64,000 nt of DNA from Phoenix dactylifera (lineage: Eukaryota; Streptophyta; Magnoliopsida; Arecales; Arecaceae): NCBI RefSeq assembly GCF_009389715.1, contig NC_052394.1:20958899-21022898 (forward strand), given 5' to 3'. The notes under the pieces were generated by a model. The model was not told the DNA's origin. It saw only the letters and a list, made by a program, of their open reading frames with translations, and searched no databases. A program made the translations under genes and the position numbers. Positions 1 to 64,000 of this stretch are shown in pieces (positions within the stretch are counted from its first letter, which is position 1; every line of letters starts with the position of its first letter).

Positions 1-169
1 CTTATAAGCCAACAAAAAATATTTTGGTATTCTGTATCACAAAGTGCTATCTCACCCTATTATATCGACTGATATGAAAACAATGCATTTGAGAGAAGGT
101 TACTTCATGACCAACAAGCATAGGAAAGCTTTACAGAATGGCATAGGTTAGTCAAGTTTTTAAGCAGCC

Positions 170-3100
170 TTACTTTCTCATAGGAATTTGAATTTGATCA
201 TCAGACTCATTTGAAGCATCTATCTTTTCAGCATGAGCTCCTCCCTGTAACATATTGAAAGAATTTAGATAGTCATTGCGGAAGAAAGCATTGAAGCAGC
301 TGGATGGTAAATAACATAGGCATATCTGACTGCATTACAATGAAAGCAGTATACTTGTGTAAACCATAACATATGCACAGATTCATGATAGAATGCTACC
401 AAAGTTACATGACCAGAGCAATAAGTGTAGGTTGAAAAAATTTGGTGGAGAAAGGCCAGCATGACCATAGTGGTTGATATAAGAAAAACGTTCATGCACT
501 GCCAACCATGCAAGCAAATATGCTGTATCATTTGTACCATGCAATTCATGCATGAATTTCGTGCAATGGTCAGGCATACCACTCCTTTGAATGCTTTATG
601 AAGCTTGCAGCATCTCCGTTGTAATTACCAAATCAACCTAATATATATCAAAGATGGACGTTTTCTTGGTAGAAAGACTGAGACTTTCCCAAAAAAAAAA
701 GTTGTGCCATCTATTCCTGGCTTCCTTCAGACCCAGCACATAAATTCCAGCAAACAATTTCGACTGGAAATTTTCAAGGTCTTCAATCACTTAATTCAAA
801 TTCACTTCTTTCTCTATATATATTGAAATGCACAAGCTTATTTATTATGTATTTCTTATGGCGATAGAGAAAATCAATTTTTTTTCTTTTATCATGCAAA
901 ATCTTATTCTTGGGTCTATTTTAAACAATACTTGCATAAATATTGATGCAGATCATTTTGTAAATTTTAAAATCTTATAAATTAAACAATATGATGAACT
1001 TCAAAACAAATATCTACCATTTTTCCATCAACTCAGGTGCACCAAAACAAAAAGGAAAGAAAGAGTCGCCAATCTGCATATTAGGAAATAACGCCCTTCT
1101 GACATACATCAGAGAGTTAAGATGTTTGGATGCAAGGGAATCTCCAGAAAAGGAAATGTAGAATCTCCCCATGAAACAAAAAAAAATCCAGAGATTTAGA
1201 AATGAGATTTCCAATTTTTTTCAATCTTTTGTTGAAACAAGCAAATGGAAAAGTAGAATTTACAATGAATACAAGTTCACCCCCAAAAAATGGAGCAAGC
1301 AAAACAACCTCACACCCTGCCAATCTTCTACCTACATTAACCATGTAATGCGGCAACTCTGTAGCTTTCTGACTCTCAACTCATAAAGAGGGCCCCACAG
1401 TCTCCCCCTAACTCCTCAGTCCAAACCTCGTCCAACTCTGGAAAAGAGGAAAAAAAGGGTTTCAGCCCACTCCTCCACCCAGCTTCCTAGCATAAAAGGC
1501 CTCTGTTGATTTACTTATTAACTTGAAATAACTTCAACCAAATGAATCACAATTCTAAACATTCCACCCCCTTAAAGGCAGGCTTGCCGAAAGCCCCACT
1601 TCTTATTCAAATTGGAAAACAGCAGTAAGTCCTAGAAGTCACACATAAAAGCCCTGACAAAATCCTTTACAACCAAGTTATACATCAGTATATCACAGGA
1701 ATCAATGCCCAAACACCGACCACTTTAAAAAAAGAAAGAACAAAAGGATCACCTCGCCTTATTTCCCAGCATTCTAGTCACCATCATAAAACTTGGTTCT
1801 GGTTTTGGTTTTGGCAAGTTTTGGAGTTTTGATTTAAAAAAAAAAGAAAAAAAATGAGAAAATTAAAAGTTGAAGGTAAAAAGGTGCCAAGTATTTCAAG
1901 AAAGTATTTTTCAAATTTTAAAGTACTTTGACTTATATAGATTCTTGGTTATAATTTTGACGATTTAAGCTTAAGTTACAACTGTATACAAGGGATATTG
2001 GTACATGAACACATGTACCATCAACATATTGAACTACAATTGTTTGAAAATTCACTGAATGCTTTGAAACTTTTCAATCCTATTATGTTCATGTCTTTCT
2101 TTATCTTCATCATTTTTTAGTAGAAGTGGGAAATATATTAAACTTGGAATGTCCTCATATGTTTGAGGTTAAGTGGCCATCTAATCAAATGTAAGTAGTT
2201 ATAAACATCAATAAATACTTGATATAGAAAAAGAAGATTTTATTACTATGAATGCTGGTATCTTCAACCTAGCTATTTATAAAGTATCATAGTAGGAAAG
2301 TATCCATATGTTTCAGCCTGTCAAATATTATATTTTGTCATCTAATATTCTTCTTTGTGCTAAAATTAAAGAAAGAAAAAATCATCCAAAATTGACTCGA
2401 CCTTTAAGGAATAGCTCATCAATAATATTATACCAAAATAAAGCTTTTTTTTCAAAAAATAAAAGTCTACAAGGCTACTTTTGCTCAGTTTTGTGGCTCG
2501 GTTTTGACCGACATTCAACAATACTAAGATTTTGAGGATCAGTTTTGGTTTGAATGCAGCTGAAACAGTTCAATATTGGCCAAAAACAACCTTAGTTATG
2601 AAAGAAAACAGAGGTTTGTCAATAGAATGGATAACCAAGTTTTAAAGAAAGAACTCTTCATCAACAATCTCCACTTGTCGTCGAAGCTAAGAAACATGAT
2701 GAAGACAATAAATTCCCAGTCCAAATCACACACTTCTCCAAAACTTATAATTTTCGCAATGAATAATGGCTGCATATTGTGAATGGATTTTATGATCATC
2801 TAGAATTACGAATATGGGTGATGATCTGCACGGACCATCATAACAATATTTTTAATATTCTTAACTTGGCCCATCACATCAAGTGTCAAGTTAGTCTTCA
2901 TGGTACATTCTTTGTTTTGTTGTTGAGCATATCAAGATTTGCAAGGCATTGTTAACAATGATTTTTCTTTTAGTTGGAAAAGCATGAATCATTCAGATCT
3001 GATAAACTAAAAGCAAAGTAGCCATTAGCAGAGTTAGTCTTGATGGTGTTTGGTAAAAAAAATTGGTAGTGCCAAGGGTGCAGGGAAAGTATTTAATTTA

Positions 3101-6100
3101 CCAGAGATAATGAATGCAAAACACCAAGTGGAATAATTTTCTGCATTCTTACTACAAAAACTCAATTTGATAAGGCCACTGGTCATGTGAGCACATATTG
3201 CTAGCTCGAATAGTTTGGTGAGATTTAGAGTAATGTCTCTTGTTGGTTTTAGACAAACCCTGGCTGGTTATGTTTAGAGCCAAGTTTGATTTTAGTGCTG
3301 TACTAAATGAATAAAACTGGCATAAAATATGGTAAAAGCTACTTGTATGTTCAAGTTCAGATTCGTTTTCTCAAACAAATAGACTCAACCATGTCCAAGT
3401 ACTATTCAAATTAATAGTGAAATCACTATTTCAATTACCATAAAATATTGGACACTCATAGTAAGTACAGTAGAAAAGATTGGGATAATAAAGTAGAAAG
3501 GGGTAGAAAAATGACAGATACAACACCTTAGATATGCTACTATGTCTTGTATAATGCCTTTAGGAATGTACAAAAATCAAGATAGACACAAGTTGTAGGT
3601 TTATCTTGCATCCTTAGTGCGCATCCTTATGGATTTTTTTGATGAAATTGATACCATCCTCATTTCCTTCTTCGGATAACCAACCACTCACCTCACCTCA
3701 GAAATTATGTCTTGCACATTGAAACAATACAAATAAACTGCTAGTTGTTGTACAAATTGAGTAACCGAAAAGGTATCTGACTTAATAAGCATAATCTGAC
3801 CACCAGCCATCACTTCAGTACAATTACCATCATATGATATTTCAATTTAGAATATACGTTACAAAGAATGTCATGGAGTAGAAGCACTTTAAGAGTTTAA
3901 GTATAATAACAAAGAGTAGATGATTACTATGTTTATTGTCTAGTTGCCTGCCTTGTTAGAAAGGTCTGAGGTTATTTTCTTTCCTTCATTGATGCCATAT
4001 TAAGAATGAGATATTTAAATTTTGGAAAATTGTAAGAATGTTCTCAAAATGCCCCATCTCTTTATACAAATCTCTCCACTGGACATTGCTCAAAATTTCT
4101 TAATGTTATCTATTAGATACTCTATCAACTAATTCTAGTGGGAACTGCAAGACATACACCATAAACCATTTGATATAAATTACTTAGATAAATCCATCTT
4201 AATGCAAAAGGAGAGACATATATCCTTGAAATTTCACAATATTAGTCAATGCTTTCTAATGAGCTCTGTATTAAAACTTAAAGCATGGATTCAAATCTCA
4301 CATGTATCTGCAAATTACACCATTTGCAACCCTCTTTTTTCCTCCAACCTGATCAATTCGATCAGGCACTCGCCATCTATTTTCATTGTTCAACTATTTG
4401 ACAACATGAAAAAACCAAAAGCTCTGCCCTCCCCCTCTATCCATCCAAGGGATGGAAGGGCAGAAGCCATTGGTGTCCCTTCCGGTCAAGAATTGGGCCC
4501 CGCAATCACTAGTCAATATGCTTCTCTCAACAAAGCAATTTGTACTTCTACCACTATCAAAAACAATAACAGCAAACAAGAGAATAATCAAATGCATAAA
4601 TGGAAAGAAAGTCTCTTCTCTTGACATGGTGGAAAGTCGTAGATGTATTAAAAATCAGTTGAAATAGACATAGTGCCAAATATTGCTTATCACTAGCAAA
4701 TGCTTATAATAGATTTCAATCCTTTGTGGATATTCAGGTCATGACTAAGTTTTTAGAGTTAATGCACTAGTGACTGACAAACATATTTTATTGTTTAAAA
4801 AAATATTCACCATATAAGAAGTCTATTTAATTTGATACAGTATATAAACAATCAGCTTGATGATCTAATAGTACTAATGATACTCCAACTCCAGGAAACA
4901 TAACCTCATGTTTTGAGCTCCCTGTAAAAGATAACAACTGATTCAAAAATTCTGTTAAACCATTGGTTAGTAGCACTTATATTGAACATGTTTCTATATT
5001 ATTATATTTCTTATAAATGGATCATTTACTGTAATTACTGACATAATTAATAATAAATATTATTCAATTCCATGCACACTGTACATGACTATGTACTAGT
5101 TAAAATAAGGTAGTTATGCCCAGACATCTTGTATCTCTTCATATTGGGGTATAAACTTAAGTTTGAACCAAGAGAATGGCATTTTGAAGAATTTTGCTTA
5201 TATGCTCAGGACTTGGATAGAATGAGATTTGATTCAAACTTCCCAATATATGAATAACAACAGTGATATCTTATTAAAGAATTTTGAGAATTTATCAAAA
5301 ATGAAACTTGTTAAGACAATTGGGCTGAGTGCTCAAACAATATTGTAGGAAAAAAAGAAAGAAAACTCAGTTGTGATAACAAACCCCACAATAGAATCTT
5401 CCGGTAAGCTCCACAACCCTTAAAAGAATGATTGGCGAATAAGCAATAATACATCAGACACGAAATAGCCCGGAGAAAGCTCTCTATTTATGGTTTATGG
5501 GTTAGAAGAGGTGTTTGTAGGTTGTTACATGACCAATGCATTCCTTAGCAACTTCAAAAAAAAAACAAATAAGACTTGCAATGCTGTATGGTTCAAAAAT
5601 GTAGTAAATGAAAAGGGTCTAATGCTAAAAAGAAACAGAATGGGCAGAGGCGTATAACTAAATGCTAATTTAATAGAGAGTGCTAAAGAACCAATTGAGA
5701 TGATATGGCATGTAGAATAACTAAGAACTTCAATATGAAGAGGTACTTGAATCTTTATTGAATGTTCGGAAACGAGGATAAGATCGAATGAATTATGAGG
5801 AAACGATTTGGAAAAACTTGCAATAACACCAGAAATAACCTTTAATGAAAAAATAAATGATGAGAATTAATAAAGTCGACCCCAAATAGTTGAAATAGGT
5901 GTTACAAAAATAGGTGCATGCTGATATATTCAAATTGTAAGCTTTTACTAACTATTTATTGCAAACTATCTCTCATGATCTTTAAAGGTAAATGCCGCAT
6001 TCATCAATAGTTTCTCTAATATGCTCAGATCTATGAATATTATTTTGTGTTGCAGCTTGTCTTTCCCAACAAAGATTACTCCTGCATTTATTTATTTATA

Positions 6101-7263
6101 TAGTTTTAACATTGCCACCAAGAAATTATTATGTCTTAAACTACCTCTACATCCTCTCCTCTTAAGCCTACCTTTCAATCAGGGCATATCAACACTGCAA
6201 TCAACAGGTAGCATGCAGAGAAATGATAAGTAGATTTACATTCTATAGTATATACAAATAAGCACCTAAGACTAACATTTTTAACATAACACGATCAAAG
6301 AACACGTTTATGGAATAGTTGGCACAAATCTGGCTCTATAACATCAAACTTTCAAGAAAAATACAAAGAATTTGATCCACCAACATCATCATATTCCATA
6401 AGCTGCTTTAGTATTTAACATGCAAATGGAAAAATAGAATAACGGAACAAGAATATTCTTACCTCATCCACTGATCTTGAACGCTCCTTCCCAGCCGGAA
6501 CTTTCATGTCAATCAACGGCTGCTCCTTCTCCTTCTCGCTGATCAATCTCTCCACCAGACCCAGCTTCCTCTTCTTCCTGCATACATTCCATAGCTTCTT
6601 GTCCCGGACCTTCCACACGATCCCCTTCCTAAAGATGAGCTTCTCCGACTTCCAACCTGGGGAGCTCGTGTCGATAACCGTCACCTCCGTCTTCGAATAC
6701 GTCGACAAATCCGACTCGACAGGACTTCCTGCCGTCCCACGCTTCCTTCTCGCCTTCGTCCGGCTCTTCTTGGCCTCCGCCACGCTGTTCTCAGCGCTCG
6801 ACGGCGAAGTCGCCGGAGTAACGTGGCAAGCCGCCGGCGCACCGGCCAAGAAGTTGCCACCGATGCTCGCTGAGACGGAGGGGACGCAGGCCTTAGGGTT
6901 GGGCTGCTTCCGGGAGCTCTTCTTGCTCGCCCTTAGGGTTCCGGGGGCGGGGCGGTCCCCCATGACGAAGAGCTCCGCCAAGGCGGAGCTCATCAGATCG
7001 AAGATCTGCTCCTTCTCGCCGGCAGTTTTGCTCCCCGAGGCGGAGACCGGCGGCGGCGGATGCTGCTTCCGCCGCGCACAGGAGGGCCGAGTCTCGGAAG
7101 GAGGAGGAGGAGGAAAGCAAGAATTGGAGTTGGGGTCCGGGTTAGGGTTGGAGGAGAGGAAGTGGTCGAGATCGAGGTCGGCGGGGATGGAGAAGCCTTT
7201 GGAGGTGTGGAGGCGATCGAGCCAGTTGGAGCTCGACCTCGAGGTCGAGATCGAGCACAGCAT
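170..7263 (-). CDS. Unrecognised basic nuclear-type protein, two visible exons
   Basis: Exons 7263-6463 and 244-170 encode about 291 residues. I start at the ATG at 7263 (context AAAATGC); an in-frame extension upstream is low-complexity leader. Exon 1 ends GATGAG then GTAAG. The last exon follows TTACAG and reads in phase to a TAA at 172-170, ending in QIQIPMRK. The N-terminus is Ser/Pro-rich. The middle has a Lys/Arg-rich block (KKSRTKARRKRG). The C-terminal third holds the best conserved-looking segment, EKLIFRKGIVWKVRDKKLW followed by CRKKRKLGLVERLI, which suggests nuclear localisation. I do not recognise the family, so no function is assigned. Further small exons could hide in the 6.2-kb intron. 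Exon 1 is GC-rich and clearly coding; the distal exon rests on splice signals and phase only. Confidence 0.66.
4349..4527 (+). other. Nuclear plastid DNA (NUPT): 4.5S-5S rRNA spacer
   Basis: The segment starts at gatcaattcgatcaggcact and runs through a tract containing caaaagctctgccctccc, then ggtcaagaattgggcccc, to agtcaatatgc. From memory this matches the spacer just downstream of plastid 4.5S rRNA, before 5S rRNA, in rrn-operon orientation. The 4.5S gene itself is absent. Small differences from the plastid sequence I remember suggest an old transfer. Borders are approximate. Confidence 0.72.
5690..5905 (+). mobile_element. Decayed RTE-type LINE 3' end
   Basis: Near 5875 the sequence gtcgaccccaaatagttg matches the characteristic 3'-terminal motif of plant RTE LINEs (GCCGACCCCAA.TAGTT..). 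The preceding 180 bases, read in one frame with several stops, resemble the last part of the RTE reverse transcriptase, which ends in ...VADPN (here NKVDPN). The 5' part is missing, as expected for a truncated insertion. The assignment rests on the short 3' motif. Confidence 0.42.
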
Positions 7264-8978
7264 TTTGTGTGTTTCAAGATTTCTTTCTTTCTTTTTTTCC
7301 TTCAAATCAAACGAGAGAATGTGAGAAAAGAGAACCGGTGGAGATCGGTCTAGTGATAGGCACGGAGACTGGAGGGCAGAGAAAATAGCGGCTGGTGGGA
7401 GGTAAAAGAGGGGTAAGGGAGACAAAGGATTAGGTGAATTAAGGCGGGCCCCCTTTGGTCTCTGCCGGTTCCTCTCTCCCATTCACCCTCTATAATAACG
7501 AAATAAGAAAATGTTTGATTCTCTTTTTTTACTATTTTTTAAAATAACGTTTATAATTTATTAAAATATAAAAATATTTTTTTATTTTTAAAATATTTTT
7601 AAAAGTATACTGTCAAATCGAGGCTTTTTTTTTTTTTTCCTGCAAGTCGGATGGATCATGACGATCTAGCAGAGCTACTACTTGCAATTGTGTTGTATAT
7701 TCCTGCCTCAAACTTGATTAATCATGGTCCAAAGCCCGCATAAAACCCTTTCCTGGGTTTAGCATCTCTAACCAGTTTGCAGTCACAGTGACTCTTTTAT
7801 ATCTTTTCACCTCCATCCTCCAACAACATCCCCAAAGACCAAAAGATTGTGGATTACTTTAGTGCTGCATGGATATGCTCCGTTTTAAGGCTCAATCTGG
7901 TAATGCAGAAAGTAAACTGGAATCAAATACAGAGTTGCAGAGTTTGATCTTCTAATTACAAGACATTTTTCATTGTCAGTTATACTATTGAAAAAAGCAT
8001 GAAGTTTAGAAGAGGTTATAACTCTTTAAAAACATATCCATCACTTGCCACCAAGATTCAGAAACTAATCTACTGATACACAGGTATACATGACCTACCA
8101 GACACAACAGAAAAATAGGAGAAGTGTTGGTGCAACTCCTAGTGATGGAAATGCCTGAACAAATTTTAATAATCCCAGACATCACACCTTGTGGTAATTT
8201 ACCACAAACACATCCGCTTTCATGCCAAAAAGGATTTTTCACCACCACTGTGCAAGTTCAATGTAAACTTTGCAGAGCATCCACTGCAGCAGCTGCTTTA
8301 AACCATCAAAGTCACTAGCAGTGCGAAAACCAGTAAAAGCTGCTACACCTAGAAAATTTTACATCACTTCATTAGCTATCTAACAGCAGCAAGAACAGAT
8401 TGAGGGAGTAAAACAAGAGGGAGCATGTTACACTACAAGGGAAAATGGCCTATCTTCTGCAAGTTCTTTGCTGCAGTTGATTCAAATTATCAAAGATACT
8501 GCGGCAATGCATTGGAAGTTCATTGTAGCCTAGACTCGTAAACATTTATAAACATTGTGGTCCATGTATATAGCAAGACTATAGTTAAAAAATCCAGAAA
8601 GAACTACAAAACTTGCTTATGCTTCCTCGTCCCACCGAGCAGATATAACTGAACTGTCGCTAAAATCCGACTATAACATTTCAGCAAGCGATATACACAT
8701 CAATAACCACCACTGATAGCTCACAAGCAATGCAGGACTTCTAACAGCCTATAAGTCAGTCAATATGAGATGAAAAGCGGTCCTGCCAAATCTAATAGTC
8801 CATTCACTTTCAGTTCCAAATTACCATTTCTTCCATCAAATCAAAGGAAAGAATGATCTGCTGTGATAAAGTAGAAAGATTTGCATCCGAAAGTAATGAA
8901 CCAGAAATATGTATACCTCTCTCCTTACTGCTGCCGCAAGAACCTGTTCATAGATATCACCGGAAAACAAACCTACTG
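7264..8978. other. Intergenic region between unrecognised gene and MTP1 pseudogene
   Basis: 7264-7500 is the GC-rich 5' leader and promoter side of the minus-strand gene. 7500-7640 is very AT-rich. 8000-8978 probably corresponds to the former 3' untranslated region of the MTP1-like pseudogene. No convincing gene seen. Confidence 0.5.
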
Positions 8979-10182
8979 TCATTCTATCTGTATGGTAACA
9001 TGGCTAATATTGAACTCCGTTTTGATGTATCCTATCACCTTATCAAGCACCATATCAGCATATGCCTGTCGGATGATCTTCACCTGGCATGCTAGGAGAA
9101 CCTTCCCTACTGTGATGGCCCATAAGTGCAGCTCGTGGATGGCTGCAACACCATCTAGCTCGCACAACCCCTTCTCAACCCTGGTTGCATCAATCTCCCT
9201 CGGGGTACTCTCCATGAGGACCTCTAAGTATGTTCCTCAGCATCATGATTGTGGTTATGAACACAATGACAAGAGAAAACAAGTGTGCAAACAAAATCAA
9301 TCATCTTTCATTCAGGTTTGTACCATATAATGGCCCCTCCAATCGTCACCCCTATGCAGCGAATGGAGTCTCCAAATGCATGAAGATAGGCACTATGCAC
9401 ATTGATGTTCCTCTGGTTTCTTTCAAGTTGGGACTTCGGCTTGGGGCATCTTCAGCAGGCTTTAGCAGAGGTTCATGTTCTTCCTTGCATTTGGAATTTC
9501 CTGAATGATGGTGATGGGCTGTGACCATGTTCCACATCATGTCCATGGTCATGACTGTGGTCATCATGCTTATGGCTGTGATCATGGTTTGAGTGAACTT
9601 GGTGGCTGTGGCCATGTCCACCATGACCATGATCATGAGCCAGCAAGGCAGCCATGATAAATGTTAACCACCAAACCAAATGCCGAGAGAGCAACATCAA
9701 GACACCCTGCACTTAACCAGTGTTACGAATGAGTCTTGCAGTGGCTTCGTAAACTGATATCCCAACTAAGAGCTATATAAGCTGGAAGCAAACAAGTGCT
9801 CCAAGTATATCTCTATTTGCGAAAAACCATATGCCTGGAGTGGCGTTGGTTCCCATCCTGGTGCCCAAAGGGAGAATAAGGAGATGGCAAATGCTGCAAC
9901 ATCTGAAAGGAGATGAGCTGAATCAGTTAAGATTGCAAGACTGTTTGCTTTAATGCCACCAACCGCCTCGGCACTCATGAATATGTCACAAAGGACAACA
10001 GCTGCTAGTAGCTTCTGCATTGAGGCAGATCTCTCTTTGGCATCCTTGGAGCTTGTTCTAGAATCAGACAAACCACAAGTGGTGACACCACATATCTTAT
10101 TACCACCTAAGCCAGAAACTTCCCCAGGGACATCTACACTTATATCAATGATCTAAGATGAGTGAGAATTTGGTGATTCCAT
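8979..10182 (-). pseudogene. MTP1: MTP1-type vacuolar zinc transporter pseudogene (CDF family)
   Basis: Recognisable cation diffusion facilitator sequence: [13 protein letters not shown], the first membrane segments with [20 protein letters not shown] (the HxxxD metal site), a His-rich cytosolic loop (HDHGHGGHGHSH and following), the middle stretch [10 protein letters not shown], and the C-terminal domain from [14 protein letters not shown] to ISHVTIQIE. Live MTP1 proteins pump zinc into the vacuole and have an intronless coding region, as here. The start ATG is at 10182-10180, but codon 10 is TAG. Transmembrane segments 3-4 contain two further stops and a frameshift (near 9780-9690). A stop follows IIWYKPE, two frameshifts lie near 9270 and 9225, and the final Arg codon is TGA. 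At least seven lesions make a functional product very unlikely. The whole length is retained, so this is a decayed gene copy. Confidence 0.9.
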
Positions 10183-11459
10183 CTGTGATGCCAACAAAAC
10201 AATCTTAATGAGATTTGAAGAAAGAATTTGATGAAATATGTGAGAATAAAGTTGGAAGCAAATGTGCAAAATAATCAGCAAGGGACAGAAAACATTCCAA
10301 CATGGAGCCACAGCCAAGAAATTGTATATCAACAGAAGAAGCGTTTAAAGCTAACTCGGCAATTAACATCTAAAACCAACATCAAGCAAAGAAAAAGGAA
10401 GAACGAGGGCTATAGTATCAAATTTCAGAATTCCCAGATTCTGCAGGATACATTTATCACAACAGCCTTCCCCATCTATCTGAATGCAAAGTTCTTTCTA
10501 TCAGATAAATGATGGGAATACAAACTAAACTAGATAAGTCCATTTGCATCCAGCTGAACAGGCATCAAATTCCCCAACTGGTACAGCGTTGCCGGACATA
10601 CGACAGGAATCATGTAGTTCACATCAAGCCACCTGAACAGGAAGTTTTTGTGTTATTACTTGTCAGTAACGTAGACTAACTCATAAATAAGTGCTGCATG
10701 TGTGTGTGCATGTGTGGGTTGAGCTTCCTCTTTCAGGATGAAGAAAATTCTAAATCTATTCTAAAGTAGAATAGCTCAGCCACCAGAGACTACATGATCA
10801 ACCAACCATTCCTAGCCTAGATTACTCTCCCACAGAGAAATCAATAGAGTTCGATATACGGTATCCAACTTCTCGGAATAGCATATCCTAAAGTGACGAA
10901 TACTAAATTAATCTTGTTTCCCAATCGAAAGAAATCCACACATTAACAAACCCTAATCCTTCTCAATCAACTAAACAGCAAACGAAAACCAAAACCAAAA
11001 AAAACTAGCAATCTAATCTACCAGAATAGCCGCCAAATTAATATATATTGTATTTGAACAAAAAAATCTCAACCAACCTTCCAAGATCCAAACTTTTTTC
11101 TCAAATAATAACAATAACCATAGTAACAACAAGAACAACATAGAATAAACCACTTAGATTAAGAATCAACTCGAGGGGGATAAAGAATTAAAGCGTGGTA
11201 GCCCACCATGGATCGGAGAAACTTCTCCCGCGAATCAAGATAATTGGAAACTAGGAAGGATGGAACCAGGGGGAAAAGATTGGACTGGAAATTATTGCAA
11301 CTGGGACGCGAAGAACCAGCTTGGCGCCAACGCATATTGCGCAGCCGCTTCTGGCGAGTTCGAGAAGTTTCCACCATTGGGGGGCAGGCGCTTTATTTTA
11401 TTTTATTGTTTCCAAAAAAACAAGTACGTCATAGATTGCTTGAACGAATACAACAGGTA
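10183..11459. other. Upstream flank of MTP1 pseudogene
   Basis: Probably the former 5' untranslated region and promoter of the minus-strand pseudogene. A GC-richer block at 11200-11390 could be an old first non-coding exon (live MTP1 genes usually have an intron in the 5' UTR). No coding sequence seen. Confidence 0.4.
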
Positions 11460-12256
11460 GGGCTCGTTTGGTTCGCGGGAAGCATTTTCCCTCCTAGAAA
11501 TATGATTTCTAGGAAACAAATTCCTAGGAAGAGGATGCCTAGAAAAATACTTTTGGCATGTTTGGTTGACCATGAAAAAGTGACAAATTTCCAAAGTGCT
11601 TATGTTTGGTTGGCCATCCACTTTCCTAGGGAAGTTATGTATAATTCCTATTATGCCCTTAATAAAAATTAGGTTTTTAATGTCTCTTTAATGCTTCTTT
11701 AATGCTGAAGGGACTTTTTGGAAAAAAGTAAAAATGGAATAATTCCTGCCTCATGGGAAAGTAACTTTCCCATGTTTCTCATGGGAAAGACTTTCCCATG
11801 AAGGGCTCGTTTGGTTCGCGGGAAAAGAAGGGGGGAAAGTGTGGTCAACGGGAAAGTAATGAGATGCCTCTTGTTTGGTTGGAGTTTTCAAAGGAGAGAG
11901 AAGGGAAAGTTGTATTCCCATGGGAATGTGATTCCCATATTTCATGGGAAAGTCTTTCCCATGAGAAACATGGGAAAGTTACTTTCCCATGAGGCGGGAA
12001 TCACTCCATTTTTACTTTTTCCCAAAACGTCCCTTCAGCATTAAAGAAGCATTAAAGAGGCATTAAAAAACTAATTTTTATTAAGGGCATAATAGGAATT
12101 ATATATAACTTTCCTAGGAAAGTGGATGGCCAACCAAACATAAGCACCTTGGAAATTTGTCACTTTCCCATGGTCAACCAAACATGCCAAAAGTACTTTC
12201 CTAGGCATCCTCTTCCTAGGAATTTGTTTCCCAGGAATCATATTCTAAGTAATTTG
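11460..12256. mobile_element. Foldback (long inverted repeat) MITE-like element
   Basis: Two arms of about 300 bp, near 11491-11799 and 11945-12256, are inverted copies of each other; for example tatgcccttaataaaaatta on the left pairs with taatttttattaagggcata on the right. The left end begins gggctcgtttggttcgcggg, and the same 20-mer occurs again at 11803 inside the loop, suggesting a nested or dimeric insertion. A matching terminal sequence is missing on the right, so that end is truncated or diverged. Apparent open frames here are repeats, not genes. Confidence 0.75.
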
Positions 12257-12257
12257 C

Positions 12258-13293
12258 CATCTCCTACCTACAGGGTATCTCTTGAGTGGCATGTCACATA
12301 ATACGCCACCTAATCCTTTGTTTCGTTGGCCTCTCGATATACATGTTTAGCCTAAAAGGCCACTCCATCACTCGCTATATTCCAAATATTTTGAAATAAG
12401 AAGTATACCCCACTCCCTTCGCTCTAGCCCTTTTGAATCCAACTGATCACAGTAACTGAATCACCCTCTAATATGATCGATATATCTTGGAGCGCACGCC
12501 TGGTATGGCATAATCTGATCCAAGCCGTCCGTAATTCTGCTCCTGACATAGAGATATTAAAAATTTAGCGACCGCCAGCAGCGATTATCTAGAAACTCGA
12601 ATCTTTGATGATGAAGCCTTTTTTTTTTTTTTCTCGTGCCGCTCTCCAAAATATCGTCGCCAAAGTTGTCTAAGGCAGTAGGGAATCCCAGATGAAATGT
12701 ATCCGACGGACTGAGCAGCGCTTTATTTGGAATCGACTTTGGTACAGTCCGGCTGCTCAGTCTCCATCGGAGTGAACTTTTCTGTCTCCTCCAACGAGCT
12801 TAATTTTTTAAGGAAAGCACTGGAAGACAATAATATTTCGAAATAAGAAGTATACCCCACTCCCTTCGCTCTAGCCCTTTTGAATCCAACTGATCACAGT
12901 AACTGAGTCACCCTCTAATATGATCGATATAGCTTGGAGCGCACGTCTGGTATGGCATAATCTGATCCAAGCCGTCCGTAATTCTGCTCCTGACATAGAG
13001 ATATTAAAAATTTAGCGACCGCCAGCAGTGATCATCTAGAAACTCGAATCTTTGATGATGAAGCCTTTTTTTTTTTTTTTTTTTTTTTTTCTCGTGCCGC
13101 TCTCCAAAATATCGTCGCCAAAGTTGTCTAAGGCAGTAGGGAATCCCAGATGAAATGTATCCGACGGACTGAGCAGCGCTTTATTTGGAATCGACTTTGG
13201 TACAGTCCGGCTGCTCAGTCTCCATCGGAGTCAACTTTTCTGTCTCCTCCAACGAGCTTAATTTTTTAAGGAAAGCACTGGAAGACAATAATA
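12258..13293 (-). mobile_element. LINE fragment: C-terminal RNase H domain
   Basis: The reverse strand reads as plant L1-type RNase H: GFIIKDSSF, then AAGG, ISMSGAELRTAWI, LEGDSVTVISWIQKG, and at 12380-12260 QHVYREANEAADWVAYYV, the usual C-terminal end of the domain. Stops interrupt it. Endonuclease and reverse transcriptase regions are absent, so this is a 3' fragment. The internal part is duplicated in tandem. Confidence 0.68.
12391..13293. repeat. Recent tandem duplication, unit about 445-460 bp
   Basis: Unit 1 (12391-12834) and unit 2 (12835-13293) abut directly and begin with tgaaataagaagtatacc / cgaaataagaagtatacc. By eye they differ at only a few bases plus the length of a poly-T tract (shorter in unit 1), indicating a recent duplication inside the LINE fragment. 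Confidence 0.9.
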
Positions 13294-16200
13294 TTGTGAC
13301 AACAAAAAGCGTCTCATCGTTCCATAATTAGAAATTAGTGGGACAGCTGGCATCTGAGGCTGATTCTTTGCTCGTAATTTCAAATTATTTAAGACCTAAC
13401 GTGGATCCGTCGGACTAAAGGTAACTTTCTTTGTGGTTTCTTTTAATTGGATTTATTAGCCATGGCAAATGGATGGATCTTTCCCCATGCTCAAATACAA
13501 TATTTGCAGAGGGTATCTTCTAATCATTATCCTCCACTACTCACCATGGAGATAGAATTCGAAGTGAAGTCACATTTCCGTAAACAAAGAGTTTCTGCTC
13601 TATTTTATGTTTTATCTATTAAATTACACATGGTCATGATAATATTTACCCCACCCCAAGCTGATCAACATTTTAATACTTGGCTCTCCGCATTAGCAAA
13701 ATATCACTAACAACTTCACGGGGGGAATACTGGAATAAGAGAGATGTATTCCAAGAAGTATAGTCGAGCGGAATCCATATTGAGTGGTGAAATATCCTAT
13801 TCCTAGAGAGTATAGAAGAAAAGGTCTAAAGATCGTGAAGCACCGAAAGGATCCGCCGGAAGCCACGACCCATCTAAATCACCCACTTTATTTGAGCTCC
13901 GGCATGATAAGCGACGCACGAAATTGGATATCGATGTTTCGAGATGCAATGTGAAATTCATTCAGATTGAAAAGCGTGTGGATTTGATTTCCCATATTAA
14001 TTTCTTGCTTGCATCAATCTGAGTTCTTTCTTTCAATTTCTTATATTTTATAACTCTTTTAGTCTGACTAATGCTATGCAATAAAATGAAGAAAGAAGGT
14101 TGTGTCTAAAATGCCAACATTGTTCATCGATGCCACCAACCTAACTTAAAAATTTTCAATGTAGAATAGTGCCTAGCCCAAAATAAAAAGGCCTAAGAAT
14201 CAAACATTAACTGGCTCACGGTATTTTAAAAATATAGTTATCAAATAATAAATATTTTTTTATTAAAAGCTCTAACCTTTCTCACTCTCTTCCGCATGTG
14301 AATAACATTTGTTACCTTATCTTACCGGAAAGTATAAATCCCATATCTTTCCTTCCTGGAAAGTCAAGGAAAAGCCTTACCAGAAAGTCAAAGATCCCCT
14401 ATTTCATTCTCCCGAAAAACGAAGGTCAAAATCCCTCTCTTTCTCATTCCGGGGAAGACCACTTTTATCGTATATAAACAACTAGCACTTTCCTTCCCTG
14501 ACTCGCTCGGACACCTCGCTCAAACACCTACTTCCAGATTAGATGGACGTTACCCCCTGCCCCCTTGAGGGATATCCGGTCTTCAACTGGACCTGTCACC
14601 TGGGAATTGGACGTTACCCCCTGCCCCCTCGGGGGATTTACTTATTCGCGCACTCCAACAATGCCAAATAAGCTCTAAGTCAGGTTCAATCTTTACGGTG
14701 CTAATTGTCCACTTGAATAAATTCGTCGCTTGAATTGGAAGCATTTCTTGAAAAATCATGCATTATGTCAATTATTTCGATGCCTAATAGACCAACCATA
14801 TATTTTCAATCAAACAAGTACCCAACAAAGAGCACTATATGACACCATATAACATTGCTCATTCAGAAGGACAACAAAATTAATTAATAAAACTTTTCAC
14901 CAAAAGGAACCATTTTTCATTTATTAATAAGCTAAATAGTGCTACATGTTTTACTTATCCATAAGCTGCATAATGTAACGGTATAATCAGCACTCTGGCA
15001 CTATAAAAGTCGGTCGATCATCGCCAGATTTAGTCTCTGGTCTGCAGAGTCAACACCAACCTTTTTGCCTCCCTTGAAAACTTGTCTCCATAAGGTGGCG
15101 GGCATCGAGAATCGTGCCTCAGATTTGGGTTCAGGAACTTGTCTCCATCGAGAGGTTCCGCCTTTGTTTTTATTTTTATTATTTTTTGTATTTTTTTATC
15201 TTTTTTAGAGCGGATGAATTCGTACGAGTATAAATGTATCCAATAAAATTAAAAAATAAAATGCCATGAAGTACCCGAGGCACCTCATCATTTTTATTTT
15301 TAGCCTACATGATACTCTCAAAGTGATTGATCATGTAAGCAATGTGCTAGGCATGAAGGGTCGTGCCCCATATTTGGGTGCAGGCCAATGTTGTCATCTT
15401 TGGAGACTTGTTACCATTGTGGAGTGGCCCAGAGGTCGGATGGGGTCAGAGTATTCAATGGTTGTCACAATTTGAGTAGCATTAGTGTCTTCTCCTGTTC
15501 TATTGTACACCAAGATAGAAAAAAAATCGAAGCTATTATATTGTCAAAAATACAAGCTCAATGTTTCTCATCTCCCTACTTTTTTTTTCTTTTCATGCAA
15601 TTAATTTGTATATGAACAGTTTTCAAGCCTACCATCATGTTCTTCCTAAAAGATAATTATTAGAACTTATTGTAGAATGACTAGTGAAGCAATTAGCTTC
15701 TTGAAATAGGGATTACTGGTTTCCATGCACTAGAATTATTAAAATATTTTATATTATAATATGTTTTCATAAAAGTTTCATCCTTTCTCTTCAATAAAAA
15801 TATAACAAATGAATACTTTCATTTTATTTTTTACGATATTTTCAAAATTATTTTATTTAAAAAATTGAAAATATTAACAATTTCAATATATTTTTGCATT
15901 TGCATATAATATTTTCTTACATGTTCTTTAATACATCTAGTTTCATTTATGCTGAAATTTAAAACTAAAAGCAGTATTTAATATATATATATATATTAAT
16001 ATTTTTACATGATATATTTTATTTAAATAATTTATAGTTTTTAATATAAAATCTAATAGAATCCGAGACTCTTAGTTCAATCAACCTTATGCATCCTTAT
16101 TTTGAATCGTAATTAATGTATTCTCTTAATGGAATAATCTTAATTGATGGAGAGGCCAAGATCCTCGAACGAACAAGAATATGCCAATCAAAAGATATTT

Positions 16201-16500
16201 TCAATTGCTAGAAAGAATAAAAACAAGCTACAAGCCGATATCTAGCAATTTATCGTACATGCAGCGCAAGATGTTATTTTTTGCTATTCTTTAAAATGCT
16301 ACTAAAATTTAGCGAATTCTATGATTTTTTATAGTGGCACTTTAAATCAAACCGGTGCCAGGTATAGGTAAAACTAAATATACCATCAAAAATTAGATTA
16401 TTTATCAATAATAAAAGAAAAAAGAAATTAAAGCAAGTTTCCTTTATTCATAAGCTAGTTATTGCCAACGTGCTTCCTTTCATCCATAACCATGCAAGGT
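13294..16500. other. Intergenic, repeat-rich, no gene recognised
   Basis: AT-rich DNA with islands of higher GC at 13730-13980, 14300-14660 and 15000-15180. At 14544 and 14609 the 18-mer gacgttaccccctgcccc is repeated directly, about 65 bp apart. A TATA-like tatataaa occurs near 14470. These could be parts of an old retroelement terminal repeat, but no partner copy is present. No coding sequence seen. Confidence 0.4.
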
Positions 16501-17372
16501 TCAGCAATGGGGCATCGTGCAAGGTGGCAGACCCTCATTTGGTGGAGGGCGTTTAGGGCGGCGAGGGTGGAGCCCCAACCTCGGTGGGCCCACGCTTGGA
16601 TTTGGGTCAGAATGGTACACGCGGTTCGCCGCCATCACATCCGCCGGTAGACTATGTGGGGGTTTGTGTAGCTGCGGGGGAGGATCCCCAGTATAATCGT
16701 GAACAGTGTCTGTGATTCGAGACCTGTCTCCATCATGACCGTCGCCTGAGCTGGGTAGTGAGCCAACATCGCCGGCATGTGCCTTCGTATCTTCTCCTGT
16801 TCAGGAGAATAGAGAAAGTTAAAGAAATAAATAAAAAAACGACATCTCTAGCAAATATCTTTATTATATAAACAATAAGGAGATAGATGGATAGAAAAAA
16901 AAGGGGTTAAAAACATAAATAAATAAATAAATAATGATCAAGGACAATACAAAGAAATGAGTCCAAAATTTTTTAGGGTTCAGAAAGCTTGAGCACACTA
17001 CTTTAACGCCAACAAAATTTTAAATCAAACATCGAGGCCTTTAGTCTCTTGATGGATCTCGGTCTATGGATAGTTAAAAGTCTTGAATACACAAAAATAT
17101 CATAGAGATACGGAGACTAGCAAATATTTTATATGCATCACTGTAAATCTAATATTGTCAAATTAGTGATTAAAATATTAAAATTTTGGAGGGTTATCTC
17201 GCTGTGTAATCCAGATTCTTTTCATCATCGTCGTCATCAACAACAACAATAATAATAATGAAATAACTAGATTACCTAAAACTGGAAGGAGTCTCGTAGC
17301 AGAACAGATTGAAATGTCGGAGAAGAACAGGAGAAGCCACCAAACACCAACAGAGCACAACTTGGATCTCAT
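16501..17372 (-). CDS. Putative small secreted proline-rich peptide precursor (CIF-like motif)
   Basis: Two exons, 17372-17276 and 16796-16501, encode 130 residues. Exon 1 is a signal peptide: MRSKLC, hydrophobic VGVWWLLLFF, then CSATRLLPVL, a plausible cleavage region. It ends TTTTAG then GTAATC. The 479-bp intron ends in a T-rich tract and GAACAG, and the split Gly codon keeps phase. Exon 2 has an acidic variable region (residues 34-63), then HDYTGDPPPQLHKPPHSLP at 65-83, then a basic proline-rich tail with two Cys ending TMPHC. The DY...P.P.L.KPP..LP pattern resembles the tyrosine-sulfated CIF peptides that signal through GSO/SGN3 receptor kinases; these usually lie at the very C-terminus, whereas here 47 residues follow. 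A TATA box lies 62 bp upstream of the ATG. Gene status is well supported by structure; family is an inference. Confidence 0.6.
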
Positions 17373-17433
17373 CCCTAACCTCAGCTCTAGCCTTTTGAAC
17401 TTGGTTATTGATAAAAAGAGGGCATCCTCACGT

Positions 17434-17445
17434 CTCTATATAAAG
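17434..17445 (-). promoter_or_regulatory. TATA box of the secreted-peptide gene
   Basis: On the minus strand this reads CTTTATATAGAG, centred about 67 bp upstream of the ATG at 17372. That spacing leaves room for a short 5' leader of about 35 bases. Confidence 0.6.
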
Positions 17446-17910
17446 AACCGACGGTATCAGGCCATTTAAGGACATTAATTATTGGATAGATTGGTGACAA
17501 GATCGATTGTTTCTCTCATGGAAAGATTTGTGGATGCTGAGATATAACTAACGGATATGATTCAAAACTCTCGCTCGATGCCGAGATACATTGGACAGGA
17601 TTTAAAATGCTCCAACTAAATGTGTCCTCTTTTGGAAAGTAAGGACGGGTTTGAGTTGAGAGTATTAATGGGTTACCTTCCAGAAGGCCCGTGTTTAACA
17701 TTTAATATTAGAGGAGACGAATAAAAATATGGTTGCTATTTTAGTGATTAGTCAATACTTATTTAATACCTATAACGTGCATATCACGTGCCAGGTAGGG
17801 TGCAATCATATAAGGACACGTGTTGGGTGCAGATAAAATCTTTCACCATATCTGCAATTCCTTATAATTTTCTCCCGAGGAGGCGAGAGGAAGGCGGAGA
17901 GAGGAAAAAG

Positions 17911-20417
17911 ATGGTCGCATCCCTCCATCTCTGCGGACTCCAATCTTTCTCCCCTCTCCTTGCTCGTCCTTCTCCCAAATTTTCCCCCTCTTTTTCCTCT
18001 TCTTTACCTTCTTCTTCTTTCGCTCTTCTTTGCCGCGCAGCGTCCCTGCGCTCCTTCTCCTCCTCTTCCAGGCGCCGCCCGTCCGCCGCCGCGGCCGCCG
18101 CCGCTCCCTTCGTCGTCTCTGCCGCCCTCGGGAAGCTCTCAGAGACCGAGCTCGTCCCTGTCCCCAAGGGGCCCGAGGGCTTGGATGGCAAGTTCCCCTC
18201 CGCCGCGGGCGTCTACGGGGTCTACGATGGCGACGGCGGCCTCCAGTTCATCGGGATCTCTCGGAACGTCGCGGCCAGCGTCGCCGCCCACGCCAAGTCG
18301 GTCCCCGACCTCTGCCGCGCCGTAAAGGTTTATAATTACGAGTTCCTTTTCAAAAGTTTATATATAATTACACATGCAACATAGACATAGACAACAAACT
18401 CGATAGCAGATACTTCCTATCTAATCAAAAATATTCTTAAAAAAAGTCATTTAAAATTTTCTGTACTTAGTTTTTTGTGAATTTTTCTTCATCTTTGCTT
18501 ACCCCCCTCAACTTGTCTTTGGGGCTGTCCTCCCAAAATTCTTCTCAGATAGTTCACTCTCGTTTTGCCATGTACTAGTCCTGCTCTTAACCTTTGATTA
18601 ATATAATTAATCCTTTTGGTTGTAACGTCCATTCATTTAATCTTAAATGTTTAACAAAATCATCTAATGTGCATGGGGTATGGGCCGTACCCAAAACTCA
18701 TGCATACAATAATTCGTGGCTGAACTAGTTTATATGATTTTCCTATTACTGTTGGCAGTCAGCGATCACAAAAAATACTAGGACTGTTTCTCCATTATAT
18801 TCTCTTGCATTAATCTTATTGAATACATTGTAATCTTAGCACTCTGTGGAAGAATTTAGATTCATAAGTAGTGAAATCTATTTGTCTGAACAACTAATTT
18901 GGCCATCAAATCTAATTACAATTTTGCCTCATATTTTACTTCCACCCTCCAAGTTGCACTATGTATACCTTTTTGTGGTCCCACTAATTTCGATGCCTAT
19001 ATGTTTAAAAGTTTCTCTGCACATTTCTAGGTTCTCTTGTCTGCGATGCATTCCGCTGTATTTGAACCATATCCTGAATGAAGGCCTAATTTCTCTTTAT
19101 ATTACTGAAACTAGCTTCCTTTCCAAAACATTGTGCGCTCTTGACTTTATAAAATATAATTCTAATCACCTTGGAGTTCTCAAGAATGACTATTGGTGAT
19201 GGAGATGCTCATCAAATTCTTTTAGTTTCCTAGCTAGACAAACTATTGAATGAAATGTGGCTTATATCTACACACACACACACTAACATATTATATCCTT
19301 AAATAAAACTATGGATGGAAGGAAGGGATTTTTCTTTTTTTTATTTAGACATACTGCATTGTCTTAATTTGATTCAAATCTCTTCATGCTGAAGATAGTA
19401 CAATTCATAAGTTTTACCTGACAGAGCTTTTGTTTGATACTATTTTATGTGATATGGTTGTGAAATGTTCTTAATGTTTACTTTGCTGATTAAATTGCAT
19501 TTTTGATTTCCAAAAGCATCGTCTAAGAGTGTTCTTAATTGAATCAAGAATATTGAATATTAATACTTCTATCTGTATATCTTGGTAGTTTCATCCATTT
19601 TTTATATCACAGCAGAGTGGACTTGGCTATGATGAAGGGAATTAGGGGCATGAATTGAACATCATAAGGATTGCTTTTGTGTCCATTCTATGCAGTTGCA
19701 ACGTATCACTGTGTGAATTTAATGAATTCTGTGGTTGAAAATGTCAAAGCCTTGAAATCTTTAAATAACAAGAAATGGACAAAAATGGCACTCAAACTTA
19801 CTAGCTTAAGCTAAAGATCTATTTTCCAGGCATGCACCAGTGAGCACAAATTTGATGTAGGATCATTATCCACAATATGTTACTCAGATCTCTGCACCTT
19901 ATCCTTGTAGGTGGGGCTAGTAGATGAAGCTGCACCTGATCGGACAGTGCTGACCAATGCCTGGAAATCATGGATGGAAGAGCACATCGCAGCCACTGGG
20001 AAAGTCCCTCCAGGCAATGAAACTGGAAATAACACTTGGTTCCGCTTGCCTCAGAAGAAACCAGACTTGCGTTTGACACCTGGTCGCCATGTTAAGCTCA
20101 CAGTCCCACTGCAGGAGCTAATTGATCGACTGGTTAAGGAGAACAAGGTTGTTGCATTCATCAAAGGATCAAGGAGCGCTCCACAATGTGGCTTCTCAAA
20201 GAGGGTGGTGGGGATATTGGAGTCCCATGGTGTGGATTTTGAGTGTGTGGATGTTCTTGATGAGGAGTACAACTATGAGTTGAGGGAGACGCTGAAAAAG
20301 TACAGCAACTGGCCAACTTTTCCTCAAGTTTTTGTTGGAGGGGAGCTTGTGGGAGGATGTGATATTATTTACTCCATGGCAGAGAAAGGGGAGCTTGCTG
20401 CACTGTTCCAGAAGTAG
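17911..20417 (+). CDS. GRXS16: Monothiol glutaredoxin S16, chloroplastic (CGFS type)
   Basis: Exons 17911-18327 and 19911-20417 (both phase 0 at the junction) give 307 residues. Residues 1 to about 65 are a Ser/Arg/Ala-rich plastid transit peptide. About 80-160 form the GIY-YIG-like N-terminal domain ([20 protein letters not shown]) unique to this glutaredoxin class. The C-terminal glutaredoxin domain (about 205-307) carries the single-cysteine active site CGFS at 232-235, plus [14 protein letters not shown] for glutathione binding. CGFS glutaredoxins bind and transfer 2Fe-2S clusters in the plastid stroma; the N-terminal domain of the Arabidopsis protein has reported endonuclease activity. 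The start ATG follows a purine-rich leader and opens the transit peptide. Exon 1 is very GC-rich, exon 2 is not, a typical monocot gradient. All key residues are present, so it looks functional. Confidence 0.95.
18328..19910 (+). other. GRXS16 intron
   Basis: GT at 18328 and AG at 19909-19910. AT-rich, includes a short (CA)n run near 19270. No gene or clear transposon seen inside. Confidence 0.85.
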
Positions 20418-22191
20418 TATTCCCTGTGGTTGAGAGTACCTTGAATTGCAAGTATCATTTGAAGGACACAAAGGTATGATCCTCTAAGACCATTTTATTG
20501 TATTGAACATTTTTCCAAGAGTAATGCTAGAGGATCTCAAAAATAAATACTAGCTTATTAATCAAGAACAGAGATAACAGTAGAGCAGCCAAAAGATCAA
20601 GAACAATATTTGTTTCTCAAAAGAAAAAAAAAGTATATCTGTATAAGTTATGTTAGTATTGGATTACTTTCAATTGGGAAATAAGGAAAAAGAACCTCCT
20701 TCATCTAATGCTTTGAAGTTTCTGGATGGAATTCAGAAGGGTAAGCAGCCCAGAGGTGAGCACTAGGTATGAATATTGAACTCATCTTCCACAGTGGTGA
20801 CCTGGCTTGAACTAGGGCTCTTTGTGTCTTTCTGCACTCAGGCTTCCTTGTAGATCCGCATTATGTATCCTGAGCTAATTTAACTCAGCATCATTCAGTG
20901 GGATTATGAGTTAGCATGACAGGATTCACATGACACCCATGTTACAAGCACTGGCTATCTTGTATGCCATTTTGGATGGTATAATGCACTCGATTAGTAT
21001 CTTGTTGTTCAACTTTGCCCTTCCATGCAATTGTGGCTCATTGTATTTTAGGCAGGAGCTGGAGTGCCTCTATGGTTGGTGGTGGAATGTTAGAACTAGG
21101 TTGCAGGAATGTTTGGACCCTGGAAGGAGTAATTCAAGCTTGTTGGCTTCCTTCTGGGGACATGCTGTCCACCATATATTAACATTTCAAAGATGATGAT
21201 TTCATAAAATTTCGAAAAACTTTGTTAGGAAAGGATGTGCTGGTTTACTAGAGATGATCAAACTTTGTGTACTCACTCACAAAGAGGCTACGGCTAGGAT
21301 GTCTGCATTAACTTTCTTGAGCCTCTCTTTGAGTGACCGCATGCTTTTAAGTCTTGAATAAATTGATGAAAGCTCGAAGATGTTTTAGATCGCCCGGTGA
21401 GCTAATTTCTCTCCACCGTTGATATATCTTTCCCCATCCTAGCAAATTTCATTTTATTGTCAAGTATAAGATATATAGCTGCGAGGAGAATTCACTCTAT
21501 ATGGCAACATCTATATTAATCAAAAATTATAACTATATTTCAAGACCGAAAGAGTTGATGTTTTTGCTTTTGCTTTCATTGATTTTGAAGGCGTGCCTTC
21601 AATAATTAGTGATGATTGCATCAGCTAGATCCTCTATATGATCCTTTGTAGTCTATCTTTCTCCTGGAAAGGGTGGTATGCCACGGGTCGTTTCATTAGA
21701 CAATGAAATAAAAAGAAAAGTGACTAAAAGTGCAAAAAGAAGAATCACAACTGCAGCAATACATCATTATGCTTATCCTCACCAAATGTTAATATTTGTA
21801 CGAAAACGAGAACAAGAATACACAAAGAAAATCAACTCAAACAGAACACTCACCATCAGACAGAGAACCCAACATACAAAGTGGATTTGCGACCAACTTC
21901 GTTGCTATATATGGTGCCCTTGACACCCAGTTGTGGATTTTCATCATCATCTTAAATTTTAATCAACATATACTTGCATGAATACATGATTAACAAACAT
22001 GCACACAGGGCACTCATAAGTGGGACTTTTTATGGCTTTATGCAATAGTTAAAGCGGATGGTAAAGTAGGACAGAATTGACAATAAGGGTCCATGGCTCC
22101 ATTCGTCAGAACTTTTTATGGTCTTCTGATATATTTCTTGGATTAGAGTCTTCTCCCCATGATTTATTGTTTATCAGGTTCAAGGAGAAAT

Positions 22192-22251
<60 letters not shown>

Positions 22252-22641
22252 GCCACTTAGCTTACTCGTATGAGAGCCAAGATCCAGTACCAATTCTCGC
22301 ACTCTTATTTGGGTTATTGAGGTTGGCAATCGCATGGGGGAGATGAACAGATTGAGACCTTTAGGAGAACGAGAGGAGGGATGTGAGGAAGGCAGTCTGA
22401 GATTCCTTTTGTAGAGGGAGTTTTCTTTGGACTAACCTTATTGCTGGGTTGGATTTCTCTAAAAACAACTAATCCATGCGACCCTGGATTTCTTAAAGGT
22501 CTAGGCATCTAGCATTGCGATGCAAATGAAAAAGTTTTATTTGGCTACGGTCATAAACAAATTTGTAGTTAATATGTTATAATCATGCTACAATATGGTA
22601 TCTTTATTATTTTAATTAACTGTACATGACTAAAGCATTTA
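20418..22641. other. GRXS16 3' flank and intergenic DNA
   Basis: The first few hundred bases are probably the GRXS16 3' untranslated region. The rest is AT-rich with short open frames that resemble nothing I know, plus the 57-base poly-G run described separately. Confidence 0.5.
22194..22250 (+). repeat. 57-base uninterrupted poly-G tract
   Basis: A pure run of G from 22194 to 22250, preceded by ttt and followed by agcc. It is the longest homopolymer in the window and lies in otherwise AT-rich DNA. Either a real, highly unstable G-tract able to form G-quadruplexes, or a sequencing or gap-filling artefact. Confidence 0.97.
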
Positions 22642-23933
22642 GGCCCTGTTTGGGAGAGCTGTTGGCAGTAGAGCTGGTGGAAGTAGAGCTGTTGAAAGTA
22701 GAGCTGTCTGAAGTAGAGCTGTTATAAAAAGCTGTTTGCTGTTTGGTAACTACATTCGTAAAGTGCTGTGATACTTTGTTTTGTGTTTGGTAAACAAACT
22801 GAGAAAGTACTTTTGTATGACAAAATTACCATAAAGGACATTACATAGTATTATACAACAGAACATAATAAAACATAACATAAATTAATACATAAATATA
22901 CGATATAGTATAATATTATTGTAATATAAAATAATATTATGTTAATATAGCATAATAGTAATATAATTATTAAAGTAAATTAATATTTGGTAATATAACA
23001 TAATATTAAATTATTTAACATAACATATTAATGTATTATAATATACTGTAATATATAGTATATTTATAGTATAATACAATAATAAAAGTATAAAATATTA
23101 TAATTATTAGTATAAATTAATTTCTCATAATATAACATAATATTAAATTATTTAAAATAGCATATTAATGTATTATAATGTAATGTAATATAATATAATA
23201 TTTATAGTATAATACAATAATAAAGGTATAAAATATTATAATTATTAGTATAAATTAATTTTTCATAATATAACATAATATTAAATTATTTAACATAACA
23301 TATTAATGTATTATGATATAATATAATATGATATTATATTTATAGTATAATACAAAAATAAAGGTATAAAATATTATAATTATTAGTATAAATTAATTTT
23401 CCATAATATAACATAATATTAAATTATTTAATATAACATATTAATGTATTATGATATAATATAATATGATATTATACTTATAGTATAATACAAAAATAAA
23501 GGTATAAAATATTAAAAAATAATAGATTGATTTTGGAAGGTACGGAGAAGGATTAAAATTTTTTTCTTCTAAAATGTGGTTCAAGAGATGCATACAAAAA
23601 TTGAAAAGAAAAATACCTTTTCTTATGGAAGGGAGTCTGATGGCTAGGGTTCTTGGCTCCAGCAGATTTTTAGGTTTATAAAGGGACAAGCTATGTAATT
23701 ATTATATTTTAATATGGACATTTTTGTCAAAAATACAGCTTTCCGAAAAAGCTGAAACAACTTCCTTCCAAAAGCTTCAAATTGGAGCTTCCTTCCAAAA
23801 GCTATTTTCAGCTTCCCGCAAAAGCTGAAACAGCTTTTTGAAAAATTTACCAAACACAGTTTTTTATCTAAAAGTACTTTTGGAGGGCCAAAAAGTGCTT
23901 TCTGGCCCTCCAAAAGCTCTTCCAAACAGGGCC
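22642..23933. mobile_element. Non-autonomous PIF/Harbinger-like DNA transposon, copy 1
   Basis: Terminal inverted repeats start ggccctgtttggga and end tccaaacagggcc, flanked by a 3-bp TTA target duplication (22639-22641 and 23934-23936). TTA duplications and GGxCCTGTTTGG termini are typical of Tourist/PIF-Harbinger elements. Subterminal regions are rich in motifs such as agtagagctg on the left and its kin on the right. There is no transposase frame. The core is a 138-bp AT-rich tandem repeat. A second copy lies at 53957-55838. Confidence 0.82.
22990..23520. repeat. 138-bp AT-rich tandem array, about 4 units
   Basis: The marker aaaggtataaaatatta (or aaaagtataaaatatta) recurs at 23084, 23222, 23360 and 23498, an exact 138-bp spacing. 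Units share attattagtataaattaatt and catattaatgtattat blocks. The same array occurs with nine units in the second element copy. Confidence 0.9.
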
Positions 23934-23936
23934 TTA

Positions 23937-25175
23937 GTTTGTGCTTGAGTAGGGATATGCTTTTTGCACCCCTCCCCAAAAGAAAGAAAAATTCATAGTA
24001 CGTTCAATTCTTCTTCTATTCCCCAAGACACGTTCAACTGCTCTAAAGACCAAGTTTACACTCATGTGGAAAGGTTTATGAGATAGATTTGGTCTATAAG
24101 CCTTTTTGTCGCCCATTTGCGGTTGACAAATGTGACACCAGCTAGGCTCCCATAATGTGCACGAGAGAGAGAGAGAGAGAGAGAGTTGAATAAAAGCCAA
24201 CTGTAGATTTGTGGTGGATCCTTTTCAAACCAAATGTCCTGATTATTGAGTACAATATTCTGGTTATTGTGGGCCCCATATGCTTACCAAATTTCTTATT
24301 CCTTCAGCTAATTGATAATAAATCGAGAGAAGACATCCCCCTAAATAAGCTGCTAACTAGGAAAGTGTTCCCCTTAGTGCATGCCAGCCCAATTTTCTCT
24401 TTGGTGGATGCTTTTCTTCTGCCTCTTCTCACAGCTGAATCTGTGTATGCTATTTGAAATTTTTATATGTTTACATCTTGCAATAAAACTTGGTGGCTAC
24501 TGGGACTCAGCCCACTAGCCTTCACTTACATTATAAAAAATAAAAAAAAAGATTAACACGAAATATAAATAAACTTTGGGGAGTAAGTGAAGCATCAAAC
24601 TATCCATTTAGAGTACCCGTGTCTCTTCTCTTGTAATTATCTTGTTGGTCAATTCAGTCTTTTTATTCCAAGCTGCTTTAGAGTATATAACTAGTAAACC
24701 TCTCTCTAAGAAAAGCCAGCCTTGCCCACCTTTCCACCTCCAAAACATCAGAAGCCGCCATGCAACCTGGTGGCAGAACCCCAGCTAAGCTAAAACGTAA
24801 CCGTCACCATTAATAACTATGAATTCGCCCACTCTGCCTCGGAAAAATTTTAATTAAGGGCGATGGGGACAGGACGAGGTCATGTATATTCTATGCAAGC
24901 TTTAATGGCTATTGACCTCCGACCCACTCGCCAAATCTCCAAAATATATGTAAGCATATAAAAATCAAAAGAATGACTGACTTCCACTGGCAAAGGAGGA
25001 CAGGTAAGTCTACCACCGCTGCAAGGTGGCGACATTATATTGGCAAAATTTTATGAAAAGTTAGTATAGGTTGCTGTAGGAATCCATGTGGATTTCCTTG
25101 GATCCTAGTCTCATCTAATATTTCTGGAAGCGTAACTCAGTCTTGTCTCCGTCCTTGCACTCCCCCTCCTCCCCC
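23937..25175. other. Intergenic region and promoter side of dioxygenase-like gene
   Basis: Contains a (GA)n microsatellite at about 24163-24185. The last few hundred bases form the 5' flank and leader of the gene starting at 25176. No other gene seen. Confidence 0.5.
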
Positions 25176-27229
25176 ATGGCTTCCACTACCTCCACTTCCA
25201 CCGCTGTCGCCGCCGCCGACACTTCCACCCACCGTCACCAACTTCAGGGTAGCGGCGGTGTCCACGGCCACACCCCGGCGCCTCCTCCTCCGACACCATC
25301 AAACCAGCAAGTGTCCGAATCCCTCTCCGCCGACGCCGACGCCGCCTTCTCCCGCTTCCTCGACCAACTCCATATCACGCCGAGCCTCTCCTCCTCCTTC
25401 CCCAAATACTCCCGCCTTTCCCCTATCTCCTCCCCCTCTTCTTCCCATCCCCCCAACCCTTCTCCTCCTATCATATCCCTTCTCGAACCCCGACCGGACC
25501 TCCTCCTCTCCGCCGCCGCCGATGTCGGCTTCTTCCACCTCGCCGACCACGGCCTCCCCTCCCACCTCCCCGCGTCCGCCCTCCTGGAATCCCAATCCCT
25601 CCTCCACTCTGGCACTATTGCGACCACCAATCCTTCTTCTCTGGGCTTCAATCACGATGACGACGGCGACGAGTCCGATGACAAAGATTCGATCTTTGTC
25701 TTCGAAGCCGGCTGGGATGGGTTCGAATCCTTTCCATCTTTGGTGGAGTATGCGAAGGGATTGGAGAGGGTGGGATTGGAGGTGGTGGAGATGCTGTCCT
25801 CGATCGCCGGAGGATTTCCCGAAAGCCCGTTTCGAGAGAGGAAGGCGAGGTGTTTGATGTGGGTCTCGGAGTGCTCGAGTACTGGGGAGGGAGAGGAGGG
25901 GATGGAGGTGGGGACGACGACGAAGAGCAAATGCTATCCATATGTGGTCAGCCTGCAGTACGAGATGAAGGAGTGGAGAGAGCCGAGTTGGGTGCTCGGG
26001 GACTCAGGCGAGTGGATTCCCGTCGAGCCTTGTGCTGACTCGATCCTTGTCACCCTCGGAGATATCGCTCAGGTGAGTTCGACTGATAACCCAAGCTTCC
26101 TCCTGTAATAATCCCCATATTCGTTTGGGGATAGTGCGGAACAAGCTGGAATTATCCTCCTTATCCTGTAGCCAAACTGCCATTTCTTTTTTAATCTGGA
26201 ATAAGGCATGGTTGGTTGATAGTCAAATCGATATCTAAGGAAAGAACTGGCCGAGGTTGCATTCATTCCGTGACTGGCGGACATGCTTACTCTGCCACTC
26301 GTGGAGATTTCAAAAAAGAAAAAAAAGAATCACTATTCTACTCAGTTTAGCAAAAGCTATTCAAGTAAACTATAATTCTATACATTATCCATCATGTATA
26401 GCTAACACTTATGATCGTATATATAGATAAAACTTCTCTGTCACAATCAAAGACCACCACAAACTGCTTAACGGTTCCACACACAGTTCGTAGCTTTTTT
26501 TTTTTTTAATTTATGAAGAGGAATAAGTCTGTAACATGATAGAAGATAAAATGCACCAATAAAGAACATGACATAGTAGTTATCAATAATTATTCAATAT
26601 GTACTATATATAACAGTATATGTATGCATGAAATTTAAATGCTGATGGTTTTTCAGGCTTAATGAGATATCTGAGCCACATATTTGCATTTCATTGCCCA
26701 ACCTAGCCCATTCACCACTGCACATAACGAAAGAAATATCTCCTCCTTTAAGAGGCATGATTTATAGTTACACTAACCAAGATGACATGTTCTCAAAACT
26801 AAATTCTGAGAACTAAAAACATGTAGGCCGTATCCATATTAAAGGCTGGTTGGATGCCGTGTCCAAATTCTATTGCAGCATTTTAGATCTGTGACACATG
26901 CTCTAATTTTTACTTGGAAGGTTTGGAGCAATGCAAGGTTCAAAAAGGTGAGGGGTAGACCTCAACGCACTTCCCTGCGCTCAGACGGTTCCAATTATTC
27001 TGGCCGCGTTTCTTTGTCTCTGTTGGTGACCTTGCCTTTGGATAGTGTCATCTCTCCATTGTTGCCACTTGCAGTAGATGACTGTGACCAGAGTATTGCT
27101 GATGCTGGTGATGGAGGTTGTAATGATGGTGTAAGAAAGTTTCGAACATTTACTCTGGAGGAATATGCTTGGAGGATTTATCATGAACGCTTCCCATTCA
27201 AAGATCCTCTGCTCAGATACCGGATATGA
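25176..27229 (+). CDS. 2-oxoglutarate/Fe(II) dioxygenase-like protein lacking metal ligands
   Basis: Exons 25176-26072 and 26921-27229 (phase 0; donor CTCAG then GTGAGT, acceptor TTGGAAG) give 401 residues. Start is the ATG at 25176 (MASTTSTST). Residues 1-75 are Ser/Pro/His-rich and low complexity. About 95-145 match the N-terminal jelly-roll of plant 2OG dioxygenases (LLSAAADVGFFHLADHGLP). The C-terminal core follows the usual order: VVSLQYEM, then GEWIPVEPCADSILVTLGD, then IAQVWSNARFKKVRGRP and GRVSLSLL. The HxD pair expected before the LQ strand is replaced by CYPY, and the distal His expected in RFxxVxHR is Gly (KVRGRP); the RxS 2-oxoglutarate contact remains (RVS). So it resembles the gibberellin-oxidase/IPNS fold but should not bind iron normally. 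Substrate unknown. Confidence 0.82.
26073..26920 (+). other. Intron of the dioxygenase-like gene
   Basis: GTGAGT donor at 26073, AG acceptor at 26919-26920. AT-rich filler with no recognisable insert. Confidence 0.85.
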
Positions 27230-28971
27230 GATAATTTTAATCTTTTGATCTCTTCTCACAGAAAAAAAAAGAAGAAATCATCTCATCACTTGTTACCATG
27301 TTTGAGCTACTCTTATTTCTTCCATTCTAGCATTCATTTTAGCATGCCTCCTTGTCACTTAGAATGTTGTTGTCTCTTCCTCTGAAATGGTGGACCCTTA
27401 TATACACTGGCTCTCAGTTTGTGGCTTATGGGATCTACATGGTTAAAGAGGAAGTATTTTGATGGATGTTTGTAATCCTTTAGTTGATAAATTGTTTGAA
27501 TTTGATTTTTGTTGCCATTACATTGTCTTTATCTTAGTGGATTGTGAAGCGACAAATGCAGTTTTACTTTGGCTGATGCAGTCTTATGATTGTACCTTAA
27601 TTAGACTTGTTACTTAATATCATGGTATGTAGCAATATTTTGATGCCACCTTGATCAGGAGCGCTGATAAGCTGCATGAAATGGGAAAGGCAATTAAAAA
27701 TTTAAAATGGTTGCCACACTGACATCTGGGCATTCACTTGTTTCACTCTTTTGCATAGCAAAATTTAAAATTGTGGTCACTATAATTTATTTTTGCTCTA
27801 TGCATTAAAATGGTTTCAAAAGCCTTAATTATTTTCTCATACTACATATAATGGATATTTAAATATAGCCAGTATTGAGGGTTTTTTTTTCTTCTGTATT
27901 AATGAGTGTTATATACCAAAAATAATGATTCTCCTTTTTTGTGTATCAAATTTATAAAATCAAGTTTTTGAAAGTCAAATTTTCATATTAGCTGAATAGT
28001 ATTTATTGTGAAATGTAACAATATCAAATCACGCTATTGTCTTGCTATTGTTATGGTCTGATATGTCTTCCATATTATTAACCCAACTTCAATTGGACAT
28101 TCTTTGAACTTCTGATATGAACCCAACCTCTCTCCACCAATGCTCATGGGTGCGTAATGCTGCTAGTTGTAACCTATGACAACTTATTAGTCTAGATCTG
28201 CAGCCTTTATTTTAAGTATAGTGGTTATTAATTGTTTTGAGATGATCCATTGGTAAGAGAAACTATGCATTAATGAGAGAATGCTACGTAGAGACGCAAG
28301 AGGCTTAATATGATTAAAAAGACACAACATAATCTGTCAAAAAGGAGAAAAAGGCATAACCTAAGTAATCTCAACTCCTTATACACTAAATCCATCATAC
28401 CCATGTCGCAAAACATCAATTAAGAACCTTCTCTAGTGTAGTGAAAAAAGAACGGCTATTGTCTTTTCTATCTGTTCTTATAAGAGCCTAGACCCAAAAG
28501 AGAGGCCACCATAGTGCGCCATTTTCAAAAAGTATAACCATTCAATTGCTTGCATCTTGGCTTTATGGGTGCGAAAGATTGGTGGTTGTGATCCATTCAT
28601 CTCTAACTAGGAGCAAAAATAGCAAAAATAACGTGCTGAATTTATTTAGGTTTGGAAGAAGAGTTTACCTATATAAAGTCGGCATGTTAGTTGCCGTCTT
28701 TATGCTGTTTATATAGTTTCGGACCGACTACTTCTGATTTTATTTTTATCGATCGAAACCGAGGCAAATCCCCGTTGTTTCCTCGCTTCCCTCCCTCCGG
28801 CGTTCCTCTGCCTCGCCTCCTTTCCTCGCTCTCCCCTTTCTCTCTCTCCCAAAATCTGGAGCCATAATCTTCGCTCGCGCCGTTCCTCAGTGGGAGGAGT
28901 ACTGCAATTTCCAATCGCTTCTTCACCGATCAAACACCAGAGGCCGTCGAGGAGTCGTTGTGCGGGGACAC
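27230..28971. other. Intergenic: dioxygenase-like 3' flank and ZNHIT3 promoter/leader
   Basis: 27230 to about 27700 is likely 3' UTR. From about 28660 the sequence becomes promoter-like, with TATA motifs at 28668 and 28707, then a pyrimidine- and GC-rich leader from 28760. Nothing else identified. Confidence 0.5.
28668..28678 (+). promoter_or_regulatory. Candidate TATA box of the HIT zinc-finger gene
   Basis: cctatataaag on the plus strand, about 300 bp upstream of the ATG. A second weaker TATA-like motif (gtttatatag) lies at 28707. Which one is used cannot be told from sequence. Confidence 0.4.
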
Positions 28972-31900
28972 ATGGCCCCTCGAACGTGTGAGGTCTGTAA
29001 AGAAGCGCAATCCAAGTACAAATGCCCCATCTGCCTCGCTCCTTAGTAAGAAAAACCCTAATCCCTAAACCCTAACCCCCCTCTTCTCTCTCTTCATTTC
29101 AGCTCATAGCAATAGTTCTATTTAGAAAAATTGGTTTTTTTCTTATGTTTTTTAATCGGCGGAGTCATAAGCGTAGCCATCCAGAACTGTCCCAGCTAGT
29201 TGTGTTCGGATTTATGGATCAAATAGCTAAAAGTTTCACTTTTAACTCTATTGATTATAAATTCTTTTTCTTTTTCTTTTTCTTTTAAGGAGGTTTGGAG
29301 AACATTAGGGTCTTCCTGTTTTGTGAATTTAGACGACGAAAACATGGGATATTCTGTTGTTTCGCATCAATTATAGATGTGCAGTTTTCGTTAGACTGTT
29401 AGTATTCAGGACGCTTTCATCTTAGATATATAATGATTAACCTTATAGAGAAGTAGCAGAAGTTGTGGCACGTGAAAAAGGATAGGAGAAATGGAATGAC
29501 CTTGAAAGAATACGCTTCTAGGTATAAACAAGAAGTCTTGCCACAACTACGTGTGTTAGCAAGAAATAGGCCCGATATCTAGGTTCTGGAGCAAAGAAAA
29601 ATAATGTGTTGACAAATTGAGCACATGGTGATCGAGTTGACAAGGAAAATTTAGAGAGATCACTCATGGGAGCTTATGCTTGCTGTTATAGGTAGAGCTG
29701 ATAGAGCATAGGTTATTGAGAACCATTTAAGTTGATTTTGTTATATGATCAAGGACGTACCCTTAGATGGAATTTCAAGCTGAGATTATTTTTCTTTTGA
29801 TGATTCTACAAAGTGAACAGAAGATATTATCTTTTTTGATGGTGAAAAGGGTGCTCATATGAGAGAAAGATACAGCTAATTGCTCAAATCATTGAGAAAG
29901 TGCTGTCTGATTGAGGAAGGAAAAGCTAAGGGTTATTGATGTAAATTGACATTCTCTAGTATCATGATGGAGCAAAAATTTGATGAATCCTGTTGTTTAA
30001 ACATTGATTTACACCATCATGTTGAAAATTTGGTCAATATGGATATATGTACTTCGATCTGTACATGGATATGGACTTCTCGGGTAAAGGAATCATTGGT
30101 GCCAAAAGCACATATCAAGGATGAACAAAATTATGAATGGAAATAACAAAATGGAGATATTAGGAAGGATGATAATTTCCATACGACCATAACAATGACT
30201 AGACTCACTTCAGAAAGAATGAATTATTAAAAATCGGGGGCATAATAAATTGTTAAAGTTGAACAAAAAGAAACTAAACTTGTATTCTTGTAGGTCACAG
30301 CTGTATAAAACATATGTAGATAACTAAAAAGCCCATCAAATCATATGTTTTTTTTCTGTTGATTCCGTTTTTCTTGGTATCTGGCTAAAAAGACTGTGTT
30401 CCAAAAAGCCAACATATTGATAAGGCTAGGTCATGATATCAAGTATATTGGGTATCCAAGTTTTTCTTTTTAGTTTACCATTAGCTATGATGCTTGTTTT
30501 TCTTCATCATTGCCCCACGAAATTTTAACTTTTAAATCTTGGAGTTGGAATCTGTTTTAATGTTTTCTTTTAAGGAGAAATATTTTGGTTTGAAGTGCTA
30601 GCTCTGCAACATTACTGATATGTTGTTTTCTGTACTTTTTGAACATGCAGTTGTTCTTTGGGATGTTTCAAGAAGCATAAAGGTGCTGCCCTTTTCAATT
30701 TCACTTTCCTGCATTGTTATGCTCAAAGAGTTTCAAAAATTTGCTTCAACCCTAAAATGTTGAACTACAATGTTTTGCTCTAATCAATCTGGGGGTATGC
30801 ATAGTGCAAAAACACAGTATTCAGGGTGTAGATCATTGTAAATTCTTATTGGCCATTGATTTCTTTCTGGGTCACTTGGCACCATCCTGTACACACAACT
30901 TTTGCCTAAACATGTTGGAAGCAAGTTGAACCTGTTTGAGGCTTCATGGTAATCCATTTATCCCTTGGTGCCTGATGACTTAGTGAGAGAGTAGCTCATC
31001 TTGTTCTACAATCAAATATCCCTGGTTATTCCACATCCATTTGGCACTCATAGCAAGCAGTTCCTTAAAAATTGGACATTAACTTATCATTCAAAAAACT
31101 GTTTTCTTGCAGTTTTGCAGTATACACTATACTCTGAACAACTATCACACTATACTTTTTCACTTTTTCATGTAATTTCTCTTTATCTTCTGCCCATTGT
31201 TGAGAATTTCTTTGTTGATTGATGCAGAAAATCCATGCAAGAAATCAGTCCCTGAGGAAGAATTGAGTAAGAATTATGTAACTTCATATATTTAAACTTA
31301 CATTCATTTCTGTACATCAAATTGTTCATTCTAAATTTCAGACATTTATTATATGCTAAGATATGATTTTTCCTTCTCATTTGTTATTAGTTATCATTTT
31401 TTTATTGTGCGTGTGCACGTGCATATGTATCACTTGGAAATTTATATATGTCATTCCAGAACTTCTGAGAATAGTTATAAAGACCAGACTGATGACCTAC
31501 CTAGGGTTTATTTGTCCAGGTCATTGGTCCAACCACCGGGTTAATTAGTTGGACTGGATTATAATTAAAAATATTTAAAAAAATCAAAATATGTACATAA
31601 TTAGCTATAACTTATAAATATGCACAACTATTTATATCTGTTTTTCTTTGTTTAATGAGAAATATTTATGATTTTTCATTTTAAATAATACAACATACTG
31701 ATTTACATTCTACACTATTTTCTAATTACATAATAAATAGATAAATCATGATTTATTTAATTTTAAAAAACACAATCAAAGCTGTATATAAGGTAGGAAA
31801 ATATGTAAAATTGATTGATATTTTTATTTTAAATAGTAAAGCTTTAAAAGTATCCAAATGCATAAAATGAAGCATATATTTTATCTTTAATTTTGCACCA

Positions 31901-34900
31901 TAGAGAAAAGGAGTTGATTATTTTTCTTGTTTATTGGAAAGAATTGATGATTAAAAATATTGAGTAAATAGCATCTTTGAATAACATTAAGCCTAGATAT
32001 AATTTCTATCGCTTGTTAAGGTCCTAGCAATGAATTGTTGTCCTATTGATTGAGAGCATTCCAAGCAAACCATGATCAACAGTTTGAATCTCTACAAAAC
32101 CATGCATTTATCGCTATTTTTGAAACTTTTTAAAGCTAGCCAGTTCACCCTTATTTGACCCACTTGGTTCACCATTTTTCCTAAAAAATGGGGTCAGGTC
32201 AGTGGTTCCCAGCTGGTTCAACCACATTTCTGGTTCCATGTGAAACCTGGACCAGCCAGGGATCTGATTCACTGGTTTTTCTATCGACCTGGTTGGTCCT
32301 ATTGAGTTTTTATAACTATGCTTCTAAAATTACTTATCTTCACTCTTCTTGGGCATCGATTTTGTTATCCTCCTTTTTAATGTGATTGTCCACAGCAATT
32401 TTTCCTACCTAAAAAGAATGAACTTTTGAGATTTACTATAAAAAAAGAAAAAAATGCTCTCTAGTTGATATCCTGAAGGAACTAATTTCTCCTTTCTATT
32501 TGTGGTCTTAGGATGGGCCATGTCTCTTCCCTTTCCTTCTTTCTACCTCTCTCTTTCCAGATCAGGTTTCTTTCTTTGTTTGGCACCATTAATTTTCTCT
32601 CTTGATTGATATCCTTCGTGAAATCTCTCCTTCCCTCCCTCTCTCTACCTACACTTTCTAGTTTCTAGTATAGCTGCCTACATGATATGGACTACTACCA
32701 GTCACACTCTCTCTAATTGATCTTTCCTTTTTCTTAGCCATTCAAAATGTTTAGTCGTACCTCTTAATAATATGCTGCCATCCTTTTCATTTGGGAATAA
32801 AAAATATTGTGTCGTGTTTTTCCATAGATATTTACACTCCCTCTTCATCATGTAACTCTTTTTCTTTGAGAGAAACAAGAGATAAGTTTGCTGAAAGGGG
32901 GTGTATCAAACAATTTATGCAAAAAAAAAAAAAATACTCCAACTATATCAACAGACGATTTTGTTAAATTCAAGCACAATGACATGGGCATATTTATAAT
33001 TGTATATACATAGGAATATAAGAGAATTAGTCCTTCAAAGTTGAACATCGGGTCCATTTATAAATGGTTAACCATAAAATTGGATTTATAATTTAAGTTG
33101 AAAACCTAGTCCATTGCAAATGATGTAAGGGGAAACTTTGAAATTCTGAATTAGATTTAGTGGTTTTAACTTTATTAAGCTCTCCATTGTCAGATCCAGA
33201 GGGTTCCAATACCTCTCTTTCTGATCCCCAATCCAAACAGGACAGGGTTTCACATAACTAGCTGCTGTGCCCTATGTCACCACCAAGATCGTCATCTTGA
33301 GGAGAGCTTGCCTCTGACACATATCTCGAAGTTCCCATTTCAGTCTTCCTTTGGCTAGTTAAGAAGACGATGGGAGATGAGACTTGAGGAATCATGAGAC
33401 AGCTCACCCAATATGAAGCCCTCAAAGCTATCTTTTTCTCTAAAAAAATCTCATGGCACAATACAGTTGGCACATACTTTGATTAAATGGGATTAGGGCA
33501 GGACTAAGTGTTGATGAGATTGTTGACCATTGAGATTGTGGAACACTCTATCCATGGCACTTGGACCACCATACATCTAGCCATGTTTGCTGAGCCATGT
33601 TGTCTCCACTGGGGACATGAGAAAAAAGGAAAAATAAGCTCTGTTTGAGTAATAGTTGATCTGATCACATTTGTCTGTCAGATATCTTCTTTCTAATATT
33701 TTATTTTTTTCTTAATATTTTCTTTTTTTGGTTTATTTTATTTATTTGTATTTTATGTTCATTTTGCTTTAAATTTATTTTATTTTGTTTTTTAAGTTTT
33801 ATTTTAATCTAATATTTAATTTTTTTAATTATTTCATTTTGTATATTTTATGTTATTCATTATCTTTACTCAAACATGCACTGCATGTCGCTAGTTTCTA
33901 GTTTGCAGTAAAGTATATTGTCAGCTATATATACTTGTGAAGGGATTCCACTTGTTCCAAACATGACCTCATGTACATGTCTATATTCTTCATCTTATGC
34001 AGCAGTCCAGAAGCTACCTGAAAGATCATATCAAGTAGATGAACCAAACTGGGTTGTTGATAAAGAACAATTTCAATCTATAGGTACTGTCTGTCTGGCT
34101 TTATATGGCAGATTCAATTATGTGCATTATTTTAATGTCAAGCTTTAGAACTTACTCTTTCTCATGCTTCACAGATCATATTGACATAATATAATCATGC
34201 TTTTCCTTTTCAAACGTATTGGATTGCATATTTGTGAACCCACGATGTATTATTTTTGAAATATATTATGGTTGATGTTGAATTTTGGTGGTCAAAATTG
34301 TCTTTATGTTTGCTGATTAGTTTCTCCTGGACATTTGACATCTGTGCCATGTGCCCATGTGTCCAGTTGCCATGAAGTGTTCAGCACTTCAACCTCTAGA
34401 GTCTAGAAAACTCATTGCTATGAGAGTTCTCTACAATATAAGTAATTTGGTGGTAATTGGGGTTTTGTCAAAACTTGTAGAGGTGGAAAACCTGCGCTTA
34501 CAGTTGTCTTGGCTCGTGCACTTTTGCGTAAACCTGTTTTCTTTCCTCTACAAGGATATATCTCGTTGACGATTGCTACCATGGCTATATAAGAGAGAGA
34601 GAGAGAGAGAGAGAGATCTGCCTAATAAAACTTGTAATATGGAGATCGGTGATCTCCTTATTAGTGCAAAATGAGTGTATTTTGTAATTTTAGAACTTGG
34701 CAGGACAACTTCCTAGTCTTGCTTCTGAAAGATGAATTCAGACCAGCTGTTTTTGATGGTCTTCAGCTTTTGTATTTGTTGCAAACCAGTTGTTTTATGA
34801 GTTGCTTTCTTGCAGAAGGTGACAAAAAGTGGGTAGGTGGGGTCAACATGCTCTCATATTTCCTCGGGTTCCTGAAATGTGTCACATAATCTATGCTGCC

Positions 34901-36039
34901 ATGTGGGGCACATATTGCAACAGTTGGACAACCCTAGGAGCATTTGATAGGCTTGTTTGATACTTAACCATGAGTTTTGATCAGATGCTGCCCCGAAAGT
35001 GGAGTAATCATTTGGGGTCGTGCAAAACCCATAAATTCTGGATTGCCATCTAAAAGCTGGTTTCTGTACATTCTATAACCTCACTTTGGTAACATAAAAG
35101 GTGAAAAAGACTTTTGGAGGCCCTCTGTAGCCATATTTCCTGACTCAATGATAATGGAGCAGCCATACTTTGCTTGTAAAAACGATGCTGCATTAGATGT
35201 CTTTACAGTCTCTTTTGTTAAGTTGATGGCTACTGCTATCTTCATAACATCTTCTGGTATCATCATATACTTTCAGATATCTAGTGAGTGTCAGTTTGTT
35301 CTAAGTAAATAAGGTATTATAAAATTTGATGTCCTGATAGGTATCAACAAATCTAGTTCATTTGGGCTGCCTTTTGTTTGTGTCACTCTTTAAATATATC
35401 TAGTATTAACTCATATATTTATGTATTCATTTCTTTCTTTCTGTATCTACTTTTTAGGAGCAGGCTAGCATGACAGTTTTGTTTGCTTGCATTTTCTGAC
35501 ATGTTAATTCTCTTTCCCATTTCGTGTTTGTCTGGTTATACATGGCTCTTTTCATGACATTTCTCTGCATGCAGTGGAATCCAGCGAAATTCTAGGTGCC
35601 TTAAAGGATGGAGAGCTACGTAAATTAATACAGAAAATTGACAGCTCTGAAAAGCCAGAAAATGTAGTTTATTCACAACCACAACTTTATGTTGGTCTAT
35701 TCCTCTTAATTGAAATTGACTTTTAAATGTTTGAAATTAGACCCATGGGGTTATCTATTTGGTTGTTAACTCAATATTAGTCCTTAACTTGCTCAAAGTA
35801 CCTTTCACCTATTCACAGGAATTGACTAGGGCCATGGAAGGACGGACTTTTCGCGAGTTCACAGACAAGGTAGATGGCATGCTATCATGCTTATATACAA
35901 AATTTTCAATATACATCCTTGGGTATGTTGAAAAATGTTCTTGATATGCAGATGAATAGTTGAATACTAATAAGAGATTTGATGTTCCTTTATGCAGATT
36001 CTGGCTGTTTTGAACCCACAGAACCAGCCTGCTAACTGA
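28972..36039 (+). CDS. ZNHIT3: HIT-type zinc finger protein, ZNHIT3 family
   Basis: Seven exons, all in phase: 28972-29045, 30651-30682, 31228-31266, 34003-34083, 35575-35663, 35819-35869, 35998-36039; 135 residues. The N-terminus is a complete HIT finger: C6, C9, C18, C21, C26, C30, H34, C39 (CEVCKE...CPICLAPYC...CFKKHKENPC). The C-terminal part (ESSEILGALKDGELRKLI, then EGRTFREFTDKILAVL) matches the ZNHIT3 C-terminal domain. In yeast (Hit1) and human this protein works with NUFIP/Rsa1 in assembling box C/D snoRNPs, and it also contacts nuclear receptors in animals; the plant role is inferred to be snoRNP assembly in the nucleus. Introns are long (1.6, 0.55, 2.7, 1.5 kb and two short). Exon 4 has a tandem gcagcag acceptor. 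Intron 3 holds a transposon-like insert. Confidence 0.93.
29052..29078 (+). promoter_or_regulatory. Telo-box-like cluster at the start of intron 1
   Basis: Three overlapping AAACCCTA-type motifs (aaaaaccctaat, ccctaaaccctaac) directly follow the first donor site. Telo-boxes near plant transcription starts are a known feature of ribosome-biogenesis and translation genes, which fits a snoRNP assembly factor. Confidence 0.5.
31470..32320. mobile_element. Degenerate TIR element in ZNHIT3 intron 3
   Basis: Termini atagttataaa at 31471-31481 and tttataactat at 32309-32319 are inverted. Subterminal sequences (aggtcattggtccaaccacc left; gacctggttggtcc right) are also partly inverted. Flanks cttctgag and cttctaaa look like a diverged 8-bp target duplication, suggesting hAT (or MULE with 9 bp). 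About 850 bp, AT-rich interior, no transposase seen. Confidence 0.55.
34592..34616. repeat. (GA)n microsatellite in ZNHIT3 intron 4
   Basis: About twelve uninterrupted ga units following ctatataa. Another ga run of similar length lies at about 24163. Confidence 0.9.
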
Positions 36040-37394
36040 GAAATGTCATGCTCAATCATTTTATTTTTGCCCCAATTTTCTGAAGGATTTTGAGTCATTT
36101 CTGAAGAGCTAGTTATGATGGTCGGATCTGTTCAGAAGCTGTCTCCTTGAGCAGATTTACTGTACTTCCAGCCTGATGTGTGATCGACAAAAACGTTTGT
36201 TTTAAGTACAACTATGGCTATATGTTCTAAGTTCTGAATAATTTTGTAGGGGGAAAATAGTCTGTTATTTGTTCCTTCCATGTAATGATTATATGATTAT
36301 TTGATTCTTGGGCAGATGTAATTTATTTCCAGCCAGGCTCGGAGCATGAGCAGCACAGTTTCTCTTGTATCTTGACATGGCTATGGATGTAGGGGAGTTT
36401 GTTTAAATTCAGCAGAATATACGTTGTACTATTTTTAATTTCCATGCGTGCTATTTGCTATGCTGATTTGAATGTTGATTTGGGTGAAGTTGGGACAAAA
36501 TGATGTACCATATGTGATTTCTTTGCATGCTCCTCTGCTATGCTATCTCCCTTTTGTCTTCACAAAATCATGAATGCTCCGGAAGAATGTGCGCATCGAG
36601 ATGGGCTCTTTTATTTTTATGGAAGCACTCTTTATCTATAATGACATGCTTGCATCAGTACCTTCTATTAGCATATGGCTGATGTAGGCCAGCTACATTG
36701 GACTACGTTGTGATAATGTTTCCTTCTGGATGTCGCATGTTCGAGTCCCTTGGTTTTCCTTTTTTTTTTCTTCCTTCGAAGGTTTAAATAGCAAATTGTA
36801 GCAACCTGCATGAACATTTCCATTGTTACTTCAAATAAATTAAGAAGTTCGAGTTAGGTGCATATTCTTTGTCATGAACATGTAAGATTTGAAAGTTCAT
36901 CACAACTTCAACATAATTAGATAATAATAATCTCAATTCATAATATTTGATTGGTATCATTAATGTTCTATCTACTTATTCTTTCCCTTATGATTCCAAT
37001 TGTAGCCAACTACGCATCCTGTAACTTTGAAAAGGTAAAATGAAAGATGTGGTGTGACTTTTACAGTCTAGTAAAAATTTCCTACCTCACGTCGATATAG
37101 ATGAAGTAAATTTAAAATAAAGAATAGCTATAAACAATACCAGAATACGGGCAAAAATTATAAAATTTCATAGTGACTATTCAACACAGCTAAAATAAAT
37201 CCACATAGATATGTACACATAAATATACATCCCTAAATATCCATCTCATTTAAGAAAATATATTACATATATCAATCTTTCGTATAATAATAATTACATG
37301 TCTCATCTTTCGTTCCATCCAAACTCACTCCGCTTATTCTCTTCCTCATCTTCCTCCCTTCATCTCTTCCCCACCCCCCACCAACTCCCCCTCA
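36040..37394. other. ZNHIT3 3' flank and AT-rich intergenic DNA
   Basis: About the first 400 bases are probably 3' UTR. The rest is AT-rich with no gene or recognisable element. Confidence 0.5.
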
Positions 37395-38416
37395 CCAAAC
37401 TCCATCACGCTCCACTCGATAAGGAATGCCATCGACGAGGTCGAGAAGGCCACCGCCATCATGTCGAATCTTGTCGGCGCAGTCAATGGCTCTCGCCTCG
37501 GCCATGCCATCAACGACTGCTTGCAGCTCCTCCAACTCTCATCCGACGAGCTCCACTGGGCCCTCGGGTCGGTCTCGGGCAACGGTAGCATCACCGCGCG
37601 CAGCAAGGCCAATGTGGTCGCATGGCTTACCGCCGCCCTCACCAATCAGGACACCTGCCTCCGAGGGCTCCTCGAGGTCGCCGATTTCTTCGAGCTGATC
37701 TATGAGCAATGCGTGAAGATGGTGGAGGCTTCGATCGAGAGGGCTCCAACTGATTCTAGCAACATCAGCATCGTAGCTGACGATGCCATGGCATCATTGC
37801 ATGGACTCATCGAATCCCCTGTGAATGGGACTGGCGTTGACGTCGTAGTTGCGACCGACGGCAACCGGAACTTCACAACCATAACAGAGGCGGTCAGGTC
37901 TGCACCCGACTACAGCGACAAGCGCTACGTGATCTACGGGAAGAAAGGCATATACGAGGAACATGTCGTGGTGCCGAGGCAGAAGAAGAATCTGATGATA
38001 CTTGGAGATTCGATGTTCGACACGATCATCACCGGCAATCGCAGAAACTATGATGGTTGGTCCACCTTTGGATCTGCTTCGTTTGGTGAGAGCTCTACTC
38101 TACTCTTCTCTTTGTATTAAACTAAACTCCACCGATTCGATTCTTTAGCCTGTTTAAACTCGGGACAGCAATTACCATCATTGTTCTAATCTATGGCATG
38201 TTGTAGCACTACCGATCGTGCAGCTGTGAGCGCTCCAGGATTCATAGCCCAGAACATTAGATTCGAGAACACGGCAGGAGCCGGGAAGCACCGGGCTCGG
38301 CTACCGCTGCGCCTTCAAGGGCTATGAAGGCGCAGCGGTATATCATCAGCAACGCCGCCGCCGCCGCCGTCTTCCAGGACAGCGTCATCCTCGGGCGCAA
38401 GCCCATGGACAATCAG
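37395..38416 (+). pseudogene. Pectinesterase/pectinesterase-inhibitor pseudogene (5' part)
   Basis: From 37395 one frame reads NSITLHSIRNAIDEVEKA and on into an inhibitor-like (PMEI) domain (INDCLQLLQLSSDELHWAL, with WLTAALTNQDTCLRG), then the start of the pectinesterase domain ([50 protein letters not shown]). No starting Met or signal peptide precedes the frame. After a short break near 38100-38210 come FIAQNIRFENTAGAGKH and then YRCAFKGY joined directly to sequence like the later FGNAAAVFQ region. The central catalytic part (the QDTLY segment and the DFIFG Asp) is deleted, and nothing follows MDNQ at 38416. Live enzymes de-esterify cell-wall pectin; this copy cannot. Confidence 0.85.
38304..38338. 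repeat. Perfect 14-bp inverted repeat at the pectinesterase deletion point
   Basis: ccgctgcgccttca (38304-38317), loop agggcta, tgaaggcgcagcgg (38325-38338). It sits where the catalytic segment of the pectinesterase reading frame is missing. Confidence 0.9.
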
Positions 38417-38880
38417 GTCTTTCATTGTTTTCCATGACCATACAATGAATCCACATGGTTTCATAAACATGACAAAACATATAAGAAACATGGAGCATAA
38501 ATTTGCAAATGATCGTATTTGATACATTGGCAGCTAAACTAAAATGCCCACAATGGTGTAAAGTAATAGGATCATACCCAAAGGAAGAAAATAGATGCAC
38601 CTGCTCATTTTGAATAAGAGAACAAGTGTAAGAAGTATTGGAGGATCATTCATTACAATTTATCAAAAATCAGGGGTATTCCAATTTCATTAAACCCTTT
38701 TGCATCTGCGCCTAAATCATTAGAAGTTGAGGCTGATAAAAATGGCAAATGCCACTTTATTTAGTAAACATTGGCAACAGGAAACCAGTCCTGATACATT
38801 TCAATGCTCTTGAGGTCAAAGAAAAGGGAAAAGAAAAGCAATTGCTGCAACGTATACCTGCATTACCTTTCTAATTTATG
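38417..38880. other. Intergenic and NDA 3' UTR side
   Basis: Convergent spacing between the pectinesterase pseudogene and the stop of the minus-strand NDA gene. No feature recognised. Confidence 0.5.
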
Positions 38881-41800
38881 CTAAATGCGGCTTATGTCAC
38901 GACCAAATACAAACGTTGTTGCCCAGTTAATTGCCACATAGAATCTGTTTCTCCAACTTATAACACGAGTTAGATATGCCGATCGCCAAATGAACCAGCT
39001 AATAAATCCTGCAAGAGACAGTCCCTTTGCCTCCTGAGGGAAAATTACTGCATTAGTTTCATCACAGAATTCAGATAACGATAATATACACAAGTTACGT
39101 AGGAAAACTAACCTTGCTCTGACGAAGATCTACAAGAGCTTTGTATCTGCCAACTGTAGCCATGCTGCCCAGATGCCTATAAACAAAAGGAGCTCCTAGT
39201 TCCAAATTTGCAGCATGATGTGCATGCCCTCCACCTGCTCTACAGATTTGGTTCAATAGGGCAGCTAGATATTTCCCTTGTCTCTCAGCTACCTGCTTTG
39301 AACAGTCAAGTTTAAGAGTTCTTTAAAATTAAGACATGGTGAGAACACAAAAGTAATTACAGATTTCAGCATTTCCAGCCATTTATATTATGTAAATAAA
39401 AAAAATTAGTTCTCCCACATATTTTTTTAAATTATATGATGTTCTAGATAGAAAGTGCAATCCATCCATTCATTCCAGAATATTTCATACAGTCATCAGC
39501 TTCATCTCTCCCAGTTTTGTTTGGTAAAATCACATGGTTGCTAATTGGATAAAACATAATAAATGAAGTTTATGATGTCATTCAACAGCCCTCTGTGGAT
39601 GTTAAAATAAGAGGAAAATAAGCCAAAAGCCTTCACTAATTTCTCGCAACAACACATCTAGATTTAGTGGGATGCCAAGGGTAAGCTTGATTGCATAAGA
39701 AATCTGAATCAGCACTTTGCATCTCATTATTTCTAACCAAACCGAGAAGTCTTCAAGAGACCGATATACAACAAGGCAGAGGCCAGCCTCTTCTGCAATG
39801 AACATTTTGCATTGATCAACTATGACAGTTTGAATTTGACCCTGAATTGAATATGCTATCTGCAGATAGCCATTGTAACTATATTCTATCCAGAAGGTAT
39901 CTTAATTTTTCTGGATGATAGTAATTGTTGAAAGTCTACTTTTAGAGGGCATTATTGGTCAGCTACGGCTGGTGGCATTTGACCCTAGGCTGAATAGAAT
40001 CGAGGCCTATCTTTCTCCTTCCTTTGCACGAAACCACGGTTGGATCATCCACTGCGCGGATCACAAAGCATTCCAAACTCTGCCATTCATCTATCTGCAC
40101 AGATCTCAAAGTGACCAGTGGATGATCGTGGATTCGCGCAAAGGAAGATGAATCCTTCTTTTGTGTGAAAGATACAACCCCAACTCAACTGAACATGCTC
40201 TCTGTAGATAGCCATTATAACTGTATTCTTTTTGGAAAGCATCTCAATTTTTGGATGATATTTACGGGGGTAATTGTCTTAGCAACCTCAGAAATATTCT
40301 GAAATTTCCTAATTTTGAGGTAGAATGTCTAATCTTGCAGGTTTGAAACAGTTTTTTTGATAGACAAATTATCTTATTGAAAAAGGTCAAGTAGTTATTA
40401 GGAAAAAAAAAATGAAGAAATGAGATAAAGCAACTCTGAGGCACTTTGGGATAGAAGAAGTCACAGGAACATATAAAGAAGAGAAACAAATAGGGCATGG
40501 ACAGGTGAGAGAGAAAGAGAAAAAGTTGTTTTTTTTTTTTTTTTTTAAGTTGGGGGAAGTTGTCAAATCTATCAGAGACCATGAGAATGCGCTGGTTAAG
40601 ATTTAATTCCCACAAGCTTGGTGAATCCTAGAAAGATGAAATCATCTAGAGATTTAACGCCAACCAAGTCAGTTAAAAAGACAATACAACATTGGAGGAA
40701 ATTATTTCTTTTCGTTAAATTGTATACTTGTATAGTCATAAGGAATCTCGGGAAGAGTCCTTTTAAGTCCAGAGGGAAATTCTATCCAAATAAATTTGTT
40801 CTAGAAGAAAGAGGATGCAGTTAGCATGACTCCCCTTCAAAAACAGCATGAGTTTCAGTGGCAGCATGACAATGGCTCATTGTGCTCCAGGTATGCACCT
40901 GTTTGTTCATGCAAACCGAGTGGGGAAAAGAAAAGAATATAATAAACAGTGAGATGCTAACTAACCTGAGCCAATGCTGGCAGTACTTGTCTGCCTGTGT
41001 TTTCATGGAATCCACTACAATCTCCTATTGCAAAAACATCCTGCACGGAGGGGACGCGAAGCCACTCATCAACACCAATCCTGTTAAGGAATGTACAAGT
41101 TATGAGACATCCCTCGTATATGAGCTGTAGAAGCATAAAATGTCATGACATTATGTGAAACTGCTTTGCTCATCCTTAATGTTTGATTTGTGCCTGCATG
41201 CAGCTCAGCCCTCGAGTAAATGGAAAGTTTATACCTCATTTGCAAAGAGAAGAAGGCAGAGGGAGAGGGCAACTCAACACTATCAAATCTCAATAATACA
41301 AACTTGTGTTTTCAATTACATAGCAGTGGATTTATATAGGCCTAAAATCCTAGTAACAGTCCACATAAAAATAAAGTATTGAAGTCCTCACAAAATATTA
41401 GTCCTAGAGTCCAAATAAAAATAAAATTTTCTAATTCCCAAATTAAATAAAAATTTTCTAATTTCTATATTTGTGCCTAACAGAAGTGCCTAGATCTCTT
41501 ATAGGACAATCCTCCGTCAACAATGTTACCTTCCGCCTGGTGATTTTGGAAACTGCAAAGAACTGATGAATGGTGAAGGACCAACACCGGTAGACCACAC
41601 AAGCAGTCCATATGAAACCTCTGTGCCATCATTAAGAATTATCTTTTGAGGTTGAACATCTTTAACAACTCCACGCACAAGGCGAACTCCAGACTGAGAT
41701 AATACAGAATGCATAAAATCAGATTTTGTAAATCTAATTGTCACTTATTGCCAATAGAAGTGGCTGCATACTCTAGCAATGCTAAGTTAGATGCAAAAGA

Positions 41801-44626
41801 AACAAATATGCACAAAACAAAGAGGAATTGATAGTATATAATAAAATGAGAAAATGAGAAATACTAAGAGCATGTCGATCCTTCATGCATATGAGAAGAA
41901 ACATATGCATGTAAAATGAAAGAGGATCTGGTAAAATATAATGTAAAAGAGAAATAGTACGAGCAGATTAATCTTTCTTCTTCTACTTCTTCTTTAAATA
42001 AAAGAGAAGGTTAATCTTTCATCAGACACATGCATGCACAAGCAAACAAGGGAGACAAAAGAGAGCCCTGAAAAGTAGTCAAAAGAAAATCAGAAAAAAC
42101 AGTATCTAATTTATTATTTGAAATCTACGTGCCTCTGACTATTTTTCTTTGATTAAGTGATTGAATCATGATACCATCAATCTTTTTTAACTAGATAAAA
42201 CTGGGTCAAGAGATAGCCCTTTATTCTGTAGCATTATGGCCGTTTTTGGAAGGATAATTATCACGAGTCTCTAATCTGCAACTTAAGCATGCTTTCTATC
42301 CATGGAAAGTTAGTTTGCCTCCATGAATACTTGACAACATAAGCCATCCATTAAAGCAGCATCATGACCATAAGCTTCTTTCCATTATCTCTCGCAGAAA
42401 CATAGACGATAGTCATACTTTAGATAAAAAGAAATCACACCTTATACAACTATAATGTATCAGAGTCTATCATGACCTTCCTTTCCATGCTAGCGCAAAA
42501 TAGACAGTTCCATGGAGCATGTGCATTCACATATTACATAAATCAAAATGATAAGAGTATATATACTTAAAAAATGTTTCTGACCATACAAAAGTCTAGA
42601 TGTGAGAAAATAAAACTGATTCTTCTATGGGAGCCATTGAGGTTGAACTGAATTCTCAAGGAGAAAGAATCGAATAGCAATTTAACAAGGGATAATACAA
42701 GGTCAATACAAAAGCAATGAACATTGAAAACAATAGCAGCATAAAAGAAAATAATGCTCTTCATATAAAAAGTTTCTGAAGTAAATTCAGGACTAAGGGA
42801 GATGGAAATGCAGAGAGCAATCAAGCAATTTACAAACAGCAATTGAAAATCAACAAAAGAAGAGATTGCACAATCTCTTGCTTAGAATCACTGACCTTAG
42901 TGAGTTGTTTTGTAGCATATGTTCTGAGTCGAACATCGAAAGATGATAATATTTCATTTGCCTAACACAAAAAAGAAAGAGTTCAGATGATTTTTATCCA
43001 CATATGTTCTTGACAAGATTGACTAGAAATAAATATCTCAGGTAACTAAATTAGGCGATGTTTTATGAGCTATAGCATCAAACACTCTATTAGAGGAACA
43101 AAAAAGAGATATAGAGGAAAAAATAATTCAAGTTCATAAAATCATGCTGGAGAGGTATCACAGGGAAACCTCAATTAGGGTCACACGGATATAGTCTTTA
43201 ACATGGGAGTAACGTTGATGAACATCTCTAATGATGAAATCACTAAGTTCACCACTGAACTCAACACCAGTTGGACCACCTCCAATAACAACACAGTGCA
43301 ACAGTCTTCTTTTTTCTTCTTCTGATACGCCTATATTTGCAAAAAAAAAAAAAAAAAAAAACAAGTATTAAATGCATTACACCAAATCACTATATAACCT
43401 AATATTTGCTGTTCAAAGACTGCACAAATGCAGGATTTGGCGGTGTTTGAACTACATAACATTATTTGCAAAAAATAAATATCATAGCAGGCTGAAATCA
43501 TTATAAGCAAACAAATTTACACAAGGTACTAATTAATGCAATAACATCCATGATGTTTCCTATCCTCTGAAATGGCATACCGGGCACATCAGACAGCATC
43601 AAGTTGAGAAGGAGCTTCCTGCGAATCTCTTGGGCATGGTGAACCTCACGGAGAAAGACCGCATGCTCTCTTACACCACGTATACCAAAGGTCGAGGCCT
43701 CTGCTCCGGATGCAATGACCAACTTGTCATATGAAACCTTAAATTTCCATGGCTCCAGAGTGTCACTGGCACTCCCATCAGTAACGGTCTCACAATGCAC
43801 CTTTCAAAGCAAAACAAAAAAAACTTAACTTTATAGACAAAAAATACTTAATAAATTACCAAACTAAAATTTCTACATCAAATGGTATAAAGGAACAAGT
43901 CCTCTGATTCTAAGCTATCAGAGGTAAAGCAGCAGTCCTCCAGTCTTCTAGAATCAACGGGTTTTTCTCTTTTGTCTCCAATCTGCAAGTGAGATCCTGG
44001 TTTACAGGGTGATAATATTCTATTCCAAGTAAAAGGTAGAAACTTTAACACTTTATGACGATACTACTCTAATTCATACAGCAAGGTAGAAACTTTTCGA
44101 CACCATTTACTGTTATCATGCTCGAGCTAAAGTTATTTTTGACCGTTTCTTCTGTTTCTCAACGATATGGGGAGTCCTTCATCAGAAGTTAGTACTCAGA
44201 AGTACTCACCGTGTGGGAATCGGGATCGATGAAGGCGCATCGGCCTAGGAAGAAGTAGGAACCGGGGGTGGTGGAGATGGAGGGCTGGATCCGGCCGATG
44301 GGCTCGGCGACGGAGCGGAACTCGAGGGTTCCGACGCAGGTGGAGGCGAGGAGAGGGGTGAACACCATGTGGTTCCTTGGGGAGATGCACACCACGTCGT
44401 ACAGCTTGGTGTCGATGCTCTTCATCAGCCGGCATCCCGCCCAACCCGTCCCCAGCACCACCAGCCTGGGCTTGTCCTTCCCGGCCTCCGTCGGCCCCAG
44501 CCCGGAGAAGCCGCCAACACCGCTCGCCGCCGTCGCGGCGGAGCGAAAGGCGGAGAGGCTCCAGGGGGAGGGCTTCGAGGAGAGCAGAGAGCGGGAGGAA
44601 CGGGCGAGGGTTTGGAGCCACGCCAT
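38881..44626 (-). CDS. NDA: Internal alternative NAD(P)H-ubiquinone oxidoreductase, mitochondrial (NDA)
   Basis: Eight exons, all in phase: 44626-44210, 43800-43581, 43330-43170, 42961-42896, 41693-41530, 41080-40966, 39292-39113, 39033-38881; 491 residues. Residues 1-50 are an Arg/Ser-rich mitochondrial presequence. The FAD-binding Rossmann motif is [13 protein letters not shown] (G59, G61, G64); the NADH-binding motif is [17 protein letters not shown] (about 225-241). [39 protein letters not shown] and the C-terminal amphipathic membrane-anchor region ([20 protein letters not shown]) are diagnostic of type II NADH dehydrogenases. It oxidises matrix NADH and reduces ubiquinone without proton pumping. 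There is no EF hand, which separates it from NDB. The C-terminus SRI is a variant peroxisomal signal known from NDA proteins. Divergent from SUFB. Confidence 0.95.
39838..40260. repeat. Direct repeats flanking a small inverted repeat in NDA intron 6
   Basis: A stretch of about 75-80 bp at 39845-39920 (gcagatagccattgtaacta) recurs diverged at 40187-40260 (gtagatagccattataactg). Between them, 40018-40054 and 40116-40147 are inverted copies (cttcctttgcacgaaa against ttcgcgcaaaggaag), forming a potential hairpin with a loop of about 60 bp. Possibly an old small transposon or a local duplication. Confidence 0.6.
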
Positions 44627-46154
44627 GCGAACGGGATCCGAGCACGGATCCGGACTCCATGCCGCTGGAGTTCTTAGAGGGAGGCGGCAGCAGCAGGGCG
44701 ACAGCTGGCGGAGGGTCGGTCGGCTTGATGGATGGATGGACGGATGGTGATGAATGATGTTGGGACCCGGTCGGGTGGGGCCACGGTGCGTAGTTTGGAG
44801 CCGATGGTTGATCCGGGGTTGTGGGTCCGGATAAATGTGCGCTGTCAGGTTTGACGATGAATATGGGCTCTCTAAAATCCAAGAAGTTAGCTATGGATGG
44901 TCCTCCAGATAAATGTTTATGGATTACAAAATCTTAGGTAGTTCGGTGTGCCACGACAACAAAAAAAGTATAAAGCTTGAAAAATCCATCAAACCGTTCT
45001 GAGAAGTAGTAATCCTGTAAGTTTGGAGCTTGTGGTGGGTACGTAATCAGGGCCCATAACATGTAACAAGAGATAGGTGGATAAGTTCACATGCACATTG
45101 AATTCATGAAGTTAGACACTAAATTTCTTCCCTCGAACTGTTAGTATAATTGAGTGCAGCTCCCAAGGTTTTTTTTTCGACCACCATTTATTTGTGAGAA
45201 GATGACAGGTGGTGCATAATATGACGCATCCCTCCCTCTAGCCTATCTACAAGGAGATCCTCATAGGAGATGGTTTTCTAACACATCCTAAATATGTTTG
45301 TGCATGCATGAAAAATTAAAAAAATTTAGAGACATTTCAATTTGTTAGAGACATCTAATGAAGAGTTATGTTTAAAATTTACTTCTATTTGTTCGAGAGC
45401 ATAATACTAAATTTTTATATTAACTTGATATATACTATCAAACCACTGTCAAGTCAACTATTAACATCCAAGGCCTCACCTTCCTACCAAGCGGCACTGG
45501 ACATTTTATTCCAAGTTATGTTCATGCTAAATTGACTCTTATTTTGAAATTTATATCCATATCTAACCAATTGCTTGGTAAAATATGTTAAGTTTATGTT
45601 TTTTTTTATATACAGATAAGTTTATGTTTTGAATGGGTCTTCATTTGCTAAGGTTGAGAGAATGAGCCTATTTTTTTTAAATAAACTTTCGTCAAATTCA
45701 ATTAACTCCATTTAAAAACTTGATACAAAACAGGTCAAGTCTAATTATATGAGGAGATCAATTTTTTAATCTAATTTTAATTATTTTATTTTTTATTGTT
45801 TTTATACACTTTTTTTTTTTGCATGTAGGGAATATTTTTCCTCGAAGGCTTACTTTATTAGTTTTATTTTTCTAGATGGGCTTCTTTGGTGACTGCGGCT
45901 TTTAAATCATGCTTATTAATAATCTTGCATGACATCATAGTTGTTGCCGTAACTTTCTCGAACATCTCGTTCCAACGAAATCGGATCAAACCCAAGGAAC
46001 CGACTCACTTCCAATCAATCCACGTGGGCGACGCGGAGCTTATCGCAACCCCGATTCCATCCCTCGCCGCATCCCCTCCACGCGCCCCCTCTCTTCTCCC
46101 TTCTCCCACCTCTATTCTCATATCCACTTCATCTCTCTCTCTCTCTCTCTCTCC
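44627..46154. other. Divergent intergenic region between NDA and SUFB
   Basis: GC-rich 5' leader of NDA up to about 44850, AT-rich middle, then a C/T-rich leader of SUFB ending in a (CT)n run at about 46133-46153 immediately before the ATG. It should contain both promoters; no convincing TATA box was identified for either gene. Confidence 0.5.
46133..46153 (+). repeat. (CT)n tract directly upstream of SUFB start codon
   Basis: Ten ct units end two bases before the ATG. CT-rich leaders close to the start are common in plant plastid-protein genes and may influence transcription start or translation; the role here is inference. Confidence 0.8.
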
Positions 46155-49100
46155 ATGGCCGCCTCCTCTTCTTCCCTCCTCACCCCGCCGGCGATCGCTT
46201 CCCCCAAAATCCGAAACCCTTATAATAGGAAAAACAGAACGAATTCCTCGCTTCTCGATCCGGGGCTAAGATTGGGGTTCCGCCCTAACCGAACCCTAAT
46301 TCACCCCAAGAAACCCTCCCTCCGGATCCGAGCCGTCCAGACCGACCGCCGGCCCAGCCGCCCCCCCGGCGACGGCGGCCGCGAGGATGACGACCCGATC
46401 CAGCGGTTCCTGAAGCGGGACTACAAGTGGGGTTTCGTCTCCGATATCGAGACGTTCTCCATCCCCAAGGGCCTTTCCGAGGACACCGTCCGCTCCATCT
46501 CCACCCTCAAGGGCGAGCCCGAGTGGATGCTCCGCTTCCGCCTCGACGCCCTCCGCCGCTTCCTCTCCCTCCGCGAGCCCCGCTGGTCCGACAACCGCTA
46601 CCCACCCATCGACTTCCAGTCCTTCTGCTACTACTCGGAGCCCAAGCGCAAGCCCAAGCTCCACTCCCTCGACGAGGCTGATCCCGAGCTCCTCGCCACC
46701 TTCGACCGCCTCGGCATACCCCTCAACGAGCAGAAGCGCCTCACCAACGTCGCCGTCGACGCCGTCCTGGACTCGACCTCCATTGCTACGACCCACCGCG
46801 AGGCCCTCGCGGAGAAAGGCGTCATCTTTTGCTCCATCTCCGAGGCCATCCGCGAGTACCCCGACCTCGTCCGCCGCTACCTCGGGCGGGTCGTCCCCCC
46901 GGGGGACAACTTCTACGCCGCCCTCAATTCGGCCGTCTTCAGCGACGGCTCCTTCTGCTACATCCCCAAGGACACCGTCTCCCCTATGGAGATCTCCACC
47001 TACTTCCGGATCAATGACCGGGAGACGGGCCAGTTCGAGAGGACCCTTATAATTGCCGACGAGCGGAGCTATGTCAGCTACCTGGAGGGCTGCACGGCTC
47101 CGTCCTATGATAAGAACCAGCTCCATGCTGCGGTGGTGGAGCTGTACTGCGCCGAGGGGGCTGAGATTAAGTACTCCACGGTGCAGAACTGGTATGCAGG
47201 GGATGAAGAAGGGAATGGTGGCATCTACAATTTCGTGACGAAGAGGGGCCTCTGCGATGGCAATAGATCAAAGATTTCGTGGACCCAGGTGGAAACTGGG
47301 TCTGCGATAACATGGAAGTACCCCAGTGTGGTTCTCAAGGGGGATGATACGATGGGTGAGTTCTACTCAGTGGCGCTGACAAAAGATTATCAGCAGGCTG
47401 ACACCGGAACGAAGATGATTCATGTCGGGAAGAATTCGAGGAGTAGGATCATTTCCAAGGGTATCTCGGCAGGCAAGTCCAGGAATTGCTATCGAGGTCT
47501 TGTTCAGGTCCAGCCCCAGGCAGCAAATGCTCGGAATTTCTCGCAGTGTGATTCTATGCTTATTGGTGACACAGCCGGTGCCAACACATATCCTTATATA
47601 CTGGTATGTCCCATAAACCAGGGCTAGCATTGATGTTAATATGGTTTACTTTAATAGGATTTGATGTATCGGGGCTAGCTCCATTTTTCCCTCTGCTCAA
47701 CCAATATGCTTTGGTGTTGGGTATATAATGAAAGGGCATTTGTGAATGTGGATTGCTTTAATTGTATCTATTTTCTTTCCTTTAAAAAAAAAATGCGAAT
47801 AAGCGCCTCCTGAGATTCTTTGATTAAACTCCAATAAGTGGATTGAAGTTTGAAGTTCCTTAAAACTTCAATACACACGCATATAAACTTCTTTGCTTAG
47901 TGACAATTGGCAAATTACTTCTACCTTTTGGTTCAATATTATTTCTTAACAAACTTGACACCAAACTTGAACATTCATATTTATATCCAGCATGTAAAAT
48001 ACTCTGGTGAATGATTTGTGTTGATTGATGATACCTGAGAATAGAAAACAAGATTTACAAATGATTATCATGTCTCAGGAAGGTAAGGTTTTGGTTCAAG
48101 TTATGTGTGGTGCATCTATAATTGATCCAGATTTCTGATAGTATATGATGAGACTGGGAGAGGGATTTTGTTCAGGGTTGTGAATTTCATGGAGGCTATT
48201 TGGTCATATGGATAGAAGAAGAGATTGATGCATCACATCCGAAAGGCAAATGGGATCTTGAACCAAATTCATAAAGGTACTTGACATTGCATTGAGGCAT
48301 TTTATGAAGGGTTGTGATTTTTGTAGAACTGTTGCTCATTGGTGCAGAGGGGGGTTTGATGAAGGGTAATTACTAGATTATTATGATATGATGGAACACG
48401 AGGGCTTCAATCTTTAATGATTGATCAGATGGTTCCAGAGAGCTTGACATTGATGCCCCATTTCAGCAGCAGTAGAGGTGTTTTAAAACTCGAAACTGCA
48501 AAAAAAATGGCATCATTTCGTCAACCAGGAGAGAGCAAGTCAGAAGCAGGGGAAGGAAGAAAGGATTGAATGTCAAAAGCTAGACCAACTCACACTCCAA
48601 AACGAGGTCAATTTTATTGCATGCCATGAATGAACAGTACACATCCTTTCCTAACATCATCCATCGGTTTGGCTTTGTTCTGAAAATCTCCTATTCCCTT
48701 TCAGATATATCACCTAGTACCTGCTGGATGATCTTTCGAGCTCTTCCAAGTATCTGTCTTGAAATACAAAATACCATGTTAACATCCAATATAATATAAA
48801 TATCTATGATGGAATTTATGACGACATCGAGCTGGAACAACTTGTTCTTCCTGAATACCTCAATTCAGGGACACAGAATTTTCTGCCGTTGTCATATAAT
48901 ATTCATCTCTATTTGGTGATAAATAAACCATATGTGCCTCTTATGATCTCTGAGATATTTCATAAAATGGACTCTCTATAAATCCCCAATGACCAATCCT
49001 CGCACGGATTGCTAAGGATCCAATAAATCCAACATTGATTCCTTTGGAAGTGTCAATTGGACAAATACATCCATAGTGGCTAGGATGGATATCTAGTATC

Positions 49101-51160
49101 TGAAAACTAGCAGTTGGAATTTCCGAATGAACAATTTCAGTGAAATTTTTCAATTTTTTATTTTACTATGTTCAACTCTATGTATTCCTCTATCTGTAGA
49201 GTACATTGACTGTACGGAGATGGCTATAACAAAGTTTCTGTTATTCGTATTAACAGCTACTCAAAGGGGAATGTTTTTATATGGTGCTGATGATTTAATA
49301 ACTATCTTTATTGGATTTTAATTGTTTGGCATGATTCGATAGAGGTAAAAATAAGGATTCATTAGATTCTACATTATATTAAAAAGTATTTTTTTTATTT
49401 TTTCTTATATCTAATAATATACATGTCCAACTGTATATTTTGTATGTACATCTCCCCCCCATCTCCCCCTCCCCTCACCTCCAAAAAAAAAAAAAGAAAT
49501 CATGAAAGCCAAAAAAAACATGCAGTCTCCAATATTAATCTTGGTTTTCTGATACCTCATGCGACTCAGAATTAAGCTAGGATATTGGTGATATCCAAGG
49601 GACTGGATTAATGCCATGCTTTGTGCATTTGTAGTGTCTGACTTTTCCCACTGTGCACTTGCACTCTTTTTACTGACCCTGCAATGGAGCCCCAGGGGAT
49701 ATGAAAATTAGCTCAGAGGTTTGATATTTTCTTTCAATATGAGCACTGCTCCATCTGCATTCTGTCTTGGACATAGCTCTGGAGATTGATCATTATATGA
49801 GATGTCTCTGGATTCACATTGTGTTTGCTTGGGAAACATCAGTCTTGGAATACTTGTCTTTGTACCATGTAATCTTGCAGTGGATCACTAAATCCAGTGC
49901 AAATGATTAATGAATTGAATTGGAATTCCACTTACTATAGGTTTCTGTAGGGAATGGACAAATTTTGCATGCAATGGACCTAGATACATCAGGTGCTTTG
50001 ATTGTATTTTGCAAAGGTTTGAAATTTTTTGATTTAGTGTTCATTCTTCAGCTTGAGACATCAAACTCTTTGATCAAAATCAAAGTGGCTGGTTTCTGTC
50101 AATTTCGGTATCCCATAGTTCTGTTTGTTACAATTTGCCTGAGACAAAGTTGATTTTATTTTGTCTTTAAGAGGACAGCTCATTTCAATCCTCCATTTCA
50201 GTTTGCATGTCAAAATGCAAAATTCATCAACAAAAACTTGGATTGAGTTTATATGATGTGCACTTTTTTAAAAAATTATCTTTAATGAAAATTTAGTAGG
50301 ATGTACATCCACTAACCTGCCATCTCAAAATTGGATAAAACAGCCATAGATTCCTCATTTGGAGAGTGGGAGATTTCATGTTATTTCTTATCGGCCTTCT
50401 TGTTTTTCTAATGAGTTGTTACTTCTATAGTCTGAATTAAGATGGTTTAAGCTTTGTCCATTTTGTTATACAAGGTTCGTGCTATGAATTAAGGGCTGTT
50501 CCTTTCTCAATACTGCTAGAATTCCTGTTCCACACTTTTAAAGGACTGTTTTATGTGCATTTGGTTTCTGTTAAGTTAGAGCATTCTCAGGTCATTCACA
50601 GAAATAATCTTGTTATGCCACATGCAGAGGCAAAAAGGTATGGCAGAACAGGTTTTCAAAAACCCAATCTTTTAAGGATGCGCTAATTTTGATTTTGTTT
50701 ACATCGATTAATGTTCCAGCATGAGTTTCAACTTCCTTTAAAGCTCTTTTGCATTATTTGAATTGAGTAAACAGTCTTAGTATTGTTGGTTTCTTGTTTG
50801 TTGCAATGCGTCCATCCACTGTACTTGTATAAGTGCCAGCTAATACATGCCATCTTACAATTTTATCTTTATTAGAATTCTAATATATACAGTAATTGCT
50901 TATTTCTTGTCATGCTCATCAATTGACTGTATATCAAACAGGTAAAGAACCCCACTGCCCGTGTAGAGCATGAGGCAAGCACTTCCAAGATTGGTGAAGA
51001 TCAGCTATTCTATTTTCAGCAGAGGGGAATTGATCATGAAAAGGCTGTTGCAGCCATGATTGGTGGGTTCTGCAGGGATGTTTTCGACAAGCTTCCTCTA
51101 GAGTTTGCATCAGAGGTGAATGCGCTCATGAATCTAAAGCTGGAGGGTTCTGTGGGATAA
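46155..51160 (+). CDS. SUFB: SufB, plastid Fe-S cluster scaffold (ABCI8)
   Basis: Exons 46155-47603 and 50942-51160 (phase 0) encode 555 residues, close to the usual length for plant SufB. Residues 1 to about 70 are a plastid transit peptide (Ser/Arg/Pro-rich). Core motifs include [18 protein letters not shown] near the start of the mature protein, the beta-helix core ([28 protein letters not shown]-like [16 protein letters not shown]), and the C-terminal [20 protein letters not shown] and [13 protein letters not shown], diagnostic of SufB rather than SufD. SufB forms the SufBC2D complex with the SufC ATPase and builds 4Fe-4S clusters in the stroma. Exon 1 has extremely high GC3, exon 2 does not. 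The intron position lies just before [11 protein letters not shown]. The 3.3-kb intron contains plastid DNA fragments. Confidence 0.96.
48806..49115 (-). other. NUPT: fragment of plastid rpoB
   Basis: Reverse strand reads [54 protein letters not shown], then [11 protein letters not shown] and [16 protein letters not shown], an internal portion of the plastid RNA polymerase beta subunit. Substitutions and an in-frame stop show it is non-functional nuclear-resident DNA. It lies inside the SUFB intron, antisense to SUFB. Confidence 0.88.
49152..49321 (+). other. NUPT: fragment of plastid ndhB
   Basis: Plus strand reads [18 protein letters not shown], then [20 protein letters not shown], then DDLITIFI, matching an internal segment of plastid NDH subunit 2 (ndhB) with substitutions. 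It begins within about 40 bp of the rpoB fragment although these genes are far apart in plastid genomes. Confidence 0.85.
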
Positions 51161-51747
51161 TTGTGGATTGTTGCTGTGGATGGACCGGTGAGCTTTTGTT
51201 TGTAAGTTGACTACAGGTCAACATTTGTATAGCATTAAAGGGTGAATAAGTATTAGTAAATGGACATGCAATATTGTAGATCCTGTGCCAATATCACGAG
51301 GAATTGATAGTACTGGTCTTCATTGTCCTTTCTTCTTCCTTTTTTGTCAGCGGGGAATCAGCTGCTTAGTATATGAATTAAAGGTATTAAATTGTGATAC
51401 CCTATCTATTCTGAGTTACATGTAATATTACCCAAAATTTTTATCACCTTGATAACCAGTCATATCATGTCTTTCAGATTGCATGTGTTTGTTGGCTGAA
51501 GCCGAATTGTATGCAGGTTTTGCCAGCACATAGAGCAGAATTTGTAAGTGCTCTGAAACTTCATTCCTTTGAGTCTTTGACTAATTAGCAGCAAATGATT
51601 TATATACAGTATACATTGTAATCACTAATCAAGCACTGATACACTGCACACAATAATATTAATTGCAGGGTGATGATGATTGTGATGAGAATGTCTTAGT
51701 AAAATGACTTGTTGAGGTGGCCTGACAAGCAGTATATAACATCTTTA
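51161..51747. other. SUFB 3' flank
   Basis: Likely 3' untranslated region for the first 200-400 bases. No further gene seen before the MITE at 51748. Confidence 0.5.
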
Positions 51748-52050
51748 GGGTCTGTTTGGATTTTTCTACAGGATTGGATCCTATGGGACTTGTGGATTGG
51801 GCTGCACTAAACATGGCTCTATCAACCAAAGGCCTCCCAGCCCAAATCTTGTGGGAATAAAAAAAGACCCATAAAGATATTGTTTTCTTCCTGCAGCCGA
51901 AAAGATGCGAGTTAGATGGGCCAACAGGCCTGATTTCTCCTGGATTTTTGGCAGGCTGCAGGTCCTTAAAAATGTGAGTTAGATGGGCCAACAGGTTTAA
52001 TTTCTCCTGGATTTTCAGCCCGATCCTGTAGAAATATCCAAATAAGTCCC
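51748..52050. mobile_element. 303-bp MITE with internal tandem duplication
   Basis: The left end gggtctgtttggatttttct and right end aaatatccaaataagtccc form inverted repeats of about 30 bp (both continue into ctacaggat / atcctgtag). GGGxCTxTTTGGAT termini point to the Tourist/PIF-Harbinger type; flanks are tta and tag, so the target duplication is unclear. Inside, a unit of about 69 bp containing gagttagatgggccaacagg occurs twice (about 51910 and 51977). Confidence 0.78.
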
Positions 52051-53956
52051 TAGTGGTTATAAATGCCGATTATCGTGTGAGCTTCGTGATGTTGTCTGAG
52101 CAACATTTTGACAAGAAGTAACTCTTGTTGCTAGAGAAAAATAAATCCGTGGCTGGGACCCAACAAATATGGAAAATTATTTTCCTTTCAAACTGAGGAT
52201 CTTGAAAGGCATGCTGTTGTATAATGATAAAATTTTACCATTCAAGAATCGTATGCTGATGTGCACACGTCTGTTAATTAACTTTTACCTTTCAAGAATC
52301 TCATGCGTCTTCCAGATACATGACAATTAGATTGACCTTTTATTGGTTTTCTCATGGTGGTTCAGGTTCCATATTTGTAGCTGAATGAGGCCCTTGGTTC
52401 AAAATTTTAATCAACTAATGGATGGTTCAAATAAGCTACAGTTCAGTGAAAGCACTATGTGCATGGGTAAGGAATCCAAACTGCAGAGAATTTGGCAGCA
52501 CACATGAAGCTACACCTTAGAGGACCTGATTAAGAAGCACAGAAGGGGTTGGAGTTGGAAGCTCTTTTGAATCATCCACTAATATCATTTTTAGCAGAAC
52601 ATGCACTGAGGAATTTAAACAGAGCGGGTACATTGGGAACAATACTTCTAAATCGAACATGATTTATACAAAAAGAGGATTTTTAATTTTGTGTAACCAA
52701 TAGCAACTTCCGAGAAATTTCCTGAATTACTTATGGCAACATGGAAATGTGAAATTTTTCTCTAGATTTATTCTCACATTAGGAATGCCTGATTTTTGAT
52801 TGCATCTTTTTCATCTTTTAGATCACACTTTGTTTAATCTTCCTTTCTTCCTTCCTCCTGTATTCTTTGTCTTTCTTTGAAGAATATTAGGTGGCTTTTT
52901 CCCTTTTTTCTTTAAAAAAAATTGAAAGAAAGATAATTTGATTAAAAAAGGAGACCTTCATCAGTTATTCCAGCATGAGCGATGTTTACCAACTTCGGGT
53001 GCCATAGTTAGCCCATTTCTGACTGCAGGTACTTACAAGATTTCCATTGCAGCCTTTTCTCGTGACATCCACATCCACCATTGGCCTTCATTTGCATGTT
53101 ATGGTGCTTGGGATGGAAATACTATTCCAATCAGCTGGTCTAGGTTTGTCCAGCCTTACCAGTAGATATTTTAGCATGTTACCCTCGAGCTGAAACAATT
53201 GATGAATTACCCGAGGCTTTCCTAGGGGCGGCTGGGCTTGGGTGGGCTGGTCAAATCTTTCCCCAACCTTGTCCTCCCTTAGGGCTCTGCTCGAGGTGCG
53301 CGTCTTTCTTGTTCTTGAACGATGAAATGGAATAGAGTTCTCCTATTTTTACCGGGAGTACATACACAAAGAACTTGTGAAGTCTCGTTTGCTTTCCGAT
53401 GCGGAAAAAAGACGCAAGTGACGCACTCTTTCTGAATGAAGAAAATCCTTGCAAGACGCTGCTGTTCATCTCCTTGTTTGCTTCATTTGTGCTGTCCTCA
53501 GATGCTTGTCCCGGTAGCGGAGCCTGAGAGGGTCACATATGATTTTGCTCTCTTACCCATTCATAGGATGACCGAAGAAAACTTCAGAGAGAACATAAAA
53601 AGTTTGGAAGGAAAGTCGTATAAATATTCGATTCCTAGTTAATCTGGTGCAATTTGGTGGTGGGCACTGGCACTTCAGTCTTTTGAGCCTTCTTCCCAGC
53701 AGAATAGTTTATATAGAAGTTGATTTTCGCTGTGCTTTTATGAGATAAAGAATTGGAGGATCCTATAATGCATTTAAACAACATCACGATCCATGCGCAT
53801 GAACCCAAATCTCCTTGCTCTTTTAATGTACACTGATTCTGTGAAAGGTCTGGATGGTCTAAATCTGTAATTCAGACCATGATTTATGTGGTCTTCTTCT
53901 CTCATGATACATTCTAAGTATTACCTTGGATCTGACAAATACCATGGAATGAATAA
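52051..53956. other. Intergenic; possible organelle-derived segment at 52940-53641
   Basis: 52051-52930 is AT-rich filler. From about 52940 to 53641 the base composition is more even, with longer open frames and terms such as cgaggctttcctaggggcgg and gatgcggaaaaaagacgc that have the texture of plant mitochondrial intergenic DNA, but I cannot name the source. Confidence 0.3.
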
Positions 53957-55838
53957 GGCCCTATTTGGGGGAGCTGTGGGCAGTAGAGTTGTTGGAAGTA
54001 GAGCTGTTAGAAGTAGAACTGTCTGAAGTAGAGCTGTTATAAAAAGTTATTTGCTGTTTGGTAACTACATTTGTAAAGTGCTATGGCACTTTAATATATG
54101 TTTGATAAACAAACTAAGAAAGTACTTTTGTAAGACAAAATTATCATAAAGGACATTGCATAGTATTATACAACAGAATATAATAAAACATAACATATAT
54201 TAATGCATAAATATATGATATAGTATAATATTATTGTAATATACAATAATATTATTATAATATAGCATAATAGTAATATAATTATTAGAGTAAATTAATT
54301 TTTGATAATATAACATATTAATATATTATGATGTAATATAATATAATATAATATTTATAGTATAATACAATAATAAAAGTATAAAATATTTTAATTATTA
54401 GTATAAATTAATTTTCCATAATATAACATAATATTAAATTATTTAAAATAATATATTAATGTATTATGATATAACATATTATGATATTATATTTATATAT
54501 AATACAATAATAAAGGTATAAAATATTAGAATTATTAGTATAAATTAATTTCTCATAATATAACATATTATTAAATTATTTAACATAACATATTAATGTA
54601 TTATGATATAACATATTATAATATTATATTTATAGTATAATAGAATAATAAAGGTATAAAATATTATAACTATTAGTATAAATTAATTTTTCATAATATA
54701 ACATAATATTAAATTATTTAAAATAACATATTAATGTATTATGATATAATGTATTATGATATTATATTTATATATAATACTATAATATTGGTATAAAATA
54801 TTATAATTATTAGTACAAATTAATTTTTATAATCTAACATAATATTAAATTATTTAAAATAACATATTAATGTATTATGATGTAATGTAATATACTATAA
54901 TATTTATAGTATAATACAATAATAAAGGTATAAAATATTATAATTATTAGTATAAATTAATTTCTCATAATATAACATAATATTAAATTATTTAACATAA
55001 CATATTAATGTATTATGATATAATGTATTATACTATTATATTTATAGTATAAAATAATAATAAAGGTATAAAATATTATAATTATTAGTATAAATTAATT
55101 TTTCATAATATAACATAATATTAAATTATTTAAAATAACATATTAACGTATTATTATGTAATTAATATAATATAATATTTATAGTATAATATAATAATAA
55201 AGGTATAAAATATTATAATTATTAGCATAAATTAATTTTTCATAATATGACATAATATTAAATTATTTAACATAACATATTAATGTATTATGATATAAGG
55301 TATTATAATATTATATTTATAGTATAATACAATAATAAAGGTATAAAATATTATAATTATTGGTATAAATTAATTTTTCATAATATAACATAATAATAAA
55401 TTATTTAAAATAACATATTATTGTATTATGATGTAATGTAATATAACAATATTTATAGTATAATACAATAATAAAGGTATAAAATATTTTAATTATTAGT
55501 GTAAATTAATTTTTCATCATTCGAATGACCATTTATCTCTCTAACAATTTTTCTTGCGGAAGGAAATCTGACGGCTAAGGTTCTTGGCTCCAGCAGATTT
55601 TTAGGTTTATAAAGGAACAAACTATGTAATTATTATATTTTAATATGGGCATTTTTGTCAAAAATACAGCTTTCCGACAAAGCTGAAAACGGCATTTTCG
55701 GAAAGCTCTAAATTGGAGCTTTCCCCCAACAGCTGTTTTCAGCTTTCCGCAAAAGCTGAAACAACTTTTCGGAAATTTTACAAAACACCATTTTTTATCT
55801 AAAAGTATTTTTGGAGGGCTAGAAAGTGCTTTTTGGCC
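53957..55838. mobile_element. Non-autonomous PIF/Harbinger-like element, copy 2
   Basis: The left end ggccctatttgggggagct matches copy 1 (22642-23933), as do the subterminal agtagagctgtt repeats and the right subterminal block (gcttccgcaaaagctgaaac-like). It is longer (1.88 kb) because its 138-bp array has nine units. The last ~24 bp of the right terminus present in copy 1 are missing, and no target duplication is visible (taa left, ttg right), so it is 3'-truncated. No coding capacity. Confidence 0.8.
54290..55515. repeat. 138-bp AT-rich tandem array, nine units
   Basis: The marker aaaggtataaaatatt recurs at about 54375, 54512, 54650, 54788, 54924, 55062, 55199, 55337 and 55473, spacing 136-138 bp. 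Units share attattagtataaattaatt and catattaatgtattatgat blocks. Same monomer as at 22990-23520. Confidence 0.9.
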
Positions 55839-57160
55839 TTGCCAATATGTGGGTAGTCTTTATTCTATCCCTTGCTTGAATGCTTGCTATGTTCTGGTCT
55901 GTTTCTTGTTTCTTTCGCTGCAAAACAAATACAAACTCTAATCCATCACTCTCAAATTGTTATTTCTCAGGATTGCTAGTCGTAAATGCACATGTTAAGT
56001 TGATGGAGAATGGAGGAGAGAAAATCCGTATATTATTTAAAAAAGGAAGATACATTTTCAGCTGGCTGAGAATTGCCCTGTTTCAATACTGCATCAGGTT
56101 TGGCATTGTTCTTGGCATTTTAAAACCCTAAAGACCAGTAGCAAAAAATAAAAAAAAAATCCTAAAGACCTGGTTGGAGATGCAAAACCTATGAACGCAA
56201 GCAGGAAAACCTTGAAAAAAGGGCATGGTTGCTCCTAAGACCTCTCTTCCTCTGACTCGGTTAATTAAAGACCATATTTTCTTCAGATGAGCTAGATTAC
56301 TGGCATGGTTGCAGTGCAAAAAAGAGATCAATAGGCATCAGAGACCTGAAAACCCCTTCTGTCTAAGGTCAGCCATACCAAACCATTCCACAAATTTCTT
56401 CTCCATCCATGCTATAGCAAACAGACAATTCAAATATTTTGCGCAACTAGATTCTTTTTCTGGGACAATCTGCACAACTATGTTCTGTACCAATAAAAGA
56501 AATATTAAAAAAAACTTATTAAGGCTGCAAACTGAAATAAGAGTCTCAGCTGAAGTAGAAGAATAGATAAGCCTCACATACAAAAATTAAAAAAAAATAT
56601 ATGTACCATGCAGCCATGCACCACGCCAATCACCACATCTTCTTTCTATGGGGCAATCATCAAGAAATTATAGAAAGGATGTTTGGCATGGTGCACGTGG
56701 TGTAGGATATAATTTCTTGACAAATTGATCATCCGGCTGTTCACGCCCTCCACCACCCCCCCCCCTCCTTTTACAAGATACAGAACATAAAGTGTATGGC
56801 CGTCAGCATAAGCAGATGCACCTACAACTTTCATTGTAAAAAAGGCGGACATGTTTATTTTCTTCAATCTTCGAATAATGTGAACGATGACAGAAATGTA
56901 GGTTATAACATGAAGGAGCTGCAGTTCAACTTCCAAGAAGCCCTTGCAGTTCAAAATAATGGGGAGAATACAAGGCAGATTGGCTCCCAGTTTCCAAAAC
57001 GGGCAGAGGAAACAATAAACAGCATTCAGGAATTGATTCCCAAATGCTTCATGAAAGCAAGAAAATTGTGAGTAGATGTCCACGTGCATGAGACAAAACC
57101 ATATGAGGCATGTAAAAACCACCTTGACGAAACAACACCAAGGAGAAAACTTTTGGCAGC
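55839..57160. other. Intergenic and UBC23 3' UTR side
   Basis: 56640-57160 is probably the 3' untranslated region of the minus-strand gene ending at 57161. The rest is AT-rich, with no gene recognised. Confidence 0.5.
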
Positions 57161-60100
57161 TCAACTTTCTGGGATGTTTTCGGACTTCTGCAGGTGTTCA
57201 AATTGGTGGCAGTCAACTCCAACTTCCTTAAATGCCATGATCAGCCTGGGCAAAATTTTTGCTAGTGTAAGCTTGAAACCGACTGAACAAGAATGCTCCC
57301 TGCTTTTCTCAGTCATGCAAGCATCCTTTGTGAGGGAACCGATGACACAGCCTTCCATGTATGCTTCACAACTTTTAAGAATATAATGACCACGCCTTCG
57401 GAAATGGTCCTTGACGAACTCTTCAAAATGCTAGTCCATCACAGTTAGGGAAAAAAAAAAGAAAGAGATCATAAAAAACTAATAGATAATACATTTTATA
57501 TTCAAGTAAGATCATATAAGTACTTGTTCAAAGAAATACTAATGACAGTAGAAAATAACATCAAAGAATTTCTCACAAAAAAAATGATAAAGAAACTCAA
57601 AGTTACAAGAATGTAGTCAATTTTTCATTATCAAGTATTTGTCAGATGGTAATATGAGATTAAATGAGCCACAACATATTGCACTTAGAGCCAAAAGCCT
57701 GTGAATAGTCATTACCGGAAACAACATCATAATAACAGCATGGAGCTAAACATGCAGGAAGAATAAGATATGGCTGCAATATGCTTGTGAAATTTCTCCA
57801 AACATGCCTGAATCATGTTTTTAGTCTCAACATCAAATTGAAGTGATAATAATCAATCATAATATAGCTTAAATTAAGTCGAGTATTTCAAACAAGTCAT
57901 GGAAAATACAGTTGATTTTTTTAATCACCTAAAGCAAGTAAAATATCCTGATATAAAAATGCTCAAATTTATCATCATGAAACAAGAAAGAGCACCAGTG
58001 AGAAAGCAAAAATAAAATCAACCAGAAGTAAAACCTGACATAAGTTTGATATAGATCAAAAAAGAAATATGATAACATATTATTTGTTTTACCATGGGAG
58101 GTCTTCTCAGCAGATACAACATCGTTTTCAAGTTTAGCAAGTAAGTATTCTCATTGTAGGGTAAAGAATTCTTCTCTCCTTCAACAGTCCCAACCTGCTT
58201 CTCATACCCTGCTTCATTGAAATATGGTTTAGAATTGAGAACCAGGCCCTGGAGTGAAACTAGGACTTGAAGGATGCTCGAGGACGATGGGTCCCAAACT
58301 TCATTTCCTTTGCCAGTCCATGTATTTAAAAGGCTTAAGCAAACCTTCCCATCCACATATAAATTTGGATTTACACGCAAACCACCAGAATGATAGTACG
58401 CTGACTGCAGGGTTGAGAAGAAGTATTAGAAGCAAGTGAAAAGCAATTTGAAATTTGAACAGGTTCACCTTTGATGTATTTTAGCCAGATACTTGGTGAG
58501 AGCTAACCACTATTCAACATGAGTATCAGAGAATAAAATAATATGGTTCTATTTACCGGTGGAACTTGAGGGTAATCTGGTGGAAGGTGAAAGTCAAAGA
58601 AGAAAAGGCCGTCTTGGTAAGGTGTTCCACATGCTCCAATAATTACAGCTCTTACGAGATCCATACGATCCTCATAAACTCTGACATAAATAGCATCTGT
58701 AATCACAATAAAGAATTAGATCTTCACAACATAAAAGTATATTCATTTACAAGTTTTTGGATGAGTGACAATTTTACATGACTTACCTGGTAGGTTCTTT
58801 TCAAGGATGCTCCATTCTTGTTGAACCTTTTTCACCCACTTTCTTCCACCAGTGCTCTGTAACTTAGTTTTGTTAGCCTAATATATGTTGGGGCATTTAC
58901 TACCTATACCTTAACCAACAATACTTATCACATCTGTAATTCTATATGAAAATATGTTCAAAGATGCAAGATAAATGAAAGTCCTGCATGCAACAGATGT
59001 GATTGTATGCTTAAAGAAGAAAAGGTGCAATTAACTTAAAAAATGAATAGTTTGAAAATGAGAAAAGCATCTAGAACAGGAGTTTGTGCTACCTGTCCAG
59101 TCCCACCAAGGAAATGATGGTCCAATGGGTTTTGAGCAATATCAAAGTGTTTGAAGCTATGAGGATCATCAGATGTGGAGCTATCTGGAACATCCTCCAT
59201 TTTTTCCTCAGCATCTTCTGCTGTTGCTGTCTGACTATGTACCTCAGCAACCTTGTGCACATTTTGCACAACATCAAGGGCTTCAGATTTTTCGTAGCTG
59301 GCCTCATAATTGGTTTCTTTCTCTGAAACCTCGAGAATCTCATCAGATTCAGATTCATTTTCAATCATGTGATCTAAACCTGATGGATCTGATTGTTTTC
59401 TACCACGAGAAAACAATCCAGTGGCCAGTCTAGTGACATAGCCAAGAGCAGCTAGAGGCATTGAAAGTGGCCCATTTCGTCCAGCATTATTATCCTCTTC
59501 GGAAGTTATAGTGCTAGTTTCCCTTTCAACGAAATTATCAACACGACCTTGCGAATCAACTTCCTGAACATAATGGTTTTACACTTTTACGGATCATAGA
59601 TATAGTCAATACTAAAAAAAAGCCTGGCAATAAAACTAATGATATGTGAATTAACCTTTTCAGTATTGTCGTGTGTATCCATTTCATTTTCATCAACTGT
59701 TTCCCAACTAGCGCCATCATCACTAACTTCACTTCCACCATCAAATGAGTCTCCATCATCTTCTCTACCAACAACATAGATTGCTTGAGGTCCAACCTAA
59801 AATAACAGGTGAAGAATGTAATAACAAGTTTCTGATGACTAGGATGAAAGCAAATTTAAGGGAAAGATGTAGCATATTGATAGCTTGCACCACAATAAGA
59901 TATCTAACGTATCCAAATGGTGCAAACTTTTAGTACTAGCAGTCGTACAAAACATGTCAATGTAAGTATAACTACCTATTCCCCATAATATGGCAGATAT
60001 ATACCTTTGAGACAGTCCCATCAGCCCACTGAACTTCAATATCGCCATCTTCAAGACCAATTATATTTCCTACCCATGTACATGCAAAATTTGAAGAATC

Positions 60101-62140
60101 TTCATCCTTTGGGACCTGCTCTGCTTCATCATTCTCCCTGCTACCATCACCTTCAGTTTCCACTGGATCAGCATGTTGTTCTTGTTTCTCCACATGACCT
60201 TCAATATTGATTGTATCACCAGAAGTTGAAACTGGGGGCAAGCGAACAACCACATCCCCATAGCAATAATCATAATCTGGATGCCCATCAAGTTCATATG
60301 CACTCACCACTTCATCACAATCAAACTCCCGCAGCTCTTCAGGCCTGGAAACAGGCTTAAGCCACCTCACACATGCTGTTCGCTCCCTTGAGTTCACACT
60401 TCTTACAACACCCACGCGTTTTGTTTCAGAAGAATAATCTCCTTCATTCGAGGCCTTCTCCACCACATATTGTTCAGGAAAGAATTCATGATCATTTGGA
60501 CTGTGAATTGGAATCAAAGAAGTTGACTCCAACCCAAATTCTCTAGTTCCATCTTGCCATGCCACATCAACCTTTGTCATGGTATTTACAATGAAAAGAG
60601 CTCTTTCAAATGTCTCGTTTCTTTTATGACTCTTCTTGTCTCGCTTAAATAAGACTTTCCGCAGCTTTTTGCGGTATGCAGGCCAACTTTCATGACTGGG
60701 TTCCTTTGAAACTGATGATGAAGTACTGCAAGAGCAACATTCTGGCAAAGCATTTGACTCTGTTCCAGTATTTACACCTAAGTTATTCATCTTATCAAGA
60801 ACCACTGGATTGTTATACTGGGGCTGGGAATTTCCTTCTATATTTTCGGTTGTCTTGGTGTTTTCACAATATCCATCTCCCACATGCTCAGAAGCTGACT
60901 GAAGGTTAAGCACATCCAAACTAGCTACCTGACTAGACTCGACAGTTTCATCCTGAAATGATGCTGCTTGTGCTGGAACATCTGTTCCTGAGTCTTCTTT
61001 ACCGGCTTTTGAAGTATCATCAACCGAGGATGATGGCTGTGGAGGTGATGGAAGGAGACACCAGTCAGCTAATTGCCAATTTGCATATGAAAAACAGGAT
61101 AACAGAATTAAGTTTTCTGGATTCTGCTCTTCAGCAGGAACAGTTGCTGAATCAGTACCAATACCAAGGTAAGCTGAAGCTATCCAATAGACAACCACAG
61201 AAGCTGTCTGAATTTTAACGACAGTACCTTCAAGACGGTTAGCTTTCCATAAGCCAGAAATCCATCTAGAAGTTTTGAAAACAGATGAGGAAACGGCCCT
61301 AACACGCTGACCTGGGTAGTATGGACAACTGGCATCATCAATGACTGGCTTTGTAACTGGCTTGAGACGCAAAGGATCAGCTTTCACAACTTTACAGACA
61401 GATCCATCATCAAACAACACAGTCACATTGTCTAAAACATCATCTACTCGACCAAGCCAAGGTCCAAATACTACAAAATCACCCACAGTGAATTCCCTTA
61501 TCCGTTTGAGATCTCTAGAAGACACATTCTTTATAATCTCTCCATTTGCTGTTAGTAGATCAACCATGATATTAACATCCAGAACAAGTCCCATTTGTCC
61601 TGTTGGATCTGAAGCAGAAGCAACCATATCACCATGCAAGAAGTTTCTATCAACAACTGTGATATCGCTAATATTCTCCATTGTTTCAGAACCATCAGTC
61701 CAAGTTACTCTGATCTGGCCATCTGGTAGAGAATCATTACTTTCACCACCATCTTCATTATCATTGTCATCATCACCAGCACCATCACCACCACCACCAC
61801 CACCACTGCCTCCACCGTTCCTATGTTCATCCTCCTCACTGTCACTGTCGTCTGTGATGCTGCCCTCAGAATCTGAGTCTCCAGCAACTTCCATCACAAC
61901 TCCGAGCAACCCTTCATTCTTTTTGCATCTGACAACATCTTGCCTATATACAAATGCCTCATTAGGCAGGCTTCCTGCAAGCTCTTTAGACTTAATTGCC
62001 TCCCCATTTTCAGAACTCTTCTCAACTACAGAGCCAGTACCATCCATTGCAAGTTCCATTGGATCCACCAAATTGTTCACTTCCACTGAATTAGTACATT
62101 TTGAAAGCCCATCACCAGCAAGATGCTGCTTAGTTTCCAT
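57161..62140 (-). CDS. UBC23: Ubiquitin-conjugating enzyme E2 23-like (UBE2O/PHO2 family)
   Basis: Seven coding exons, in phase throughout: 62140-60005, 59796-59656, 59563-59093, 58856-58787, 58696-58557, 58404-58093, 57430-57161; 1179 residues. The long N-terminal part has SH3-like/tudor-like repeats typical of UBE2O (QIRVTWTDGSETMENI, VTVLFDDGSVCKVVK, KVDVAWQDGTREFGL, DIEVQWADGTVSKV), with an acidic, Gly-rich linker at about 90-140. The E2 domain spans roughly 918-1080, with IYVRVYEDRMDLVRAVIIG and PYQDGLFFFDFHLPPDYPQ, and NPNLY...GKVC placing the active cysteine at 1008, followed by LSLLNTWTG. This family acts as a hybrid E2/E3. Its relative PHO2/UBC24 degrades phosphate transporters at endomembranes; the longer N-terminus and this E2 sequence fit UBC23 better. 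The ATG is preceded by TTCATCAG, a likely 5'-UTR intron acceptor. Confidence 0.93.
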
Positions 62141-64000
62141 CTGATGAATGATACAGTTAAAATTTCTTTGATATTTTTTTCTTTAAAAAAAGAACAACCA
62201 ATAGACATACTATCAAATTAGTCAATATAAAGTTATTCTATTGTTAACAATGAAAATGAAACCACAATCAACTGATTTTCAAATAATGCTCAGATATGGG
62301 TGTAAAATACAGATGATAACTCCAAACATCTTTTCAGATAGATAACAATCCCCCCCCCCCTCTTTTGTGCAGTGTAGGGTTTCCAGGGGATCAAACAAGC
62401 TGTTGATTAAGTTAAGAATTATACAAGTTGCAGTGCAGAAAAGTGGGCAAAATAGCAAATAATTTTTTGGACTAGCTGGTAATTTTATTATGAAGAGGAA
62501 ATGCACCTTCCAAATGCCAGAAGCGTGAATTTTATCTAGTTACAAGGCTAGCTTCTAAGAGCCATGATCAAACATGGGGACCACTTTCCCTTCATTCATG
62601 TGACAAAATACATATCTAAGTGGAATATCTTACTATTTTATGGCTTGTGGTTCTATAGTTCATCTCGATATCTCTAATAATTAAAGAATATAATGAATGA
62701 TGTGAATCTGAGTCTAAATGAGTCATGACCTCAAGTTGGGAGAGGTAACAACCATCTCTCTCTTCAAACAAGGAGCTTGTTGACCAAAGCACCTAAGATG
62801 AAGCCAATTAAATTTGCAAGTTGCCCAATAATATGCATTATCAGGACTTCCCCGAGTATTTATAGGAAGTTGGGAAAAAGGTAACATTCACAGATTTTAG
62901 CTCACTTGATCTTGACCTCACTAAAAGTAATTCAGTTGGCATAGCATCACTAGCATTATGCACTGTCCTCAACCAGTACCAATAGAGGATTTACTCTGGC
63001 ATGGATTTAATGGCTTTTCCGATTCAAATTGCAGAGCATATTAGAAAGTGCTATCGTCAAAACCCACTCACCCATCCACCCACCCACCACCCCTTTTTTT
63101 CTCTCCATCTGAGAGATAAGTGCCGAAATAACATTATTAAATAGCGCCAAACATTGAAATTTCAATAGAACTCTTTGAGAAGTTAGAAAGAAGCAAGATA
63201 AATATGTTGCTTGCTTCACTCCACTAGCTCAAAGAGAATGAGATATATTAAAAATTCCGATTCTTTTTGTATATCTCATAGTCCTTCAATACTAAAGAAA
63301 AACCATCACCTAGCATCATTACTATGAATATACAGAACATTATTGGTATTCTAAATAAAATTTAAACAATATATTTTTGCTAGCATAACAGTTATTATTG
63401 TCCTGGCATTCCATATTGAATTCAGTTATTAGCATTGGCGCCAAATAGCAAGCTAGGAATTTCCCAGCCAAAAGCTCTTGAATAAATGCAAGTTATGGTT
63501 ATCTCCAGCAAATATATAGTGAAAAACAACCAGAAGGATTAATTAGTAAATGGTAAAAGGAAGGGTGAGTCCATGTACTTCTCACCATGTTAAGATATTA
63601 TAAAATATTGAAAAGGTTTGAGATTATGCAACTGTGTCAAAACAATCTCCAAACTAACATTGATGTTGGCTAGAAATTGCATTAAATACTACAATGTATG
63701 GAGTAGAAAAGCAAATGAGAGGAAGAATACTGTGGTAAAGATATTTGCCAACTCAGTTAAATCTCAACTGTTCTTCAGATCCCTAGGGAGGAATCTACAG
63801 GGAATGCGGCTGAGAACAGATGACTCGGATTGCCCACATGATGCATAAATCAAGGACAGGACTTTGATGGAGATGCCAGAAATATCCCATTCTTAGCGAA
63901 CATAGACTTTTGACACCACTCTACATACAATTTGAGAAATGGCGATGAATTTTAATTTTTTCTTTAATGATTCGATCCATATTGTTTTTGACACCAAAAT
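62141..64000. other. 5' flank of UBC23-like gene
   Basis: Likely holds a 5'-UTR intron, a non-coding first exon and possibly the promoter, but none can be placed with confidence. Short C-run at about 62350. No other gene seen to the window end. Confidence 0.45.

Follow-up and report, generated by a model that had tools for sequence, protein, structure and literature searches.

Does the interval 16501..17372 of the date palm (Phoenix dactylifera) DNA analysed here, a stretch of 64,000 nucleotides hereafter called the window, hold a gene, and does that gene encode the precursor of a secreted peptide hormone resembling the CIF peptides? CIF1 and CIF2, the CASPARIAN STRIP INTEGRITY FACTORS, are ligands of SGN3/GSO1. 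A preliminary description of the locus had read it as a CIF-like precursor with an unusual tail that could contain a second peptide. CIF-family homologues occur in monocots, for instance banana, Phalaenopsis and rice, according to one study (PMC11855783), and rice has CIF1a, CIF1b and CIF2 (PMC10827307). Among the PMC articles listed on CIF/TWS1-type peptides in monocots and palms, none deals with the window gene as far as titles and the first lines of abstracts indicate.

Results

Gene model and its expectation by chance

The gene model put forward in the preliminary description (TATA box, ATG, signal peptide, GT-AG intron and a product of 130 residues) was reproduced exactly. It lies on the minus strand and leads from the ATG at 17372 through a predicted signal peptide and a phase-1 intron to the stop at 16501 (Table 1). 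Hydropathy is the only criterion behind the signal peptide, which has the hydrophobic core VGVWWLLLFF and a cleavage site placed after ICSA by inspection. The product contains one DY followed by PPPQLHKPPHSLP, with 47 residues beyond that motif as previously stated, and 50 residues follow the PPH; the protein looks disordered. On the plus strand, each of the three frames is interrupted within exon 2, and GC at the third codon position is not raised (0.63, 0.54, 0.50).

Table 1. Features of the gene model in window coordinates.
Feature	Position	Strand	Remarks
TATA box (TATATA), 70 bases 5' of the ATG	17437..17442	-	Same sequence in the C4 copy
Exon 1 (97 nt): ATG and predicted signal peptide, phase-1 end	17276..17372	-	Same layout in the C4 copy
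Intron, GT-AG, phase 1, 479 nt	16797..17275	-	Counterpart in the C4 copy of 475 nt
Exon 2: acidic spacer, DY block, proline-rich basic tail, stop	16501..16796	-	
DYTGDPPPQLHKPPH, candidate sulfated peptide, residues 66-80	16654..16698	-	From the sequence and its resemblance to CIF1/2; C-terminal end putative
HSDPNPSVGPPRLGL block, residues 94-108	16570..16614	-	Identical in the C4 copy
AATAAA polyadenylation-type signal, 53 bases past the stop	16443..16448	-	AATGAA in the C4 copy

The window was scanned for a signal-peptide-like start, a donor, an acceptor and an exon of 90 residues or more in the right phase, taking the gene's own score as the hydropathy threshold. Four start codons qualified, namely the one at 17372, another at 36963 spliced to the open reading frame 37461-38120 (presumably pectinesterase-like), and two belonging to a single model at 60.3 kb. 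Among 60 block-wise Markov-resampled windows the mean was 0.05 qualifying starts, with any such start in two of them, and a model bearing DY..PP (exon of at least 60 residues) arose in none. Gene models of this kind are rare by chance, and the minus-strand model has the look of a real small gene of the palm that encodes a secreted protein.

A second copy on contig C4

The genome search covered 773,078,369 bases in 2391 contigs and consisted of two protein searches, in each of which 9 candidates were scored. It yielded one further complete copy in the date palm genome, at about 5,085,680-5,086,551 of contig C4, which retains the ATG, the phase-1 GT-AG intron, the frame and the stop and encodes 133 residues. 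The only exon indel between the two copies is an in-frame one of 9 bases, and the C4 copy has zero frame breaks relative to the window gene. A weak match on contig C17 (E 2.95), limited to the signal peptide, was dropped after its six frames had been viewed by eye.

The collinearity extends over about 3.5 kb, with window 15122-18667 corresponding to C4 5,084,363-5,100,001 in five pieces; C4 carries additional sequence between the peptide gene and a fragment of the neighbouring gene, and also beyond that fragment. The neighbour, which we take to be GRXS16-like (a glutaredoxin), is complete in the window, while at C4 nothing beyond its first exon was recovered, and that exon has several gaps, one of them of 40 bases. 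Within one duplicated segment the glutaredoxin exon fragment is gapped whereas the peptide frame is intact. We read the pair as originating from a segmental duplication from C3, the contig of the window, to C4. Another gene of the window, presumably SufB-like, has a copy on contig C12 at a dS of 0.34, a pair that we infer to date from the whole-genome duplication; as the dS of the peptide genes is 0.13, the C3/C4 duplication looks younger than that event. The whole-genome duplication was set aside as the source of the peptide pair on account of these two values and of the short C4 collinearity. The gene at 59972-62140 proved unusable as a yardstick of divergence, having distant matches only (at most 45%; C4 at 8.5 Mb, and C11).

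Within the 110 kb of C4 that were compared, window 6137-6883 and 11458-12245 match too. The former (747 bases, 91.3% to C4 5,099,999-5,100,717) adjoins the C4 match of window 18467-18667 and is either a repeat or an additional shared piece. The stretches at 22.6-23.9 and 53.9-55.8 kb share C4 targets and therefore belong to one repeat. A tandem array whose AT-rich unit measures about 138 bases (54306-55517, 8.8 copies, 91% matches) sits in a 2-kb stretch of 17.6% GC, and its flanks match 22.6-23.9 kb via the common C4 targets. Past the 3' end of the gene, window 15340-16129 (790 bases) is 91.7% identical to C4 at aligned positions, an exon-like level, and no gene was recognised in it.

A 243-base piece of the C4 copy, comprising exon 2 sequence and the adjoining end of the intron, is present at 99.6% identity on contigs C638 (about 23,320-23,545) and C1858 (about 950-1,174), where the rest of the gene is absent; it is apparently a recent capture or copy of an exon fragment. 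The two contigs share some 1.1 kb at 99.8% identity. In the 10 kb around the C638 fragment, repeats of at least 40 bases were limited to a single short family of direct repeats, and no inverted pair was present.

Selection between the two copies

Neutral evolution of the frame was simulated in 20,000 runs with indel and substitution rates taken from 2051 aligned non-coding bases. The frame survived in 1.5% of the runs (P 0.015), the splice sites standing outside the simulation. Yet exons, intron and flanks have diverged equally, by about 10%, the identity between the copies being 0.907 in exon 1, 0.902 in exon 2, 0.898 in the intron and 0.896-0.920 in the flanks. The NG86 method gave a dN of 0.096, a dS of 0.130 and a dN/dS of 0.74, and maximum likelihood gave 0.106, 0.103 and about 1.0, respectively; 21 amino-acid changes are present against 24.9 expected neutrally (P 0.10). 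Together these values indicate that the frame has been kept under an amino-acid constraint that is weak or uneven.

The DY block has changed more than any other part of the protein, with 8 changes falling within a run of 18 codons (permutation P 0.07), which is not usual for a mature hormone domain. The copies do not differ in the HSDPNPSVGPPRLGL block or in most of the tail; the tyrosine preceding HSDPNPSVGPPRLGL is N in the C4 copy. This block had been proposed as a possible second peptide; its identity in the two copies is expected with so few changes between them and is not significant by permutation, the longest identical run being 19 (P 0.51). Downstream of the stop, the AATAAA is not retained in the C4 copy.

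The DY block and its likeness to CIF1/2

The DY block reads TVH-DYTGDPPPQLHKPPH-SLP in the window copy and TVL-DYSFDPPPWLPGPPH-GPP in the C4 copy, and the two have in common D, Y, DPPP, L, PPH and the final P. The mature peptide would begin at the DY, which is present in the sequence together with the signal-peptide-like start, and in both copies the histidine of PPH is available as the C-terminus of a peptide that cleavage would release.

Date palm has CIF1/2-type genes on contigs C4 (DYGRYDPAPALRKPPFKLIPN) and C15 (DYGSYDPSPSLSKPPFKLIPN), both with the peptide at the C-terminus. Like CIF1 and CIF2, the window gene has a predicted signal peptide, a phase-1 intron near its end and a DY, and the P.P.L..PP spacing of DYGRYDPAPALRKPPFKLIPN recurs in the window copy. 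It differs from them in the absence of the FKLIPN ending, in a candidate peptide that is not C-terminal, and in having two exons, with separate CIF genes elsewhere in the genome. As read by eye, the date-palm CIF genes have three exons, with a first intron in phase 1 where the signal peptide ends and a second in phase 0; on that reading the intron of the window gene agrees in phase with the first, and a phase-0 second intron is absent.

Fifteen peptides, the Arabidopsis ones taken from a table in PMC11534595, were aligned locally to the two products and compared with composition shuffles (30 comparisons, with P given per comparison). For the window copy P was 0.0007 and 0.0003 against the C4 and C15 CIFs, 0.003 against AtCIF1 and 0.02 against AtCIF2, and there was no resemblance to AtCIF3, AtCIF4 or TWS1 (P 0.47-0.90). 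The C4 copy gave 0.015 and 0.003 against the C4 and C15 CIFs, 0.40 against AtCIF1, 0.07 against AtCIF2 and 0.07-0.42 against AtCIF3, AtCIF4 and TWS1. Among 2617 six-frame segments the window copy was the top non-CIF match to both date-palm CIFs (scores 44 and 46, against 39 and 40 for the best unrelated segments) and to AtCIF1 (41 against 38), and for AtCIF2 two other non-CIF segments scored above it. The C4 copy came next after the window copy for the C15 CIF, at 42, and for the C4 CIF it ranked below two unrelated segments (37 against 39).

A CIF1/2-like end, ARYDPSPPLDKPPFKLIPN, lies on contig C6 at 405036-405079 with no DY in frame; it is probably a broken CIF gene besides the two intact ones.

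Likeness to TWS1, CIF4 and other DY peptides

TWS1, CIF3 and CIF4 are ligands of GSO1/2. The precursors of CIF3, CIF4 and TWS1 have C-terminal extensions that are cleaved off, and CIF4 is cut between PGPVPH and GSL by SBT5.4 and TWS1 between PGPIEH and GTPLNP by ALE1 (PMC13082318). The tail of the window gene, described before as unusual, is less so in view of these extended precursors. The C4 copy matches the DYxF...PGPxH layout of TWS1 and CIF4 with the G that follows the cut (DYSFDPPPWLPGPPH, then G) and likewise has a C-terminal extension, while the window copy lacks the F, the PG and the G after H. Compared with TWS1, CIF3 and CIF4, the linker is shorter, and by eye the tail is unlike that of the TWS1-type gene of date palm on contig C6, whose last exon gives DYPRFDPVPSSRAAITAGPIEHGTPLMPYVP....

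The pattern DY.F...PGP.HG, written post hoc, was met in 2 of 200,000 shuffles of the C4 exon-2 product; a scan of the window together with 18 loci located it nowhere but in the C4 copy and its two fragments. A looser DY...P(x)H, which the window copy has, is uninformative, since 5% of shuffles contain it and the DNA scanned has it at 12 places. A second comparison with TWS1 and CIF4 used softer gaps and longer, flanked queries against 2627 segments. In it the C4 copy was outscored against AtTWS1 only by the true TWS1-type gene (P 0.004); for AtCIF4 it reached P 0.035, with two unrelated segments scoring higher, and for the date palm TWS1-type gene P 0.07, with eight or more segments, unrelated or CIF, ranking above it. 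These scores of the C4 copy depend on the settings, with P 0.07-0.08 under stiff gaps and mature peptides. The window copy gave P 0.51-0.81 against TWS1 and CIF4 with the softer gaps. Two equal-scoring partial TWS1-like matches were seen on contig C15 (713972-714034 and 1375988-1376050; 71% over fragment residues 15-35).

With the RGF/GLV/CLEL peptides both copies have the DY start and PPH in common, and RGF5 gave a shuffle P of 0.02 for both; their HN ending (DY...PPxHN) is absent, a long tail standing instead, and four other members gave P of at least 0.07. With the PSY peptides the DY start and DP are in common, whereas the ANxxHDP core is absent and the shuffle P was 0.33-0.74 (PSY1, PSY2 and PSY5, both copies).

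Searches for further relatives

Pfam returned no family, and Rfam no match in the window, from libraries that may hold little on plant peptides; the best phmmer hit in PDB (E 1.3) was not relevant. In collections with few or no plant genes, 6 pattern-matching stretches of viral contigs and 385 of prokaryote genome contigs gave no confirmed relative. The pattern DPNPxxGPP occurs at 4 places in the genome (none for the reversed control), of which two are the copies themselves and the others lie on contig C68; the latter are duplicated DNA with no related gene in their frames and were rejected as chance. A CIF3/4 pattern, DYGxWxPxP, had one place (control 1), the translation of which is not a CIF. 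PPFKLIP occurs at 7 places (control 3), comprising two intact CIF ends, one broken and four unrelated. DPxPxLxKPP occurs at 4 places (the window gene, both intact CIF genes and a CIF-like locus with an out-of-frame DY), which is not evidence because the control gave 5 and the pattern was partly derived from the window gene.

Discussion

The earlier CIF-like reading of the locus stands in part. There is a gene for a small, presumably secreted protein and a DY..P.P.L..PP resemblance (shuffle P 0.0003-0.003, and 0.02 for AtCIF2), but the FKLIPN ending is absent, separate CIF1/2- and TWS1-type genes exist, and the DY block is the fastest-changing part. We do not call the product a CIF, for want of that ending; membership of the CIF hormone family is suggested by the resemblance. 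The two palm genes follow the general plan of precursors of DY-type sulfated peptides, and they bear a modest resemblance to both CIF branches and fit neither.

The best explanation, which we favour tentatively and as somewhat short of probable, is that this is a real lineage-specific gene encoding a small secreted pre-pro-protein, from which a DY-type, probably sulfated and fast-changing peptide is made that works like CIF and TWS1. In the proposed mechanism the signal peptide would direct the precursor into the secretory pathway, TPST would sulfate the tyrosine of the single DY, and prolines would be hydroxylated. Extracellular subtilases would free a peptide of about 15 residues, from the DY to the histidine of PPH (DYTGDPPPQLHKPPH in the window copy, DYSFDPPPWLPGPPH in the C4 copy), which would bind a GSO/SGN3-type leucine-rich-repeat receptor, as CIF and TWS1 peptides do, and could serve in the sealing of barriers. 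Since the greatest divergence lies in the presumed peptide, the copies may not be equally active, or they may be under relaxed constraint.

Alternatively, a real secreted-protein gene may act through its basic proline-rich tail (HSDPNPSVGPPRLGL...RRPKRPPPNEGLPPC.MPHC) or as a whole protein, for example in the cell wall or in defence, the look of a CIF being coincidental. We regard this as unlikely, though deserving serious consideration: the HSDPNPSVGPPRLGL block and most of the rest of the tail are unchanged, with the changes densest in the DY block, and the scores against the date-palm CIFs are only slightly above background (44-46 against 39-40). However, an identical run as long as that observed is expected with so few changes, and DY-DPPP-L-PPH is retained in both copies. 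A relaxed or dying gene, formerly coding and by now nearly neutral in its evolution in at least one of the copies, with no active peptide required from either, would account for the equality of coding and non-coding divergence, the dN/dS of 0.74 to about 1.0, an amino-acid change count not clearly below neutral and the piece of C4 exon 2 found without the remaining gene on C638 and C1858. Against it stand the start, splice sites, frame and stop, all intact in both copies, with a neutral frame survival of P 0.015, and we consider it a minor possibility.

The favoured reading of a DY-type peptide precursor can be taken further, to a palm-lineage pair of sulfated hormones with TWS1/CIF-like processing and a long basic tail, in which rapid divergence of the receptor-facing residues after the segmental duplication would have turned a single ancestor into one CIF1/2-like and one TWS1/CIF4-like ligand; in this specific form it is rather improbable. 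That there is no gene, the open frame and splice sites being due to chance, agrees with the third-position GC and with the lack of Pfam, PDB, Rfam, viral and prokaryote matches in collections with few or no plant genes, but is very improbable given the resampled windows (2 of 60 with any such model, none with DY..PP), the flanking TATA and AATAAA and the frame kept in the C4 copy.

If the peptide is not made, the locus is a gene for a small secreted protein of unassigned use, or one under relaxed constraint. If the DY-type peptide is made, palms have an extra CIF/TWS1-like signal besides their ordinary CIF and TWS1-type genes, and, if this reading is true, the two fast-diverged duplicates would constitute a natural test of which residues from DY to H decide the choice of receptor.
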